Shown: piece by piece, positions 1-64,000 of the stretch
Position numbering within the stretch: position 1 is the first letter of the stretch
How the letters are laid out: every line of letters begins with the position of its first letter
Source of the DNA: a virus
Length of the DNA: 64,000 nucleotides
Direction: 5' to 3' (one strand)
Virus record (IMG/VR): IMGVR_UViG_3300023174_000033
Coordinates: 186,001 to 250,000 of that record
Notes under the pieces: generated by a model
Seen by the model: only the letters and a program-made list of their open reading frames with translations
What the model was told of the DNA's origin: nothing
The model's database searches: none
Made by a program: the position numbers and the translations under genes

Positions 1-3000
1 TTGATGCTTGACTATGATGTGGCATCAAAGGTTAATTTCTTCACTGATGAGGGCGAGTATCGTCTTCCACAAATTGGTACATTTTCTTCTCAAGCTGCTT
101 TTACATCTGTTGCTGGAACACAGTTATTTATAGGATCAATTGCTGGTCAAAGAAGTTGGGTGAATTATTCAATGGACTCAACAAAGACTTTTAGGTATTA
201 CAGTATAATGAATGATGCCAATGCGGTTAGATTTAATGGGACATTCTCATACAGAACCACATCAGATCCGGTTGCGATTCCTGGTAATAGGATTGGTAGG
301 ACACAAAGTTTTTTTGGACCATCTACCGCACAGTCCTTGGCCCCAAGTGTTTATTCTACAACTCAATCAAAATACTTTCATCCAGATGCTGCTCAAGGTA
401 ATACTTGGAGACCCGCAACTGGAGTTGCTTATATGAGTGGTTTTCCTGGTGGGGCCTCTGCTGAAGAAACATATATAATGTTTTACGATGAAATTGGTAT
501 TGTGGTTAGAAAGTTTACATCACTTCCCTCTTGTAATACCAACAACAGAACAGAAGTTGGTGATGTTATACAAATAAGTTCTAAAGTAATCGACACTACC
601 TTCGTTGTTAACAGGATGGAGTGGTTTTCTGGGAACTTTGCAAACGCGGGCGCTTTAACTCAATATTTTGGTAGACCCGCTAATTTTCCAACCGTTGGTG
701 GTAATCTAATTTTTGAATTTCAATATTTTTATAATAATCTAAACTCATCTATTACTGCTGAATTAACGAATAGTAGTGCTAATTTAACATATAGAAACTT
801 AAACAATTATAAAACAATAACAGAATTATCCTCTAATATATCAAAACACCCAATAGGAGAGGCGTATGGATTGAGTTTTTCTCCAATATCCACTAGTGAG
901 CCTTTCATTTTTGGCAAATTCAATGATAAGACGGCTTATTATAATTTACAGGCTCAAGTTGGTTTTGTAAATGCTGGTGTGAATAATGTCTCAAAGCCGA
1001 TGGCTTACAAAGATACTTTTCTTGATTTCGGTTTTTCCCCAACTTATAATTTAAGTGATTACCTTAACAAAATCAATCCAAGTGTGTTTACCGCGACCAA
1101 AAGATTTGGTGTGTTAGCCACATTTTCTGTAACCGGTAGAGGCACTACTAATTGGACAAGAGATAAAGTTCATTTCAGCACAGCTCCGCTTTCAACCCAA
1201 ACACAGAGTAACCTTCTTTGGTTTGGTGAATATTTAAGAAATAGTTGGGAATCTTTATTAGATCATACCTTCTTGGATATAGTAGCGGTTGGTAACACAT
1301 CAACTTTCACCCTTACACAGTATTTGGTAACCGAAAAATATGAACAAAAGGTTTCTTTTAGTGATGGGGTCGGTGGGTTTATATCTGGAACAGCATATGT
1401 TTTACAATTAAATAAACAATTACCTATTACTCAAGGTATAAATTTATATCATATTTCTACAAGAAATTCTTTAGCAAATATAAGTACGGACTTACAATTA
1501 CTTAATAATATTCACCGGTCAGAAGTTGACAAAGTTGTACAAACTGGTGTTTCCTTTAAGAATCTACAATCTCCAAGAATTGGAAAGTTCCCAACTGAAT
1601 CTTATATGAAAGCATTAGTTTCTGATTATGATATACAGGAAAACATAAGTGCTATTATGTATACCGATAGAAATTTTGACATAGCTTTGAATGTAGTTAA
1701 TGTTGAAAAAGAATTGGTATTCAATGCTGATAATATACAAAGTGCCGTAATATCCGGATTTTCTGGGGGAAAGATGAGATTGAAACCAAAGATAGATTCC
1801 GCGACACAGAGTTTCAGTAGGGGAGATTTGATAAAAGTGGAATTTGGTGAAGTTGATAAAGTTTCTAGATTTAGTGGATATCAAACTGTTATCGCTACCG
1901 ATAATCAATACATCTATACTTCTAAAGATTACGCCACAACAGATCCTGCTTTTTCTACCGCAACTATATCTGTAATTAAAAGAGATCCTTTCTTTAATTA
2001 TGAACCAATTGATTTATTCAAAGCGGGATTAGATTTGAAAGTTTCAAGATCAATTGAAATATTACCAGAAAATACAATACAAAATTTAGGAACATATAGT
2101 TTGGTCAATGTTGATTTAAACAGATATAAATTTGAATTCCTTGACGGCTTGTCACTTGAGAAAGTTTTCAATAATAATCATTGGTTATTAGAGGCAGAAG
2201 TGAGAAATGCAAAGGTTGGTCAAAATATTGGAACAAATGACATTATATGGTATTCTGGCACTTGGAAGTGTGGAAGATGGTTCGGAACAAAATGGATTTC
2301 TGGCAGATGGATGGGTGGTGATTGGTATGAGGGTGAGTGGAATTCATTGCCTGTCAGAAATAATAAAATATATGATGATAGTCTTACAGATGAACAAAAT
2401 CCAAAGTTCTCTAAATGGTATGGTGGAAGATGGTTTGATGGAACTTGGAATGGTGGTAGTTGGTATAGTGGTAGGCGTTATGCTGGAGATTGGAATTCTG
2501 GTATCTGGTATAATGGAATTTGGAATGATGGAAACTGGAACAATGGCAAATTCCTTGGTGGAATTTGGGTACAAGGAAAATGGAAGACTGGAATACTAAA
2601 TTGTGATTCAAAACCTTCTTATTGGTTATATGGAGAATTCCAAAGTGGGGATTTTGAAAATGGAATGTGGTATAATGGTTTGTTTGGAAATGACCAAGGA
2701 TCATTATCAAGATTTGGAACTAGATCGTCCAACACAAGACCTTCAGTTTGGCATAGTGGTAGATGGATAAATGGTGAGTTTCATTCTGGATTGAATGTTG
2801 ATCAAACTACAAATATACCCGATGTATCAAGAGTTCATAAATATTCAATTTGGAGAACTGGACTTTGGAATAAAGGAGATTGGTATGGTGGAATAGCTTA
2901 CAATATTGATTTTAGGGGAGGTGTTTGGCACGGTGGAATTTTAGAGGAAATACAAGTAGTTGGTGTCGATCAAATTGCTGATTTAACTAACCCATCATTT

Positions 3001-3414
3001 GTTCCGACTAATAGAATTTATCTTAATGGCACATTCCGATTCAATCCTGGTGATGAAATTTGGATAATTGATGATGATCGTGGTATGACTTTTTCGGTTT
3101 TGGGAAGCAATACAATTCCTAGGAATTATAGAATAAACAAAATTTCAGAGCATACAACTACCTCTGGTCAGTATACCGGTTTATACTTAAATTATCAATT
3201 AAAAAGTTTACCATTCTCTCTGACTGAAAGGGCAGATGAAAAAGCTTTCACACCGGAGTTTGGAAATCTCGGTGAAATGGGTGTTAGAGTTGTTAGTAGA
3301 TTCAAAGACAGCAATTGGAAGACGGGTATTTGGACAAATGGTATAATGGAGGGAGGATCCTTTGAAACTGGTATCTGGTATAATGGTATAATGAATGGAA
3401 AATGGGGTCAATAA
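1..3414 (+). CDS. Large virion protein with W/G repeats (5' end outside window)
   Basis: The reading frame is open from base 1, so the 5' end probably lies outside the window; the apparent TTG start at base 1 is not a convincing start. The visible 1137 residues are rich in Ser, Thr, Asn and aromatic residues, as in phage tail or fibre proteins. From about residue 745 to 930, and again in the last 30 residues, there is a repeat of the form W-x-x-G-x-W (for example GTWNGGSWYSG and NSGIWYNGIWNDGNW), which should form a short-strand beta array. It is followed by other structural genes on the same strand. I do not recognise the family. A baseplate-associated or adhesion role is inferred from composition and position only. 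Confidence 0.6.
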   Translation: MMLDYDVASKVNFFTDEGEYRLPQIGTFSSQAAFTSVAGTQLFIGSIAGQRSWVNYSMDSTKTFRYYSIMNDANAVRFNGTFSYRTTSDPVAIPGNRIGRTQSFFGPSTAQSLAPSVYSTTQSKYFHPDAAQGNTWRPATGVAYMSGFPGGASAEETYIMFYDEIGIVVRKFTSLPSCNTNNRTEVGDVIQISSKVIDTTFVVNRMEWFSGNFANAGALTQYFGRPANFPTVGGNLIFEFQYFYNNLNSSITAELTNSSANLTYRNLNNYKTITELSSNISKHPIGEAYGLSFSPISTSEPFIFGKFNDKTAYYNLQAQVGFVNAGVNNVSKPMAYKDTFLDFGFSPTYNLSDYLNKINPSVFTATKRFGVLATFSVTGRGTTNWTRDKVHFSTAPLSTQTQSNLLWFGEYLRNSWESLLDHTFLDIVAVGNTSTFTLTQYLVTEKYEQKVSFSDGVGGFISGTAYVLQLNKQLPITQGINLYHISTRNSLANISTDLQLLNNIHRSEVDKVVQTGVSFKNLQSPRIGKFPTESYMKALVSDYDIQENISAIMYTDRNFDIALNVVNVEKELVFNADNIQSAVISGFSGGKMRLKPKIDSATQSFSRGDLIKVEFGEVDKVSRFSGYQTVIATDNQYIYTSKDYATTDPAFSTATISVIKRDPFFNYEPIDLFKAGLDLKVSRSIEILPENTIQNLGTYSLVNVDLNRYKFEFLDGLSLEKVFNNNHWLLEAEVRNAKVGQNIGTNDIIWYSGTWKCGRWFGTKWISGRWMGGDWYEGEWNSLPVRNNKIYDDSLTDEQNPKFSKWYGGRWFDGTWNGGSWYSGRRYAGDWNSGIWYNGIWNDGNWNNGKFLGGIWVQGKWKTGILNCDSKPSYWLYGEFQSGDFENGMWYNGLFGNDQGSLSRFGTRSSNTRPSVWHSGRWINGEFHSGLNVDQTTNIPDVSRVHKYSIWRTGLWNKGDWYGGIAYNIDFRGGVWHGGILEEIQVVGVDQIADLTNPSFVPTNRIYLNGTFRFNPGDEIWIIDDDRGMTFSVLGSNTIPRNYRINKISEHTTTSGQYTGLYLNYQLKSLPFSLTERADEKAFTPEFGNLGEMGVRVVSRFKDSNWKTGIWTNGIMEGGSFETGIWYNGIMNGKWGQ

Positions 3415-3426
3415 TTTAATATATAA
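3415..3426 (+). promoter_or_regulatory. TTTAATATATAA motif, putative promoter
   Basis: One copy of a motif that recurs upstream of many genes here (consensus TTTTAATATATA). It ends only 3 nt before the ATG at 3430, so a transcript starting about 10 nt downstream would be essentially leaderless. Confidence 0.4.
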
Positions 3427-3429
3427 ATT

Positions 3430-3792
3430 ATGCGTTTCCAAAAGTTCTATGAATTCATTGCAGAAAAGAATGAAAATGAGTCAAATTACTCTGATGTAAT
3501 ACAAGAGTTGGACTCAATGATTGAGAAGTCTCTTAAAACTTCTGATGAAAAAACCAGAGAAGATTTTATTTCTGCTTATTTAAGAGATTCTGAAAAAAAT
3601 CAGATTGAAGGTTTGATAAATGATTCCGATGTTTATGAATTTTATTTGAAATATCGTAATGAAATAGATCAGAGATTATCAGAACTGAAGTTTTACGAAG
3701 AGAAACCATCTGATATGGATTCTTTCAGTCTTTATGATTATTTAGTAAAGGGTACAAAGAGAGCTATTAAGGATTTTTTAGAATCAAAATAG
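3430..3792 (+). CDS. Small acidic protein with capsid-targeting-like N-terminus
   Basis: 120 residues, predicted mostly helical and acidic, with no recognised domain. The N-terminus MRFQKFYEFIAE closely resembles the T4 internal-protein capsid-targeting sequence (MKTYQEFIAE, from memory), which the gp21 protease cuts after the Glu. Here the equivalent cut would be FIAE|K. The ATG at 3430 lies just behind the TTTAATATATAA motif. If the analogy holds, the remaining ~108 residues would be packaged in the head with the DNA. That is inference; the N-terminal match is seen directly. Confidence 0.6.
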   Translation: MRFQKFYEFIAEKNENESNYSDVIQELDSMIEKSLKTSDEKTREDFISAYLRDSEKNQIEGLINDSDVYEFYLKYRNEIDQRLSELKFYEEKPSDMDSFSLYDYLVKGTKRAIKDFLESK

Positions 3793-4236
3793 TGAAATAG
3801 AAATCTTTTTTATTTCTTCAAATAAATCCATGTGTAGATGGAAGTGATTTATCACTAGCAATCCAATTGAAACTGTCATCAAAATTAATTTTAGAAAGTT
3901 AAAAGATTTTAAAAAAAGTTTATTATTTGATAGATTTAATAAAAAGTTGAAAATTAACATTATAGCAATTGTGAGTAGTGAAAATTTCCAATTGCTAGTT
4001 ATTATTCCAAAAAAAACCCAAAAGAAGTCAGCTAGAATTACTGAATTATAATTCATTAAATCTTTATATTGTTCGCTTTGCATATCAGACTTTTCAGGTT
4101 GTTTTTTTGTAACTTTTGAAAAAGCTCGTGACCATGATTGCACTTTCAAAATACTATTGATTTTTGTAAGCAATCCTATATTTGCAAGAAATAATAGCAA
4201 ACCAGAAAAATAAAACAAATGGCTGAGGAACATCAT
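3784..4236 (-). CDS. Small multi-pass membrane protein
   Basis: 150 residues with about four hydrophobic segments: near residues 5-25, 67-85, 87-105 and 113-132. A basic/polar loop lies between the first two. It runs against its neighbours and overlaps the end of the preceding + strand gene by 9 bp. No family is recognised. A small hydrophobic phage protein could be a holin-like or superinfection-related membrane protein, but nothing specific supports either. It is accepted because the hydrophobic pattern is coherent and the other strand has no gene here. Confidence 0.5.
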   Translation of the reverse strand: MMFLSHLFYFSGLLLFLANIGLLTKINSILKVQSWSRAFSKVTKKQPEKSDMQSEQYKDLMNYNSVILADFFWVFFGIITSNWKFSLLTIAIMLIFNFLLNLSNNKLFLKSFNFLKLILMTVSIGLLVINHFHLHMDLFEEIKKISISLF

Positions 4237-4284
4237 AGACCTTTTATGTATTCATGAATATAAAGTTTTATAAGAAATCTTTGA

Positions 4285-4300
4285 TTTTTAATATATAAAA
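4285..4300 (+). promoter_or_regulatory. TTTTTAATATATAAAA motif, putative promoter
   Basis: Full-length copy of the recurrent motif, 20 nt upstream of the ATG at 4321. Confidence 0.5.
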
Positions 4301-4320
4301 AAACTTCCAAAAAATTACCT

Positions 4321-7026
4321 ATGACTCCGTTATATAAGGCACTAAAAACAAATGGCACGTCTTTTTACGCGTTTCCTGGAGCAGCAGAAGATATATCAGC
4401 TGCTTATCAGAATTCAAATTATAAAATGTATTTTTCAAAATACGCACTTTTGAATTTTCCGAAGCAGGATACTCCATCAGCAAATGATCCAGCTTATTTT
4501 GACTTTGTAAATACATCCAGTTACGCTCTGGGAGCAGCTACTGTAAAAAGAGGATTGGGATTTCAAATGCCTTCCGCATATGTACAACCAACAACTTTCA
4601 AAGATCAACTGATTGAATCTTTAAGAAACTATGTGGCGAATCATGAAGTTTCTATGAAGGAGGCTAGATTGAATTCAACTGAATATTATTATGATAATAC
4701 TATTACAAGTACCCCAACTGAAAAAATATTTTGGAAGTGGTGTAGGAAATTAGGTTTGTTGAGTTTAGAGCCAGCAAACGACGGTGATGAATTTTTCGGC
4801 AATCTTGTTGAATTTAATGCCAATAATACATCAAATGATTATTTCCCTGAAATACTTTGGAGAGAAAGAGAAACAGTAGATTATTCAATTTTTCAATATA
4901 GTAGGAATGCAACTACAGGAACACTTGTAATCCAACTACAATCTGACGAATATGCTTATTTTCAAGTTGGTGATGTAATTGAGATTTCTGGAACTACCCC
5001 ACCGACTGGAATTACGATTCCTCGTAGAATGATCATAACTGCTATAACACCGAGAACGGCATCAGTTGGTATGATTATAACTACTAACCTTACCTACGGA
5101 GGAGCCACTGTTCTGACTAATAATGATACCACATTCGTAACTTTGGTTTACCACAGATTGGTTCAATACATTGGTGAGGTAAATGGTATAAATAACGTTC
5201 AACAATCAAACAGAGCCTATACAGAGGTTTATGCTCACATACCGGATTCAACTGGTAAAACTCCTGATATTTTATTTAGGATTAAGGATGATAAGAATTA
5301 TAAACCTTTGATGACTTTTCCAATCTTGCCTAGTCAAAATCAGCCAGAAATTGTCGGAGCGGAGTCATTTACAAATCCACTTGTTAGTAATCCGAACAGT
5401 TACCCTGGTGGTTATTATGGTCATTTTGATACTGCTGATTTTACTTACACAACCGCTGATGGCGATTCTACAAGGAGGTCCGGTGATTATTATGGTATAA
5501 GTGGAACAAGAGATATACCAAAGTCTGACTCAAGACTTATTGATGGGATGAGTTTGGATTTTGATCCTACACACTATGTGAAAATGAATATTGCTGGTCA
5601 AACAATCACTAATTTTGACCAATTCAATGCCATGATGATAAATGGTGAACCACCTGCTGATTTTGAATTCAATGCAATTTTGTGGTACTATACAATTGAG
5701 GACACTCTTGGAAATAAGACAAACAACCTTTATGGTATTTCATTTGTGGATAATCCAGATAATAACCCAATTCCAATTGAAACTGGAAAACGTATCGGAG
5801 CATTTAGAAAGTTAGCTGCTAATGACGTTCAAGATGGTGTTTCTTATGCCTTCTCCTTGAATTTAAATTTTAACATAATAAATGAAAATCCACAAGATAC
5901 TTACAATCCAGAAGCTATAAATTCACTTTTTAGCTTTAATCTATTCAACGATGCTATGCGTAGGATGGGTGAATTAGATGATGCTTTCATGAGAATTTTG
6001 AGTAGTCAGACCAAGTTACAATCTGATATAGGAAATATGAAACAACTTCTATACACACAGAATGATTTTCAAACAATAAATGCTAGAATAAATAATTTGG
6101 ACACATTACTAAAATTATACTCCACAAATCAAATTGATAGTACAGATAGTATTTTTGTTAGTAGAGACGATAGTCAAAGACCTCCAAGAATAAATTTAAC
6201 TAATGTTGATGCTAATTATGGTGTAGTTTATAACTTCAATACAACTGCATTGTATGGTGTGAATGGGATTATACCAGGTTATGTTTCTGTCCCTAAAAAT
6301 AAAAACTTTTTGATAAATGTTAAAAATGATGATGTTAATGATTTTGCTTTACCAAGCGACCAAAGGTTAACTTTAATACTAGACAAAGATTTGTCATATA
6401 GACAAACTGTGGATATTGTTGTAGATGGTTCTGCTAATTCAACTCAAAACAAACAATTAGACATTTTCATAAATTTCAAATTTGGAGACTCTCAAAACCC
6501 AGTTGAATCACAATTGGTTGAGACTATTAATTTACCGGTTTATTATAATAATAATTTGGGTTCGTTGAATACGGCAGCTACTCGCGAGAGATTTGCTTTT
6601 GATATAGACACCTATGAAAACATAAGACTAACGATTGGGGGATTATTGGAAGTGAAATTACAAGCAACAAGTAGTTTAGTTTATAATGCAATCAATAAAG
6701 GTGATGAAATTATCCTTGACGATTTTATAATTGGAACATCTTCAAGGTTGAATTTCTCTGGTCAGTATAAAGTTAATAGTGTTGGTAGCACTAATTCTTT
6801 AGTATCATTGGATGTTAATAATAATGATTCACTAATTAATTTTGGCAATCAATCAGGAATTACATTGCCTTATACATTTAATGATCCGAATAAATATTTA
6901 ATTTCAAGTGTGCCCTTCTTCAAATTAAATAAGGGGGTTAAATACAGAATTACCAGGATATCACCAAGTGATACTACTCAATTGGTTGATAGGTATTTTG
7001 TTGAGAAATATGATTTGGGTAATTAA
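4321..7026 (+). CDS. Large virion structural protein, family not recognised
   Basis: 901 residues. The N-terminal ~190 residues contain an aromatic-rich helical stretch (FWKWCRKLGLL near residue 140). Long beta-rich, Asn/Thr-rich regions follow. Around residues 545-600 there is a helical, coiled-coil-like segment (MRRMGELDDAFMRIL, then repeated hydrophobic spacing to about KLYSTNQ). The last third is again beta-rich. It sits in a run of same-strand structural genes ahead of the collagen-like fibre. Composition and position suggest a baseplate or tail-fibre network protein. I could not match it to a specific T4 gene product. Confidence 0.6.
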   Translation: MTPLYKALKTNGTSFYAFPGAAEDISAAYQNSNYKMYFSKYALLNFPKQDTPSANDPAYFDFVNTSSYALGAATVKRGLGFQMPSAYVQPTTFKDQLIESLRNYVANHEVSMKEARLNSTEYYYDNTITSTPTEKIFWKWCRKLGLLSLEPANDGDEFFGNLVEFNANNTSNDYFPEILWRERETVDYSIFQYSRNATTGTLVIQLQSDEYAYFQVGDVIEISGTTPPTGITIPRRMIITAITPRTASVGMIITTNLTYGGATVLTNNDTTFVTLVYHRLVQYIGEVNGINNVQQSNRAYTEVYAHIPDSTGKTPDILFRIKDDKNYKPLMTFPILPSQNQPEIVGAESFTNPLVSNPNSYPGGYYGHFDTADFTYTTADGDSTRRSGDYYGISGTRDIPKSDSRLIDGMSLDFDPTHYVKMNIAGQTITNFDQFNAMMINGEPPADFEFNAILWYYTIEDTLGNKTNNLYGISFVDNPDNNPIPIETGKRIGAFRKLAANDVQDGVSYAFSLNLNFNIINENPQDTYNPEAINSLFSFNLFNDAMRRMGELDDAFMRILSSQTKLQSDIGNMKQLLYTQNDFQTINARINNLDTLLKLYSTNQIDSTDSIFVSRDDSQRPPRINLTNVDANYGVVYNFNTTALYGVNGIIPGYVSVPKNKNFLINVKNDDVNDFALPSDQRLTLILDKDLSYRQTVDIVVDGSANSTQNKQLDIFINFKFGDSQNPVESQLVETINLPVYYNNNLGSLNTAATRERFAFDIDTYENIRLTIGGLLEVKLQATSSLVYNAINKGDEIILDDFIIGTSSRLNFSGQYKVNSVGSTNSLVSLDVNNNDSLINFGNQSGITLPYTFNDPNKYLISSVPFFKLNKGVKYRITRISPSDTTQLVDRYFVEKYDLGN

Positions 7027-7066
7027 TTGATTCTTTTTTCAATTGATAGATTTTTATATACGTTTT

Positions 7067-7079
7067 CTTAATATATAAG
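7067..7079 (+). promoter_or_regulatory. CTTAATATATAAG motif, putative promoter
   Basis: Recurrent motif 17 nt upstream of the ATG at 7097. The flanks make this copy nearly palindromic. Confidence 0.45.
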
Positions 7080-7096
7080 AAAATAAAATTTTCAAA

Positions 7097-8239
7097 ATGG
7101 GTTGCCCAATTGGACAGAATTCATTATTTTACACCACTACGGATAATTATATAAAATTTCAAAATAGTGATTTAATCGCCATTGAGGGAGTAAATACTGT
7201 TGAAAGACAGATGTTGAGTGGTTTAAAATTCCCATATAAGCAACTTCTCAAGGGAAGAATTGTTTTGAAGGCGGGTCAAGTTAATTACTTACTCAATCAC
7301 CTTGGTATGGGCGATAACGCAACATTTATTTCAATTACTGCTAAATATGATGCTAAATCAAAAGTTGAGGAAGATAATTATGTGAACTGGAGTTTCTATG
7401 ATGATTTAACTAAAGTTTATGCATTTGCTCAATATATGTGTTTGACTGGTAATTCTACCAATAGGGTCAAACAACTTTATTTAACAAATCCCAATCAAAA
7501 TTATCCAGTCATACTTGATGTGATGGTTGCTAATTTAGATGATGCCTATAATTACTTCGGTGATACAATTAATCAATCTGGCACAACATTTACTAATCTT
7601 GTATACACTGATATCAAGAAACACGTAATTGGTGAATCGTTTAAGATTGTGGATGTGAATGGAAAGGCTCTAATTTATATAATTATATCAAATATAGAAT
7701 CAATCCAAATTTCCGATAAAATTTTGACAATAGATGATTCAGCTTTGGGTACAATATTTTTAGCTTTTAAAACGGTAAATGATGCTAAACAAGCTAATTC
7801 AATATTAAATTACCTTTTGGAAAATCCAGATGCTGACATTGATAATTTACCGGAAGATGATGTTAATCCAGTTTTATATTGGTATAGCAATGTTGGCAAT
7901 ACTTCTTCTTATGGTTATGTAACTTTTGATGGAGCAACTGCTGGGCCATATTCAAGTACATATGGAACTACATTTTCAGCAACTATGTCATTAGACATTC
8001 ATGGTACAAATTCAGTGATTACTAAAAATAATTTAATTGAATTATTAATTAGTAATATTTATGATACTAGAGATGGTACTATGTCTCTAACCGGATCCTC
8101 AATAAACCTCACCGGTACATACGGAACTGTGGTTGAACAGATAAATGGAGTTGGTAGTTACTCAATGACCTTTAATCTGATGGATATAGCTGGTAATGGG
8201 CTTGATGGAGTAATTTTAAATTTAACAATAACACCCTAA
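7097..8239 (+). CDS. Virion structural protein, unknown family
   Basis: 380 residues. The N-terminal ~180 residues look like a mixed alpha/beta domain (CPIGQNSLFYTTTDNYIKF...). The C-terminal ~110 residues are Thr/Ser/Gly-rich and beta-like, ending in a segment resembling an Ig-like fold (SMTFNLMDIAGNGLDGVILNLTI). It lies between the large structural protein and the collagen-like fibre on the same strand, so a fibre-attachment or decoration role is plausible but unproven. Confidence 0.55.
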   Translation: MGCPIGQNSLFYTTTDNYIKFQNSDLIAIEGVNTVERQMLSGLKFPYKQLLKGRIVLKAGQVNYLLNHLGMGDNATFISITAKYDAKSKVEEDNYVNWSFYDDLTKVYAFAQYMCLTGNSTNRVKQLYLTNPNQNYPVILDVMVANLDDAYNYFGDTINQSGTTFTNLVYTDIKKHVIGESFKIVDVNGKALIYIIISNIESIQISDKILTIDDSALGTIFLAFKTVNDAKQANSILNYLLENPDADIDNLPEDDVNPVLYWYSNVGNTSSYGYVTFDGATAGPYSSTYGTTFSATMSLDIHGTNSVITKNNLIELLISNIYDTRDGTMSLTGSSINLTGTYGTVVEQINGVGSYSMTFNLMDIAGNGLDGVILNLTITP

Positions 8240-8255
8240 TAAATAATTTTTGAAA

Positions 8256-11200
8256 ATGGCATTTAGTTACGATAAGTTTTTAAGACCAATAAGTATAGGA
8301 GATAAAAATCTATTCATTTATAATGATGATGGTGTTTTAGTTTATACTATAAATCCATATTCAGTAGTTAACACATTTACAAATAATAATTTACTAAAAA
8401 TTAGTTTGAAAAGTCAGAGGGTGATTACTTTGGATTTTTCAAATGCTGTACTTGCTAAAATAGCTTTAACTGAATTACAATCCCAAATTGATCATTTGAA
8501 GGCTAATAATCCTTTGGAAAAATTAGCAGGTCCAACTGGGGTACAAGGTTATAGTGGTCCACAAGGTCCACTTGGACCAGAGGGTGGGACCGGCCCTCCT
8601 ACAAGAAACGACGAATTCCTTAACGTAACATATTCAATAATCACCCATAGTACGGGTAAGTACCCAATAGTACAGGTTCTAGATGAACAAGGATTGATGA
8701 CCATATCTTATAATGTGAGGCATATATCCACACACTCGTTCATGGTTGAGTTTACCGAACCAACTTCTGGTACAATTATTACCGGTGGTGCTTTTGGCCC
8801 ACAAGGTGCTACAAGTTACGGTGACACTGGTCCACAAGGCCATACAGGACCACAAGGTGTTCAAGGTGGATACGGAGCTCCAGCATTGAAGACCACACTT
8901 GATGATGGGATTGGTGGCGCGACAAATTCAATAACAGTCAATCATAATTATGGTTCATATCCAATTATTCAAGCAATTTATGATGATGGTTCAAATATCT
9001 ACAGTATTCAACAAAGTTCTTATTCAATAACATATGTTGACCCAAATTCATACACGATAACTTTTGATTCTGATTATACGGGATTTGTTTTGAGTGGTGG
9101 TGGGTTAACTGGTCCACAAGGTGAATATGGATTCCAAGGTGATACTGGCCCTCAAGGTGACACAGGTCCACAAGGTGAGATTGGTCCCCAAGGTAATACT
9201 GGATTTCAGGGGGCCACTGGATTTCAAGGGGACACTGGTCCACAAGGTTTTCAAGGTTATGCTGGTACAACTGGTTTGCAGGGACCAGGTGCTCCTGGAG
9301 CATTGAATACAAAAATAATATCTTATCAGAATGGAGCAACGAATTCATTGTTGATAAATCACCAATTTGGAGCCTATCCTATAATTCAAGCAATTGATAA
9401 TTCTGGTAGAATAATAAATCCTGGTTCTTATTCAATACTTCATATAAACCAAAATTCTTATAGAATAACTTTTAATGATAATTATAGAGGTTGGGTTATA
9501 AGTGGGGGTGGACTTACTGGTCCACAGGGCCCAACTGTTGATAACGATAATCCATTATTTTTCGTACCTGGTTTCACAGCTATGTCATTTAATAGTGTCA
9601 ATACAAGTGGTACAATTTCTATATGGGGGGATATAATTCCAGCAACCGACTATACAGAGAGGGGTTACAATCTCGGTTCTCCAACAAATAGATGGGAAAA
9701 TGTCTATGTTAGAGATGCTATTGTATCATCACAATCTATTTATTTAGGGAATATTAAATTGAGTATGGGTAGCAATGTAAGTACTGGACAACCCTCGCTC
9801 GTAATTAACGATATTTTGAATGATAATTCAATAGAATTAGCACCAAATACATCAAACACCTTCTTGATTGGCTCAGCCACAATGGCTATGGAGGGTAACT
9901 TTATACCGGTAACCAGCTCTACATACGATCTTGGTACTAATGATAATCACTGGAACCATCTTTACACAAAAGATGTTGTCTTGTTAAAAGATGGTAAGTT
10001 ATTCTTTGAGTTTGACGAATCTCTATATGTTGCAGATGGTGTGTTATATGTGAACGATGTACCCTTTTCTGGGGGTGGTAGTGGATCTGGTACAATCGGC
10101 CCACAAGGTAGAACTGGTCCACAAGGTAGAACTGGCCCACAGGGTAGTACTGGACCACAAGGTAGAACTGGCCCACAGGGTAGTACTGGACCACAGGGAA
10201 TTTCTTATGAAATTGGAGAACCAATTTATTTCACTGGTGGTTCAACTGCTTTATCTTTCGATTCATCTACAATATCTTCTTGGTCAAATTTTGTTCCCGC
10301 AATTCCAAATTTGAATTTGGGATCGACAAGTTCGAGATGGTCAACATTATTCGCTGATAATATTTTTGCTAATGGTGATATCTATCTACCAGAGGGAAGT
10401 AATCTTTACATAGGTGGTCTTAAATTCTCCACTAGACTTACTGGCACTTCTGATGATTTGTTGACCGTACTAGACGCCGGGTATTATCTTGAATTAACAA
10501 CTCAAAAATATCTCTCATTTGAGAGGGGCACATCTGTAATTGTTAGTAATGGATTAGAAGATTTCTATGTTGATGATGATTATTACGAAGACACCAGTGG
10601 TGCTGTAATGTTAGCGATTGTAGATTCATACGACATAGAAACAGGAATATTGGGTTTGATCGTTGAGAGGCCAATTGGTCTCGGAAAAACTGCTAGTTCT
10701 TGGACAATAAACATTTCGGGCAGACAGGGAGTTTCTACAGGAACTGCTAGTGGTGGTGGTGGTGGTACACCAACTTTGAATATTGCTTTTTCCGCAGTTG
10801 GAAGTTATAGTGTATCACACAATAGTGGCTCTTATCCATTGATTCAGATTCTAGATAACACTGGTAATTTCTTCATACCTCATTCTATCCTGCACACTTC
10901 AACATCATCATTTGATGTATTTTTTGCGACGAGTTCTACTGGCACTATATTAGTTGGTGGTGGCAATGGGTCAATGGGGGACACTGGTCCACAGGGGGTA
11001 CAGGGATATCAAGGAGAAAATGGCCCACAAGGATTACCGGGCGAGACTGGTCCACAGGGACCAGAAGGTCCTTTTGGTGGTATGACTGCGACTGCTTCAT
11101 TTACTGAACTTACAGTCACTGGTACAACAATTTTACAACAAGTAGTTGAGAAGTTGAACACGTCTACACAATCATCAAATATTGTTTATGACTTTAACCT

Positions 11201-12128
11201 GGGTAGTATATGGTATCATAATGATTTAGCAAGTGACTATAATGCTGACTTTATAAATGTCCCAACTTATAGTAATACAGCTATTTCTACAAATATAATA
11301 ATTGAACAATCCGGAACAGGATATTTACCAACAACACTATCAATAAATGGCGCAACACAAAATATTACATGGATTGGTGGTACACCATCGATGGGGACTC
11401 CAAATGTGACTGAAATTGTTGGTTTTTCATTCATAAACTATGATGGAACTTTTGTTGATATTTTAGGACAAGTATCTAATGGTCTAGTAGCTGGTGGTGG
11501 ATCTCCTGGTCCACAAGGAAATCAAGGTCCTAAAGGTAGTACTGGTAACCAAGGTAATACTGGTCCACAAGGTGTTCAAGGAGGTGCTGGGGGTGCTACT
11601 GGTAACCAAGGTAATACTGGTCCACAAGGTTTCCAAGGTAATCAAGGAGTTCAAGGTGTGACTGGCCCACAAGGTTTTCAAGGTCTGCAAGGTCCACAAG
11701 GTAATCAAGGAGTTCAAGGTGTGACTGGCCCACAAGGGTTTCAAGGTATGCAGGGTCCTTCGATATCACCCATTGTGGGAAGTTGGAGCTTATCCGCAGG
11801 TGGAAATACTGTTAGCTTTACAGTTACTGCGGGTCAATCATATGTTATGTGGGTAAATGGAAATATCCCAAATGGTATTGTTAATTGGAATGCGACAGTT
11901 ACACTATCAAACACAAACGTACCCGCGATAGGTGCACAGTATGGGTGGTATTATATTGCAGGAAATGCTTTGGTTTTAACATCAATACCAAGTCAGATAG
12001 TTGGAAGTCCGGGAAGTATCAGTACCGCATCACCACCGATTACAAATTCAAATACCTTTACGTTTGGTATAAATAATAACAGTGGTTCATCTAAAGTAAT
12101 ATATTACGGATACACTCAAGTGAGTTAA
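8256..12128 (+). CDS. Collagen-like tail fibre or adhesin
   Basis: 1290 residues from the ATG at 8256 (MAFSYDKFL); a TTG two codons upstream is less likely. Many blocks of Gly-X-Y triplets of the type GPQGxTGPQG (about residues 90-115, 178-205, 282-345, 610-650, 960-1000 and 1130-1215) should form collagen-like triple helices and hence a trimeric fibre. Between them, a ~60-residue domain recurs four times, marked by (S/G)xYPIIQ(A/V/I)(I/L)D and a following SxxSFxVxF strand. A Ser/Asn-rich C-terminal domain of ~110 residues probably forms the tip. The role in host attachment is inferred from the architecture. The adjacent LamG protein supports it. Confidence 0.8.
10099..10197 (+). repeat. 18-bp in-frame tandem repeat ([12 protein letters not shown])
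   Basis: Five to six copies of an 18-bp unit (such as ggcccacaaggtagaact) encoding GPQGRT or GPQGST within the fibre gene. This is slippage-prone coding DNA that could vary fibre length. Confidence 0.8.
11635..11755 (+). repeat. Near-exact 64-bp direct repeat in collagen-like segment
   Basis: The stretch starting ggtaatcaaggagttcaagg at about 11635 recurs almost unchanged at about 11699, encoding [16 protein letters not shown] twice. It extends the last triple-helix block before the C-terminal tip. Confidence 0.75.
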
Positions 12129-12149
12129 AATAAAAATACGGAATATTTA

Positions 12150-14423
12150 ATGTTTAGTAGACTTTCTAATTTTTCCGGACCTCTTAGTCGTTTTTCTAGT
12201 GGGGGTTTAGGGGAGGCGCAACCAAATCTATTATTAAGTTTAGATTCATTCAACTATGATTTATATGGCAAATCATTTACTTTTGATCCAGTTAATAACT
12301 ATGGTGTAACTTTTAGTTCCAATACAGTAACAGCATTAATTTCTGAAGGATGGAATCCATATGCTCGTTCAGTCCAATCATATAATGGACCTGTTAAATT
12401 AAAATTTCAAAGGGGTTCAGTTTCTGGACCATTGATGTGTGGTTTATCTAATTTAAGCGAGGTTGTGACTTACACTAACGTAAATTTTGGGTTTTATATA
12501 CAAACTGATAATTTGGTAACAATAGTTGAAAATCAAAGTAATTTATCAAATGTTGTGCCTTTTTTTCAAATATATGAAATATCTGGAACATTTTCATCAT
12601 CTACTATTTATAGTATTATTTTTGATGGGATAAGGGTTAGGTATTATATTGATGATGTTTTAGTGTATACATCATATTCTAGTCCAATGGTTACTCCTTT
12701 ATACTTATTTGTAACATTTTTAAATACTGCTGGGTTAGGTTTGACTAATATTGAATTTGGTTCATTTTCTCCTGTTTGGAATGACACATCTGGTAATGAT
12801 AGAAACTTTACTCTTGTGGGCGCACCAAGATATGCGAATAATTCTTTTAAATTTGATAGTGATTCAAGTCAATATGCAACAGGTAGTGATCTTGGAACAT
12901 TAAATCAATTCACTGTTGATACTTGGTTTAAGTTAAATTCATTACCAGCAACTGAATTTAATATACCACAAATTGTAACCGATATTTATGAAGCTGGTGG
13001 CAATTTAAACTTTTCATTGGGCTTTCAAACCGATTTCAAAATATTTGGCGGTTTCTTTATCTTCCCAATTTGGTATTATACGGATGGGTTTACACCAGAA
13101 ATTGATACTTGGTATAATGTTACTTTAACATATGATCAAGAACATCTGAATTTATATTTAAATGGTAATATTTATTCTTCTACTAGTTATGCTCTACAAG
13201 TATCTTCAGGTGGATTGGGTATTAACATAGGAAAACGATTTGATTTATCAGAATTTATAGATGGTCAGATTGATGTTGTTAAGATATGGGATGGATCATT
13301 AACATCAACTCAAATTTTAAATAACTATAATAGTATCAATACAAGATATATCTCTGCCACTACTAGCATAGTATTAAATGGTAGTTCCGCCATTGAAGTT
13401 CCTAGAGGTAACGATTTAGCATTAGGTACTAGTTATACTATAGAATTTTGGAGTAAAGCTGCAACTATGAGTACCCCTGGTCGAATTTTCACTGTTATGG
13501 CTCAAAGAGATGGTGATTCCAATATAGATATATTCTACCAATCTGGTAATTTAATTATCAGAAATGGTCAGAATGTAACTGCTGAACCAACTCCTGGTGT
13601 TTGGACACACGTTGCTATAGTATCAAACAATACCACTCTATCAGTATATTACAATGGTGTTGCTCAATCTGTTTCTGGTAATGGTGGCAATCTACAAGAT
13701 AATAGATTTCCTTTAGCAATTGGTTCTAGAGGACCTTACAATAATTTCCAATATTTTAATGGTTCTTTATATGGTATAAGAATAAATAATACTGTAGTTT
13801 ATACAACAGATTTCAACCCATATGAAGTTGCCCTACCACCAGCTAATATTCCTGGCACAGTTCTATTAATTAATGAATATCAAGTTTCCACTGGTAACTT
13901 TATAGATTCAACTTATAATAAATCTTTAGTTAATAAGGGTGCCACACATTCTACAGATGTGCCAGAAATACCTCAGTATCGATATCTCAGATGGGTAATG
14001 ACTCAAACAAGAGGTGCTGATTTTTTAGCGGGTGCAATACAAGTTGCTAGTTTGGTTTTATTATACCAGGGAGCTACAGTTAGTTGGGGTCCATCCGCAA
14101 GTGCTAGTAACCCGGATGGAACTACATTCCCTAATGAAACACCAATAAAGATTTTAGATTCTAATATATATACAAAATGGTGTAATACAATTTTTGGAAC
14201 TACAAGTTTTGGAACAGCAAGTATCTACATAGATAATGTTAATCCATTAAGATTTGACTCTTATTATTATGTGACTGCTAATGATGAAGAAATAAGAGAT
14301 CCTGTCAGTTGGACCTTAGCTGTTTCAAATGATAATTCTACTTGGTCAATACTAGATACTCGGTCAAATGTTGGTATAACTTATAGTAGACAAGCAAACA
14401 CACAGATATTTAATATATCTTAG
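12150..14423 (+). CDS. LamG/concanavalin-like virion protein, probable receptor-binding
   Basis: 757 residues. At least two laminin-G-like (concanavalin A-like) domains are visible. One covers about residues 240-400 (FTVDTWFKLNS, YNVTLTYDQEHLNLYLNG, GQIDVVKIWDGSLTSTQI). A second covers about 410-580 (YTIEFWSKA, GVWTHVAIVSNNTTLSVYYNG, FNGSLYGIRI). The first ~200 residues may hold a third, diverged copy (FDGIRVRYYIDDVLVYT). The C-terminal ~150 residues resemble a discoidin/F5_8-type beta-sandwich (IKILDSNIYTKWCN, WTLAVSNDNSTWSILDTRS). Such domains commonly bind glycans, so this is a good candidate for the host-binding tip working with the collagen-like fibre 22 bp upstream. Confidence 0.7.
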   Translation: MFSRLSNFSGPLSRFSSGGLGEAQPNLLLSLDSFNYDLYGKSFTFDPVNNYGVTFSSNTVTALISEGWNPYARSVQSYNGPVKLKFQRGSVSGPLMCGLSNLSEVVTYTNVNFGFYIQTDNLVTIVENQSNLSNVVPFFQIYEISGTFSSSTIYSIIFDGIRVRYYIDDVLVYTSYSSPMVTPLYLFVTFLNTAGLGLTNIEFGSFSPVWNDTSGNDRNFTLVGAPRYANNSFKFDSDSSQYATGSDLGTLNQFTVDTWFKLNSLPATEFNIPQIVTDIYEAGGNLNFSLGFQTDFKIFGGFFIFPIWYYTDGFTPEIDTWYNVTLTYDQEHLNLYLNGNIYSSTSYALQVSSGGLGINIGKRFDLSEFIDGQIDVVKIWDGSLTSTQILNNYNSINTRYISATTSIVLNGSSAIEVPRGNDLALGTSYTIEFWSKAATMSTPGRIFTVMAQRDGDSNIDIFYQSGNLIIRNGQNVTAEPTPGVWTHVAIVSNNTTLSVYYNGVAQSVSGNGGNLQDNRFPLAIGSRGPYNNFQYFNGSLYGIRINNTVVYTTDFNPYEVALPPANIPGTVLLINEYQVSTGNFIDSTYNKSLVNKGATHSTDVPEIPQYRYLRWVMTQTRGADFLAGAIQVASLVLLYQGATVSWGPSASASNPDGTTFPNETPIKILDSNIYTKWCNTIFGTTSFGTASIYIDNVNPLRFDSYYYVTANDEEIRDPVSWTLAVSNDNSTWSILDTRSNVGITYSRQANTQIFNIS

Positions 14424-14465
14424 TATTATTTTTACCCATTTTTAGAAAAAAACATATTGTTAAAA

Positions 14466-14478
14466 GTAATATATAAAA
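14466..14478 (+). promoter_or_regulatory. GTAATATATAAAA motif, putative promoter
   Basis: Recurrent motif 18 nt upstream of the ATG at 14497. Confidence 0.45.
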
Positions 14479-14496
14479 CAAAAAAATAATATAATC

Positions 14497-14730
14497 ATGG
14501 AAATTACATTAAATTCGCCTAAAAAAATTGTTCTCCAAGAAGAGAAAAGCAAAAATATCACCAAATTGACTGTATCTAGAGTTGTTGATTTACCAAAGCA
14601 GAAAGTAGTAAGATGTTTCATCGAAGAATTGGAAGAGCCAGTTGTTCTTTGGGAAGGTGCTGCTTATGATGCTGCTGGACAGTGGACTGATGCTGATGTT
14701 GAAGCTAGATTAGCTGCTTTATACGCTTAA
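14497..14730 (+). CDS. Small acidic protein, unknown
   Basis: 77 residues with a beta-like N-terminal part (KLTVSRVVDLPKQKVVRCFIEEL) and an acidic C-terminal helix (QWTDADVEARLAALYA). It has its own upstream TAATATATA motif. No function is recognised. Its place between fibre genes and the glycosyltransferase suggests a small accessory virion protein, but only position supports that. Confidence 0.5.
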   Translation: MEITLNSPKKIVLQEEKSKNITKLTVSRVVDLPKQKVVRCFIEELEEPVVLWEGAAYDAAGQWTDADVEARLAALYA

Positions 14731-14781
14731 TATTAAACTTCTATACCACTTTTCAATATCATAAAGAAAAGAATAATTTAA

Positions 14782-15657
14782 ATGTATTCAATCTTTCACT
14801 GTGAGGGTGGTATAGGCAAAAATATTTTAGCTACTGCAGTCGTATCATCACTCAAAAGCTCAGATCCTGACAGACAAATTATAGTTGTTTCTGCTTGGCC
14901 ACAAGTTTGGTTTAATAATCCTGATGTCCATCAGATTTACCCAATGGGTCAAGTTGCAAACTTCTATAAAAATTACGTAAAGGACAAAGATACTAAAGTC
15001 TATCGTCTTGAACCATACCACACAGAGGATTATATCCTCAACAAGAAACACTTAATTAAAATTTGGTGTGATTTACTTGGAGTGGATTGGAATGGTTCAG
15101 GACCTAGACTTTATTTTTCGCCCCTAGAACTAGAGTATATAAAAATAAAAATGCTGAATGGTGTTACTAAACCAATATTTTTATTACACACAAACGGTGG
15201 CGGTGGTCAAGGTCGACCATATTCTTGGTACAGGGATTTGCCAACACCAAATGCTTTAGATGTAGTTGAACACTTTAAAAGTGATTACCATATCTATCAC
15301 ATTGGTTATGAGGGTCAGCAAGTCTTAAATGGTTGCCATAAACTAACATTAGAAACAAGGGAAATATTAGCAGCTATCAATTTTTCACAAAAAAGACTTT
15401 TAATTGATTCATTCTCCCAACATGCCTCAGCAGCATTTGATTTAAAATCTGTTGTTTGTTGGGTTGGTAATGATTCATCAGTTCTTGGATATAATACAAA
15501 CGTGAATATCAAACCAAATATTGAACCTAAGTTTGATACATTACATTCATCTTATCTTGATGATTTTGATATTGGTGGTAATCCAGTTCAATTTCCTTAT
15601 GATAAATTAAGACTATTCGACTCAAATGAACTAATAAAAGAACTAAATAATTTATGA
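14782..15657 (+). CDS. GT9-like (heptosyltransferase-fold) glycosyltransferase
   Basis: 291 residues. The N-terminus GGIGKNILATAVVSSLKSSDP followed by QIIVVSAWPQVWFNNPDV resembles the first Rossmann unit of family 9 glycosyltransferases (heptosyltransferase fold). Around residue 135 HTNGGGGQGRPYSW corresponds to the start of the second domain, and DSFSQHASAAFDLKSVVCWVGNDSSVLG near residues 210-235 to its donor-binding part. It would transfer a sugar from an activated nucleotide donor to a surface or virion glycan. The last codon overlaps the start of the sulfotransferase gene (ATGA), so the two are probably translated together. Substrate is not predictable. Confidence 0.6.
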   Translation: MYSIFHCEGGIGKNILATAVVSSLKSSDPDRQIIVVSAWPQVWFNNPDVHQIYPMGQVANFYKNYVKDKDTKVYRLEPYHTEDYILNKKHLIKIWCDLLGVDWNGSGPRLYFSPLELEYIKIKMLNGVTKPIFLLHTNGGGGQGRPYSWYRDLPTPNALDVVEHFKSDYHIYHIGYEGQQVLNGCHKLTLETREILAAINFSQKRLLIDSFSQHASAAFDLKSVVCWVGNDSSVLGYNTNVNIKPNIEPKFDTLHSSYLDDFDIGGNPVQFPYDKLRLFDSNELIKELNNL

Positions 15658-16472
15658 GAAAAATCCATTACATATCTGGATTGCCAAGAAGTGGTTCAAC
15701 CCTTCTAACAAATATCCTTCTCCAAAACCCAAAAATCCAAACAACGGCAACTTCTTCTTTATTGGAGTTCATGTTGCAGGTCAGGGACAATTGGACAAAA
15801 CTAGAAGGACATACAGCACATCCAGATGGTCAAGATAAGTGGGCTGTTATTAAAAGTATTATGCAAACTTATCACAAAACAGATAAGGAAATTATTATTG
15901 ATAAAAACAGAGGATGGTCAAACCATATTGAGTTTGTTGAAAAGGTTACTGGTGAACCAGCGAGGATAATTGCTTGTGTTAGAAATCTTGAAGAAGTATG
16001 TGCTTCATTTGAAAAACTTTATAGGAAAAATAGAGCTAGTGGTGAAATTCATGGTGAGTTCTCAAACCCTAAAATGAAAACAATTGATGGTCGTGTATCT
16101 GTATGGACTTCTGACGAAGGCGTACTCGGTAGACCTTATGTATCTTTATTGGATACTGTTCAGAGAGGACTTGGTGATAGAATTTTATTCTTCCCATATG
16201 AGGAGTGGACAAATCAACCAAACAAATGGTTTAAAGCTCTTTATGATTTCCTTGGTGAAGAATATTATCAACATGACTTTGATAACATCGAACAAACTAT
16301 TAGGGAAAACGATGCTGGGTATGGTTGGGGATCTGATCTACATGAAATTAAAACTGGTAAGTTAAGACCAGCTGCATCTGAAGCTATTCAAGTAATTGGT
16401 AGAGATTGGTCTACAAAACTCCACAACACCGAGTTTTGGAAAAAGAAGAACGAAAAAAAGAGTATCATTTGA
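15654..16472 (+). CDS. PAPS-dependent sulfotransferase
   Basis: 272 residues. The N-terminus HYISGLPRSGSTLLTNILLQNP carries the 5'-phosphosulfate-binding loop (PRSGST) of the sulfotransferase superfamily. RIIACVRNLEEVCASFEKLYRKNR near residues 102-125 matches the 3'-phosphate-binding region (Arg and Ser after a beta strand). The enzyme would transfer sulfate from PAPS to a hydroxyl or amine, most likely on a glycan given the overlapping glycosyltransferase gene. APS kinase, which makes PAPS, is encoded 2.4 kb away on the other strand. The stop codon lies in the loop of a terminator hairpin. Confidence 0.8.
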   Translation: MRKIHYISGLPRSGSTLLTNILLQNPKIQTTATSSLLEFMLQVRDNWTKLEGHTAHPDGQDKWAVIKSIMQTYHKTDKEIIIDKNRGWSNHIEFVEKVTGEPARIIACVRNLEEVCASFEKLYRKNRASGEIHGEFSNPKMKTIDGRVSVWTSDEGVLGRPYVSLLDTVQRGLGDRILFFPYEEWTNQPNKWFKALYDFLGEEYYQHDFDNIEQTIRENDAGYGWGSDLHEIKTGKLRPAASEAIQVIGRDWSTKLHNTEFWKKKNEKKSII

Positions 16473-16486
16473 TACTCTTTTTTTTA
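16459..16486 (+). terminator. Intrinsic terminator after the sulfotransferase gene
   Basis: Stem AGAGTATC / GATACTCT with a 4-nt loop, followed by a run of T. The sulfotransferase stop codon sits in the loop. The short A run on the left arm may let it also act leftward on the convergent DUF2061 gene. Confidence 0.75.
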
Positions 16487-16924
16487 TCTACCAAGTTTAC
16501 CAAACTTAAACCACAATCTCTCATGGAAGAAATATAGTATCATTTTGGTTAGGACTTCTGTACCACCAATGGCCATTCCGATTTTCCAATCACCAGTGAT
16601 TAGCGCACTTAATATCATAGTATCAATAGTCCCAACGATTCTCCAAGTTATAGTTTTAGCTAGGTGTCTAGCTACAAAGTTATCAGGCTTCTTATAATCT
16701 ATATGAGCTACCCCATCTTTAATTGTCAGTACTCCTTTACAGGTAACATGCCATTTTTCACCAACACCTTCAATATAATCTTTGGTTGTTTTGGTCTCAG
16801 CATTGATAATAATATCAGATACTTGGATTTCTTCACCATCACGAAGTAATCTCCATCTGTTAGAATCATCAGTAGATACTGTGTTGTACCTAATTTGAAA
16901 TACTTGTTCTTTATTAGAGTTCAT
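16484..16924 (-). CDS. DUF2061-type membrane protein
   Basis: 146 residues from the ATG at 16924 (MNSNKEQVF); a start six codons upstream is less likely because it falls in the AT-rich promoter-like motif. The N-terminal ~85 residues form a soluble domain (RWRLLRDGEEIQVSDIIINAE, GEKWHVTCKGVLTIKDG). The C-terminal part (ARHLAKTITWRIVGTIDTM, then GGTEVLTKMILYFFHERLWF) matches my recollection of DUF2061, a two-helix membrane domain often encoded beside sulfate-activation genes in marine bacteria. It follows the nucleotidyltransferase gene in the cysC operon direction, separated only by the inserted homing endonuclease gene. Function unknown; a role linked to sulfation is inferred from context. 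Confidence 0.65.
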   Translation of the reverse strand: MNSNKEQVFQIRYNTVSTDDSNRWRLLRDGEEIQVSDIIINAETKTTKDYIEGVGEKWHVTCKGVLTIKDGVAHIDYKKPDNFVARHLAKTITWRIVGTIDTMILSALITGDWKIGMAIGGTEVLTKMILYFFHERLWFKFGKLGR

Positions 16925-16937
16925 AATTAATATATAA
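16925..16937 (+). promoter_or_regulatory. AATTAATATATAA motif, putative promoter
   Basis: Copy of the recurrent motif 5 nt upstream of the ATG at 16943. It is nearly symmetrical and also lies directly upstream of the divergent DUF2061 gene. Confidence 0.35.
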
Positions 16938-16942
16938 ATCAT

Positions 16943-17827
16943 ATGAATAATGTTGTAATTTATTGTATAAAAAATATATTAACAGAAAAAGTTTACATTG
17001 GATCAGCGATTGATTACAAATCAAGATGGAGAAATCACAAGAACCAATTGAAGAATAATTTCCACCATAATATCAAATTACAAAATTCTTGGAATTTATA
17101 TGGTGATAATTCTTTTCTATTTGAAATATTAGAATATGTTGAAGATAAAAATATATTGATAGAAAGAGAACAATACTATTTAAACACAATATTATTTGCT
17201 TCAGAAAATGATGATAGATTTGATAAGTTGGGATATAATATATTGCGAGAAGCTGGAAATTCTATGGGTTATAGACATAGTACTGAAACTATTCTAAAAT
17301 TAAAAGGTGAAAATAATCCAATGTTTGGTAAATCTGTTTGGATTGGTAGGAACCACACTGAAGAATCAAAGGAATTAATATCTTTATCAAAGAAAGGTAA
17401 GTTAATAAAAAGTGATAACCACTTTTATAATAAAAATCATACTGATGAATCTAAAATAAAAATGTCCTTTAGTAGTAAAAGATTGTCTGGTTCTGATAAT
17501 CCAAATTTTGGTAAAGAATCCAAAAACAGAAAAATAGTAATACAACTTGATAAAAGTGGAAAAATAATAAAAGAGTGGTCACATGCTGGAGAAGCATCCA
17601 AAGCTTTGAGTATAAACTCACAGAATATAGGAGCTTGTTGTTTGGGTAAACAAAAAACTTATAAAGGTTTTATGTGGCAATATAAAATTGAAAAAGTAAA
17701 GAGTGACTCTGAAATCCAATTAGAAATTATATCATTGTATAACGAGACAAATATTACACAAAGAGAGATTTGTAAATTATACAAAATGTCTCCAAATAAA
17801 GTATCAAAACTATTAAAGACAACTTAA
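16943..17827 (+). CDS. GIY-YIG homing endonuclease with NUMOD motifs
   Basis: 294 residues. The N-terminal GIY-YIG nuclease domain reads VIYCIKN-LTEKVYIGSAIDYKSRWRNH, with the catalytic Tyr pair, the Arg after YIGSA and a downstream Glu (LIEREQYYLN). Two NUMOD3-like DNA-binding repeats follow (NNPMFGKSVWIGRNHTEES and DNPNFGKESKNRK). Next comes a NUMOD-type segment (KIVIQLDKSGKIIKEW) and a C-terminal helix-turn-helix (TQREICKLYKMSPNKVSKLL). It resembles the free-standing Seg/Mob-type endonucleases of T4 phages. It is inserted antisense between the nucleotidyltransferase and DUF2061 genes, splitting what looks like one operon. Its last codons form half of a 36-bp perfect palindrome. Confidence 0.9.
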   Translation: MNNVVIYCIKNILTEKVYIGSAIDYKSRWRNHKNQLKNNFHHNIKLQNSWNLYGDNSFLFEILEYVEDKNILIEREQYYLNTILFASENDDRFDKLGYNILREAGNSMGYRHSTETILKLKGENNPMFGKSVWIGRNHTEESKELISLSKKGKLIKSDNHFYNKNHTDESKIKMSFSSKRLSGSDNPNFGKESKNRKIVIQLDKSGKIIKEWSHAGEASKALSINSQNIGACCLGKQKTYKGFMWQYKIEKVKSDSEIQLEIISLYNETNITQREICKLYKMSPNKVSKLLKTT

Positions 17828-17843
17828 GTTGTCTTTAATAGTT
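17808..17843. terminator. 36-bp perfect palindrome spanning two convergent stops
   Basis: AACTATTAAAGACAACTT followed immediately by its exact reverse complement. It covers the last codons and stops of both the GIY-YIG gene and the nucleotidyltransferase gene, so both proteins end in LLKTT. It can act as a bidirectional terminator stem, although the loop is minimal and the T run is short. Confidence 0.6.
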
Positions 17844-18243
17844 CTACTAAACTCTCATGTATTGATTCACTAACAAATTCTTTCCAAGAATCGTCATCAT
17901 TTCTAATTTTATACCTAATTTCCGTGGCTGAAATATTCGCAATATTTGAATCAACAATTATTTCTTCGACTCGATATCCCACGCCCCTTCCGTAATTAAC
18001 AGACGCAATATCTGGTATGATAATTATCTTAACCAATCCCCTTTCTATTTCATTTCCATATACTTTTTCCCAAAGTGATTTAACTTCTTCTGGTGTGAAT
18101 GGGTTTTTTTCATCTGTTGGTACATCTCGTATCATTATTAATACGGGTTCATTAATGTCCAAAAATTTAGAAAAAATTGTTTGATGTCCTTTGTGTGGAG
18201 TTTGGTACCTTCCTATAAATGCGTTGTATGGTTTTGTGTTCAT
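17824..18243 (-). CDS. HIGH-motif nucleotidylyltransferase
   Basis: 139 residues. The N-terminus AFIGRYQTPHKGHQTIF carries the (H)xGH signature of the nucleotidylyltransferase superfamily, and ISATEIRYKI near residue 105 is the conserved second motif (ISxTxxR). It would transfer a nucleotidyl group from an NTP to a phosphorylated small molecule, as NadM-type and cytidylyltransferases do. The start codon overlaps the cysC stop (ATGA), so the two are probably co-translated. Sulfate adenylylation is also carried out by this fold (ATP sulfurylase), but the motif here is closer to NadM/cytidylyltransferases. Activity in APS synthesis is therefore only a possibility. Confidence 0.75.
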   Translation of the reverse strand: MNTKPYNAFIGRYQTPHKGHQTIFSKFLDINEPVLIMIRDVPTDEKNPFTPEEVKSLWEKVYGNEIERGLVKIIIIPDIASVNYGRGVGYRVEEIIVDSNIANISATEIRYKIRNDDDSWKEFVSESIHESLVELLKTT

Positions 18244-18827
18244 TTTATATAATTTTTATTTTTTAGATATTGTATTAAAAAATCAACATTCTTTTCAATA
18301 TCTTCTTCTACATTATTTTCCAAATGGATAGCATTTTTTGGAATCTCAAATGGTGATGAAATACCCGTGAAATCTTTAATCTCACCAGCTCTTGCTTTTT
18401 TGTACAAACTTTTTGGATCTCTTGTCTCACAAGTCTCAAGTGATGCATCCACAAAAACCTCTGCAAATCTTTCACCAATAATTTCTTTTGATAATTGTCT
18501 ATTTGATTCAAAGGGTGAAATAAAAGAACAAATAACAATAAGTCCAGCATCATTCATAAGTTTACAAACTTCGGCGACTCTTCTTAGGTTTTCAATTCTA
18601 TCTTCATCTGAAAATCCAAGGTTTTTATTCAAACCAAGTCTTGTGTTATCACCATCCATTATGTAAGTGTGGTGACCCATTTCAAAGAGTTTTGATTCGA
18701 GTACATTTGCAATTGTGGATTTTCCAGAGCCAGAAAGGCCAGACATCCATATAGTGCAGGATTTTTGATTTTTCAAAGTTTCTCTGTCTACTTTGGATAC
18801 TTTGAAATCGTGCTTAGTTATATTCAT
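18240..18827 (-). CDS. cysC: Adenylylsulfate (APS) kinase
   Basis: 195 residues, the usual length for APS kinase. The P-loop GLSGSGKST, the IMDGDNTRLGLNKNLGFSDEDRIENLRR segment (APS and Mg-ATP binding) and VICSFISPFESNR are all characteristic, as is the later CETRDPKSLYKKARAGEIKDFTGISSPFE region. The enzyme phosphorylates APS to PAPS, the sulfate donor for sulfotransferases. It is the first gene of a minus-strand operon with the nucleotidyltransferase and, beyond an inserted endonuclease gene, DUF2061. No PAPS reductase is present, so PAPS is more likely meant for sulfation than for assimilation. Confidence 0.92.
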   Translation of the reverse strand: MNITKHDFKVSKVDRETLKNQKSCTIWMSGLSGSGKSTIANVLESKLFEMGHHTYIMDGDNTRLGLNKNLGFSDEDRIENLRRVAEVCKLMNDAGLIVICSFISPFESNRQLSKEIIGERFAEVFVDASLETCETRDPKSLYKKARAGEIKDFTGISSPFEIPKNAIHLENNVEEDIEKNVDFLIQYLKNKNYIK

Positions 18828-18876
18828 ACATAAAAGTATATTTAATTTGAATTTTTTGTTTAAAAATAAATTGGAG

Positions 18877-18889
18877 TTTTAATATATAC
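18877..18889 (+). promoter_or_regulatory. TTTTAATATATAC motif, putative promoter
   Basis: Recurrent motif 25 nt upstream of the ATG of the giant repeat fibre at 18915, within the divergent gap with cysC. Confidence 0.5.
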
Positions 18890-18914
18890 GATAATAAAAC
18901 TATACTCATAAAAT

Positions 18915-21900
18915 ATGTCAACTTACAGTTTAACCCTTAGACAAGATGTGGGAAGGAAATTAACGATTCAAGAACTGGATCATAACTTTCTATATCTTGA
19001 AGATCTCACATCAGAAGGTGGTGGTTCAGTAAATTTACCAAAAGGATATGTGGTCATTGGTGGTGGTCTGACAGGATCAGCAACTGGATCAGAATCGTTC
19101 ACATTTGATAGTACAAAACAAAATATAATAGTTGGTTATAGCTCCAATATTACTGGAACTACATCGTATTCATCTATCGTGGGTGGTACGGATAACACAA
19201 TAGATTTATCTTCTAAATCTGGTATATTTTCTGGTGTTAGTGCTAAAATTTGTAATAATTCAGAAAGGTCTGTAATTATTGGTGGTTCACAAGATAAGAT
19301 TTTAGATTATTCTTGTAGGTCAACTGTTATTGGCGGTTTTAGAAACTGTATTACTGATTTTTCTTGTAATTCTTCTGTAATGGCTGGATGTTGTAATAAA
19401 GTTCAATGTAATTCTTGTAATTCATCTATTATGGGTGGATGTTGCAATACAATTTGTGATAATTCTTGTGCTTCAAGTATAGTAGGGGGATATAGAAACA
19501 CCATCTGTTACGAATCTGATTATTCATCAGTAATTGGTGGGTGTTGTAATAGAATCTGTGATTACTCTGACCACTCAGGTATATTCTCAGGTGGTTGGAA
19601 TAAGATACAATATTCTGACAAATCAGTTGTATTAGGTGGTAATAACAACCACATATGTATTTATTCTGATAGGTCTGGTGTTTTAGCTGGACGATGTAAT
19701 CAAATCATTGGTTTTTCTAATTATTCAACAATTGTGGGTGGATGTTGTAATGGAATAGCTTACTATTCTTGTTCATCAACCATCACTGGTGGTAGTTGTA
19801 ATTTTATTGTTGGTAGAATTGGTGGTCCATCTGCATCTTGTTATGGATCTTGTGATTCATCAATAATTGGTGGGTGTTGTAACCATATTTATGACCAATC
19901 TATGGCTTCTTCAATATTGGGTGGATGTTGTAATTCAATTACTTGTCAAACTTGTAATTCAAGTGTGTTAGGTGGTATATGTAACACAATTACTTGCCAA
20001 AGTTGTAACTCATCAGTTATTGGTGGGTGTTGTAATACTATTTACTATTCAAGTCAATCCACAATAGTTGGTGGTCAATGTAACCAAATCTGTGGATATT
20101 GGGATAGTAATTGTGAACCTAATTATAATTCAATCATTGGTGGTTGTAGAAACTGTATAGTTACTTCTGACTACGCTTCTATTATTGGTGGATATTGTAA
20201 TTGTATAATGGGATATGATGGTGATTACTCATCTATCATTGGTGGTGGTTATAATACCATTTGTTATAACTCACAACATTCTTCTATAGTTGGTGGGCAT
20301 TATAATACAATTTATACTTCTAACTTCTCATCTGTGATTGGTGGATGTTGTAACTGGATTTGTGACTATAGTTGCAGCTCAATAATTGCAGGTGGCCACT
20401 ATAACTACATTTTTAATTCTTGTTGTTCAGCAATGGTTGGTGGATATGAAAGTTGTATCTGTGACGAATCTTGTCTTTCAACTGTTATTGGGGGTTCTAG
20501 AAACTGTGTTATTGACAATTCTTGTGGATCATCTATTTTAGGCGGTAATTGTAATAGAATCTGCTGTTCTAATAATTCTGTAATTATTGGTGGTTCAAAC
20601 TTAACATTAGCTACTCAAAGTAACACAGTTTTAGTTCCCTATCTAAAAATTAATAATTTAGATCAGTGTAACGCTAATACGAAAATCCTAGTCGTTGATA
20701 GTCAAGGTAATGTAAATTACAGAACTGCTGAGTCTTTAGGTGGTGGTGCTTCTCTATATGGAATTAATAATATTTTGACTGATACTACATTTTCAAACAT
20801 ATTGGGTGGTAATGCAAATAGAATAACCTGTGTTTTTTCATCTTCAATATTAGGTGGTTATCAGAACTCTATTTGTTGTTATTCTGATAATTCAACAATA
20901 GTTGGTGGTTCTGCTAACCTAATCAGTGAAAATTCTGATTCTTCAACAATAGTTGGTGGTTATGAGAATTCTATTTGTTGTTTTTCATCCTATTCTTCAG
21001 TAATAGGTGGAGCCAATAACAGAATATGTGATAATTCTTGTCAATCAAGTATAGTAGGTGGTGGTTGTAATGTGATTTATTTTGATTCAGGGTATTCATC
21101 TGTGATTGGTGGGTGTTGTAATAGAATCTGTGATAATTCTTGTAATTCTGGTATATTCTCAGGTGGTTGGAATAAGATACAATATTCTAGTAAATCAGTT
21201 GTATTAGGTGGTAATAATAACCACATATGTTACTATTCAGATAGGTCTGGTATATTAGCTGGTCGTTGTAATCAAATTAAAGATTATTCTTATTATGCAT
21301 CAATCGTTGGTGGTAGATGTAATAAAATTTGTGGAAAGGAATGTCTTTGTGACCCAGGGTTCTTGTATGGTTCCTGTGAATCTACTATAATTGGTGGATG
21401 TTGTAACAGTATTTGCGATACATCTTTTAGGTCATCTATCTTAGGAGGGTCTTGTAACACAATCACTTGTCAAAGTTGTAATTCCACTATTATGGGTGGT
21501 TATGAAAATGATATTAAAGAAAGGTCTAAAAATAGTACCATAATTGGTGGTGGATGTAACACAATTGGTGTTTGTTACACAAATCCAGTTTGTAATTCAG
21601 CTATTATATCTAGTTATGGAAGCTGTATAGAAAACTATACTTGTAATTCAACTATACTAGGTGGTGCTAATAATAAAATTTCTGGTGACTATGTAGTTGG
21701 CCCAACTGGAGATAGATCTAATGGTGATACTGTAATAGGTGGATATCGTAATACAATATGTTATAATTCATGTTACTCATCAATTGTTGGTGGTAGATGT
21801 AACCTAATCTGTGATAATTCTGATTCTTCTTCAATTGTTGGTGGATGTTGTAATAGAGTTTATTGTTCTGATAATTCAACAATCACTGGTGGTTGTTTCA

Positions 21901-24371
21901 ATGTAATTGAACAAAACTCATTTAGATCAACAATATCTGGTGGTGATTGGAACTCAATCGAAAGTTGTTCTAATAAGTCTGGTATCTTTGCTGGTGCTGG
22001 TAACCACATCTGTGATTACTCACAGAGGTCAGTAATTGTTGGTGGACACTGTGCTAGAATAACACAAGATTCGTGTAGATCAACAGTATCTGGTGGTTTT
22101 AGAAACTGTATCAGAGTTGACTCTTGTGATTCAGCTATTGTTGGTGGATACTGTGGTCAAATCTGTGAATCTAGCTGCAAAGCAACTATTATTGGTGGTG
22201 AATGTAATGAAGTACTTTATAATTCAAACAACTCTTCAATAATTGGAGGTCGTTGTAATACCATCTACAGTGCTGTTAATTCAGCAATAGTTGGTGGTTG
22301 TAACTTATACTTAAGTACTTCTAACACTGTATTGGTTCCTAAATTGAGAATTAATAGTGTTATAAACTCACCATCTGATGATACAATCTTAACAAGAGAT
22401 AATTCAGGAAATGTAAACTTTAGGTCAGTTGCTTCATTACAACCAAGTTTTGGTGGTATAATTAATGGTGCTACTGAATCAATGACTGGTTTTATGAACC
22501 AGATTTGTAACTCAAATAACTCATCAGTTATTGGTGGTTCTTATAACTGTGTTTGTTGTTCTTCTAATCAATCATCAATAATTGGTGGTTACAGTAATGC
22601 AATTAATTTTTACTCAGTAAACTCAACAGTATTAGGTGGTACTGATAATAAAATTTGTTGTTCAGTCGTATCATCTATAATTGGTTCATATGTTTCTATT
22701 ATAACAAAATCAGTTGCTTCCAATATTATGGGTGGGGCTGGAAATCAAATACGTTGTTGTTCTAGTGGTTCATCCATTATTGGCGGACAAGGTAACGGTG
22801 TTTTATACTACTCTTGTGGTTCATCTGTAGTTGGTGGATGTTGTAATGCGGTAGTTTATGGGTCTAATGTATCATCAGTAATTGGTGGTTCTTGTAACAT
22901 AATCTATTCTAGTGACCATTCATCAATAGTAGGTGGTTCGTGTAATTGTGTTACTTACTGTTCTGATAGAAGTTCCATTTTAGGTGGATGTTGTAATAAA
23001 GTATGTAGCTATTCTTGTTACTCATCGATAATTGGTGGTGCGTGTAATCAAATTTGTGGAGCATTCTATGGTTATGGTTATGGTCCAGGAGGTTATCAAT
23101 ATGGTTCTTGTTATTCATCTATAGTAGGTGGAAAGTGTAATAGAGTAATGTTTGACTCAAGCTATTCATCTGTAATTGGTGGGTGTAGAAATGAAATTTG
23201 TACATACTCTGACAACTCATCAATTTTTGGTGGATGTAGTAACTACATAGGTTGTGAAGTTAATATGTCCTCAATAATTGGTGGATATGAAAACAATATC
23301 TACTGTCGTTCTTGTAGATCTACTATTGTTGGTGGATATAGTAATAACATATCATATGGTTCATGTGATTCAACTATAGTAGGTGGATATGATAACTACA
23401 CTACTTCTTACAGTAAATATTCAACTATAGTTGGTGGTTATAATAACTCTATTTGTGCATATTCTTGTAATACAACAATCTCAGGTGGTTGTGGAAATCA
23501 AATTTGTTCATACTCTTGCAACTCATCTATATTTGGTGGTAGTTGTAACTGTATCTGTGGTTGGAATGGACCTGGTCCAACGTTTGTTTTTGGATCTTGT
23601 AATTCTACTATTGTCGGTGGGTGTTGCAATAGAATTCAAAGAGATTCTAGTTTCTCAAGTATTATTGGTGGGTGTTGCAATACGGTTGATTATTACGCCG
23701 ATTTTTCAACAGTTATTGGGGGTTATAGAAATATAGTAAACGATGGTTCATGTTATTCATCTGTAATAGGTGGTTGTTGTAATAGAATCTGTTATAGTTC
23801 AGAACACTCCGGTATATTTGGTGGTGGTTGGAATAAAATTGAACGTTCAGACAAATCTGTTGTGTTGGGTGGTAATAATAACCACATATGCCAAAATTCT
23901 GAAAGGTCTGGCATCTTAGCTGGTCGTTCCAATCTAATTAAAGATTATTCTTGTTATGCATCAATCGTTGGTGGTTGTCGTAATAATGTTTGTTACTACT
24001 CTTGTTCTTCTGCTGTGATAAGTGGTTGTTGTAATATGATATGTGACTATAGTTATACTTCAACTATAATTGGCGGAGCTTGTAACTGTATTTGTAACTC
24101 TTGTTGTTCAACTATAATTGGTGGATGTTGTAATACAATAAATCAAGATACAAATAACTCAGTCATACTTGGTGGTGTTGGACTTTGTTTAACATCAAGC
24201 AATAGTAATACTGTTTATGTTCCAACACTTATGACTACTACTATTTCAAATGTGAACCCTGTTTCTTGGAAACTCGGTACAACAGCTTCTGGTTCAGTAA
24301 CTGTTGATACGACACAATATATTGAAGTTTCGATAAATGGTGTTATATACAAACTGGCAGTTGTTCAATAA
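18915..24371 (+). CDS. Giant Cys-rich repeat fibre (putative beta-solenoid)
   Basis: 1818 residues built almost entirely from a ~17-residue repeat of the form S-S-(I/V)-(I/V/L)-G-G-x-C-N-x-I-C-x-x-S-x-x, by eye on the order of 90 copies. The regular hydrophobic/Gly/Asn spacing points to a beta-solenoid or YadA-head-like trimeric fibre. Cys occurs at two or three positions in most repeats, which is extreme. Three modules end in SNTVLVPYLKIN (~residue 568), SNTVLVPKLRIN (~1135) and SNTVYVPTL (~1763). The first two are followed by a spacer (SQGNVNYRTAESLG and SGNVNFRSVASLQ). Each module holds one or two longer Gly/Pro loops ending in GSCxSxIxGG. The ~80 N-terminal residues would attach it to the virion. 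Confidence 0.75.
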   Translation: MSTYSLTLRQDVGRKLTIQELDHNFLYLEDLTSEGGGSVNLPKGYVVIGGGLTGSATGSESFTFDSTKQNIIVGYSSNITGTTSYSSIVGGTDNTIDLSSKSGIFSGVSAKICNNSERSVIIGGSQDKILDYSCRSTVIGGFRNCITDFSCNSSVMAGCCNKVQCNSCNSSIMGGCCNTICDNSCASSIVGGYRNTICYESDYSSVIGGCCNRICDYSDHSGIFSGGWNKIQYSDKSVVLGGNNNHICIYSDRSGVLAGRCNQIIGFSNYSTIVGGCCNGIAYYSCSSTITGGSCNFIVGRIGGPSASCYGSCDSSIIGGCCNHIYDQSMASSILGGCCNSITCQTCNSSVLGGICNTITCQSCNSSVIGGCCNTIYYSSQSTIVGGQCNQICGYWDSNCEPNYNSIIGGCRNCIVTSDYASIIGGYCNCIMGYDGDYSSIIGGGYNTICYNSQHSSIVGGHYNTIYTSNFSSVIGGCCNWICDYSCSSIIAGGHYNYIFNSCCSAMVGGYESCICDESCLSTVIGGSRNCVIDNSCGSSILGGNCNRICCSNNSVIIGGSNLTLATQSNTVLVPYLKINNLDQCNANTKILVVDSQGNVNYRTAESLGGGASLYGINNILTDTTFSNILGGNANRITCVFSSSILGGYQNSICCYSDNSTIVGGSANLISENSDSSTIVGGYENSICCFSSYSSVIGGANNRICDNSCQSSIVGGGCNVIYFDSGYSSVIGGCCNRICDNSCNSGIFSGGWNKIQYSSKSVVLGGNNNHICYYSDRSGILAGRCNQIKDYSYYASIVGGRCNKICGKECLCDPGFLYGSCESTIIGGCCNSICDTSFRSSILGGSCNTITCQSCNSTIMGGYENDIKERSKNSTIIGGGCNTIGVCYTNPVCNSAIISSYGSCIENYTCNSTILGGANNKISGDYVVGPTGDRSNGDTVIGGYRNTICYNSCYSSIVGGRCNLICDNSDSSSIVGGCCNRVYCSDNSTITGGCFNVIEQNSFRSTISGGDWNSIESCSNKSGIFAGAGNHICDYSQRSVIVGGHCARITQDSCRSTVSGGFRNCIRVDSCDSAIVGGYCGQICESSCKATIIGGECNEVLYNSNNSSIIGGRCNTIYSAVNSAIVGGCNLYLSTSNTVLVPKLRINSVINSPSDDTILTRDNSGNVNFRSVASLQPSFGGIINGATESMTGFMNQICNSNNSSVIGGSYNCVCCSSNQSSIIGGYSNAINFYSVNSTVLGGTDNKICCSVVSSIIGSYVSIITKSVASNIMGGAGNQIRCCSSGSSIIGGQGNGVLYYSCGSSVVGGCCNAVVYGSNVSSVIGGSCNIIYSSDHSSIVGGSCNCVTYCSDRSSILGGCCNKVCSYSCYSSIIGGACNQICGAFYGYGYGPGGYQYGSCYSSIVGGKCNRVMFDSSYSSVIGGCRNEICTYSDNSSIFGGCSNYIGCEVNMSSIIGGYENNIYCRSCRSTIVGGYSNNISYGSCDSTIVGGYDNYTTSYSKYSTIVGGYNNSICAYSCNTTISGGCGNQICSYSCNSSIFGGSCNCICGWNGPGPTFVFGSCNSTIVGGCCNRIQRDSSFSSIIGGCCNTVDYYADFSTVIGGYRNIVNDGSCYSSVIGGCCNRICYSSEHSGIFGGGWNKIERSDKSVVLGGNNNHICQNSERSGILAGRSNLIKDYSCYASIVGGCRNNVCYYSCSSAVISGCCNMICDYSYTSTIIGGACNCICNSCCSTIIGGCCNTINQDTNNSVILGGVGLCLTSSNSNTVYVPTLMTTTISNVNPVSWKLGTTASGSVTVDTTQYIEVSINGVIYKLAVVQ

Positions 24372-24384
24372 AATTTGAATAAGT

Positions 24385-25326
24385 ATGATTATTAGTTACA
24401 GAGATTTCATAAAAGAATCATACGGTGGTTTTAAAACTATTGGTGAGTATATCGAAAATTTATCCAAAGATAATGATTATGCTTTGAATATAATTTCTCA
24501 ATATACACAGGACTTCGATCCAAAGGTTCGACTCGCTAATGTGGTTAATACCCTACCAAAGTCAACTCAAGATTTGATTTTGAAATTGATTATAGATGAG
24601 AAATCTGGAAAAGAGGAACCAAAAGATGCTGATGTTATCGCTTATACCAGTGTGAATCTAAATGAGTCCACGACAGTAGTTGGTGGCAAACAAGTATTGC
24701 AATGTTTCCTTAAAGTAATTACAGCTCTTGGTCAAAAGAGTATTTCTTACAATCCAGAGAACACACCAAAAGATTTTATATTTTATTTCGAGACTTCTTT
24801 ACTTCAAGTTGACGATGTGAAGTCGGTGATGAGTAGATATCAATTTTTTGATAAAGTAGTTAATGAAATTGATTATACTTTTAACTTCTGTAATTTATAT
24901 TACGGAATTAAAACTGATGGTAAATTTGAATACGGTATAAAGACGGAAACAGAGATGTTGATAATAGGTCAATTTGATTTGACAGTTGGTGTCTTGAAAT
25001 ATTTACTTTTATTGAATTCGCCTTCAGCTAATGGTTTGAAAAAACAAATAGCGACTCTAAATATGAATCAACTTAAATTACTTGGTAAAATTAAAAACTC
25101 AATGGGAGATTTCAATCCTGGAACTTTCCAAAAGAAAATGAAACCTGTAATTACTGATAATATTATATCATATTCATATCATGATGAAAATATAGATATT
25201 AATGAAATTGAAAACATAAAAAGCAATTTCAAATCCTTTCTTATCCCAAACAGATGGTCGGATAAGGTACAGGTAAGTGTGTCTATAAATGGTAATTATC
25301 TTTTTCTAAATATAAAGATTAAGTAA
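24385..25326 (+). CDS. Unknown protein with capsid-targeting-like N-terminus
   Basis: 313 residues, mixed alpha/beta, no recognised domain. It starts MIISYRDFIKE|S, matching the aromatic/basic-then-(I/L)xE pattern of the putative capsid-targeting peptides here. The body begins with a helical region (IGEYIENLSKDNDYALNIISQY). It contains TVVGGKQVLQCFLKVITALGQK and ends in a short beta-rich segment. It is 13 bp downstream of the giant fibre gene and probably co-transcribed with it, and it converges with the ankyrin-repeat gene. Confidence 0.55.
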   Translation: MIISYRDFIKESYGGFKTIGEYIENLSKDNDYALNIISQYTQDFDPKVRLANVVNTLPKSTQDLILKLIIDEKSGKEEPKDADVIAYTSVNLNESTTVVGGKQVLQCFLKVITALGQKSISYNPENTPKDFIFYFETSLLQVDDVKSVMSRYQFFDKVVNEIDYTFNFCNLYYGIKTDGKFEYGIKTETEMLIIGQFDLTVGVLKYLLLLNSPSANGLKKQIATLNMNQLKLLGKIKNSMGDFNPGTFQKKMKPVITDNIISYSYHDENIDINEIENIKSNFKSFLIPNRWSDKVQVSVSINGNYLFLNIKIK

Positions 25327-25328
25327 TC

Positions 25329-27215
25329 TTAATATTTGAAATTCTTGAAAGATTTGAATCTGATAGATTCACCAACTGGCGTACTTCCTAAATTAACACG
25401 ACTCCAATCCATTATTGACTTCACCATCTCTGATTTGTGCTTTTCATCAATGATGTCTGAATTGGTAATATAAGTAATTATATCTCTGGTGAATACCTCA
25501 GGATCCTCCATAGATTTATCCTTCAATCTTTTTAATTGATCAAATATAAATAATACGGAATCAATTTTACCAGCGGCAGCCGCCCATTTTAAAGCCATCC
25601 ATCTTCTTTCAGTTACGATTGTTAATTGTTTTTGTTCAATTGACAATTTATCACCTGGCATGTTATCTGCATATTTAAGTAATAATTTCATTGATTCTAC
25701 ATCTCCCGCTTTCGAAGCTGCTCTGAAAGGATACCCCCTGTCAAAATTCGGGTCTAGACCAGCTTTCAAAAGATATTCAACAGCTTCTGTGTTAGTCGCT
25801 AGATTTCTAAAGACACTTGAATTTAGTGTGGCGCCATGAGAAACCAATAGTTTTACCATTTCCAAATCTTTAGCATATGACACTGCGGTGTCCGCACTAC
25901 TACCATCTGTAATGTTTGGCATTGCCCCCCTCTTTAAAAGGATACTCACAAGTTCTTTGTTATCAGACTTTACTGCATTTTTCAATGGTAATCCACCTCT
26001 TGAATTCGGATCAGCTCCATTTTCCAAGGCCTCTTGGGCTTCTTCAATAGTAATGTTTGTTTCAACAATTTTTCTTGATGCTAGAATCCTTTTTCTTTTT
26101 ATCTCTTGCTCCTCTTTTGACATAGGTCCAAAGACATCCATCGGTAAACCCCAGTCTTTTATTATAGTTTTAAATGAACTTTGAACACTAGCATCCAACT
26201 TGTCATGTGCTGCACTTATATCACCATTTGGTTTTATGGTCATTCCAATTACAGATCTGGAATTAGTTGGATCTAAATTGAAGTTATATACGTAGTATTG
26301 TTTATTGTATTCCTGTAAATAATTATCCCAATAACCCTGGCTTCTAGCAATACAATGAGAGGTGTGACCATTTAATTCTCTATTTGCGATATAAGTAAAT
26401 ACTTCTATCACTAAATATCCATCTTTATCATATACAATTTTTGCACCATTTTGAGGGCCAAATTTGGTATTTACTTCATCAATTTTCTGCATGAATTTAC
26501 TAAATTGGCCGTTGTTTAAAGATTTCAAATAATTTAAGGCATAATCAATAAGTTCATCCAACTTCTTAAAGTCTTTAAGTTTTGAATAGAAAACTCTTTG
26601 AAGAGATTTTTGTGACTTCTCATCAACTTTGCCACTTTCATCTCTCCCCATCTCACCAAAAGCTATACCGATTTCTCTAATCTTTTCCTTTTGTTGATTA
26701 ATTGCCTCATCAATCCATTTCTTTTGATTTGGTAATAATTCGTTATAGAATTTCTTATAAGATTTTTCAAGTAATAATTTATCAATATCATCTGAAATTC
26801 TTTCAGAAATCGGCCTTTGATCGTCATCAGTTGGTTTAATCGCTGCGTATCTATCCAATGCCATAGGTAAATCCTTGACCATAGTTCCTAGTGATTTTAC
26901 TCTGTCGAATAAACTTTGCAATTCAAGAAACTTTTCTTGATCTGAATAATCTTGATTTGGATCTAATTCTTCAAAAAATATTTTGGTAAAAAGAAAGGTA
27001 TATCCTGGCGCATCTTTACACAAATCTTTTATTTTTAAAAACTTTGGATTTGTTTCAGCTGCTCTTACCTCATCGGCGGATAAACTCACAGGTTGATCTG
27101 TCTCACCAGCTTCTGCTTTTTTCTTTTTAAATGCGAGATTTTTTAAATATACTTTAGCTTGTTGGACATTCTCATTTAAGCTATCTTTGAAATCAAAATA
27201 TTTTTTCTGTAACAT
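25329..27215 (-). CDS. Ankyrin-repeat protein with capsid-targeting-like N-terminus
   Basis: 628 residues. It starts MLQKKYFDFKDSLNE|N, a candidate targeting peptide with an (L)NE site. Residues ~20-240 are helical and charged. A middle domain (~255-345) has HTSHCIARSQGYWDNYLQEYN followed by a beta hairpin (RSVIGMTIKPNGDISAAHDK). It loosely resembles the central domain of the zinc-ribbon protein at 51359. From ~375 to 520 there are about five ankyrin-type repeats (AQEALENGADPNSRGGLPLK, ELVSILLKRGAMPN, MVKLLVSHGATLNS, AVEYLLKAGLDPNFDRGYPF, SMKLLLKYADN). Ankyrin repeats mediate protein binding; in a packaged protein this would suggest contact with a host factor. That role is inference. Confidence 0.7.
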   Translation of the reverse strand: MLQKKYFDFKDSLNENVQQAKVYLKNLAFKKKKAEAGETDQPVSLSADEVRAAETNPKFLKIKDLCKDAPGYTFLFTKIFFEELDPNQDYSDQEKFLELQSLFDRVKSLGTMVKDLPMALDRYAAIKPTDDDQRPISERISDDIDKLLLEKSYKKFYNELLPNQKKWIDEAINQQKEKIREIGIAFGEMGRDESGKVDEKSQKSLQRVFYSKLKDFKKLDELIDYALNYLKSLNNGQFSKFMQKIDEVNTKFGPQNGAKIVYDKDGYLVIEVFTYIANRELNGHTSHCIARSQGYWDNYLQEYNKQYYVYNFNLDPTNSRSVIGMTIKPNGDISAAHDKLDASVQSSFKTIIKDWGLPMDVFGPMSKEEQEIKRKRILASRKIVETNITIEEAQEALENGADPNSRGGLPLKNAVKSDNKELVSILLKRGAMPNITDGSSADTAVSYAKDLEMVKLLVSHGATLNSSVFRNLATNTEAVEYLLKAGLDPNFDRGYPFRAASKAGDVESMKLLLKYADNMPGDKLSIEQKQLTIVTERRWMALKWAAAAGKIDSVLFIFDQLKRLKDKSMEDPEVFTRDIITYITNSDIIDEKHKSEMVKSIMDWSRVNLGSTPVGESIRFKSFKNFKY

Positions 27216-27224
27216 AAAATCTTA

Positions 27225-28604
27225 TTATTTTAAATATTGGGATAACATTCTTACTTTCTCAAAATCACCAGCATCAATAGCATCATCTATTAACTCTTGG
27301 ATTTCACTCTGTGACATATCTTCAATTGACTTTTCTTTTTGTTGAAGTTGTTGGATTTCAGATGGTTTTTCAGTAGTTCCACCACTTTTTTGTGATTCTT
27401 CCCACTCTTTCATCTTTCTCTCATAATCTTTCATCTCCTCTTCGTATCTCCTCATCTGACCTTCGTAATCTAAATCATTAATCAAGTCATCAATCATAGA
27501 ATCAACTTTAGCTCTAGCTTCTGGTGTTTTTGTTAAAATACCTTTAACCAACTCTAAGAAATCTTTAGTTTCCATTGTTTCTCTGTCTAAAAGAGTTCTG
27601 AAGAATTCTTCTCTGAGATTTGGGATTTCATCAATCCTTTCATTTTCATTTAGAAATGCAGTTAAATCTTTTGCAATTCTTGGACCATATTTCCAATCTT
27701 CAGGCTCATCTGATAAACCAGTATTTATTAATACAGTTTGAGCAACTGATTCTTCTTCTGGAAGACCAGGTGCTGATAATAACTCATAAATACCTTTAAC
27801 GGTCTCATGTAATAACATAGGAAAATCAACACCAACAGCTTTGATAACAGGAGTTGTTTTTAACTCATCCATTTCCATATCAAACATATCATCTTCTGAT
27901 TCATCACCGGTATATTCTTTATATTCTTCCTCTGATTCCTCTTCCTCTTTTGGTTTCCAAGCTACATAAGAAGCTCCAGCAAATCCTTCTGGATTCACTT
28001 CCATCATCGCTGCTCTTTGTTGTGGGTCTGCTAACCAATCTAATTTGTCAGCACTATCCGTCATCCTTTTCCAAATAGTTAAAATCTGTTCCGATTGGTC
28101 GCCAAAAATATCTCTAACACCATCTTGAACGATTGAAGATTCCAATAAATCTTTTATCCCTTTAGCTTTTCCTTGGATGAGTAAGTTAGCAATCTTTCTT
28201 TTGTGAATTTCATCCTTAACATCCTCATCAGTTATTTCTCTGAATGATTCCATATCTGGTTCTGATTCTTCAGCTTCATCCATGAAATTTTTAACTTCTC
28301 TTGGTTTAACAAGTTTAAGGTCAAGTTCTATTTCATATCTTTTTAGTAAGTCTTGGTAGATTGATGTTATCAAATCAGTGGCTAGTTTGGAAAGTTCTTC
28401 CTCTTTACCCTGTGTTAATCTCTGAGACTCTCCTAAATCACGCATGAGTTGCATACCAACTTGCATTTCTTGTCCTCTATCTCCTTGTCTAACACCCATT
28501 CTTTGTTGCTCTTCTCTTTCAATACCTGATTTGTATCCACCAGGCACGGCTGGATTGTCTTCAATCGATGCTTCCTTTAAAAATGTTGTATATTTCTTTA
28601 ACAT
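27225..28604 (-). CDS. Acidic coiled-coil protein with capsid-targeting-like N-terminus
   Basis: 459 residues, strongly acidic and largely helical. It starts MLKKYTTFLKE|A, close in form to the T4 capsid-targeting peptide. Acidic low-complexity sequence lies near residues 215-240 (WKPKEEEESEEEYKEYTG), and a charged helix lies near 385-415 (MRRYEEEMKDYERKMKEWEE). It is separated by 9 bp from the ankyrin gene and 2 bp from the small Pro/Lys protein upstream, so the three form one operon. An internal head or scaffold-associated role is inferred. Confidence 0.65.
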   Translation of the reverse strand: MLKKYTTFLKEASIEDNPAVPGGYKSGIEREEQQRMGVRQGDRGQEMQVGMQLMRDLGESQRLTQGKEEELSKLATDLITSIYQDLLKRYEIELDLKLVKPREVKNFMDEAEESEPDMESFREITDEDVKDEIHKRKIANLLIQGKAKGIKDLLESSIVQDGVRDIFGDQSEQILTIWKRMTDSADKLDWLADPQQRAAMMEVNPEGFAGASYVAWKPKEEEESEEEYKEYTGDESEDDMFDMEMDELKTTPVIKAVGVDFPMLLHETVKGIYELLSAPGLPEEESVAQTVLINTGLSDEPEDWKYGPRIAKDLTAFLNENERIDEIPNLREEFFRTLLDRETMETKDFLELVKGILTKTPEARAKVDSMIDDLINDLDYEGQMRRYEEEMKDYERKMKEWEESQKSGGTTEKPSEIQQLQQKEKSIEDMSQSEIQELIDDAIDAGDFEKVRMLSQYLK

Positions 28605-28606
28605 AA

Positions 28607-28849
28607 TTATTTAATATATTTTTCTACAGATTCACCTGCTTTTGACATTTCAGCGATGAAAGTATAAGCTACTTCCTCGGAAAGTTCCTTTTCAGCTTTT
28701 GGACCTGGTTTAACTTTTGGTTCTTTGATAGTTCTATCCTTTCTCTCTGGTTTAACAGGTGCTATTGGCTTAGAAGGAGCGATTTTTGGTTTTGATGGAG
28801 CTATTGTATTCTCTTTTAGGAATTTATGATAAGTTTTGAGACGTTTCAT
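28607..28849 (-). CDS. Small Pro/Lys-rich protein with capsid-targeting-like N-terminus
   Basis: 80 residues. It starts MKRLKTYHKFLKE|N, a near-ideal targeting/cleavage peptide. Then comes a Pro/Lys repeat (APSKPKIAPSKPIAPVKPE) and a short C-terminal helix. After cleavage the product would be a ~67-residue basic peptide, similar in size and charge to T4 internal proteins. It is the first gene of the minus-strand operon with the acidic coiled-coil and ankyrin genes, with a promoter motif 17 nt upstream. Confidence 0.6.
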   Translation of the reverse strand: MKRLKTYHKFLKENTIAPSKPKIAPSKPIAPVKPERKDRTIKEPKVKPGPKAEKELSEEVAYTFIAEMSKAGESVEKYIK

Positions 28850-28866
28850 AGAATATTGAGTTTTTT

Positions 28867-28879
28867 TATATATTAAAAA
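28867..28879 (-). promoter_or_regulatory. TTTTTAATATATA motif (minus strand), putative promoter
   Basis: Recurrent motif on the minus strand, 17 nt upstream of the ATG at 28849. It would drive the three-gene operon down to 25329. Confidence 0.5.
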
Positions 28880-28922
28880 TTGAAATTAAAAATAAATATA
28901 TACAGAAATATAAAATAGAATT

Positions 28923-29417
28923 ATGAAGAAATTCTCTACATTTAAATTCAAACATCTACGTGTTTTTGAACAAGACGAACAAAATAATATCCAAACTATT
29001 GAACCTCAACAACCTGAGATTCAAAATACTGAGGTTTCTGGAGCTTCAAAATTCTTTTCAAAGTTGTTTGAATCGAGAGAAATGGCACACGTATATCATT
29101 TATCCGTAAAGGGTGATATGGGATCATATGCAGCTCATGTTGCTTTAGGATCGTATTATGACAGTATTCTTGGCCAGATAGATAGCTTAATTGAAACATA
29201 TCAGGGCCAATATGGATTGGTTGAAAATTTTGAGATTATCAACACCGCTGATACAAAAACAAAAGAGCCAATAGCATATTTTGAAGAATTAGTTGAGTTT
29301 GTCAAAACTGAAAGACACACTTGTTTGAAAGATGAAGATACACATCTTCAAAATATGGTTGATGAAGTTATCGCTTTGATTTATCAAACACTTTATAAAT
29401 TGAAGTTCAACAAGTAA
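28923..29417 (+). CDS. Helical protein with capsid-targeting-like N-terminus
   Basis: 164 residues. It starts MKKFSTFKFKHLRVFE|Q, fitting the targeting pattern loosely (V-F-E rather than I/L-x-E). The body has helices resembling a ferritin/DPS-like bundle: REMAHVYHLSVKGDMGSYAAHVALGSYYDSILGQIDSLIETYQ, then ELVEFVKTERHTCLKDEDTHLQNMVDEVIALIYQTLYKL. The His/Glu spacing (SYAAHVALGSYYD, DEDTHLQNMVDE) suggests a four-helix bundle. It is not enough to claim metal binding. The DPS-like fold is a low-confidence suggestion. Confidence 0.55.
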   Translation: MKKFSTFKFKHLRVFEQDEQNNIQTIEPQQPEIQNTEVSGASKFFSKLFESREMAHVYHLSVKGDMGSYAAHVALGSYYDSILGQIDSLIETYQGQYGLVENFEIINTADTKTKEPIAYFEELVEFVKTERHTCLKDEDTHLQNMVDEVIALIYQTLYKLKFNK

Positions 29418-29421
29418 TCAA

Positions 29422-29841
29422 TTATATTAATTGATTTAACTTTTCGTTTCTCGTATATGACTTTTTATACTGGTCATAATCAATTTCTGCAGTTTGGAAC
29501 ACTTTTGGCAAAGAAGCCCATCCATTATTGTTTGTAATTTGTTCGTAGGTAAAGCTTAAAACTTTCCCCTTTTTTCTTTGTGAGAATTTTAAATCCTCAC
29601 CATGTAAATCCAATTGCAATTGAAAAGTTTTATCTTCTTGAAATATCTGAACTGTTAGTGACCAATCTTTTGATTTCGTTTTCTTGATATTGAAATCAAA
29701 AAAGTCATCAGAATAGATAATCTCTATTTTTTTAACTTTATTTTTACCTCTCTCTACAAGATTGATGTCAACAATATCATCGTATTTTAAAATAAGAAAA
29801 TTTGGGGAACTATAAAAATATACCTTATAAAGATTTTTCAT
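29422..29841 (-). CDS. Unknown small beta-rich protein
   Basis: 139 residues, alternating hydrophobic and charged strands (KVKKIEIIYSDDFFDFNIKK, KDWSLTVQIFQEDKTFQLQL), suggesting a small beta-barrel or sandwich. The start overlaps the end of the coiled-coil gene upstream (stop at 29843), so the two are co-transcribed. No family recognised and no targeting-like N-terminus. Confidence 0.5.
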   Translation of the reverse strand: MKNLYKVYFYSSPNFLILKYDDIVDINLVERGKNKVKKIEIIYSDDFFDFNIKKTKSKDWSLTVQIFQEDKTFQLQLDLHGEDLKFSQRKKGKVLSFTYEQITNNNGWASLPKVFQTAEIDYDQYKKSYTRNEKLNQLI

Positions 29842-29842
29842 A

Positions 29843-30148
29843 TCAGTATAAATATTTTCTCCCGTTATCCTTATAGTCCTCTAAATTTTTATATACTGTA
29901 TCTAATAAACTCAAAGCATCAAGAAGATTTGTATCAACTTTTTCAAAATTTAAAATTGAATCATCAATCTGGTCGTTTTTTTTCTTTTTCTTATCTGAAA
30001 AAGCAGATAAATCGGTTGAAATCTTCTTTATTTCCTTTTTCTTCTCGTCAATTATTTCGGAAATATCTTTCAAATTCTTTATCATTTCTTCAACCTTTTC
30101 AGAAGAAATATCTTGTACCATGTCTTCACTAATTTTTCTTATTCGCAT
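29843..30148 (-). CDS. Small coiled-coil protein
   Basis: 101 residues from the ATG at 30148 (MRIRKISEDMVQD). Upstream in-frame codons encode AT-rich leader sequence that overlaps the promoter region, so the later start is preferred. Residues ~15-95 form a continuous charged helix with heptad-like spacing (VEEMIKNLKDISEIIDEKKKEIKK). No function recognised. Confidence 0.5.
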   Translation of the reverse strand: MRIRKISEDMVQDISSEKVEEMIKNLKDISEIIDEKKKEIKKISTDLSAFSDKKKKKNDQIDDSILNFEKVDTNLLDALSLLDTVYKNLEDYKDNGRKYLY

Positions 30149-30160
30149 ATGATTTGAAAA

Positions 30161-30173
30161 TTTTAATATATAG
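30161..30173 (+). promoter_or_regulatory. TTTTAATATATAG motif, putative promoter
   Basis: Recurrent motif 15 nt upstream of the ATG at 30189. The AT-rich region is shared with the divergent coiled-coil gene. Confidence 0.45.
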
Positions 30174-30188
30174 TATATATTACAATCA

Positions 30189-30869
30189 ATGAAGAAGAAA
30201 ACTAAACTTATACTTGAATTTACCGAATTCAATGCTCAAAGACTTAATCCGGATTCGGCTCAAATGGGAATTGCGGTTGATAACCCACAATTATCTATAA
30301 ATGCCTTTGACAAACACGAAGATGCCATCAGAGCAGGAATTTCAAAAATAAACTCTATAATTCACTCACTTGCAAATAGTTCTGGTTATAGATCCTTGAA
30401 ATCAAAATTAGCCCTTGAAGATCAGAAGATTCAATCCATGAAAATTCAAAGAATTATAAAATCAAATGAAGTAGATTATAATATTTATTTCAGTTTTGTG
30501 ATTGGTGATGAGGAGTATTATGGAGTTTTAAAGAATCTATTCAATAGAAATCCGATCTTACAATCGGAAGTTTTCAAAGATTCAGATTTAATTCAAACTA
30601 AAGAATGGGTCATCAGAACTAGGGGGTTACTTTTGAAAGCTATTAAAATGTGGATGAAACCCGAAAGGGGGATTTACAAGGTTTTGAATGATAAAGTTTA
30701 TTGTTATTCACAAAAAACTGGCAATATGATTGAAATTGAAAAGGGAGAAGAAGTTGAGGTTATAAATTCTTCAGATCGTAAGATAATTATTACTTACGAT
30801 GGTGAACAGTATAATCTACTCAATGACAACTTTGTCTACTTCAATTGGTGGTTTGAGAAAATATCTTAA
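30189..30869 (+). CDS. Unknown protein, possibly packaged
   Basis: 226 residues. The N-terminus MKKKTKLILE|FTEFN is basic/hydrophobic with an ILE site, a weaker fit to the targeting pattern. The middle is helical (AIRAGISKINSIIHSLANSSGY). The C-terminal ~70 residues are beta-rich, like a small SH3-type barrel (GIYKVLNDKVYCYSQKTGNMIEIEKGEEVEVI). The stop overlaps the convergent structural gene by TTAA. Family not recognised. Confidence 0.5.
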   Translation: MKKKTKLILEFTEFNAQRLNPDSAQMGIAVDNPQLSINAFDKHEDAIRAGISKINSIIHSLANSSGYRSLKSKLALEDQKIQSMKIQRIIKSNEVDYNIYFSFVIGDEEYYGVLKNLFNRNPILQSEVFKDSDLIQTKEWVIRTRGLLLKAIKMWMKPERGIYKVLNDKVYCYSQKTGNMIEIEKGEEVEVINSSDRKIIITYDGEQYNLLNDNFVYFNWWFEKIS

Positions 30870-32455
30870 ACATTTGAAATCAATTCGTTTGAATATTCAG
30901 TTCTCCACACACCACTTCTTAATACAGAAAATATTACCGAAGGGGCAGATACAGTTCCGAATGCAAAATCTGGAGTAAAGTCATTTCTAAATCTAAATTT
31001 CACTTTGAAATCCATATTTGCTGGAACTATCGCAGAGTTTGAATAGTATCTCATAGCGTAGCTTGAAGTTGCACCTGACTCATTGTTGTAGTTATCTAAA
31101 TTGCCAGTTTCGGAGATTCCTATTTTTTTCCAATTAACTCCATCATCATTGCTTAAATACCAAGTTAATTCATGTGTTATGTGATACCCACCCGATTCAT
31201 TGTGGAAATAAAATATTCTATCATATGGTTTTTTTGTAGATGTCCAAGAACTGATAGCATCCTTTGAAGTGTACCCATTTGTTATGAACATAAATTGAGT
31301 GTCTTGTGAAGTCTCCGTGGTATTTATAAAAACCCTAACACCACCGGTCTCTGATGAATCGTTATAGGAATCTCCAACTAGGGGCAATCTATGCCAATAA
31401 TTATCCGATTGACTAGTTGGACCATTTGAGTCTACATTAAAAGAGTTGTCCCACAAATTGGTTTTATTTTTCGTTTGAAAATTTCCCAAAACAGAAAATG
31501 TTGAACCTAGGTCTGTCTGAATTGTATAGTCACTCGACCCAATAAGAATTGATTTGTCACTGATAACAAAAGATCTTGTATTATTATTATTGAAAATACT
31601 AAATTCTTCAAGTCCTTTTGTGATACCTATTCCAATTCCTTGATTAGCCACCGACATAAATGTGTCGTATGGTCCTAAAACTACACCCATTGTTCTAACT
31701 ACACCATTTACATCCATAGTGAATTCATGGTCAGTATTGTAAAATATCACAGAATGTGTGAAGCTATTTGAATTAGTCGCTATGTGGTTGATACTCAAAA
31801 CCTGGTTAGTGAATCTGATAAAGGATGATCCGATTGATTGGTAATCTTTTACACCAACCCAATTATACCCAAAATTAACACTTTCAGAAGAATTACTTAT
31901 GTTTAATGAAGCTGTCAGAGATGGTGTTGGCTTAAACCTAATAACCCCATTTGAATCTATCTTAAATCTTTCATATGTATCTATGAGACCAGTGCCAATA
32001 GCTAATCCTCCTCTAAAAGTTGGTAATAGTGGATCATCACCAGGATTGAATTCAATATAAGGACCACTGAAAGTTCCAATCAAAAAACTATTTCTATATC
32101 TTACATCGCCAATACTATTCCTAGAAAAATTTGATACGTAATTAAACACTTCATTTGATGAAGAAGCACTCAATATAAATTTATATGTTTCGTCAGTAGA
32201 ATTTGTTCCAATAAATCCACCGTCAATGTGTGTATCTCCAATCAGGCTACCACTACCACCATATATACCATTTGATGAAATTTCCCATGTAGAACCATCC
32301 CAAACATATTGTAGTTGAGTATCTGTTCTATATACAGTTAATCCGGCATATTTATACTCCATATTATTCAAACCATCTGGTCCGGTCGCTACCAACCTTG
32401 TGTCAATTGGTTTATCTGAATTAATCTTGAAATTTGTTATTAATGATATTGACAT
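30866..32455 (-). CDS. Virion fibre-type protein
   Basis: 529 residues, Ser/Asn/Gly-rich and beta-rich. The N-terminal ~75 residues (KPIDTRLVATGPDGLN, YAGLTVYRTDTQLQYVWDGSTWEI) resemble the short domain found at the start of many phage fibre proteins, ending in a display of a name/label-like beta hairpin. The middle has repeated beta elements (FKIDSNGVIRFKPTPS, TMDVNGVVRTMGVVLG). The C-terminal ~170 residues look like a beta-sandwich. It is co-directional with a second structural gene upstream. A tail fibre or decoration role is inferred. Confidence 0.6.
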   Translation of the reverse strand: MSISLITNFKINSDKPIDTRLVATGPDGLNNMEYKYAGLTVYRTDTQLQYVWDGSTWEISSNGIYGGSGSLIGDTHIDGGFIGTNSTDETYKFILSASSSNEVFNYVSNFSRNSIGDVRYRNSFLIGTFSGPYIEFNPGDDPLLPTFRGGLAIGTGLIDTYERFKIDSNGVIRFKPTPSLTASLNISNSSESVNFGYNWVGVKDYQSIGSSFIRFTNQVLSINHIATNSNSFTHSVIFYNTDHEFTMDVNGVVRTMGVVLGPYDTFMSVANQGIGIGITKGLEEFSIFNNNNTRSFVISDKSILIGSSDYTIQTDLGSTFSVLGNFQTKNKTNLWDNSFNVDSNGPTSQSDNYWHRLPLVGDSYNDSSETGGVRVFINTTETSQDTQFMFITNGYTSKDAISSWTSTKKPYDRIFYFHNESGGYHITHELTWYLSNDDGVNWKKIGISETGNLDNYNNESGATSSYAMRYYSNSAIVPANMDFKVKFRFRNDFTPDFAFGTVSAPSVIFSVLRSGVWRTEYSNELISNV

Positions 32456-32470
32456 TATTGATTAATTTTT

Positions 32471-34117
32471 TTATGATGATGTTGCAAAGATGAATTGCCA
32501 TTTGTTATAAGATACTGGAACACTTGTAGATGCTGATGAAACATAGAATAAATATTCAATGTCTGACCACCATCCATTAGGACTAGTTATTGGGAAAGAT
32601 TGAGTATAGAAATCAGAAGACACACTTCCAATTTGTTGTTCAAATCCATTTTGGTCAAGTATTTGCACCAATTGTGGATAAGAAGAAGGATATCCAAAAT
32701 ATATGAACCCCTTTCCATCACCACCAGAACCGACACCATTTGTCGTAATATATTCTAATTTGTTTACCCCTGATGTAGGTGTCCCAACTATTGGTTCATA
32801 AAGTGTAGGTGTTAACTTATTCAGTTCGGGACCAGTTCCTAAAATTGAATTCATCATAGTTGAGTAGGTTGCCTCTGTTGTGCTACACCCGTGAAAAAAT
32901 GGCAATACCATCATCAAAGTTGATGTGGAATCCTTTGCAGTTGGGTATCCATCAATTAGTGATAAAGTCCAACTTTGAATTAAATAGCTCTGTGAAGTTC
33001 CCAAAAATGGACCACCATTTGCATTCAAACTTACTGTGCCGGTTGTTTGACCATCTGGAATAAGTACTGGGGTTGGCAATGATCCCACATATGCAGGAGA
33101 ACCAGTAGCAAAATCCAAATAGTTTATTGAATAAGTTGCATTTCTAGTTATTGAGTAGTGTAGATTAAGTGAATAATAGGTAGATGAATCACCTGCCTCA
33201 ATTTTGGATACCTTATTACTATTTAAAAGGATATCTGTTGTTAGGACTGGTTGTACATATGTGTAGATAATTCTTCTCAACATATCCAAAACCTCAACAT
33301 CACTGAATGTTTCTCCAGCTTGAATACCACCGATCGAAGTGGCAACAACCCTTTCATCAGAAAATCTATACCCACTTATTAGAACAGGATTTCCGATTAT
33401 ACTAACTGTAGCAGCTGAAACCATTGAGGTTATTGACTGGCTGTAAGCATCCTCCCAAAATCCATAGGCTTTTCCAGAAATCCATCTATATCTTAAAACT
33501 TTTCCCTCATGTGATGATGTTATTTGATTTGTCTTTGGGAAATGAAAGTTATTTATAACCACATATCCATTTTCACTTTTCACATTTATATCACCACCAT
33601 AATAATTACTTTGGGTATCACCCACAAATGAGGGGTTTGTTATGTTGAAATTTATGTAATTACCATCAACAGTTGATTCAACCTTTGATTGGATATATGG
33701 TGTAACTAAAGAACCATTTGACCAATAGGAAGAAGAACCAGCTAAAAAACTAACCTTTGTATCATAATTACCACCGCTAGTATCTTTTGTCGTGAAGAAA
33801 AAGAAATCTACATCACTGCCTAGTAAATCATTAGACATGATTGGGTTACTGTCAACTTGTTTTTGACCGAAATATATTTTCGGGTACCAATTTATGTCAT
33901 TGAGAATTAAAGTTGATTGGTCAATTCCGATGTAACTAGTACCTAGTCCCGTCGCGGTAGTGGGCTTAAATGCGGTATTTTCCCAAAGAGTATAATACCC
34001 ATCACGGAAGTTTTTTGGTACAATTACGCCAGTACTATTATCAGGGATATAGTTTATTACATCTTGTATTCCATTTAATTTATTAGCTATAGTGCTACCT
34101 GAGCTAAAAGTACTCAT
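32471..34117 (-). CDS. Virion structural protein, unknown family
   Basis: 548 residues, beta-rich with many Ser/Thr/Tyr and no recognised catalytic motif. The N-terminus reads IANKLNGIQDVINYIPDNSTGVIVPKNFRDGYYTLWENTAF. A central segment (VVATSIGGIQAGETFSDVEVLDMLRRIIYTYVQP) is a common element in Bacteroidota phage fibre proteins, as far as I recall. It is 15 bp upstream of the fibre-type gene, forming one transcription unit. Probably part of the tail fibre network. Confidence 0.55.
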   Translation of the reverse strand: MSTFSSGSTIANKLNGIQDVINYIPDNSTGVIVPKNFRDGYYTLWENTAFKPTTATGLGTSYIGIDQSTLILNDINWYPKIYFGQKQVDSNPIMSNDLLGSDVDFFFFTTKDTSGGNYDTKVSFLAGSSSYWSNGSLVTPYIQSKVESTVDGNYINFNITNPSFVGDTQSNYYGGDINVKSENGYVVINNFHFPKTNQITSSHEGKVLRYRWISGKAYGFWEDAYSQSITSMVSAATVSIIGNPVLISGYRFSDERVVATSIGGIQAGETFSDVEVLDMLRRIIYTYVQPVLTTDILLNSNKVSKIEAGDSSTYYSLNLHYSITRNATYSINYLDFATGSPAYVGSLPTPVLIPDGQTTGTVSLNANGGPFLGTSQSYLIQSWTLSLIDGYPTAKDSTSTLMMVLPFFHGCSTTEATYSTMMNSILGTGPELNKLTPTLYEPIVGTPTSGVNKLEYITTNGVGSGGDGKGFIYFGYPSSYPQLVQILDQNGFEQQIGSVSSDFYTQSFPITSPNGWWSDIEYLFYVSSASTSVPVSYNKWQFIFATSS

Positions 34118-34158
34118 TCAGTTTTATTCCTTTTGAAATATATATAAAAATTTAGAGA

Positions 34159-34560
34159 TTACAAATTGAAAAGAAACTCCAATTTCATTAAATCTCTAAC
34201 TTTTATTGAAGGTAAATCTAATGAATCGGCATCCAATCTTTCAAACGGTAGTTCGGTTTCAATTGAATTAAGTTCTTCCATTTCCGAATTGAAAGCCGCC
34301 ATATCATTAATTTTGAATGTGTTAGGGATTGGATTTCCATTTTGGTCTTGTCCTAGGATCGGATTTCCTTCAAGATCTCTTTCAACATACTTATCAAGAA
34401 TTTTCTTTTCTAGCTTAATTTTGTCGTCTATGATTGAAGATAGTTCTTTCATAATTCTTACTAATGAGAAAGCGGTTTTTGTAGGGAGATCCAAGTCTAA
34501 AAGTAAATTTAGTGATTTGATGGTATCTTGACCCAATTGTGCATTTATTACGGTGATCAT
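34159..34560 (-). CDS. Small helical protein, unknown
   Basis: 133 residues. Helices flank a Gly/Asn/Pro-rich loop (LEGNPILGQDQNGNPIPN). The N-terminal half (LNLLLDLDLPTKTAFSLVRIMKELSSIIDDKIKLEKKIL) and the C-terminal half (FNSEMEELNSIETELPFERL) would form an antiparallel hairpin. It sits between structural genes and the methyltransferase. Similar small helical proteins occur near tail genes in other phages, but no assignment can be made. Confidence 0.5.
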   Translation of the reverse strand: MITVINAQLGQDTIKSLNLLLDLDLPTKTAFSLVRIMKELSSIIDDKIKLEKKILDKYVERDLEGNPILGQDQNGNPIPNTFKINDMAAFNSEMEELNSIETELPFERLDADSLDLPSIKVRDLMKLEFLFNL

Positions 34561-34587
34561 TTTTTTTTTTATTATTTTTATTTATAT

Positions 34588-35283
34588 TTAATTTTTTTGT
34601 TTAACTCTCTTTTGTATCATTTCAAAAAATACTTGGTTATTTTCCATTATGACAAAATTTCTTCCACTATTTATACAAGATATCGCGGTTGTTCCGCTTC
34701 CGCCAAACGGGTCTAATATAGTATCTCCAATGTTTGAATGTTTCAATATGAGATTATCAATTAATTTTAAAGGTTTTTGTGTTGGGTGTTCCAACCTTTC
34801 CTTTCCGTGACAGAGTGGATAATGATAGATACCTTTATCATATTCTGAATTGAAGGTTGGTTTACCACCTTTTACAAATGTGTAAAAGTATTCAAGAGCA
34901 TTTGATAAGTAATTTATTTTTGAATTTATTGGAACAGGATTAGTTTTAACCCACTGGCAAATTCTTAATTGTTTGAATTTCCATTTTTCTGCATAAAATT
35001 TTATTGTGTTAGATTTCCAAACATCATAAAAAATTATACAAGTGCCCCCTTTTTTAAGGACACGTTTGAATTCGGAAAAAAGTGGATCTAAATCAATTTC
35101 TTCTTTATCCCATTCCCCAAACTCCAATGATATATTATTATATTTTTTGTTATTGGAACCGTTCTTAAAATTTGATTCCCTTGAAATATTATAAGGTGGA
35201 TCTGTTAGAATCAGATCAATTGATTCTGATTCAAGTTCTTTTAGTAATAAATAACAATCTCCAAATAATATTTTATTGGACAT
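34588..35283 (-). CDS. Site-specific DNA methyltransferase (N6-adenine or N4-cytosine)
   Basis: 231 residues. Motif IV DPPYNISRES near residue 31 precedes the AdoMet-binding FGGSGTT motif near residue 193 (LDPFGGSGTTAISCINSGR), the order of beta-class amino-methyltransferases. RLEHPTQKPLKLIDNLI is the typical motif X region. It would methylate adenine N6 or cytosine N4 at a specific site, probably to shield phage DNA from host restriction or mark it. No cognate restriction endonuclease gene is adjacent. Confidence 0.9.
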   Translation of the reverse strand: MSNKILFGDCYLLLKELESESIDLILTDPPYNISRESNFKNGSNNKKYNNISLEFGEWDKEEIDLDPLFSEFKRVLKKGGTCIIFYDVWKSNTIKFYAEKWKFKQLRICQWVKTNPVPINSKINYLSNALEYFYTFVKGGKPTFNSEYDKGIYHYPLCHGKERLEHPTQKPLKLIDNLILKHSNIGDTILDPFGGSGTTAISCINSGRNFVIMENNQVFFEMIQKRVKQKN

Positions 35284-35284
35284 T

Positions 35285-35298
35285 AGTTATATATTAGT
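35285..35298 (-). promoter_or_regulatory. ACTAATATATAACT motif (minus strand), putative promoter
   Basis: Diverged copy of the recurrent motif, abutting the methyltransferase ATG at 35283. It is one of the copies that would give a leaderless message. Confidence 0.35.
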
Positions 35299-36071
35299 TA
35301 TGACTTCTGCCAGATTTTTTCTAAATTTAGATTGGTCTTAACATCTATAAGATTATTATTAAATTTGAGCTGATATCCAATCATTCCAATAAACGAATTA
35401 ATAATTGATTTGATTTTGTTTTTTTCATGATCGTCAATATCAAAATTAAAAATAGTAATAAGATTTTCAATCTCGGAGAATGTTAAAGTGTTTTTTACCC
35501 CTAGGAAAAAAAGGAAGTCATAGGAATAATTGGTGAAACTTTCCGAATCTTCTTTATTTGATTTTGAAAGCAAGAACTGTGATAAGCAGTTTTCCACACC
35601 AACCGATGGCATTGAAAATTTATAACCTTCAATTTCAAAAACCCTTTCTTCTTCATTATAAAGTTTTTTTAAATTTTCAAAATTGAAATAGTTAAAGTTA
35701 TTTGAGGAAAATTCAATAAAATCAATTTTACTCATTTCATCATTGAAAAACTCAATCTGTATTTGTCTATTTGTAGTAAATTTTACAATTTCTAAAAATA
35801 TAAAAATTATATCAACACTTTTTAAATCTTCAAAATTGTAAGAATTACTAAATATAGTATTCTTTTGTACTATATTTTTCACACACTCAACAATTTCCAT
35901 TAAATTATCAGAGTCATATTTCAACTCATATTCAATGATATCTTCATCTTTTGCTTTCTTAATCTTTATAAGAAAGTCTTTGGGATAGAAATATCCTTTC
36001 GTTGGTAAAGAATTTACTTCTAAACCTTTGGAACCATCAATAAGATTTCTGATTAGAGAAATTAAACTCAT
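35298..36071 (-). CDS. T4 gp26-like baseplate hub protein (putative)
   Basis: 257 residues. The N-terminal LEVNSLPTKGYFYPKDFLIKIKKAKDEDIIEYE matches the LPSxGxxYP opening typical of the T4 gp26/gp51 baseplate family. The helical body that follows (MEIVECVKNIVQKN, SVDIIFIFLEIVKFTTNRQIQIEF) also fits. In T4 these act in assembly of the baseplate hub. It is the first gene of a minus-strand run with the methyltransferase. Identification rests on the N-terminal motif and size, so it is moderate. Confidence 0.5.
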   Translation of the reverse strand: MSLISLIRNLIDGSKGLEVNSLPTKGYFYPKDFLIKIKKAKDEDIIEYELKYDSDNLMEIVECVKNIVQKNTIFSNSYNFEDLKSVDIIFIFLEIVKFTTNRQIQIEFFNDEMSKIDFIEFSSNNFNYFNFENLKKLYNEEERVFEIEGYKFSMPSVGVENCLSQFLLSKSNKEDSESFTNYSYDFLFFLGVKNTLTFSEIENLITIFNFDIDDHEKNKIKSIINSFIGMIGYQLKFNNNLIDVKTNLNLEKIWQKS

Positions 36072-36134
36072 TCAAAATATATATTTTTTAAAAATATAAT
36101 ATTTTATATCAAATAATTAATAAATGTTTAAATG

Positions 36135-36196
36135 TGGGAGTAGATGGACTCGAACCACCGGTATCAATTCTGCAATAGCCACTATGCGATACTCCC
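36135..36196 (-). pseudogene. tRNA-like element lacking an anticodon arm
   Basis: 62 nt. A perfect 7-bp acceptor stem (GGGAGTA/TACTCCC), an A discriminator and a good T arm (GGTGG TTCGAGT CCATC) are present, with a D-arm-like hairpin. Only about 12 nt lie between the D-like hairpin and the T stem, where 22 or so are expected, so no anticodon arm can form. Either a decayed tRNA or a tRNA mimic. Confidence 0.6.
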
Positions 36197-36202
36197 AGTT
36201 TT

Positions 36203-36266
36203 CCCCACAATGAGATTACTTGTGAGTAGTTAATTCGGTTTTCTTTCTTTCAATAAACCTGTGGGG
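36203..36266. ncRNA. 64-nt stem-closed element beside tRNA-like gene
   Basis: Closed by a perfect 7-bp stem (CCCCACA/TGTGGGG) like an acceptor stem, but no T arm or anticodon arm can be drawn on either strand. An inner GGTTT/AAACC helix is possible. It lies 6 nt from the tRNA-like element. Possibly a processed spacer RNA; function unknown. Confidence 0.3.
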
Positions 36267-36412
36267 CATCCCCCGTGAAATTAGTCAAACTACTTGGAGC
36301 CTCTGTTACCTAGCTTTATCCCAACGAGACTGGCGTTTAAGGATGTCCAGTCCAATACCCTACCCATTGTTTAAGTCTTGGATTAAAGACTCTGAGTATC
36401 TCTTACTCATTG
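36267..36412 (-). other. Hairpin-rich spacer in the tRNA cluster
   Basis: No gene found. Read on the minus strand it holds successive short hairpins: GAGTA/TACTC, AGTCTT/AAGACT, CAAT/ATTG and GACTGG/CCAGTC (loop ACATCCTTAAACG). These suggest a structured transcript spacer rather than random DNA. Confidence 0.35.
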
Positions 36413-36483
36413 TTATCCGACAAGGATTCGAACCTCAACTAACTCCGTCAAAGGGAGGTGTGCTACCGCTACACTATCGGACA
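36413..36483 (-). tRNA. tRNA-Gln (anticodon TTG)
   Basis: 71 nt including the A discriminator. The acceptor stem is TGTCCGA/TCGGATA, with one G-T pair. The D arm holds GTAGCGGTAGC. The anticodon stem CCTCC/GGAGT has an end mismatch and loop CTTTGAC, giving anticodon TTG. The T arm is TGAGG TTCGAAT CCTTG. No encoded CCA. Confidence 0.85.
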
Positions 36484-36489
36484 ATTTAG

Positions 36490-36558
36490 TGGAGCGTCAT
36501 CTTTCGATTATCCACTTCTGTTACGTTACCCGAAGATAAGAGGCTTTACAGAGCTCCA
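36490..36558 (-). ncRNA. Structured 69-nt RNA with UUCG and GAAA tetraloops
   Basis: On the minus strand TGGAGC pairs with GCTCCA and closes two internal hairpins. One is CTGT...ACAG enclosing TTATC-TTCG-GGTAA (UUCG tetraloop). The other is ATC-GAAA-GAT (GNRA tetraloop). It lies between tRNA-Glu and tRNA-Gln with 4-6 nt spacers, so it would be released by tRNA processing. It is not a tRNA. The fold is drawn by eye. Confidence 0.4.
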
Positions 36559-36562
36559 TTTG

Positions 36563-36634
36563 TAGTCCCACGGGTAGTCGAAACCCGATTGCCAGGATGA
36601 AAACCTGGATTCCTAACCATTAGAAGATGGGACC
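36563..36634 (-). tRNA. tRNA-Glu (anticodon TTC)
   Basis: 72 nt including the A discriminator. The acceptor stem is GGTCCCA/TGGGACT and the D arm holds AATGGTTAGGA. The anticodon stem CCAGG/CCTGG has loop TTTTCAT, giving anticodon TTC. The T arm is CGGGT TTCGACT ACCCG. No encoded CCA. Confidence 0.9.
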
Positions 36635-36753
36635 ATGTGTAACTTTTTTTATGTCAGTGGGTAAGTTACCAACCCATCCTACTTACGATTAGGCTCCCAA
36701 CTTGAGATTTCTCACAGAGGTTAGAGGAACTACGATCCTGCCGCGGACAGACT
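36635..36753 (-). other. Leader region of the tRNA cluster
   Basis: No gene found. On the minus strand there are hairpins GTAAGT/ACTTAC (spanning a GGGT...ACCC helix) and CTG/CAG around TCCGCGG. It separates the small SH3-like gene from tRNA-Glu, so the tRNAs may be read through from that gene. Confidence 0.3.
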
Positions 36754-36948
36754 CTACGGTCTTTCTTGTTCTGTGTAATGGTCCAATTGGTCCTCATTAA
36801 AAATATGAAGAAGACCATAATCATCCATTTCAGCAACTACTCTCACATTACCACCAACAGTTTTAAAAACTGAAACTATTGTACAAGGAAATTTATATCC
36901 TTTTGGTTTGTGAGCTTTATCTCCCACTTGAAATTTTGTTTCATTCAT
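36754..36948 (-). CDS. Small SH3/KOW-like phage protein
   Basis: 64 residues: FQVGDKAHKPKGYKFPCTIVSVFKTVGGNVRVVAEMDDYGLLHIFNEDQL. This pattern (VGDxVxKPKGYxFPGxVVxVF, then LLHIFxxxQL) is a small beta-barrel family common in phages and proteobacteria, with no known function. The hydrophobic spacing is well conserved, so the gene is believable despite its size. It lies upstream of, and may be co-transcribed with, the tRNA cluster. Confidence 0.7.
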   Translation of the reverse strand: MNETKFQVGDKAHKPKGYKFPCTIVSVFKTVGGNVRVVAEMDDYGLLHIFNEDQLDHYTEQERP

Positions 36949-36968
36949 AATACAAAGGTAAGATTAAA

Positions 36969-37184
36969 TTATTTTACTTCCAAATTTTTTTCTACTTTTT
37001 CCTCTTGGATTTCGTAGGTTTTCTTTGCCAAAATATCCTTTATGATATTCTTGATATCATTCACATCGTTATATAGGTTCACCAAACTATCTTGGTTTTT
37101 AACAATCTTTTTCCGATTTAGTTTTGAAACTAAATTGATTGTTTTTTTCAACTCTTTCTTGATTTGCTTCTTTTTAAGTTTCAT
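36969..37184 (-). CDS. Small Lys-rich helical protein
   Basis: 71 residues: a basic N-terminus (MKLKKKQIKKELKKTINL) followed by one long amphipathic helix and an acidic tail (EEKVEKNLEVK). It has a plausible start behind an AT-rich leader and lies in a same-strand row of genes. No function recognised; could be a small nucleic-acid-binding or coiled-coil protein. Confidence 0.45.
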   Translation of the reverse strand: MKLKKKQIKKELKKTINLVSKLNRKKIVKNQDSLVNLYNDVNDIKNIIKDILAKKTYEIQEEKVEKNLEVK

Positions 37185-37231
37185 AATAATTTTATTTAAG
37201 TGAAACTTATATTCCCCAAAGACTAGATTGT

Positions 37232-38164
37232 TTATAGTGGTAAGTTATATCCACCAAATTTTTCTATGTATTCCGTGATTGGAGTTCCGTACCCATCTTT
37301 GGTCACAATTCCATGGTCTAGGAATTTTTTCACGTTAGATGGTCCTAACAAGTGAGCGCCAGCTAGTAGACCAGATTTAGTTATCTTAACACCTTTCTTG
37401 GTTTTCCCAACCCACTTATCAATATAATCTCCTAAATAAGCTTTATTATTTTTGAGGAGTTGTTTCATAGCCAAGTCTTGCTTATGTTCTGGCCAAAAGT
37501 CGGTCCCTTTATTACTGAATTTAGATTTGAAAAAATTATAGTCAGCCTCAGTTTTCACCAGTCCAAAGTTTTTCGGCCAAAATGTTTTGATTCGTGACTT
37601 ATATTGATCTTCGGTTTCTCCTGGTTGTTTTTTCAAAATGTCTCTCAAAGCAACTTCACCGAATTGATATTTACCCATATATCCCAAACTATTTATAGTA
37701 TCAGCTCTTCCGGTTGATTCCTTATCAGCCATAGCTTTTAGGAATTTTTTCGCACTACCACTAATCGGTGCATTGTATTTCACAACATCCTCCGATTCAC
37801 CTTCTTCTTCTTCAATCCAAGAATCTGGTAAAGATTCATCCATTGATCTTTGATATAATTCTTCAGCGGAAACTACTGTGTCTTGTGGAATCATCCCAAT
37901 CAATTCTTGCTTGGTGAAATGATGCTTAGCTGCTAAAAGACCTATCACAAAAATAAGAACTTTAGGATTTGCTTTGAAATATCTAAATATTTTAACAGCG
38001 ACGGTTGTGAGAAACCTATCTCCTTTTTTAGCAGCTTCTTCTATGTAGTGGAATATCTTCTCACTAAGTTCCTCCCAATCAAAACCTTCGTTCAATCTTT
38101 CAAAATGATTTTGCCAGTTTTTCAATTCTTCTTGGATTAAAAAGTCAGTGTAATTATTAATCAT
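37232..38164 (-). CDS. Transglycosylase/lysozyme-like protein with targeting-like N-terminus
   Basis: 310 residues from the ATG at 38164 (MINNYTDFLIQE|E); a longer start 15 codons upstream encodes an AT-rich leader and is rejected. The N-terminus fits the putative capsid-targeting pattern with an IQE site. A hydrophobic segment near residues 65-80 (PKVLIFVIGLLAAKHHF) could cross a membrane. The region ADKESTGRADTINSLGYMGKYQFGEVALRDI near residues 150-180 matches the E-S-G...GxxGxYQF signature of lysozyme-like transglycosylases, with a catalytic Glu in KES. It would cut peptidoglycan. Entry (virion-borne) or lysis roles are both possible; a packaged enzyme would favour entry. Confidence 0.65.
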   Translation of the reverse strand: MINNYTDFLIQEELKNWQNHFERLNEGFDWEELSEKIFHYIEEAAKKGDRFLTTVAVKIFRYFKANPKVLIFVIGLLAAKHHFTKQELIGMIPQDTVVSAEELYQRSMDESLPDSWIEEEEGESEDVVKYNAPISGSAKKFLKAMADKESTGRADTINSLGYMGKYQFGEVALRDILKKQPGETEDQYKSRIKTFWPKNFGLVKTEADYNFFKSKFSNKGTDFWPEHKQDLAMKQLLKNNKAYLGDYIDKWVGKTKKGVKITKSGLLAGAHLLGPSNVKKFLDHGIVTKDGYGTPITEYIEKFGGYNLPL

Positions 38165-38190
38165 ACAAATATATATAAGATTATTGAAAT

Positions 38191-38223
38191 AAAAAAGGAC
38201 TCTAATCAAAAGAGTCCTTTTTT
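38191..38223 (-). terminator. Intrinsic terminator downstream of nrdA
   Basis: Perfect 13-bp inverted repeat (AAAAAAGGACTCT / AGAGTCCTTTTTT) with a 7-nt loop, between the nrdA stop and the next minus-strand gene. The A/T tracts on both sides make it usable in either direction. Confidence 0.85.
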
Positions 38224-38243
38224 AACTTTAGAAAAAAACATAA

Positions 38244-40802
38244 TTATCCAGAGCACGAAATGCAAGAATCTGGATCATCCAAGGAACAACTGATTTCAGA
38301 TAACATTTCTTCTTGTGTCTTAACTGCAACTTCTTCTTTCTGAACTGTGAACTTCACCGCATCGGCCGCAGACTTTGTCCTCAAGTAGTACATACCTGTT
38401 TTTAAGTTGTATTTATTGTCTCTGTAAAATTTTGGACTCCCATCTTTATCGTATGTAATTTCAATACCATCCCCATTTGGTATAATTGTCTCACCATTTG
38501 GACCGGATAAAAAGGATCTTCTTCCCCATCCATAAAAGTGCATTGAAGTTAGTTTAGCAAAGTTTACATTTTCCATGAAGATATTCATTGATTGTGTTTG
38601 GTCTATGAAAGCTCCTCTGTCAGCAGCTAGTTCAATCACATCTTTTTGTTTTACCTCCCAAACGGTTTTGAAAATCTCCTTTAGATTTGTTGGTATTTCT
38701 GGAATGTTTTGAACTGAACCATTTTGATTCATAATTTTTGATTTTATAGAATCTGTCCAAATACCTAATTTAACTAATTCTTTCACAAGATATTTGTTTA
38801 CACAAATAAATTCTCCAGATATAACACGCCTTACATAGAGATTTGAAGTTTGTGCTTCGCATGAAGCTTCATTTCCTAAAATTGATGCGGTTGATGCGGT
38901 TGGCATTATACAAGTTGTTAGTGAATTTCTAACACCCCACTTTTGAATGTCTTCTCTTAATTTTTTCCAATCCCATCTATCAGATGTGGTTGCTCCCCAT
39001 AAATCAAATTGAAATTTTCCTTGAGAGATTGGACTTCCTTGGTAAGTTGCATAAGCACCTTTTTCTTTTGCCAAATCACAAGACGCTCTCATTGATGCAA
39101 AGTAAATTGTTTCAAAAATCTGTTTGTTTAGAGATTTTGCTTCAGTTGAGTCGTAAGAAACACCAGTCAAGAAGAAAACATCTGCTAGACCTTGTACTCC
39201 CAATCCAATTGGTCTGTGTAGCACGTTTGAAAACTTTGCGGCCTTTGAGGGGTAGTAATTAACATCAATTACATTATTTAAATTTACAACTGCCTGATAA
39301 GTAACATCATAAAGTTTATTATAATTATAAGTCTTATTTTTATTTACAAACTTTGTTAAAGATATTGATGCTAGGTTACAAACAGCAGTTTCATTAACCA
39401 ACTCTTCTCCATAAAATTCACCAAGTCCTAAAGACTCCAAAAGTTCTTTATTGTTTAGAATCTCCTTCTGTGTTTTGGTCACACCAGTGGCTTCTACAAT
39501 TTCAGCACACAAATTAGATGATTTTATGATACCGATATTTTTTTGATTGGATTTTTCATTGATAGAATCTTTATAAAGAATATATGGTGTTCCTGTTTCA
39601 ATCTGTGATTCAAGAATCTTATTCCATAAGTCCCTAGCTTTCACAGTTTTTTTACCATACCCTCTTGATTCATAATCTAGATATAAAGTATTGAACTCAT
39701 CACCATAGGTTTCATTCAAACCAGGACATTCGTGTGGACACATTAAAGTCCAATCTTCATCCAAATCAACTCTTTTCATGAAAATGTCATTAGTCCAAAG
39801 TGCTAAAAATAAATCTCTAGCCCTCAATTCTTCCTTACCTTGATTTTTACGTAGATCTAAAAAATCATAAATATCAGCGTGCCAAGGCTCCAAATAAATC
39901 GCGATTGAGCCCTTACGCTTCCCACCACCTTGGTCAACCGCTCTTGCGGTCTCATTATAAATTTTTAGGAATGGGATAATACCATTTGAAGTGCCGTTAG
40001 TTCCAGCAATATAAGTATTCTTGGACCTTACTTTATTGAAGCTAATTCCAATACCCCCAGCATTTTTAGATATCTGTGCTGATTCTTTTAGTGTGTTGAA
40101 GATTCCCTCAATTGAATCATCTTCAACATCTAATAAGAAACAAGATGAAAGTTGGGGTCTATTAGTTCCAGAATTAAAAAGAGTAGGGGTGGCGTGTGTA
40201 TAGTATCCTTCCGAAAGAAGATTATAAGTTTCAACCACCTTTTCAATATTATCTCCCCAAATTTGGATAGCAGTCCTCATATACATATATTGAGGTCTTT
40301 CTGCTACTTTCCCATTTAGTTTCAGGAGATAACTTCTTTCTAACACCTTGTATCCGAAATAGTCAAAATTGTGATCTCTTGAGTGAACGATAGCTGAATT
40401 AAGTTGGTCCGCATATTTCATAACTAATTTATAAAATGATTCAGAAACTACTGGAGAGCTTTTTCTTGTTTTCGGATCAACGTAATTGAACAAGTCCTTC
40501 ACAGTTTCAGAGAAACTTTTTTTAGTTTCTTTGTGGAGAGAAGTGATGGCAATTCTCGCGGCGAGCGTTGCGTAATCAGGATGCTTAACAGTCAATGCGG
40601 CAGCTGTCTCCATTGAAAGTGTATCCAAAACTCTAGTTTCTATGTCTGGTGTGATTCCCTCAATAACTTTTTGAGCAACGTCAAAGGATTGGATCCACTT
40701 TGAATCAAGTCCATAAGTTTGTTGATTAATTCTATCCAATATTTTATCGAGCATTAGAGGCTCTTTTTTACCATTCCTTTTTGTTACTTTTATGTTCATC
40801 AT
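38244..40802 (-). CDS. nrdA: Class Ia ribonucleotide reductase, large (alpha) subunit
   Basis: 852 residues. An N-terminal ATP-cone (MNIKVTKRNGKKEPLMLDKILDRI) is followed by the alpha/beta barrel. Signatures: SSCFLLDVEDDSIEGIF (active-site Cys), SSNLCAEIVEATG (Asn-Cys-Glu radical/catalytic loop) and ETAVCNLASISLTKF (partner Cys). The C-terminus DPDSCISCSG carries the redox CxxC that accepts electrons from thioredoxin or glutaredoxin. It reduces ribonucleoside diphosphates for phage DNA synthesis. No intein or frameshift is apparent. The small subunit gene (nrdB) is not in this window, so it must lie elsewhere or come from the host. Two adjacent ATGs (40802 and 40799) could serve as start. Confidence 0.97.
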   Translation of the reverse strand: MMNIKVTKRNGKKEPLMLDKILDRINQQTYGLDSKWIQSFDVAQKVIEGITPDIETRVLDTLSMETAAALTVKHPDYATLAARIAITSLHKETKKSFSETVKDLFNYVDPKTRKSSPVVSESFYKLVMKYADQLNSAIVHSRDHNFDYFGYKVLERSYLLKLNGKVAERPQYMYMRTAIQIWGDNIEKVVETYNLLSEGYYTHATPTLFNSGTNRPQLSSCFLLDVEDDSIEGIFNTLKESAQISKNAGGIGISFNKVRSKNTYIAGTNGTSNGIIPFLKIYNETARAVDQGGGKRKGSIAIYLEPWHADIYDFLDLRKNQGKEELRARDLFLALWTNDIFMKRVDLDEDWTLMCPHECPGLNETYGDEFNTLYLDYESRGYGKKTVKARDLWNKILESQIETGTPYILYKDSINEKSNQKNIGIIKSSNLCAEIVEATGVTKTQKEILNNKELLESLGLGEFYGEELVNETAVCNLASISLTKFVNKNKTYNYNKLYDVTYQAVVNLNNVIDVNYYPSKAAKFSNVLHRPIGLGVQGLADVFFLTGVSYDSTEAKSLNKQIFETIYFASMRASCDLAKEKGAYATYQGSPISQGKFQFDLWGATTSDRWDWKKLREDIQKWGVRNSLTTCIMPTASTASILGNEASCEAQTSNLYVRRVISGEFICVNKYLVKELVKLGIWTDSIKSKIMNQNGSVQNIPEIPTNLKEIFKTVWEVKQKDVIELAADRGAFIDQTQSMNIFMENVNFAKLTSMHFYGWGRRSFLSGPNGETIIPNGDGIEITYDKDGSPKFYRDNKYNLKTGMYYLRTKSAADAVKFTVQKEEVAVKTQEEMLSEISCSLDDPDSCISCSG

Positions 40803-40908
40803 CTATAGCTTTTAATTTTTTCGTAAGAGTATATATATGGTCCGATTTTAAAGGTTTGTATCAGACCGAAAAAAATTTGAGATTTTTTATTGACCAAATA
40901 ATATTTTT

Positions 40909-41832
40909 TTATAAGAAGTCAATATTATTTAATTTGTTTAAATTATACTTAAATTTGGTGTTATTGAGTATTTGTGTAACATAATCTATGGTTATATCAT
41001 AGACCCTTTCATAAGAATCAACTCTGAATACATAACTCTCATAGTCAACTTCTACCACAACACCGGTTATGTGTATTGGATTTTCTAATTGATCAAAAGG
41101 ATCGGGGTGTAAAAATTCAATTTCTGTACCGATGTGAATATTTCTATTTCTTAATTCTTTTGAGTAGTGTTGTTTTCCAATATGATCTTGTAGTTCGGTA
41201 ATTATCATATTCCTCCATTTATTATCTAAAAGTTTAAACATATTAAATAAGTTATCGGAAAAGTAAACAGCTAATTCATTGAATAATTCAACATTTGTAA
41301 AATTGTCATCTTTGAGATTTGATTTGAGTAAGAAATAATAATGGTTGAAATCAGAACGGGACGGCTTTCTGCGATTATTCATGAAGTTTAAATCAGTCTT
41401 TTCTGCTAGAACTTCATAGACTCTCTCCTTAATTCTTTTTTCTTTAATATAATTTTCGTTATCAACTGATTCATGCCAGTAAATTGAAGATTTATCAACT
41501 TCAAATGTTTCATTGAAAGATCCAATGTTTTCATAGTGATCCTCTGTTAAGGGGTCTTCTTTTCTACCCTTGAATATTGAATCGTAATTTAAACTGTGTT
41601 TTTTGTGTATTGAATGTTTAGAGAAAACCGCATCATCCGTATTTGATTCACTTGAGATTTGTTCAACTTCTGATTTATCTTCAGTTTGAATTTCATCATC
41701 ATCTATAAATTCCTCTTCTATAATTTCATCGTCAACTTCTAAAATAATATCTTCAAAATCTTGTTCAGATTCTTCCGTGAAATTTTCTTCATTTTGAGGC
41801 TCATCTTCTAGGTTGAGTTCTTTGTTCTCCAT
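40909..41832 (-). CDS. Acidic protein upstream in the replication operon, unknown
   Basis: 307 residues. The first ~75 residues are extremely acidic (FEDIILEVDDEIIEEEFIDD) and probably disordered. From ~145 there is a folded helical domain (SDFNHYYFLLKSNLKDDNF, FNELAVYFSDNLFNMFKLL). Residues ~230-290 form a small beta domain (GTEIEFLHPDPFDQLENPIH, then GVVVEVDYESYVFRVD). It lies 16 bp downstream of the replicative helicase gene. A helicase-loader or ssDNA-related role would fit the position, but no motif shows it. Confidence 0.55.
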   Translation of the reverse strand: MENKELNLEDEPQNEENFTEESEQDFEDIILEVDDEIIEEEFIDDDEIQTEDKSEVEQISSESNTDDAVFSKHSIHKKHSLNYDSIFKGRKEDPLTEDHYENIGSFNETFEVDKSSIYWHESVDNENYIKEKRIKERVYEVLAEKTDLNFMNNRRKPSRSDFNHYYFLLKSNLKDDNFTNVELFNELAVYFSDNLFNMFKLLDNKWRNMIITELQDHIGKQHYSKELRNRNIHIGTEIEFLHPDPFDQLENPIHITGVVVEVDYESYVFRVDSYERVYDITIDYVTQILNNTKFKYNLNKLNNIDFL

Positions 41833-41848
41833 CTTTACTTGTTTTTTT

Positions 41849-43183
41849 TTAAATATCTAAAAATTGATCATTTTCAAGTGTTAGATATGTTGGGTTCAAA
41901 TCCAACTTTACTTGGGATTTCAAAAAATCTCCATCCCTCTGTTTAAGCAATTTGAACCTATAAATATTCTGTCTTCTCATTTCTTCCGTTCTAATGATAC
42001 CAAAAAAAGTATCACAAGTTTCAACAATAGCCTTTGATTCTGGTACAGATTCTAAAGTTAAATCAGCAGAATTCCAAGCATCTTTAGCTAATTGAACCGC
42101 GGTAATGATGGGGAAGTTCCATTTGGCCGCTAAAGCTCTCAATCCCTCGGCTACATATTTTCCCTTTGTGTATAAATTATCACCACCAGAATTTCTAGGC
42201 AAAGCGATCAAAGCAATATAGTCTACAACCAATAAATGTATTTTTATACCTTTTTTCTCTTTGAGTTTTTGTATATAATTATCAATGTCAGATATCTGAA
42301 CTGTACCAGCTGCCCAAAATTTAGTTATTATTTTTCCTATTTTTTTATCAAATAAATCGGCACCTGAGGCAGACTTACTTAAAGAAGCAATTTTTTTCCT
42401 TATCATTTCAGTATCTTTTGATAATCTGTCATAATCATTAATTGGTATTGATAATCTCATTGATCCCAATCTTTTCATTACCTTTTTTTCAGACATTTCC
42501 AGCGTAACATATAATACATTATATCCCAAGTTAGCTGTTCTGACTGCAAAGTTTTGCATCCATAAACTTTTACCAGCATTAGACATTCCCATGATTATGT
42601 TAAGAGTTTGTACATCCCAACCTCCACCTAGTATATGATCTAAACTTGTGAATCCGGTTTGAACTTTGAACTTTGAGGAATCTTGTAAGTGTTGCTCGGG
42701 ATCGTCAAAATCAGATCCTAAATCTTCATCATCAGAAGCAAAGTCAGTTTTGGCCATGTTGTCAACAATAGTTCTTATTTTGTTAGCAGCTTCCATAACT
42801 TCATCAAATTCACTTATTTGATCCAAATTTCTAGTTTCGTCAATTATGTCAACGGTACCACTTTTTAATTTATTGGTCAGTATCCAAGCATTCATTTTTG
42901 GAACAATAAAATTCTTTTCGTCGTAGTCTAAAAGATTAACTGTCAGCATTGACTTTAAGATGTCTTTGGTTATCAAACCATCTTTATCTTCTAATTGAAC
43001 CATTTCCAAAATTTGTTTTGGGTGTGGAACTTCTGCTTCAGTATTTTTCTGAAAGTATTTCTTGATTATATTATAAACGAATTGAATCTCTTGATTTTTA
43101 TAAAATTGCGGTTCCACGATTGAAAAATATTTTTTATTTTTCAGAATGTAAGCGAAAAATATCTTTTCTAGGGAGATTGTCAT
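41849..43183 (-). CDS. Replicative DNA helicase, DnaB/gp41-like
   Basis: 444 residues, similar in length to T4 gp41. Walker A is GMSNAGKS near residue 195 (TLNIIMGMSNAGKSLWMQNFA), followed by VLYVTLEMSEKKVMKR, typical of RecA-type DnaB helicases. Walker B is HLLVVDYIALIA near residue 315. FPIITAVQLAKDAW is the sensor-type motif. A helical N-terminal domain of ~150 residues precedes the ATPase. It would unwind the fork 5'-3' as a hexamer. Its neighbours include the acidic protein, NrdA and, further right, the polymerase. Confidence 0.92.
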   Translation of the reverse strand: MTISLEKIFFAYILKNKKYFSIVEPQFYKNQEIQFVYNIIKKYFQKNTEAEVPHPKQILEMVQLEDKDGLITKDILKSMLTVNLLDYDEKNFIVPKMNAWILTNKLKSGTVDIIDETRNLDQISEFDEVMEAANKIRTIVDNMAKTDFASDDEDLGSDFDDPEQHLQDSSKFKVQTGFTSLDHILGGGWDVQTLNIIMGMSNAGKSLWMQNFAVRTANLGYNVLYVTLEMSEKKVMKRLGSMRLSIPINDYDRLSKDTEMIRKKIASLSKSASGADLFDKKIGKIITKFWAAGTVQISDIDNYIQKLKEKKGIKIHLLVVDYIALIALPRNSGGDNLYTKGKYVAEGLRALAAKWNFPIITAVQLAKDAWNSADLTLESVPESKAIVETCDTFFGIIRTEEMRRQNIYRFKLLKQRDGDFLKSQVKLDLNPTYLTLENDQFLDI

Positions 43184-43254
43184 CGTATAAAAATTTGTAA
43201 AATATATACGAAGGAAAGTACATTAAGTTTAATAAATAGCGTTTTTGCATAGAC

Positions 43255-44004
43255 TTACTGTTCCTTGATCAATTTATTGCCGTCAGAGTCAATATGTCCT
43301 AAATCCTCAACATCAGACAGTATTGTATCCTTTGGAGATTTATTTTTGGTGTGATTTTTTATAAAGTCTAAAATAGTTTTACCTGATATAGTAGCAACGC
43401 CAGTAGCTAATGATATGAGATTTCCAGATAAGTTTTCTGGTGTTATGTGATAAGTTCCAACCAAAGAGGAAATTGCATTCATTACTGGTTGTAGGATTGC
43501 AGTGTAGGCAAACATATCAATAATATTATTTAAAGCAACCCCAAATAATTTTTGGAATTTTTTAATGAATAGAAATATTGATTGGAAACATTTTATCAAT
43601 TTATCAATTAATATTCTCGGATTTCCAAATTTCATTTGGATTTCCGCGTTCAACTTATGTTTAATATCCTCTGCCGGTATAGGTGGATTTCTGTTATTTT
43701 CCAAATAGATTATTGATAACATAGTTATGCAGAGTAAAACTATATCTTCTTGTGATGGTCTTATTTCCAATTCCATGTTTTCAATTAATTTGAAAACGAT
43801 CGGATACATTAATTTTACCCCAGTTCCAAAGGTTAACACTAAACTCATGTTGAATCCGAACTTATTAAGAATTGACTTTATTACATCAGAAAGATGATTT
43901 TCTTCACCAGATTCATGTAAAATTTCTGAATCTATCTCATTGAGAAAATTGTAAGCTATTTCTTGCCAATTTTGATAATCAGAAAATTTTAAAATATTAT
44001 TCAT
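43255..44004 (-). CDS. Membrane protein with targeting-like N-terminus
   Basis: 249 residues from the ATG at 44004 (MNNILKFSDYQNWQEIAYNFLNE|I); a longer start 17 codons upstream translates promoter-like AT-rich DNA. Hydrophobic segments appear near residues 50-75 (GFNMSLVLTFGTGVKLMYPIVF), 80-97 (DIVLLCITMLSIIYL) and 150-200. The N-terminus has the F-L-N-E motif of the putative targeting set. Upstream, the divergent gene at 44074 also starts with such a peptide. Function unknown; a membrane protein packaged in the head would be unusual. Confidence 0.5.
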   Translation of the reverse strand: MNNILKFSDYQNWQEIAYNFLNEIDSEILHESGEENHLSDVIKSILNKFGFNMSLVLTFGTGVKLMYPIVFKLIENMELEIRPSQEDIVLLCITMLSIIYLENNRNPPIPAEDIKHKLNAEIQMKFGNPRILIDKLIKCFQSIFLFIKKFQKLFGVALNNIIDMFAYTAILQPVMNAISSLVGTYHITPENLSGNLISLATGVATISGKTILDFIKNHTKNKSPKDTILSDVEDLGHIDSDGNKLIKEQ

Positions 44005-44038
44005 AGATATGAAATATATATAAAAAATCAAATTAAAA

Positions 44039-44050
44039 TTTAATATATAA
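44039..44050 (+). promoter_or_regulatory. TTTAATATATAA motif, putative promoter
   Basis: Recurrent motif 23 nt upstream of the ATG at 44074. Confidence 0.45.
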
Positions 44051-44073
44051 TACAAATATTATAATTATTTCTT

Positions 44074-44586
44074 ATGAAACATCTTAAAACTTTTGAATTC
44101 TTCTCCTTTGGTCAACCAGATATGGGTAGAGAAGAAGACGACGATAACGTTTACCTCTCACATGAGTCTGAAGAGGAAATTACTGTACCACCTTTTGGAG
44201 AAGAAGAGGGAGAAGGATGTGAATCCTGTGGTTGTGAAGAATGTGAATGTGGTTCACCAAATTCTGGACAAATGGGATATCCAAATAAATGGTCTGGTGA
44301 AGAAGAGGAGGAGGAAGAAATGATGCCATCTGAAATGGAGATTATGAAATTCGAGGCAAAGAAAACCTCTAAAAAAGCTAAACCAGATTTCTTAGATTTA
44401 GATAAAGATGGTGATAAAAAAGAAACTATGAAGAAAGCTGCTGCTGATAAGAAGAAATCAGAGAAGGGTAAAGATTCAAAAGATGCTAAAAAAGATGAAA
44501 AGGCCCCAAAAGGTAAACTTTCAAAAGCACAGGAAAAACTACCACCGGCTCTAAAAAAGGCAATAGCTCAAGGAGTAAGAGATTAA
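44074..44586 (+). CDS. Low-complexity acidic/Lys-rich protein with Cys cluster
   Basis: 170 residues. It starts MKHLKTFEFFSFG, similar to the targeting-like set but without a clear (I/L)xE site. An acidic stretch leads to a Cys cluster (CESCGCEECECG, residues ~49-60). Next come another acidic stretch, a DLDKDGDKKE loop that resembles an EF-hand, and a Lys/Ala-rich basic tail. The charge segregation and small size resemble internal head proteins. The Cys cluster might bind zinc. No family is recognised. Confidence 0.55.
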   Translation: MKHLKTFEFFSFGQPDMGREEDDDNVYLSHESEEEITVPPFGEEEGEGCESCGCEECECGSPNSGQMGYPNKWSGEEEEEEEMMPSEMEIMKFEAKKTSKKAKPDFLDLDKDGDKKETMKKAAADKKKSEKGKDSKDAKKDEKAPKGKLSKAQEKLPPALKKAIAQGVRD

Positions 44587-44590
44587 AATA

Positions 44591-44617
44591 AAAAATCATC
44601 CTAAACGGATGATTTTT
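44591..44617. terminator. Bidirectional terminator between convergent genes
   Basis: ATCATCC / GGATGAT stem with a 5-nt loop, flanked by A and T runs. The minus-strand helicase stop codon overlaps it. Confidence 0.75.
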
Positions 44618-46277
44618 TTTTCACATTAACATCTACTTTATTTATTGAGTCTAAAAACCACTTTGGAAAATAGTTTGAACTAAACCTTAACAAGTCGGAA
44701 AAAGACCCATCCAATATTATAGTATCCGCCCAATCAGTTTTACTCCTTATAGATCTACCACACATTTGTAAAAGACCAGCTACCGTCTTCCAAGAATACC
44801 ATTCTGGGTTATTCTTTTGCCTTAATTTGTTTTTCTGTGAATTTAAACTTGGATAGGGGATTTTTGAAATAACCTGAAACCTACTTTTTTCATGGTCAAA
44901 TGAAACCCCAGTGGCGACAGAAGGACTAACAAATACAAAAGGGTCTTTACTATCCATGTGTAGTTTAAGCATTTCATCTCTCGTTGAAGAATCGTGAAAT
45001 AAAAGTCTTGAATTCTCAACATCACGTTTTATCCATTCGGAAAGTTCAAACGAATTTGTGTGGATTATCCCTTTTTGCATCTCATACTTTTTTAATATCT
45101 TATGTAAGTAGGGAACATAATTTTTGAAAGTCTCTTCCTTTTTTGTAAAAGACATTTTGCCCAAAGGCATATAATAAACTTTACGGTTTTCTTGCTCAAA
45201 AGGTGAGTCAACTGAATAATAAACACTTCGGTCTGGATCAAGACCATTCAATTCTGAAAAGAGTTTTTTGTCCAAGATTGTCCCAGACATTAGAATTACC
45301 ACATCGTAATTGGACCAAACATATTTGTCCAAGTAATCATAAGCCCAAATTGGCTCAAGAGATAATTCTTTTTGTTTTGTTTTTTCGTTATAATTTGATT
45401 CTAAAACCCAATTATCTGGATTCGCATCATATTCCTTTAGAAAGATATCAATTTTGATTAGATATTGTTTCAAGTCTGAAATTATCTGCATCATTTTGAC
45501 ATCTTTGTTTGGACTATTTGTAAGAGTGGATATTTTTAGATCTCTTTTATCGGATGTTATATCTCTATTTGGGACCATTGAACCATCAATAGTTGCTATT
45601 GTAGTCTTTATTTCATTGTTGAAATATTTTAAAAACTCAATATAATTTTCAATTGACTTTACTTTTGATAGGGCTTTTACTATTTGATACTCATTGGTAA
45701 ATTTCAAACGCTTAACTAATGACTCTGTTATCTTGATTGTGATAAAGTCACTCATTACATCATCAAATTCATGACATTCGTCAACTATTAAAACGTTTGA
45801 TTCTCTTTGTTCAAACATTTTTTGATTATAGATTGCGTAAATAAGATATAGATGGAAATTTGTGAGACTAACTTTACCCCCCCAATACCCATTTTTTGAT
45901 TCATCATATGGGCAAAAATCACAAGTGGTTTTATTGAGACGATTAAATTCTTTACCATTCGAGCAAGATGTTGAATAAGATTTACAAGAGTAATTTTCTT
46001 TCCCCTTTAGATTTTTTATTGATTCGTATGTCACATCGTATTGGTCTTGTAGGATTTTACCAGCGGTTATAATATCAACCTTGGCACTCTTATCAACTTT
46101 TGATGTGTACCAATCTGAAATCATCATAGCCAAGTGGCTTTTTCCACTACCAACCGGCATATTCATCAAATAGAATTTCGTACTTGGTGATTCACTATGA
46201 GTCTTCATAATAAATTCTAGAGCCTCGTTCTGTTCAGCTCTTGGGGTATATTTGATAAGGTCTTTTTTTAACGACAT
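44601..46277 (-). CDS. XPD/DinG-like superfamily 2 DNA helicase
   Basis: 558 residues. Walker A MPVGSGKSHLAMMISDW is near residue 40 and the DEAH-type motif II VLIVDECHEFDD near residue 175. Motif VI is LLQMCGRSIRSKTDWAD near residue 515. Between motifs I and II are four Cys (CKSYSTSC...TTCDFC, ~100-125), placed like the Fe-S cluster ligands of XPD/DinG helicases. Motif V-like FVSPSVATGVSFDHEKS is also visible. It probably unwinds DNA or D-loops in repair or recombination-dependent replication. Iron-sulfur binding is inferred from Cys position. Confidence 0.82.
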   Translation of the reverse strand: MSLKKDLIKYTPRAEQNEALEFIMKTHSESPSTKFYLMNMPVGSGKSHLAMMISDWYTSKVDKSAKVDIITAGKILQDQYDVTYESIKNLKGKENYSCKSYSTSCSNGKEFNRLNKTTCDFCPYDESKNGYWGGKVSLTNFHLYLIYAIYNQKMFEQRESNVLIVDECHEFDDVMSDFITIKITESLVKRLKFTNEYQIVKALSKVKSIENYIEFLKYFNNEIKTTIATIDGSMVPNRDITSDKRDLKISTLTNSPNKDVKMMQIISDLKQYLIKIDIFLKEYDANPDNWVLESNYNEKTKQKELSLEPIWAYDYLDKYVWSNYDVVILMSGTILDKKLFSELNGLDPDRSVYYSVDSPFEQENRKVYYMPLGKMSFTKKEETFKNYVPYLHKILKKYEMQKGIIHTNSFELSEWIKRDVENSRLLFHDSSTRDEMLKLHMDSKDPFVFVSPSVATGVSFDHEKSRFQVISKIPYPSLNSQKNKLRQKNNPEWYSWKTVAGLLQMCGRSIRSKTDWADTIILDGSFSDLLRFSSNYFPKWFLDSINKVDVNVKKKSSV

Positions 46278-46324
46278 AGTGGTTATATGTTTTTACTAAA
46301 TTTAGTTTTTGAATATATACTTGG

Positions 46325-46984
46325 ATGAAATATCTCAAGCTTTTTGAAAATTTTGGCACCAATGACACCCTTTATATCTTTGATTTTGATGATACATTGG
46401 TGGATACACCTAGTTTTGAAGAGTTGGCTATACAATATTTGACTGAAAGTCAGAACATTGGAGATTTGATAAAAAGATCTTTACAATTTGTTAATAAAGA
46501 ACAGAAAGACTTGAAGATTGAAAATGGTAGGATATACATTGAAGATCCAAATCAAACTATTGATCCAAAGGGTAATTGGGTTAGAAAGGGGTTGAGAGTT
46601 TATATGGTCACTCCAAACGTTTATCACTTTTTAGATATTTCACTACCGACAAAAGTAAAAGAACTTTCTGAACTATATAAACAAGTCCAAAATAAGTCAA
46701 TTGTAACAGGCAGAATGGTTGACTTGAAAGAAAAAGTAATAGAATCATTGGAAAAATTTGGATTAGAATTACCTAATCATGGTTTGTTTTGTTATCCATC
46801 AAAAGATGATAGAACAGATAGAGTTGCTGAATGGAAAGCTAAAACTATAGTTCAACTTCTAAAAGATACTGGGTTTAAAAAAGCTAAGTTCTATGATGAT
46901 AAACCAAAATGGGTTAAGAAAGTAGTAACAGCAGTAAGAACAGAATTACCAGAGGTTGAATTTGAAGGTATAAGAGTTCATTAA
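46325..46984 (+). CDS. HAD-superfamily phosphatase with targeting-like N-terminus
   Basis: 219 residues. It starts MKYLKLFE|N, a short targeting-like peptide with an LFE site. TLYIFDFDDTLVDTPSFEEL carries the catalytic DxDxT nucleophile motif (DFDDT). SIVTGRMVDLKEKV supplies motif II (Thr), and KFYDDKPKWVKKV the motif III/IV acidic pair. It belongs to the HAD hydrolases, of the group often annotated in phages as 5'-nucleotidase or RNA-repair-like phosphatase. Substrate unknown. The stop overlaps the convergent polymerase gene by TTAA. Confidence 0.75.
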   Translation: MKYLKLFENFGTNDTLYIFDFDDTLVDTPSFEELAIQYLTESQNIGDLIKRSLQFVNKEQKDLKIENGRIYIEDPNQTIDPKGNWVRKGLRVYMVTPNVYHFLDISLPTKVKELSELYKQVQNKSIVTGRMVDLKEKVIESLEKFGLELPNHGLFCYPSKDDRTDRVAEWKAKTIVQLLKDTGFKKAKFYDDKPKWVKKVVTAVRTELPEVEFEGIRVH

Positions 46985-48474
46985 AGCTCTGCTTCCAAAG
47001 CTTTAATTTCATCCATGACTTTTTTCAATTCCTCTTTTTTCTGCATCATTATCTTTTTATTCTTTTTCCTATCTGAATAAACATCCTTTAACATTTTAAT
47101 AGTTGGTGAATTTCTTTTTCTGAAAACAACACCATTAACACAAACCACATGGTCATCTTTATCAATCTTAGCACCATTATCACAAAATTCAGGATTTTTT
47201 GGATCTCGTACTCCAATAAAATTCTCAGGAGCTATAAACCATTGAATTTGACTTGTTGGGTAAAGCGAAGCGAAGTCATACGTTACGCACCACTGGTTCA
47301 TACCAACAATTGGATCTTTTACCCAACCACCAGCAATACCAACATTTTCCTCAGTATTTTTCTCACCTTTAAAAAGTACTATATTTTCTTGTTCCCTAAA
47401 TCTATTTCTCAATACACCCTCGGTAATTGCCAGCGATGCAAGCGCATTATTCATTTGGGACACAACATCAACAATTTTTATTTGAGCGAGTGATGAAATC
47501 GCATAGATGATTGAGATATAATTTTTAGATTCGTGTATCTTTTGAACAAGAACTGAGTCAACCGCGTTATAGTACATAAATGTTTCAAAATCATCTTCAT
47601 ATAACTTTTGAAGTGAGCCGGCATATTTAATCTTTTCAACCCCCACCAACTTACTTGAAACAAAGTCAAGTGAAGAAGATTCTTTTACTTTAATAGTAGT
47701 ATCACACACTTCATAAAGTTGCATATAATCAAAAATCATTCTATGTGCTGGCATTTCATAATCGGTCATCCATACTTTATTCATTCTTTTTGTTAAGGAT
47801 GAAACAGCGGGGTCAATTTTATATTCCTTACCATTTACTACTTTTTTTAATTTCTTTGCCCTATTAACAAGATACAACCAGTCATAGTTTACAAAGTTCC
47901 ACCCTGTAATCATTGGCATTTTTGGGATCATTTTGTAAAAGAAATTATACATCATGTCAAATTCATCATCATATTTGATATATTTGAACTTGTAATCAGC
48001 ATTGAATTTCTTAAAATACTTATTTGTATTATCTTTTATTCTTTGCTGCATATCTTCGGGCATCTCCCTTAATCCAAGTAGTATGATTTTATCTTCATAA
48101 ACAATTGAAATTGATAAAACTTGAGTTGGGGCCGTTTCGGCATCTGGAAACCCATCAACAATCTCAGTTTCAATATCCACAAAATATATTTTAGGAGTAT
48201 TGTATTCAAATATTTCATTTTTTTCATCATCGGGTAGAGAATCCAAAAACTCATAAATTGAATATCTATCCGGATGGCTTACAGGTTCTAACTTAACTGA
48301 TTTACCATCCCACGATTTAAAGACTTTATGCCTATCGGAATCACTATCATCGCATATTACATACTTCATTGGATTATCCCAATTGTAATATTTCAATTTT
48401 ATATCTCCGGATTTGTCAACGTAACTTACGATTAGTTTTTTACTACTTGAAAGGTATTGGGTATCTACTAACAT
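46981..48474 (-). CDS. Family B DNA polymerase, N-terminal half (split gp43-like)
   Basis: 497 residues versus about 900 for T4 gp43. The N-terminal domain is followed by the 3'-5' exonuclease motifs: Exo I KIYFVDIETEIVDGFPD (~residue 105), Exo II ITGWNFVNYDWLYLVNRA (~190) and Exo III TFMYYNAVDSVLVQKIH (~300). Then comes palm motif A VTYDFASLYPTS (~405). The protein stops after a helical KNKKIMMQKKEELKKVM segment that corresponds to the fingers. Motif B (KxxxNxxYG) and motif C (DTD) are absent. The rest must be encoded elsewhere, and the downstream DNA is an unrelated HAD gene on the other strand. No intein sequence is seen at the C-terminus. Confidence 0.9.
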   Translation of the reverse strand: MLVDTQYLSSSKKLIVSYVDKSGDIKLKYYNWDNPMKYVICDDSDSDRHKVFKSWDGKSVKLEPVSHPDRYSIYEFLDSLPDDEKNEIFEYNTPKIYFVDIETEIVDGFPDAETAPTQVLSISIVYEDKIILLGLREMPEDMQQRIKDNTNKYFKKFNADYKFKYIKYDDEFDMMYNFFYKMIPKMPMITGWNFVNYDWLYLVNRAKKLKKVVNGKEYKIDPAVSSLTKRMNKVWMTDYEMPAHRMIFDYMQLYEVCDTTIKVKESSSLDFVSSKLVGVEKIKYAGSLQKLYEDDFETFMYYNAVDSVLVQKIHESKNYISIIYAISSLAQIKIVDVVSQMNNALASLAITEGVLRNRFREQENIVLFKGEKNTEENVGIAGGWVKDPIVGMNQWCVTYDFASLYPTSQIQWFIAPENFIGVRDPKNPEFCDNGAKIDKDDHVVCVNGVVFRKRNSPTIKMLKDVYSDRKKNKKIMMQKKEELKKVMDEIKALEAEL

Positions 48475-48478
48475 TTTA

Positions 48479-49024
48479 TTAAAAGTCTATGTCAAAGTAA
48501 TCAATTAATTCTCCTTTTTCTGTTGTTAGAGTCAAATCACTTCTGTGATAAACGGTTACTTCATAATTCCTTCCGAGTTTAAAAAGTTTTTTTATGAAAG
48601 GAATATCAATATTGTTTTTGTTTACTCTTTCCTCGTCAACCATTACACACAGTACTCTTTTATCATCTTCATCTGTATAGTTTACCACTTCGTCTAAATG
48701 ATCTTTTTCAAGACCCTTTTTGGCAAAGCAAATAAATTTAGCTTCCATTTTCTCGTTACCTGGTAGGTAATTAAAGAAAATCGTTGTATTTGGTTCAATT
48801 TCTACTTCCTCCTTTGTGTAAATTCTTACCCACAAAAAAACAGCTTGCTTTTGAACAATTTTTGATTTAGGTATGAAATCTTCTTTTTCAAAATCTATAG
48901 TGTCCAATTCTATTTTTTGAGATTGTTCAACAATATCCTGATACATTAATTTGTCATCGGATACAATTTTCTTTAAATCCTTTCTATCCGGGAAGATTTC
49001 GTTATCAAAAAATAAGGCAGACAT
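48479..49024 (-). CDS. Unknown protein upstream of the split polymerase
   Basis: 181 residues from the ATG at 49024 (MSALFFDNEIFPDR); a start 10 codons upstream is possible. Mixed alpha/beta, with a beta-rich core (KQAVFLWVRIYTKEEVEIEP, KFICFAKKGLEKDHLDEVVN) and an acidic tail. The polymerase ATG is 5 nt downstream of its stop, so the two are co-transcribed. The tight coupling suggests a replication role, but no family is recognised. Confidence 0.55.
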   Translation of the reverse strand: MSALFFDNEIFPDRKDLKKIVSDDKLMYQDIVEQSQKIELDTIDFEKEDFIPKSKIVQKQAVFLWVRIYTKEEVEIEPNTTIFFNYLPGNEKMEAKFICFAKKGLEKDHLDEVVNYTDEDDKRVLCVMVDEERVNKNNIDIPFIKKLFKLGRNYEVTVYHRSDLTLTTEKGELIDYFDIDF

Positions 49025-49086
49025 AGTAAATTTTTTATTTTTTATATAAATCAAGCTTAAATTGTTTTCTTTCTTTTTATACTTGA

Positions 49087-49100
49087 TTTTTAATATATAT
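49087..49100 (+). promoter_or_regulatory. TTTTTAATATATAT motif, putative promoter
   Basis: Recurrent motif 19 nt upstream of the ATG at 49120, heading the + strand run to 53053. Confidence 0.5.
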
Positions 49101-49119
49101 CCTATAAATTATTTGTTTC

Positions 49120-49866
49120 ATGTTTATTAAAATTTTTGAAGAATTCACACAGGCTCAATTTGAACCAATAAAATCTTTCAGGTTACAAGATGATTTGAAC
49201 TCTGAATTTTGGGATGATTTTAATTTAGACTCTGAAATAAAATCCGAGTTGCTGAATTTAGCAAATGATTATTTTGAGAATTTAGATTTGGGTAATGTAG
49301 AATTAAAAGATGTGATTTTCACTGGATCCTTGGCTAATTACAATTGGAGCAAATACTCTGATATTGATTTGCACCTAGTTTTTGATTTTTCTGACGTGAA
49401 TGAGGATGTTGATTTGGTTAGAAAATACTTGGATGCTATTGAGAAGAGTTGGAAACTGCAACATGATATTCAAATAAAGGGATATGATGTAGAAATCTAT
49501 TGTCAAGATTCTAATCAGGAACATCATTCAACTGGCATTTATTCACTAATAAATGATGAGTGGATTAAGAAGCCAACCAAAGAAGATTTTGAACCTGATG
49601 AAGATTCAATAAAAAAGAAAGCTTCAATCTATATGGGTTCAATAAATGACCTTGAAAAAGACGTAGAATCTGGTAAATCTTATAATATTCTCAAATCCAA
49701 GATTAAAAAGATATGGAAAAAAATAAAAGATGCCAGACAAGCTGGACTTGAAAGAGAGGGTGAATTTTCTGTAGAAAACCTCGTTTTTAAATTGATGAGA
49801 AGGAATGGATACATAGAGAAATTTATGAATCTAAAAGCTAAATCTTATGATAAACAATACAAATAA
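49120..49866 (+). CDS. Nucleotidyltransferase-fold protein with targeting-like N-terminus
   Basis: 248 residues. It starts MFIKIFE|EFTQAQFE, with an IFE site. FTGSLANYNWSKYSDIDLHLVFDF near residues 67-90 is the GS...DxD motif of the polymerase-beta-like nucleotidyltransferase fold, and IKGYDVEIYCQD near 130 supplies the third acidic residue. The helical C-terminus (KSKIKKIWKKIKDARQAGLERE) is basic. It would transfer a nucleotide to RNA, protein or a small molecule. Similar predicted enzymes occur in other T4-like marine phages. If packaged and injected it could act early on the host; that is inference. Confidence 0.7.
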   Translation: MFIKIFEEFTQAQFEPIKSFRLQDDLNSEFWDDFNLDSEIKSELLNLANDYFENLDLGNVELKDVIFTGSLANYNWSKYSDIDLHLVFDFSDVNEDVDLVRKYLDAIEKSWKLQHDIQIKGYDVEIYCQDSNQEHHSTGIYSLINDEWIKKPTKEDFEPDEDSIKKKASIYMGSINDLEKDVESGKSYNILKSKIKKIWKKIKDARQAGLEREGEFSVENLVFKLMRRNGYIEKFMNLKAKSYDKQYK

Positions 49867-49868
49867 AT

Positions 49869-50555
49869 ATGATTAGAATTTCAGAAATAGAACAAGTATT
49901 TAAAGATTTATTTGATGAGGAAGAGGGTAAAGTAGGTTCGGTTGAAACTGTTTATGAACTTTCCAAAGATGAAGAATTTTATAAACTAGTTATTTCATTA
50001 CAAAATTTAATGACCGAAAATACTATTCTCATTCATACAAAATTTATATTCAAGTGTGACATAGATAAAAAACATCTAATTGATAGCTCCTTTATTTATT
50101 TATATGACATAAATTGTGTTTACAATAAAGTTGACTTCAAAAACACAATTGAGTTAAAACAGAAAATTGAAGATATTATTGATTCAAATGATTTTGGAGA
50201 GGATATTCAAATATTGTCAGACTTCATAGAAGCTCCGGCCATGTTCTTGAATTATTATCTAAAAAGGTCAAAGATAACAGAATATAGTGTCCATAATGTA
50301 AAATATGACCCGAAATTTAAGACTACTCCTTGTGATAGAGTAAGTTTTGATTTTGAAATCAATATTAATAATAACTATGATATTGATTTATCCATAACAA
50401 AAAAAGAAAAGACTGATCCAGAATCCAATGATGTTTATACTTTTCAATTCAAATTCTTTGAAGAATACAAAACTGTTGAATCTGATTCACTAAAAAATAT
50501 ACATTATATAATTGGTAGTAACATAGCCAAGATACTGGATGAAAAATTGAAATGA
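49869..50555 (+). CDS. Unknown protein
   Basis: 228 residues, alternating strands and helices, acidic. It starts 3 nt after the nucleotidyltransferase stop and is clearly co-transcribed with it. Contains SSFIYLYDINCVYNKVDFKN and VSFDFEININNNYDIDLSITKKEK, suggesting two beta layers. No family recognised. The N-terminus (MIRISEIEQVFKDLFDEEEG) does not fit the targeting set well. Confidence 0.5.
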   Translation: MIRISEIEQVFKDLFDEEEGKVGSVETVYELSKDEEFYKLVISLQNLMTENTILIHTKFIFKCDIDKKHLIDSSFIYLYDINCVYNKVDFKNTIELKQKIEDIIDSNDFGEDIQILSDFIEAPAMFLNYYLKRSKITEYSVHNVKYDPKFKTTPCDRVSFDFEININNNYDIDLSITKKEKTDPESNDVYTFQFKFFEEYKTVESDSLKNIHYIIGSNIAKILDEKLK

Positions 50556-50594
50556 TTTCTAAATATATAGAAACATATAAAATAATAGATTTTT

Positions 50595-51359
50595 ATGAGA
50601 AACGATAGTAGTCAAAATTATAAAACACCTTATAGTAATATTTCTAATTTTAGAGAGTTCACAGATAATGTCCGTAAAGAAAAGGATGAATTGAAAAAAT
50701 TAGATAGAAAATTGAAGAAGCAAGATAGGGAAATTACAAACCCGCATCCGGATGGTATGAATTTTAATACTATAACTCATAAAATGGATAAAAATATCAC
50801 AAAGAAAGATTTAGAAGATAGAATCAAAGCTTTGGAAGATGATGGTGTTGAAGATACTGACCACAAATATAAAATTTCAGAGTCCAAAAGAAGGGTGAGA
50901 ACCTTTGAACATATGGATATGGAACACCATCACGAAGAAACACCATCCCATATGGATCACTCTGGTGAGACTACTTCATATATGTTCTTCACAAATATAA
51001 AAACAATACATCGTTTAGTTAGCGAAATGTTACAATTTGACAAACAATCAGTTAATACCCTATTGAACGATGGTCACAATTGGGCCGAAGATCATTTATC
51101 CGTAGCAAAAGAAAGTGTTAGTCACGTTTTCAATTTCCTTACAAACAAAACAATTAAGGAAAACCACCAAGGATTTAATTATATGTTCTTTGAAAATATT
51201 GAATCAATTCATAAAATGTGTGAGAAAATTTTACAAATGGGTGAATCTGAAATTGATATGATTCTACAAGATGGTCACGATTGGGCAGAGGATCATATAT
51301 CCGCCGCTAAAGAAAATGTGGAACAAGTCCACGATTTCCTAGAAAATGAAATGATGTAA
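50595..51359 (+). CDS. His-rich protein with a duplicated helical module
   Basis: 254 residues. The N-terminal ~100 residues are charged and coiled-coil-like (RKEKDELKKLDRKLKKQD). A His/Met-rich linker follows (MDMEHHHEETPSHMDHSGE, ~110-128). Two copies of a ~57-residue helical module come next (SYMFFTNIKTIHRLVSEML...DGHNWAEDHLSVAKESV at ~130-186 and NYMFFENIESIHKMCEKIL...DGHDWAEDHISAAKENV at ~195-251). The GHxWAEDH signature is identical in both. The His/Asp content hints at metal binding. The stop overlaps the next gene's ATG. Confidence 0.6.
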   Translation: MRNDSSQNYKTPYSNISNFREFTDNVRKEKDELKKLDRKLKKQDREITNPHPDGMNFNTITHKMDKNITKKDLEDRIKALEDDGVEDTDHKYKISESKRRVRTFEHMDMEHHHEETPSHMDHSGETTSYMFFTNIKTIHRLVSEMLQFDKQSVNTLLNDGHNWAEDHLSVAKESVSHVFNFLTNKTIKENHQGFNYMFFENIESIHKMCEKILQMGESEIDMILQDGHDWAEDHISAAKENVEQVHDFLENEMM

Positions 51360-52867
51360 TGAAACTTAGAAGATACATTGATTTTTTATTACCTATTAAC
51401 GAATCTGAATTAGTTTATTCAGATAGATTCAGAAAACTATTAAGTAAAATAGATTCACCAGTCGCTCAAGGTCTAATAGATTTGGAGAAAAAAGACCATG
51501 AATTTCCTAATAACTATATTGATATCGGAGATAATAAGAATCAAATTACTTTTATCACAGACAGAAAGGCAAAAGAATTGATTTCAAGTACAGAATCTAA
51601 AAAAGTCACACATATGGGTTCTGGTCATTTAACACACTCAGAATCCAATAATAATATTTTTGATGCTCTGGGATATACACCAGAAGGTCCACAAACATAT
51701 CATCCGCAACCAAATGAGGAAGGTGTTATAGAATCAGAATATACATCCCCAACATCAGGTAATGTATACTGTAAAGTTGTGTTCCCTGGTGGTATTTCTA
51801 TTATCAATAAAAGTAGATTGAGAACTGTTGATTTGTCAAAATTACCATTTACTAAAAATAGACAACCAGGTAGGGTTGGAGCTTCAATTCAAACTTTATT
51901 AAGAACTGCGAATGTTAGTTTTTCAAATGCTGAAATTGAACAGTTTGTGAATAAATATAAATCTGAATTTGATAAATTCAATGATGCTTTCAGAAACTTT
52001 GAATTAGTTTCTGGAAATGCAATTCACCATTGGTATCAATATGAAAATTATCTACATGGTAGATCAAAAGGACAATTAAGTAACTCATGTATGTGTTCAG
52101 CATCGGAAAGATGGTTACAAATCTATACACAAAATCCTGATGTCTGTCAATTACTTATCTTAAAAGATGATGACCAACAAGATAAAATAAAAGGGAGAGC
52201 TCTTGTTTGGAAATTATCATTACCTAAAGACATCACTTATGTTGATAGAATTTACACACATGATGATTCTGATTTGGAACTTTTCAAACAATATATTGCA
52301 CAACAAGGATGGTATTTGAAAAAGAGATATACAAGTTCTACTAATGATACCACGATGATCGCGCCAGATGGTTCGGAATCAAGACCAGCAATGTTGGAAG
52401 TCAGATTAAAGGATAAAGAATATGGTAGTTATCCATATTTGGATACTTTAAAATTCTATTCACCTACAAATGGTATATTATCTTCAGAGGGTGGTGAATA
52501 CCAATTAGAAGACACTGGTGGTGGATATTCTAACCAAGAATGTGACTACTGTGGTGGAGATGGTTATGTAGAGTGTGGTGATTGTTATGGTAGAGGTAGA
52601 TTGAGATGTGATGAGTGTAGCAATGGAAAGATTGAATGTCCAGAATGTGAGGGTGCTGGTGAACTTGAATGTAGTACCTGTGATGGTAAAGGTGTAGATG
52701 ATGAAGGAAACCCCTGTGAAGATTGCAATGGCGATGGTACAAAAAAGTGTGAAGACTGTTTCGGTAATGGTGAAAGAGATTGCCCAGATTGCGATGGTGA
52801 AGGTTATGTAGAATGTCCCAACTGTGATGGTAACGGACAGAATTCTTGCCACGAATGTAATTACTAA
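51359..52867 (+). CDS. Protein with expanded DnaJ-type zinc ribbons and targeting-like N-terminus
   Basis: 502 residues. It starts MKLRRYIDFLLPINE|S, with the same INE site proposed for the capsid protein. A middle domain (~215-330) contains HHWYQYENYLHGRSKGQLSN, then CMCSASERWLQIY and a beta segment, loosely similar to the middle domain of the ankyrin protein at 25329. From residue ~395 to the end there are about ten CxxC(x)G(x)G motifs (CDYCGGDG, CGDCYGRG, CPECEGAG, CEDCNGDG and others), where DnaJ has four. This should bind several zinc ions in an extended hairpin array. A chaperone-like or RNA/protein-binding function is possible. Confidence 0.7.
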   Translation: MKLRRYIDFLLPINESELVYSDRFRKLLSKIDSPVAQGLIDLEKKDHEFPNNYIDIGDNKNQITFITDRKAKELISSTESKKVTHMGSGHLTHSESNNNIFDALGYTPEGPQTYHPQPNEEGVIESEYTSPTSGNVYCKVVFPGGISIINKSRLRTVDLSKLPFTKNRQPGRVGASIQTLLRTANVSFSNAEIEQFVNKYKSEFDKFNDAFRNFELVSGNAIHHWYQYENYLHGRSKGQLSNSCMCSASERWLQIYTQNPDVCQLLILKDDDQQDKIKGRALVWKLSLPKDITYVDRIYTHDDSDLELFKQYIAQQGWYLKKRYTSSTNDTTMIAPDGSESRPAMLEVRLKDKEYGSYPYLDTLKFYSPTNGILSSEGGEYQLEDTGGGYSNQECDYCGGDGYVECGDCYGRGRLRCDECSNGKIECPECEGAGELECSTCDGKGVDDEGNPCEDCNGDGTKKCEDCFGNGERDCPDCDGEGYVECPNCDGNGQNSCHECNY

Positions 52868-52870
52868 ACT

Positions 52871-53053
52871 ATGGAAAATATACTCTCATACGAAGATTTC
52901 ATTACAGAAGGATATAACAAACCAAGAAAGGGTATGAAATCTAGATGGTCTGTTAAATACAAGAAGAAGATAAATTGTAGTAGTCCCAATCTTGGATTTT
53001 CACAAAAGCAATATTGTAAAAGAAAGAGAAAGGGTGGAAAATATAAGTCATAA
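52871..53053 (+). CDS. Small basic protein with capsid-targeting-like N-terminus
   Basis: 60 residues. MENILSYEDFITE|G fits the targeting pattern; the rest is strongly basic (NKPRKGMKSRWSVKYKKK, then GFSQKQYCKRKRKGGKYKS). The motif KYKKKINCSSPNLGFSQKQYC resembles a small family found in various T4-like phages and large viruses. After cleavage it would be a ~47-residue DNA-binding-type peptide, like T4 internal proteins. It is 3 nt downstream of the zinc-ribbon gene and followed by a strong terminator. Confidence 0.7.
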   Translation: MENILSYEDFITEGYNKPRKGMKSRWSVKYKKKINCSSPNLGFSQKQYCKRKRKGGKYKS

Positions 53054-53054
53054 A

Positions 53055-53080
53055 AAAACCCACCAAATTTGGTGGGTTTT
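53055..53080. terminator. Bidirectional terminator between the small basic gene and tmRNA
   Basis: A 26-bp perfect palindrome (AAAACCCACCAAA and its complement), placed directly after the + strand stop at 53053 and 6 nt beyond the tmRNA 3' end on the minus strand. Confidence 0.85.
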
Positions 53081-53086
53081 TATTTG

Positions 53087-53437
53087 TGGAGATGCGGGGC
53101 TCCGACTCCCCGGTCTTCCTCGACTAGACCTAAAATATCCTTCACAGACTTAGTCAAGTTTTTCTAAACTGACAAAATATTCAATTTGATTTTACGATTC
53201 TAACTGACAGATAACATCGTGAGTTTTACAGACTCAATACTGTTGAAAACAATTAAGCTACAGAAGCTACCTCGTTTGTCTTGAGGATGTTGTTTTGTAG
53301 GGCAAATACTAATTCTTCTTTGCTAGCTACTTCGTTTGTGTTGCCATTTACAGCTTTGATACCTTATTTAATTGGTCGATATCACCCAATGCCTGCTATT
53401 TTAACCCTACGACGCGAATCAATTCCATTTCATCCCC
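53087..53437 (-). ncRNA. ssrA: Phage-encoded tmRNA
   Basis: 351 nt. The 5' end GGGGATG pairs with CATCTCC at the 3' end. This 7-bp acceptor stem has a G3-U70 wobble and an A discriminator, the alanyl-tRNA synthetase identity. The 5' region (AAATGGAATTGATTCG) and the 3' region (TTGACTAAGTCTGTGAAG) match conserved tmRNA segments. A tag frame starts with GGC about 93 nt from the 5' end, near the usual resume position, and runs 30 codons to TAA. The T loop (AGTCGGAG between CGGGG and CCCCG) is 8 nt and lacks the usual TTCGA. The 3' end is followed by CA, not CCA. It would rescue stalled ribosomes with SmpB, which is not encoded here. Confidence 0.88.
53253..53345 (-). other. tmRNA tag reading frame
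   Basis: 30 sense codons from GGC (Gly) to TAA. The tag starts GNTNEVASKEE, has a middle part LVFALQNN and ends LKTNEVASVA. TNEVAS occurs twice, at the start and end. It is longer than usual bacterial tags and ends in SVA rather than LAA. The resume codon is assigned by position and frame; it is not proven. Confidence 0.7.
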
Positions 53438-53447
53438 ATTAGAGTAT

Positions 53448-53462
53448 GTTATATATTAAAAA
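53448..53462 (-). promoter_or_regulatory. TTTTTAATATATAAC motif (minus strand), tmRNA promoter
   Basis: A near-perfect copy of the recurrent motif, ending about 10 nt upstream of the predicted tmRNA 5' end. The spacing is that of a -10 element or a T4 late-type promoter, and it anchors the promoter interpretation of all copies. Confidence 0.6.
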
Positions 53463-53474
53463 GAAAATAAAAGT

Positions 53475-53915
53475 TTAAAAAGGAAGGTCATCATCAAAAT
53501 CAAAACTTTTTTTACCACTACTTTCTTTGTAGTAAAAATCGAATGTAATCAATGGTTTTTTGTCCTTGGTATACCAAAGGTCCACTGCTGGCTCGTATGA
53601 TACGAGTATATCTTTATGGATTTTTTTCATCAATCCAATTAAGGAAGAAAATGTGGAAAATTTTCTATCTTGTTCTAAAATAAACTCCATAACAAAATCT
53701 TTATCATGGACAGTCACAGTGTAATTCTTTACACCAGAGTTCCTAATCATCTGTCTTATGGTGGAAGCTAAATGTTCAAATGCAACCTTCACCTCATCAT
53801 TATCATCTTCTGTCTCTTGACTTTTGGGAGATAATTCCGAATTGAAGTCAAAGTCAAACTCATCATCTGATTCATCATATTTTTCAAAAGTTCTTATGTG
53901 TTTATTCCAATTCAT
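53475..53915 (-). CDS. Acidic protein, possible targeting-like N-terminus
   Basis: 146 residues. MNWNKHIRTFE|K is a weak fit to the targeting set (T-F-E). An acidic stretch (DESDDEFDFDFNSELSPKSQETEDDNDE) precedes a compact alpha/beta domain (HLASTIRQMIRNSGVKNYTVTVHDKDFVMEFIL). It overlaps the metallopeptidase stop by one base and is on the same strand as the tmRNA. No family recognised. Confidence 0.55.
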   Translation of the reverse strand: MNWNKHIRTFEKYDESDDEFDFDFNSELSPKSQETEDDNDEVKVAFEHLASTIRQMIRNSGVKNYTVTVHDKDFVMEFILEQDRKFSTFSSLIGLMKKIHKDILVSYEPAVDLWYTKDKKPLITFDFYYKESSGKKSFDFDDDLPF

Positions 53916-55288
53916 TAGTCGAAGCGAATTTTTATTGTATTTTCACTAAATGAAATACTAGGTTGATATCTATGTTCAGCGAATAACTTTTCTAACATTT
54001 TCACATCGTCATGGAAATCATTTAATTCACCATTTATAATTTCCATACTCATAACAAGTTTACCTTCTTCACTTGTATATTTTATTTGATTATAGGTGCG
54101 CAATCTTCTTGCTTCACCCACCATTCTAGAATACTTTTTGGAAACTTCCTCATCAATTCCAATTTTTCTTTTAACCGATAAACTGTTCCAATTGCAAGAC
54201 ACTGAAGCTTTGCAAAGTTTCTCAAGATAGGTTATATTTTGAGATTCCGAGTTTCTATGTTCATCAAAATACCCAACAGATATATTTGTACATTCTGGTA
54301 CCAAGTCAATAAAGTTTGCTGAATCGGTAAATACTCCAGTTGGGTCTAAATTCAATTTCATCCCATAATTGTTCATCTCATCACAGAGAGATTTAGCAAA
54401 CTCATTTGAGCAACACTGAACCCCCATCTGTTGGGTAATTACTGAAAAATAATTTCTTCTATCAAACGAGACTACTTTCTTTATATCTTTCATGAAAGAG
54501 TAATTTCCATAATTATTAGCAACCGCTCTAGAACCAATACCACCTCTTTCTTCTCCTATGAAGAACCAATAAACACCCGGTACATTGTTGTGGATCATGT
54601 ACATCAATACCGTGACACCAGCTTTGTCATCAGCTCCTAGAATTGATTTACCATCTGTTGCTATAAATGTCTGACCATCTTTCTCAAACTCAATAAGGTT
54701 TATTTCATTCTTTGATCTTGATGCAGTATCAAGGTGGCAAGTGAAAGCTGTATCGGACTTACCTATAACGTGGTAATAGTTACCATGTCCGTCTTTTTTC
54801 AAAAAGTTGGGTAAATACTTAACCACCTCTTCTTCATATCCGTGTGGATAAGTTTCAGTGACTAATGATAAAAATGTGCCTTTTATATCACTTGGGTCAT
54901 ATTGAAACTCTGGTATATCTACAAATTCATATTCATCCCCCTCGTCCTCACCACCGGTATCCAATAATTTATTATATGCGGTAACAAATTTCTGAATTTG
55001 TTCATCTGAAAATTGAGTTCCAAAATAGTTTTTTAAAAATGCGGTTATCCTAACATCTATGTTGTGACCTGATATAGTTACTGTAAACCTACCTTCTTTA
55101 TCCGATAGGTCAACTTTTTCTACACGCATTACGTTCCGGATAGTAGGATTTGAATCCAAGTCGTAAAGGGACCAAGCCACTTCAGAGTTCTGTGTTTGTG
55201 CTAGTTTATCTAACATAATCCAGAAATCATCGGAAAATTTAATTAGTGGATCGGGTTTATAATTTTTCCCCTTTTTATCTTTAGCCAT
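53915..55288 (-). CDS. M20/M28/M42-type zinc metallopeptidase
   Basis: 457 residues. After a ~150-residue N-terminal region come FTCHLDTAS (His and Asp ligands, near residue 185), LGADDKAGVTVLMYMI (bridging Asp, ~220), WFFIGEERGGIGS (catalytic Glu pair, ~245) and KVVSFDRRNY (Asp, ~275). A later His in VGYFDEHRNSE would be the last ligand. This order is that of co-catalytic di-zinc amino/carboxypeptidases. It would trim peptides or a specific substrate. It lies between the NFACT-R gene and the tmRNA on one strand. Whether it acts on tagged peptides is unknown. Confidence 0.8.
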   Translation of the reverse strand: MAKDKKGKNYKPDPLIKFSDDFWIMLDKLAQTQNSEVAWSLYDLDSNPTIRNVMRVEKVDLSDKEGRFTVTISGHNIDVRITAFLKNYFGTQFSDEQIQKFVTAYNKLLDTGGEDEGDEYEFVDIPEFQYDPSDIKGTFLSLVTETYPHGYEEEVVKYLPNFLKKDGHGNYYHVIGKSDTAFTCHLDTASRSKNEINLIEFEKDGQTFIATDGKSILGADDKAGVTVLMYMIHNNVPGVYWFFIGEERGGIGSRAVANNYGNYSFMKDIKKVVSFDRRNYFSVITQQMGVQCCSNEFAKSLCDEMNNYGMKLNLDPTGVFTDSANFIDLVPECTNISVGYFDEHRNSESQNITYLEKLCKASVSCNWNSLSVKRKIGIDEEVSKKYSRMVGEARRLRTYNQIKYTSEEGKLVMSMEIINGELNDFHDDVKMLEKLFAEHRYQPSISFSENTIKIRFD

Positions 55289-55291
55289 GGA

Positions 55292-55304
55292 CTTATATAT
55301 TAAC
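55292..55304 (-). promoter_or_regulatory. GTTAATATATAAG motif (minus strand), putative promoter
   Basis: Copy of the recurrent motif 3 nt upstream of the metallopeptidase ATG (55288), overlapping the end of the NFACT-R gene. A leaderless transcript is implied if it is active. Confidence 0.4.
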
Positions 55305-55689
55305 TTTTGGAAACAAATATCTCGTAAGAGTTATTGTAATCTACCTTTACTTGACCAGGATTTAATTCTGGTGTCTTTTTTACATATTTCTTTTTACAAT
55401 AAACAACACAAATTTGGTCTTCCTTTGATTTTGAATTTTTTGCGGCTATTTGTGCGACCTTTTTTATAGTAAGCTCCATTGGGACTTTATCCTTAATTTT
55501 AATTAAAACATGGCTACCTGGTACACCTTTAGCATGGAACCATAAATCCTCATCTTGCCCCATTTCAAAAGTCAGATAATCGTTGGAATTTGCGTCCTTT
55601 CCCTGTAATATTAAAAACCCATCAATTTCATGTTTTTTAATCTTTGGTCGTTCTTCACTTGACTCAAAAAAAGATTTTAAATGTTTCAT
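55300..55689 (-). CDS. Stand-alone NFACT-R (DUF814) RNA-binding domain protein
   Basis: 129 residues. It starts MKHLKSFFE|S, targeting-like with an FFE site. Residues ~23-125 match NFACT-R: GFLILQGKDANSNDYLTFEM, DEDLWFHAKGVPGSHVLIKI, VAQIAAKNSKSKEDQICVVY and NPGQVKVDY. In bacteria this domain is the C-terminal part of RqcH/FbpA-type proteins, which bind the 50S-tRNA complex in ribosome-associated quality control. The NFACT-N and coiled-coil parts are missing, so Ala-tailing as such is unlikely. It may bind tRNA or ribosomes, or compete with a host factor. It is 10 bp from the metallopeptidase gene on the same strand. Confidence 0.75.
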   Translation of the reverse strand: MKHLKSFFESSEERPKIKKHEIDGFLILQGKDANSNDYLTFEMGQDEDLWFHAKGVPGSHVLIKIKDKVPMELTIKKVAQIAAKNSKSKEDQICVVYCKKKYVKKTPELNPGQVKVDYNNSYEIFVSKS

Positions 55690-55794
55690 CTGTTTCGGTA
55701 ATACTTATGGACAATTTTAATATATAATATATATTTTAATATTAAAATAAATAGTTATTTGTAAGCGAAAAATTTAACTCTTTATCAAAAATTT

Positions 55795-57105
55795 ATGTCC
55801 AAATTGATGAATTTGAATGATGTCCAAGATGAAAAATATTTAGAAGAGCTTCTAAATAATGAATTAGTAATAATTGAGGATATACAAGGTAGTAAAATTT
55901 TTGTCAATTGGGATGGTGAAAATTTCATAATCAAGTCAAAGTCTATAAACTCTGACCCAATAAACTTGGTTGATTTAGCTATGCAAAATTATTACAATTT
56001 CGCAATTGATTTTTTTGAGGGATTTGGGGATAGAATTAAAGGATTGATGAATAAGAAATGGTGGTTTGGATTTGAATATTTTCCAGATACTCAACCTGCA
56101 AATATTATATACAATCGTATTCCAAAAAACCATTTAGTATTGAGTTCAATTTGCAAAGGTAACAAATTCTCATATACGGTTGAGGAGTTGGATGAATATT
56201 CAAGGCTATTTGACACAGATGTTGTTCCGGTAATTTTTAAAGGCACATTGGATGAACAAGCAAAGGAAGCTATCAAATACTTCCTAAACACAAGTGAAGA
56301 AGATTTAGAGTATGTTTTCGGTGAGAACTCATTTACATTCTTCTTTTATAAACTTTTGAATCCAAATATGGAGGGTTCTTTTCTAATGGGAGATTCATAT
56401 CAAGACAACCTTGAAAAGCTAATCATAAGAACCCCTAGTAGTGATATATCATTCCAAATACTAAACCCTTTATATAAAAAAATGTCTGAAACAAATTCAA
56501 CTGAATTTGTTGAAGTCTATACTCTAATCTTGGTAAACTTCTTGAATTTTTGCCAGAGTGTTGATTTGTCTAAAATGAAAGTTACTGGAAATAGAAGAGA
56601 TGAAATTTATTTATATTTGATATGTAAAATGTTCAATATTTATTTGTCTGAAATAAAAGAAGATTTGCTGAATTTTGATTTTATAGTGCCGGAGTTTTTT
56701 GACAAGGATAAATTTAGAATAAATTCTGAACTCATACCCAATAAATTGACAAGGAACTATATAAAAGAAGACAAGAAAATTGAATATTGTTTCAAAGTTA
56801 TTTTAGGGTCTTTTAATAAAAAGAGAAAAAAACCTTTGGGTATTTTTACCGAATCTACTATTGATATATTCAATCGTTTTGTTGACTTGATACAAAAGAA
56901 GATTGATGAGCATTTGAATAAGAAGAGTGAGGTTGAATTGACTAAAAGTGGACTTGTTGACTTTGGTGAGTTCTTTGATATAAAGTATGATACCGATAGT
57001 GAGGATAAAGTCTATCCAGACGTTTATAAAGAAATAGAGGCTGGGGCAGAGAATAAAGAAAAGAAAAAGGGTGATAAATTTTCATCCAAGATCACAACAA
57101 AATAA
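55795..57105 (+). CDS. Nucleotidyltransferase/ligase-like protein, uncertain
   Basis: 436 residues. GSKIFVNWDGENFIIKSKS near residues 32-50 resembles ligase motif I (KxDG) but with Asn-Trp before DG, so the nucleophile Lys is not where expected. WWFGFEYFPDTQPANIIYNRIPKNHLVLSSI (~80-115) resembles ligase motifs III/IIIa (FxFE, then IxYxxxPxxxLxL). The C-terminal half is helical and unassigned. It may be an RNA-ligase-like enzyme using a different Lys, or an inactive relative. The gene is followed 41 bp later by the polymerase-palm-like gene on the same strand. Confidence 0.5.
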   Translation: MSKLMNLNDVQDEKYLEELLNNELVIIEDIQGSKIFVNWDGENFIIKSKSINSDPINLVDLAMQNYYNFAIDFFEGFGDRIKGLMNKKWWFGFEYFPDTQPANIIYNRIPKNHLVLSSICKGNKFSYTVEELDEYSRLFDTDVVPVIFKGTLDEQAKEAIKYFLNTSEEDLEYVFGENSFTFFFYKLLNPNMEGSFLMGDSYQDNLEKLIIRTPSSDISFQILNPLYKKMSETNSTEFVEVYTLILVNFLNFCQSVDLSKMKVTGNRRDEIYLYLICKMFNIYLSEIKEDLLNFDFIVPEFFDKDKFRINSELIPNKLTRNYIKEDKKIEYCFKVILGSFNKKRKKPLGIFTESTIDIFNRFVDLIQKKIDEHLNKKSEVELTKSGLVDFGEFFDIKYDTDSEDKVYPDVYKEIEAGAENKEKKKGDKFSSKITTK

Positions 57106-57146
57106 TTTGAAACTAATTAATTTGGCTAATTATAATTTCGGATAAA

Positions 57147-58361
57147 ATGTCTGATTATAATATCAAATACCTCCATAATTACTTACCTGAAATTCTTGAA
57201 AGTGAATCAACGGCAGATTCGGTTTTGTATAAATCAAACAATCTTAAAACTTCTTATTTAATTGACCTTTCAAGTTATTTCATATCGCAATACCTTTTTT
57301 TGGGGAATGATGAAGTCCCACTATCTAGTAAAATAACCAGAGAGAAATATGGTGAAAACTATAAATTCTACATTGATTATTTAGTTGAGAAACAAATAAT
57401 ACACCTTTATAAAAATTATGTGAAGGGGAAAAGGACTAGATTATATAAATTCAATAAAAATATATTGAATGGTGAAATCGTTGGTTATAAAAACCATGAT
57501 AAATTTCTGATTAAAAAATATCTGAAAACATTTGGTAGATTGGACTCAAATAACAATTCAGATAAAATAGACTATGAAGTTAAAGAAAAACTTGTAAAAT
57601 ATTTATTTTCGGGAGAATTGGAAAAAGAATCTACTGAATATTTACTTAATATCCTCAAAGTTGATAAAGAAGTTTATTTAAGAAATAAACATAGCATTGA
57701 TTGTATAAATCAGAAACAAATCTTTTTCCACTTTGATAATTTTGGAAGAATGCATACAAATTTCACAAACTTGAAATCAATCATTCGTAAAAACTGTCTT
57801 TATATTGATGGTGAAAAATCCCAAGAAATTGATATAAAAAACTCACAACCCCTTTTTCTGAATAAATTAATTCAAGATTACAAATCAACATTTGAGTTTA
57901 ATGAAGAAGAATTACAATTATATCAATACTTGACCATGGGTGGGAAATTCTACAACTATTTGACCGATAACCTCCAAATTGAAAATAAGAAAAAATTAAA
58001 AGATGATGTTTATAAAGTGCTTTTTGGTAGGAATTTTCCAAACAGTTTTGAGAAAAAATTCTCCAAACTCTTCCCTTCAATTTATAACTTTATAAAATTC
58101 TACAAAAAAACAACTGGTAATTATAAAAATTTATCTTATAAATTACAAGAACTTGAGTCTGATTTGATATTTAACAATATAGTTAAGGAGATAATCACAA
58201 AGTACCCTAATATGCCGATAATTACAGTACACGATAGTATTCTATGTGGAAACTCATCCCTACCTTTGGTGTCTGATATATTTAATGAAAAACTTTCAAA
58301 TTACTTTAATATTAACAAAAATACAGAATTTGAAAGTAAATTTCATTTTAATATATACTAA
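57147..58361 (+). CDS. Family A polymerase palm-like protein
   Basis: 404 residues. EIDIKNSQPLFLNKLI (Asp at residue 229) looks like motif A (D-x-S-x-x-x-x-R type). KKKLKDDVYKVLFGRNFPNS (~282-300) looks like motif B, with Lys and a following Gly. QELESDLIFNNIVKEI (~332-347) fits the helix before motif C. MPIITVHDSILC (His362, Asp363) matches motif C of family A DNA polymerases (VHDE) and single-subunit RNA polymerases (HDS). The N-terminal 200 residues carry no exonuclease motif. At 404 residues it lacks a full Pol I architecture. It may be a small polymerase, primer-synthesis enzyme or inactive relative. Confidence 0.55.
   Translation: MSDYNIKYLHNYLPEILESESTADSVLYKSNNLKTSYLIDLSSYFISQYLFLGNDEVPLSSKITREKYGENYKFYIDYLVEKQIIHLYKNYVKGKRTRLYKFNKNILNGEIVGYKNHDKFLIKKYLKTFGRLDSNNNSDKIDYEVKEKLVKYLFSGELEKESTEYLLNILKVDKEVYLRNKHSIDCINQKQIFFHFDNFGRMHTNFTNLKSIIRKNCLYIDGEKSQEIDIKNSQPLFLNKLIQDYKSTFEFNEEELQLYQYLTMGGKFYNYLTDNLQIENKKKLKDDVYKVLFGRNFPNSFEKKFSKLFPSIYNFIKFYKKTTGNYKNLSYKLQELESDLIFNNIVKEIITKYPNMPIITVHDSILCGNSSLPLVSDIFNEKLSNYFNINKNTEFESKFHFNIY
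58346..58358 (+). promoter_or_regulatory. TTTTAATATATAC motif, putative promoter
   Basis: Copy of the recurrent motif inside the last codons of the preceding gene, 4 nt upstream of the ATG at 58363. Confidence 0.35.
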
Positions 58362-58362
58362 T

Positions 58363-58941
58363 ATGCTTAATCTAAAAGATAATAATTTTTCCTGTATAAT
58401 TTTTGACTTGAACTATGGGGATCTTCCATCTTCCGACCGACTGAAATTAATGGAAAAGGCGACGAGTATACTCTATTCAAAGGAATTTACTGTTTATGAC
58501 TTATTCAGAACAAATCTAGAAAAAACTGAAAAATCTTTATTTGGGGTATCAGAAAATTTGGATAATGAGTCACTTCGCCGAAATGCAATCTATATTCTTG
58601 AGACATTTCATTTGGAAAAAGTTATGGTCAAATATCTCGGTGAAAATAATTACACCGAGATAAAGTCAGATGGTTCAGAATATAGATTTGAGTTAATAAC
58701 TAATATTTTGGACGAAGGAGTTGATAATTATTTTATCAATGGGTTTACATTTAGATTTGAAAGAATGAAAAGATACAATTACCCAAGACTAAAACAAAAT
58801 TTGAAAGCTGGCATGGTTGTGGAATATCTTGACAATAATAATAGATGGAAACAAAAAACTATCGTAGACTTGGAAAAAGAATACAATAGTCTTTATAGTT
58901 TGTTGATAAAATATAATAAACTGAGGTACGAAGTATATTAA
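58363..58941 (+). CDS. Unknown protein
   Basis: 192 residues from the ATG at 58363 (MLNLKDNNFSCIIFDLNYGD). A longer open frame reaches into the preceding gene but is not needed. Helical in the middle (LFRTNLEKTEKSLFGVSENL), with a beta/basic C-terminal part (FTFRFERMKRYNYPRLKQNL, VEYLDNNNRWKQKTIVDLEKEY). It may be co-transcribed with the palm-like gene. Family not recognised. Its stop overlaps the convergent glycosyltransferase gene by TTAA. Confidence 0.5.
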   Translation: MLNLKDNNFSCIIFDLNYGDLPSSDRLKLMEKATSILYSKEFTVYDLFRTNLEKTEKSLFGVSENLDNESLRRNAIYILETFHLEKVMVKYLGENNYTEIKSDGSEYRFELITNILDEGVDNYFINGFTFRFERMKRYNYPRLKQNLKAGMVVEYLDNNNRWKQKTIVDLEKEYNSLYSLLIKYNKLRYEVY

Positions 58942-59681
58942 TACTGGTACTTGTTTAAAAATCCGGATCTCGGAACAGTGGTAGATATATGAGTTTGTAA
59001 ATCACTCATAGGGTTACTATAATGTTCTAATATTTTTGAATTTCTTTCAACTAATCCGTTTTCTGGGAATTCAGGTCTATGAAACATATGGAAAGCATAA
59101 AAATCCATTTGCTTATAGTTTAACATTTTTTTAACTTTCATGTCTTGGAACCGGTTTACAAAACCATGTCCGAGTATATCCTCGTTCCATCCACCAATTT
59201 TTTCTATAGCAGTTCTTTTGAAAATAGATATACCATCCGTAAGATTTATTTTTGGAGAGAATCTTTTTTGAGAAAAAATTGTTTGAATATCATTGCTACT
59301 TTCAGGTGGAGAAAGTTGTACAATATTTGAGGTTGGGATGATACATTCGTGAGACTCTAAAGCTTTTAATGATTCAATTAAATCATTCGGATGCATAATT
59401 ACATCTGCATCACCAAATACCAAAACCGGTGACATAGTTCTTCTGATAGCCACATTGTAAGCCCAAGCTTTATTAAAAGGATATTCACTTTCAACAAAAA
59501 TGTGTCTACATTTTAAAGTTAAGGTATCAATTTTAGAATGTTTGTCTTGTTCTACGACAAGTATTTCAATTCCGTTAAAACCACTCAACCATTCTACTAC
59601 TCTTTTTAAAGCGATTACCCTATCAGGTCTGTATCTGAATGGTATAACATAAGTGAATTTGGGAACAACAGTATTTTTCAT
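58938..59681 (-). CDS. GT2-type (GT-A fold) glycosyltransferase
   Basis: 247 residues. FTYVIPFRYRPDRVIALKRVVEWL is the N-terminal nucleotide-binding strand. PVLVFGDADVIMHPNDLIESL (~90-110) carries the DxD metal motif (DAD). TDGISIFKRTAIEKIGGWNED (~155-175) with the following HGFVNRFQDM is the acceptor/catalytic region seen in GT2 and GalNAc-transferase-like enzymes. It would transfer a sugar from a nucleotide donor to a phage or host-surface acceptor. It is separate from the sulfation cassette but could feed the same glycan. Confidence 0.85.
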   Translation of the reverse strand: MKNTVVPKFTYVIPFRYRPDRVIALKRVVEWLSGFNGIEILVVEQDKHSKIDTLTLKCRHIFVESEYPFNKAWAYNVAIRRTMSPVLVFGDADVIMHPNDLIESLKALESHECIIPTSNIVQLSPPESSNDIQTIFSQKRFSPKINLTDGISIFKRTAIEKIGGWNEDILGHGFVNRFQDMKVKKMLNYKQMDFYAFHMFHRPEFPENGLVERNSKILEHYSNPMSDLQTHISTTVPRSGFLNKYQY

Positions 59682-59732
59682 TAAATAAAGTTTTTTTATA
59701 TTATATTGATGAAGAATGATTAGTTCTTTTGA

Positions 59733-59924
59733 TTATGATAATATAAGCCCTGGGTTTTTGTATCCACCTTGTTGAGCAATTTCTAACATTTGTGTTGGTG
59801 ATAAATTTTCTTTATCCCATCCTTTTCTTCTAGAGTAGTCCGATATGAATCTCTCTCTTAACATATTTGTATCTTCTTGAGAAAGCTTATCATTCTTGAT
59901 CATTTTTTCGTCGTCGTTTTGCAT
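59733..59924 (-). CDS. Small conserved-looking phage protein
   Basis: 63 residues. The segment MLRERFISDYSRRKGWDKENLSPTQMLEIAQQGGYKNPGLIL resembles a short protein I recall from other T4-like phages (RRKGWxxxNLxxxQMLEIxxQxxYKNPG). It is downstream of the capsid gene beyond a terminator, on the same strand. Function unknown. Confidence 0.6.
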   Translation of the reverse strand: MQNDDEKMIKNDKLSQEDTNMLRERFISDYSRRKGWDKENLSPTQMLEIAQQGGYKNPGLILS

Positions 59925-59950
59925 AAGTTTGATATTTTTTTGTATATATA

Positions 59951-59980
59951 AAAAAAACCTCCCATTTGGGAGGTTTTTTT
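59951..59980 (-). terminator. Intrinsic terminator after the capsid gene
   Basis: A 13-bp perfect stem (AAAAAAACCTCCC / GGGAGGTTTTTTT) with an ATTT loop, 17 bp beyond the capsid gene stop. Usable in both directions because of the flanking A/T tracts. Confidence 0.9.
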
Positions 59981-59996
59981 TATAATCAGTTGAAGA

Positions 59997-61787
59997 TTAG
60001 TTAAGAAGATTCTTGCTATCTACAACGGAGATAGTCATGAATTGCTTCTGTGGATACCAACCAACTTCAGCTACTGCGTATCTTGAACGAAGTAACATTC
60101 TTGGAGCGAAAGTTGCTTCAGAGATAAGGTTGATTGATTGAGCCATTAGATAAGGTACGAAAATGATACCAGGTTGATCAGGATTATTCTTCCTACCAAT
60201 AACAATTCTGTTATCATTATACTTCATAAATGGATCTACATAAATCTGAATATCACCAATTTGACCAACTGGATAGAGTTGACCAGAACCGTTGATTTTA
60301 GATTTGGTTGGGTTAATAGTGTAACCAGCGATATCCATAAGAGCTGCTGCGAGACCTCCATTAGTTACTGCGAATTGAGCAGGTCCAACACGACCCTCAG
60401 TTGCAACGTAGTTAGAAGCATGTACCATTTTAGTGATAAGCTTTCTTTGTACAGCGTGGGTAGTTTCACCAGTAACCGCAGTGCTTGCATATGCGGTGTC
60501 AAGGTCAAAAATAGTGTTAGCTGTAGCACCCGGAGTTCCATATGCAGTCTGTGTTGTCATTAATGGAGCGCTCTTTCTGTTTAGATCACCCATTTCAAAA
60601 ATCTTTGAAACAATTTGCTTGGAGATTGTTTGAGATAGTTCATTCACAAGAATAGATTCCATTTTCTGAACGATGTCCATACCGGTGTTAGCTTTGATGT
60701 CTTCAATTTCAGTCCTTCTAAGAGCAGAAGATACTTCGATAGTACCAACAGCAATTGATTTGGAGGAAATTTTAGGACCGATATTACCAGGATAAGTAGC
60801 ATCATCGTCACTTCTCTTCATTGGATAAGAACCAGCAGCATTTTTGGTATCATCTGGACCACCAGCCCAGTTAGATGAGAAACCAGGGATATGATCTTCA
60901 AGAGCAGAAATTAGTTCAATGTTGGTAGCAGTGATTGACTGTGTTCCAATACATTTAATTTGTTGGAGCATTGAAGATGTAGCACTAGTGAAAGTATTTT
61001 GACTAGGATCAAAAGTATAAGCATATGATGGAGAGTTCACTCTTTCAGAATTAGCTTGTCTGTAAGCTCTGAAAATTGGATATCCATCAATACGAGAGAA
61101 TCCTAAAAATTCTGCAGCACCTCCATAAACTGGATTAGTAACCGAACCAGGATCGGTCTGACTAATTTGTCCTAAACCAGCAGTACTAACTCCAGTACCC
61201 CAGAAATTAGCAGCAGAACCAGTAGCTAATGTTAGCCACATTCTACCACCCTGAAGACCATCAGCAGTTTCTCTTATACCATAAGAGGTAAGGAAAGTAC
61301 GTAGGTGAGCTTCTACTTGATCAGTTGTTAAACCAGTTGAAGCTGTGAGTTTGAATACTTGAGGACGACCAGTTGATCCACCGTTAGCAACATCATCATA
61401 TTGGAAGTCAATATAAAGAAGGTCTAATTTTGGTCCTGGTGAAGGTTTTACAGCTACAAGGTCAAGACCGATAGTTTGAGCAGCAATCTTCATAGCAACT
61501 GGAAGAAGGTTTTGGCCTAAATCTCCAGAACCGAAGTTACCTCTATTGTCATAACTTGTACTAGTTTGTGTTGTTTGGTTAAAACCAGGGTATGCAGATG
61601 GTTGTGGTGAAAGTACACTACCCATACCAGCGATGGTAGCGTTTGCGTAAGCATTTTCATTGATTGAGTGGTACTCCGCATATTCTGACATCCAATCTAG
61701 TCTATCTTCGCCCTCAACACCCATGTTTTCTAAAACAGGTGACCACTTTTTAAGTGCTTTCTGTTTGTCAATTCTAATGTGTGACAT
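59997..61787 (-). CDS. Major capsid protein, gp23-like
   Basis: 596 residues, somewhat longer than T4 gp23 (521). The N-terminal region contains SINE|NAYANATIAGMG at residues 41-45, a likely cleavage site for the prohead protease. The body holds LGQNLLPVAMKIAAQTIGLDLVAVKPSPGPKLDLLYIDFQYDD, matching the gp23 segment that precedes the HK97-like fold. SSALRRTEIEDIKANTGMDIVQKMESILVNELSQTISKQIVSKI and the C-terminal GDIQIYVDPFMKYNDNRIVIGRKN...GIIFVPY also match. It forms the hexamers of the head. The gene is preceded (on the minus strand) by the protease/scaffold gene. Confidence 0.93.
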   Translation of the reverse strand: MSHIRIDKQKALKKWSPVLENMGVEGEDRLDWMSEYAEYHSINENAYANATIAGMGSVLSPQPSAYPGFNQTTQTSTSYDNRGNFGSGDLGQNLLPVAMKIAAQTIGLDLVAVKPSPGPKLDLLYIDFQYDDVANGGSTGRPQVFKLTASTGLTTDQVEAHLRTFLTSYGIRETADGLQGGRMWLTLATGSAANFWGTGVSTAGLGQISQTDPGSVTNPVYGGAAEFLGFSRIDGYPIFRAYRQANSERVNSPSYAYTFDPSQNTFTSATSSMLQQIKCIGTQSITATNIELISALEDHIPGFSSNWAGGPDDTKNAAGSYPMKRSDDDATYPGNIGPKISSKSIAVGTIEVSSALRRTEIEDIKANTGMDIVQKMESILVNELSQTISKQIVSKIFEMGDLNRKSAPLMTTQTAYGTPGATANTIFDLDTAYASTAVTGETTHAVQRKLITKMVHASNYVATEGRVGPAQFAVTNGGLAAALMDIAGYTINPTKSKINGSGQLYPVGQIGDIQIYVDPFMKYNDNRIVIGRKNNPDQPGIIFVPYLMAQSINLISEATFAPRMLLRSRYAVAEVGWYPQKQFMTISVVDSKNLLN

Positions 61788-61864
61788 AATTTTTTTTATT
61801 TTTTTTGTTATCTATATATTATCCTTAAAAAACTAAATTATTTTCAACCTGGATTTTTTATAGA

Positions 61865-63937
61865 TTATAGATTTTTGAATCTTTCTAAAATTGATTTCAT
61901 TTCATTGTCTGCTAACTTATCTTCTTGTATAACAGGATCCATTGAAACTAATTTCTTTGTACCGGATTCTTTTTTCTTGAGACTTCTAGTCATCCAAAAA
62001 TGTTCAATGTTAGCCTCGGAAGTTAATTCCGGATATAGCCTAGCTTGAGACATGATTGATTTTTTAGAAGACTCATTGAGTTGGGACCAGATTGGCTTTA
62101 TGTTTTCGGGCATCAATCTAATCAATCTTTCTTCTAGGGTTTCATCCTTAGTTGAAAGAGATTCTTGTATTAGTCTTAAAACGTCAGACTGTGAGAAGTA
62201 ACTTTTTTCGTTTATATAAAGTTTAACTTGCTCTTGCTCATCAATTGATAGATTATAAAAATCATCAGATTGACGCTTGCTTAAGAATTTCAAAAAATGC
62301 ATTTCATTTGTTTCGGAAACTTTACGCTTGGTTGCTTCCTGAATTAATTTATCAATTTGCTTGGATAAGTCAGTGTCAGAATTTTTCTCATATGTATGAG
62401 CTTCCTCTTCTTCTTCAGAACTCCAAGCCTCCTTTTCTTCTTCACTTTCTTCGGCCATATCCATATCGGTTGGGTCCATTTCCATGTTGTTGGTTTCCTC
62501 TTCCTCTGTAGCCATCAAATGTGGTAATTCTTCCTCTTCACTTTCTTCAACTTCCATAGGATTCATTTCAAATCCCATTTCCTCTAAAGTTGGAAGTGGT
62601 TTTTGAGATTTACTTTCATTGATTTTACCAGAATTCAAATGCTCGGAAATCATACCAGTGTAAGAAACTGCCTTATCTAAATTTTCAGCAATATACTCTG
62701 AATAAGCGATGTTGTCATCTAGGTGTTCAGCAATATACTCTGAATAAGCAATATTACCCTCAATGTGTTCAGCTAAATACTCTGCATATGCAATTGAGTT
62801 ATCTAGGTGTTCAGCAATGTACTCGGAGTAAGAAATACCTCTATCTAAATTTTCAGCGATATATTCTGAATAAGCAATGTTCTTATCTAAATTTTCAGCG
62901 ATATATTCTGAATAAGCAATGTTCTTATCTAAATTTTCAGCAAGATACTCAGAGTAAGAAATATTCTTATCAAGGTTCTCGGCTAGGTATTCAGAATAGT
63001 CAATATTCTTATCAAGGTTCTCGGCTAAATATTCTGTATAGTTGATAGCCTTCTCTAGGTTTTCAGCTAAATAATCATTATGAGAAATTAATTTCTGTGC
63101 AGTGGATTTCAAATTAGAATTTTCATTTACTACTAATTGTACCTTTTCAGCTAAATAATCAAGATATTTAACGATTTGAGAATTAGTACTATTTAGTTCC
63201 TCATAGTATTCTAAAAGTTGCTCTAATTTCTTTGGATTAATACTACCGCTCTTTACAGCACTTTTTACTTGATTTTTAGTGGTAGATATCTCATTGATGA
63301 GATATTTTGAATAATCCGTCAGTTGTTGTTTGGTAACGAATTCGCTCTTGTTCATATTGAATATATCATTTATTTTGGACTCATCGGACATTTCATATAT
63401 CCTAAAGTTAGCTTTGCCTGAATAGTTTAGAGACTCATTTATTGAACTCATTTTAGCTGACGCGAATCCTGGATCGGCAACAATATCATATGTGAATAAT
63501 TTCTTCAAAGTTACTGTTCCGTCGGCCTCAGTCACACCAGCTGCTCTTGAAGATACAAATACTGGACAGTTATCCTCAACTAGAGCTTTTGCTTCTTTTC
63601 CCCAATAAGTATTGAGTAATTTGATTTGACCCTCAACTCTGTTAGCTTCTTTCACAAATTTTACATTACGTACAATGTGTGAAGATCTAGATAAAGAGGT
63701 GTCAAAAACATCAGGGTGATCAAATTCACCGTATACAACACCCATTGTGTTAATTCTTTCATTTAGTTCCTGTAAACATGGAATAAATTTTTCAGCAGTA
63801 TAAATTCTTTCATTGCGGTTTTTTTTATCAAACTCTGTGAAAATACCCCCTAAAACATACTCCTTTTTACCGTTTTGATTGCTAATACTCTCCTTCAAAG
63901 GATTGGTATTATTTTCAACGATCAAGATTGGTTTCAT
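61865..63937 (-). CDS. Prohead protease (gp21-like) fused to a repeat-based scaffold (gp22-like)
   Basis: 690 residues; T4 gp21 is about 212 and gp22 about 269, in separate genes. Residues 1-170 are the protease: GGIFTEFDKKNRNERIYTAEK, VVYGEFDHPDV (His74) and CPVFVSSRAAG (Ser129/130) carry the catalytic His and Ser of the U9/S78-type fold. Residues ~180-280 are helical. Residues ~282-429 are about ten or eleven copies of a 14-residue repeat (AYSEYIAENLDKNI), two heptads each. An acidic region (~450-520) and a helical C-terminal part follow. (I/L)AE in each repeat and INE/LNE elsewhere match the T4 gp21 cleavage consensus, so the scaffold could be digested by its own protease domain. Confidence 0.85.
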   Translation of the reverse strand: MKPILIVENNTNPLKESISNQNGKKEYVLGGIFTEFDKKNRNERIYTAEKFIPCLQELNERINTMGVVYGEFDHPDVFDTSLSRSSHIVRNVKFVKEANRVEGQIKLLNTYWGKEAKALVEDNCPVFVSSRAAGVTEADGTVTLKKLFTYDIVADPGFASAKMSSINESLNYSGKANFRIYEMSDESKINDIFNMNKSEFVTKQQLTDYSKYLINEISTTKNQVKSAVKSGSINPKKLEQLLEYYEELNSTNSQIVKYLDYLAEKVQLVVNENSNLKSTAQKLISHNDYLAENLEKAINYTEYLAENLDKNIDYSEYLAENLDKNISYSEYLAENLDKNIAYSEYIAENLDKNIAYSEYIAENLDRGISYSEYIAEHLDNSIAYAEYLAEHIEGNIAYSEYIAEHLDDNIAYSEYIAENLDKAVSYTGMISEHLNSGKINESKSQKPLPTLEEMGFEMNPMEVEESEEEELPHLMATEEEETNNMEMDPTDMDMAEESEEEKEAWSSEEEEEAHTYEKNSDTDLSKQIDKLIQEATKRKVSETNEMHFLKFLSKRQSDDFYNLSIDEQEQVKLYINEKSYFSQSDVLRLIQESLSTKDETLEERLIRLMPENIKPIWSQLNESSKKSIMSQARLYPELTSEANIEHFWMTRSLKKKESGTKKLVSMDPVIQEDKLADNEMKSILERFKNL
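62650..63090 (-). repeat. 42-bp in-frame tandem repeat encoding 14-residue scaffold units
   Basis: About ten consecutive 42-bp units, diverged at DNA level but regular at protein level. One pair of units (around 62850-62935) is almost identical, indicating recent duplication. Confidence 0.85.
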
Positions 63938-64000
63938 TTATAGCAATTTATTTTTATTATATATCTTCTCTAAAAAACCACTATTTTTCAAGAGGGATTT

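What the first reader, a model, noticed from the sequence alone, without database searches (positions are those of the whole stretch)
53087..53437. Phage tmRNA with a long, internally repeated tag ending in SVA
The acceptor stem with G3-U70, the conserved 5' and 3' segments and the resume position support a real tmRNA. The tag is 30 codons, contains TNEVAS at both ends, and ends VASVA instead of the usual LAA-type signal. The T loop is non-canonical. The tag could evade or redirect host ClpXP degradation, and the repeat suggests the frame grew by duplication.
Basis: partly seen in the sequence, partly recalled or inferred. Interest (0 to 1): 0.8.

Follow-up and report, generated by a model that had tools for sequence, protein, structure and literature searches.

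The report
Huge-phage tmRNA with hairpin-bearing tag
A huge bacterial virus carries its own ribosome-rescue RNA, its own partner protein and its own protein-shredding machine, and belongs to a large virus-only family whose unusually long rescue tag also has to fold as RNA; standard gene finders miss most members.

Summary
In detail: window 53437..53084 (minus strand) is a real one-piece tmRNA (Rfam RF00023, 58 bits, E=3.8e-20), although ARAGORN misses it. The tag is 30 codons, GNTNEVASKEELVFALQNNILKTNEVASVA, and the T loop (AGUCGGAG) is non-canonical. It belongs to a family: 74 records (55 distinct tmRNAs) in viral contigs and huge phages of 634 and 642 kb. They share the tag core GxTNEVxSxEDLVxALxNN; a pattern scan of about 85,000 bacterial and archaeal genomes found none. 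Every large record checked (8 of 8) has one such tmRNA and its own SmpB. This 465-kb virus also encodes ClpP and a ClpC unfoldase, the latter in two distant halves with split-intein ends. The tag reading frame holds two conserved RNA hairpins with compensatory changes, beyond what the peptide requires. That accounts for the odd, long tag better than duplication: relatives have tags of 27-30 codons without the second TNEVAS. 'Evades ClpXP' is unsupported: ends vary freely and the virus brings its own ClpC and ClpP. tmRNA and SmpB in huge phages were known; this family, its hairpin-bearing tag and the matching Clp genes appear undescribed.

The parts
53084..53437 (-). tmRNA gene (ssrA), one-piece, 354 nt, 5' end at 53437
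   Evidence: RF00023 58 bits, E=3.8e-20; family model R1 318.9 bits
53431..53437 (-). acceptor stem 5' strand GGGGAUG (G3 of the G3-U70 pair at 53435)
   Evidence: sequence; G3-U70 in 72 of 74 family members, the other two being mis-picked or cut 5' ends
53088..53094 (-). acceptor stem 3' strand CAUCUCC (U70 at 53090); 3' ACAA follows, CCA not encoded
   Evidence: sequence; covarying pairs in relatives, e.g. L004 GGGGGCG/CGCCUCC
53095..53112 (-). T arm CGGGG-AGUCGGAG-CCCCG, 8-nt non-canonical T loop
   Evidence: same loop in L003; canonical UUCGAAU in only 3 of 53 distinct relatives, GGCAGUA in 23; T stem covaries
53253..53345 (-). tag reading frame: GGC resume codon (53345-53343), 30 codons, UAA stop (53255-53253)
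   Evidence: translation; A-4 invariant and U-5 at least 90% in the family
53302..53323 (-). hairpin HP-A inside the tag frame: GCAAA-GAAGAAUUAGUA-UUUGC (codons 8-15)
   Evidence: 84.6% of pairs kept vs 60.2% (sd 2.3) shuffled, covariation 0.68 vs 0.26; wobble pair kept in 45/45 vs 65.5% when codons are resampled
53270..53286 (-). hairpin HP-B inside the tag frame: CCUC-AAGACAAAC-GAGG (codons 20-26)
   Evidence: family: 85.3% kept vs 71.3% (sd 1.8) shuffled; energy -4.7 vs -1.9 kcal/mol for codon-resampled controls
53220..53243 (-). predicted pseudoknot after the stop codon: ACAG UAU UGAGU CUGU AAA ACUCA
   Evidence: direct reading and search; close relative keeps it (L010 ACAG UAA AGACU CUGU AAA AGUCU); family-wide search only slightly above shuffles
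53052..53081 (.). bidirectional terminator-like palindrome CCCACC-AAATTT-GGTGGG with A/T runs, directly 3' of the tmRNA
   Evidence: direct reading; similar element starts behind the tmRNA in L003 and L004; not listed by the terminator scan

Best explanation
This is a working, phage-encoded tmRNA of a huge T4-like virus related to the 634/642-kb huge phages (predicted Bacteroidetes hosts). Charged with alanine and bound by the phage's own SmpB, it enters ribosomes stalled on broken mRNA, resumes at GGC and adds the 30-residue tag (inferred from anatomy). The tag frame is long because the RNA carries two extra conserved hairpins inside it (HP-A, HP-B), so part of the peptide follows from RNA structure (covariation shown; function of the hairpins unknown). 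The tagged proteins are most likely unfolded and degraded by the phage's own ClpC (IGF-type loop) and ClpP, recognising the conserved tag core and/or the small hydrophobic C-terminus, possibly besides host proteases (inferred; about 50%). Net effect: rescue of ribosomes and recycling of amino acids during infection by a self-contained viral pathway.
For: tmRNA. Family of 55 distinct tmRNAs with one tag core. Absent from the genome-contig collection in a pattern scan: 3 hits, all ordinary proteins. SmpB in G000 (176.8 bits, with the GKK-HDKR tail) and in all 7 other large records with this tmRNA. ClpP with Ser/His/Asp motifs. ClpC-like unfoldase in 7 of 8 large records. HP-A and HP-B. Codons 5, 6, 10 and 13 (GAA, GTA, GAA, GTA) are identical in 45/45 distinct frames, although GAG and other Val codons occur elsewhere in the same frames. 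Resume determinants as in E. coli (PMC2481249). Exactly one tmRNA per large record.
Against: No expression or tagging data. HP-A is not more stable in folding energy than controls (mean z -0.23); its support is covariation. Codon resampling and shuffles ignore relatedness; on a tree HP-A pairs 132-149 and 133-148 change together on 5 branches each against a mean of 1.2 for control pairs, but these pairs share codons and one unrelated control pair reached 7. That ClpC-ClpP reads this tag is untested. Some records with the tmRNA show no ClpP (G013, G017, G027) or no ClpC (G013), though they may be fragments. ClpC here is in two halves and needs trans-splicing. The host phylum is taken from a paper, not tested.
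Confidence: 0.72

Rival explanations
1. One reading: the tag ending in SVA keeps tagged proteins away from host ClpXP or redirects them to another host protease, as in Mollicutes, where a long tag goes to Lon.
For: End is not LAA; tag is long; long Mollicutes tags are read by Lon (PMC9382460).
Against: Ends vary freely between close relatives (SVA, FVA, FA, ATA, AVA, VAA, VEA, EVA, ATV, AVV, SLV, ELV). No NYAFA motif. The virus encodes ClpC and ClpP. Variant E. coli tags listed as LVA, AAV and SVA still serve as degradation tags (PMC9382460).
Confidence: 0.15
2. The conserved core is kept for its peptide: it binds an adaptor or the unfoldase, and the RNA hairpins are by-products.
For: Core residues E5, V6, E10, V13 and L16 invariant or nearly so; S/T-x-E-D looks like a helix N-cap (inference); the E. 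coli tag also combines adaptor and unfoldase sites (PMC9382460).
Against: Synonymous positions are frozen in the core, while the amino acid changes where the bases allow (TTA to GTA or CTA; ATA in LR756502), and the wobble base of codon 8 always pairs with the first base of codon 15 (45/45). Peptide and RNA roles can coexist.
Confidence: 0.3
3. Decoy: the RNA titrates host SmpB or blocks host trans-translation, like the tRNA-domain-only tmRNA of mycobacteriophage DS6A.
For: Phage tmRNA-like inhibitors exist (PMC4131195, PMC11915505).
Against: Full reading frame, resume signals and stop kept across the family; the virus makes its own SmpB.
Confidence: 0.07
4. The long tag arose by internal duplication of TNEVAS.
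For: 6-residue repeat, 14 of 18 bases identical; 5 of 200,000 permutations.
Against: Tags without the second copy are nearly as long and align in register; intermediates exist (KVNEVAFA, TVNEVAA, VVNELEVA, NVGELVEA).
Confidence: 0.1
5. Decaying or chance tmRNA-like sequence.
For: ARAGORN negative; odd T loop; weak H5.
Against: E=3.8e-20; compensated acceptor, T, H2 and tag-frame stems over 39 distinct sequences; invariant resume signal; SmpB in every large record.
Confidence: 0.02

Closest known systems
Canonical one-piece tmRNA (Rfam RF00023), e.g. E. coli SsrA
   Same: Acceptor with G3-U70, H2, PK1, resume signal U-5/A-4, tag frame with stop, CTAAG...TGT 3' segment
   Different: Tag 27-30 codons instead of the usual 10; two conserved hairpins inside the frame; H5 weak in the window; T loop mostly non-canonical; end not LAA; poorly detected by ARAGORN and partly by Rfam
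tmRNA and SmpB reported in huge phages (Al-Shayeb et al. 2020, PMC7162821)
   Same: The 634- and 642-kb records matching that work carry this family plus SmpB
   Different: That work assigned tmRNAs with ARAGORN, which here finds 3 of 55; its main text has no mention of ClpP, and I found no tag family or hairpins described in the passages read
Other phage tmRNAs: mycobacteriophages Bxz1, Wildcat and others, Bacillus phage G, DS6A (PMC4131195); Lak Prevotella phages
   Same: Phage-encoded tmRNA; Lak phages also encode SmpB
   Different: Lak tags are short and conventional (DDEIDFRMAA); DS6A lacks a tag frame
Mollicutes long ssrA tags (Mesoplasma florum), read by Lon (PMC9382460)
   Same: Long tag, end differs from LAA
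   Different: No NYAFA end; cognate protease here most likely ClpC/ClpP
ClpP, ClpA, ClpX and ClpS of jumbo phages (PMC7824862)
   Same: Phage-borne Clp components are known
   Different: That paper's text mentions neither tmRNA nor SmpB; ClpC of this virus is in two halves with apparent split-intein ends

Membership tests
tmRNA (RF00023) | Covariance-model score above gathering cut-off | tested here: met
   58.0 vs 47 bits; some relatives fall below: L010 at 46 bits, L005, L007 and L008 unseen at E 0.05
tmRNA (RF00023) | 7-bp acceptor stem with G3-U70 (alanine identity) | tested here: met
tmRNA (RF00023) | Resume signal (U-5, A-4) and tag frame ending in a stop | tested here: met
   PMC2481249
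tmRNA (RF00023) | H2 and pseudoknots | tested here: met
   H2 strongly covarying, PK1 stem kept; PK2 and PK4 read by eye, statistics for PK2 weak
tmRNA (RF00023) | Canonical T loop UUCRANN (common, not strictly defining) | tested here: not met
   AGUCGGAG in the window; canonical UUCGAAU in 3 of 53 distinct relatives; the T stem covaries
tmRNA (RF00023) | Acts in trans-translation (charging, tagging) | not testable with these tools
   needs infected cells or an in vitro assay
SmpB (PF01668/TIGR00086) | Family score and C-terminal tail | tested here: met
   G000:C1:7336-7758, 175.9 bits vs cut-off 119.1; tail GKKLHDKR aligned to solved SmpB
ClpP (PF00574) | Family score and Ser-His-Asp residues | tested here: met
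   223.8 bits; AASMAA, MIHQP, SDRDYW; below NCBIfam's ClpP equivalog cut-offs
ClpC | Two AAA modules, UVR linker motif, ClpP-binding loop | tested here: met
   halves at G000:C1:169817-171091 and 120918-121709; UVR; GTGIGFTTK aligned to ClpC KYVGFNVQ. No Clp_N domain in the Pfam result; below NCBIfam cut-offs for ClpA and ClpB
Mollicutes Lon-type tag | C-terminal NYAFA | tested here: not met
Mahaphage clade | Phylogenetic placement with the 634/642-kb phages | tested here: inconclusive
   76-78% DNA identity over a stretch, ClpC 73-76% identical to LR745206; no genome tree made

The most novel reading that the evidence does not exclude
Huge phages carry an orthogonal, self-contained trans-translation pathway (tmRNA, SmpB, ClpC, ClpP) with a private tag whose messenger part is itself a structured, conserved RNA element (two hairpins and frozen loop bases in the frame), acting as a control or recognition site for phage SmpB, a ribosomal protein or another phage factor, so that phage and host rescue are kept apart.
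Probability: 0.4. Interest if true: 0.82.

Novelty: new variant of a known kind. Interest (0 to 1): 0.68.

Why it matters
Why large phages carry ribosome-rescue genes is open. Here is a widespread family with the RNA, its protein partner and a matching Clp unfoldase/protease gene set in one virus, so the question becomes testable as a unit. Hairpins conserved inside the tag frame challenge the picture of the messenger part as a plain short reading frame and give a reason, other than protease choice, for long and odd tags. Because ARAGORN recovers only 3 of 55 members, tmRNA counts in viral genomes are too low; the family model built here recovers one in each large genome tested.

Tried and rejected
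Duplication origin of the repeat: rejected on family alignment. Evasion of ClpXP: not supported. Search for the tag core in bacterial genomes: only ordinary proteins. Loop of HP-A pairing with the conserved 3' UACUAA: consistent in some members but broken in others and confounded with PK4; dropped. H5 with the stop codon in its loop: present in many members (37 of 53 with at least 5 pairs, mean 4.98 vs 3.00 shuffled), weak in the window. Automated pseudoknot search after the stop: barely above shuffles (12.2 vs 11.0), so that pseudoknot rests on reading and close relatives only. Whole-frame folding energy: no signal. Lak phages as members of the family: not found by the family model (stricter filters); they have ordinary short tags. 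Host tmRNA tags of Bacteroidota could not be fetched with the searches left.

Full report
WHAT IS THERE. The interval holds a tmRNA on the minus strand, 53437 to 53084. Rfam's tmRNA model matches end to end at 58.0 bits, E=3.8e-20; ARAGORN is silent. The acceptor stem GGGGAUG/CAUCUCC has the G3-U70 pair, CCA is not encoded (ACAA), and a terminator-like palindrome follows directly. The tag is GNTNEVASKEELVFALQNNILKTNEVASVA. The window is a piece of a 464,605-base virus record with T4-like capsid and head-protease genes, a family B DNA polymerase and a ribonucleotide reductase.

A FAMILY. Exact and degenerate searches built from the tag brought in 74 records (window and LR745206 included) with 55 distinct tmRNAs. 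All matches translated show the tag frame. The tag core G[NK][TV][NT]EV[AG][ST]x-ED[LV]V[AF][AT]L[QRK]NN is shared; a minority have a 27-codon form ending ...KAIGANTPELV or similar. C-termini vary. The same kind of tmRNA is in LR745206 (634 kb, tag GNVNEVVTREDLVAALQNNMLLVEEPATV) and LR756502 (642 kb, tag DNVSEVGTREDIVSALQNNMISVGDLAVA). A scan of about 85,000 bacterial and archaeal genomes for the core gave three hits, all inside ordinary proteins. ARAGORN recognises 3 of the 55; Rfam misses several. A covariance model from 17 members finds exactly one tmRNA in each of eight large records.

STRUCTURE. RNAalifold on 39 distinct members predicts 48 pairs, 36 with changes on both sides. Acceptor, H2, PK1 stem and T stem covary. 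The T loop is canonical UUCGAAU in only 3 of 53; the commonest is GGCAGUA on a 6-bp stem; the window's is AGUCGGAG. A-4 before the resume codon is invariant and U-5 nearly so, the positions that set the frame in E. coli (U85, A86; PMC2481249).

HAIRPINS IN THE TAG FRAME. HP-A pairs the wobble base of codon 8 and codon 9 with codons 14-15 around a 12-base loop. 84.6% of cells pair against 60.2% (sd 2.3) in shuffles, and 29-53% when the partner is slid. The codon-8 wobble/codon-15 first-base pair holds in 45 of 45 distinct frames, against 65.5% when codons are resampled with the peptide kept; L055 (ACA...TGC) and L086 (TCA...TCT) are compensatory. HP-B (codons 20-26) pairs in 85.3% of cells against 71.3% (sd 1.8), with G-C/A-U/C-G and C-G/A-U/U-A exchanges, and is about 2.9 kcal/mol more stable than peptide-preserving controls. 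Codons 5, 6, 10 and 13 are frozen at the nucleotide level, while codon 12 changes its amino acid but keeps its last two bases. So the frame is under RNA-level constraint, which limits what the peptide sequence alone can tell. Limits: HP-A is not energetically exceptional; the controls do not remove relatedness; the tree check supports coupled changes but on few branches.

PARTNERS. The same virus record encodes SmpB (7336-7758 +) with the conserved tail, ClpP (357258-357788 -) with its catalytic motifs, and a ClpC-type unfoldase in two pieces: N-half 169817-171091 (+) ending GVGK-CVTKDTSITLRNKKTGE..., and C-half 120918-121709 (-) preceded by an intein-like C part ending LLSHN-TQLAK. The C part resembles solved inteins (6dsl, 6qaz). 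The join falls in the second Walker A motif; the two relatives' ClpC genes that I read are unbroken. SmpB accompanies the tmRNA in all eight large records, ClpC in seven, ClpP in five. The AAA_2 search shows one such gene match per record and no separate ClpX.

MECHANISM. Shown: tmRNA anatomy, frame signals, hairpin covariation, presence of SmpB, ClpC and ClpP genes. Inferred: charging by host alanyl-tRNA synthetase; trans-translation with phage SmpB; degradation by phage ClpC/ClpP. I rate functional trans-translation at about 0.9, use of the phage SmpB about 0.8, phage ClpC/ClpP as main protease about 0.5. Evasion of ClpXP is a weaker reading: the final residues vary among close relatives, and tags ending LVA, AAV and SVA are listed as usable degradation tags (PMC9382460).

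KNOWN VERSUS NEW. tmRNA and SmpB in huge phages were reported (PMC7162821), phage tmRNAs earlier (PMC4131195), and Clp components of jumbo phages too (PMC7824862). The tmRNA database update (PMC11915505) gives 10 residues as the commonest tag length and also searched RefSeq viruses. I found no description of this family, of hairpins within a tag frame, or of a complete tmRNA-SmpB-ClpC-ClpP set in a phage; the library searched is open-access papers only.

Noticed in passing
G000:C1:169817-171091 (+) and 120918-121709 (-) (loci L131, L130), outside the window: ClpC of this virus is encoded in two halves about 48 kb apart on opposite strands, joined in the second Walker A motif, with what look like split-intein ends (short N-part about 30 aa, C-part about 130 aa).
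   Followed up: partly
LR756501.1 (735 kb phage) 718416-718706, locus L145: Divergent tmRNA with a 33-residue tag GDYKMNAEDMMSIPTSLTGKVATESFVEDLVLA, directly followed by a group I intron (RF00028, E=7.9e-25), probably sitting in the T loop.
   Followed up: partly
Lak phages MK250016, MK250024, MK250029 (L146, L148, L147): Prevotella Lak phages encode SmpB and ordinary tmRNAs with short tags DDEIDFRMAA / DDEIEFRMAA.
   Followed up: partly
LR756502 364599-365000 (L122) and G025 81468-81875 (L129): A third, shorter ClpP-like gene lies about 2-3 kb from smpB, next to a gene resembling a sigma factor.
   Followed up: no
window 46981-48474 (-): Family B DNA polymerase of 497 aa ends after the exonuclease part and the first polymerase motif; the rest must be elsewhere (split polymerase), with no intein seen at the break.
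   Followed up: no
window 51359-52867 (+): 502-aa protein with many CxxCxGxG-like zinc-finger repeats (DnaJ/BSD2-like) next to the tmRNA.
   Followed up: no
window 36412-36634 (-): tRNA-Gln(ttg) and tRNA-Glu(ttc) side by side.
   Followed up: no
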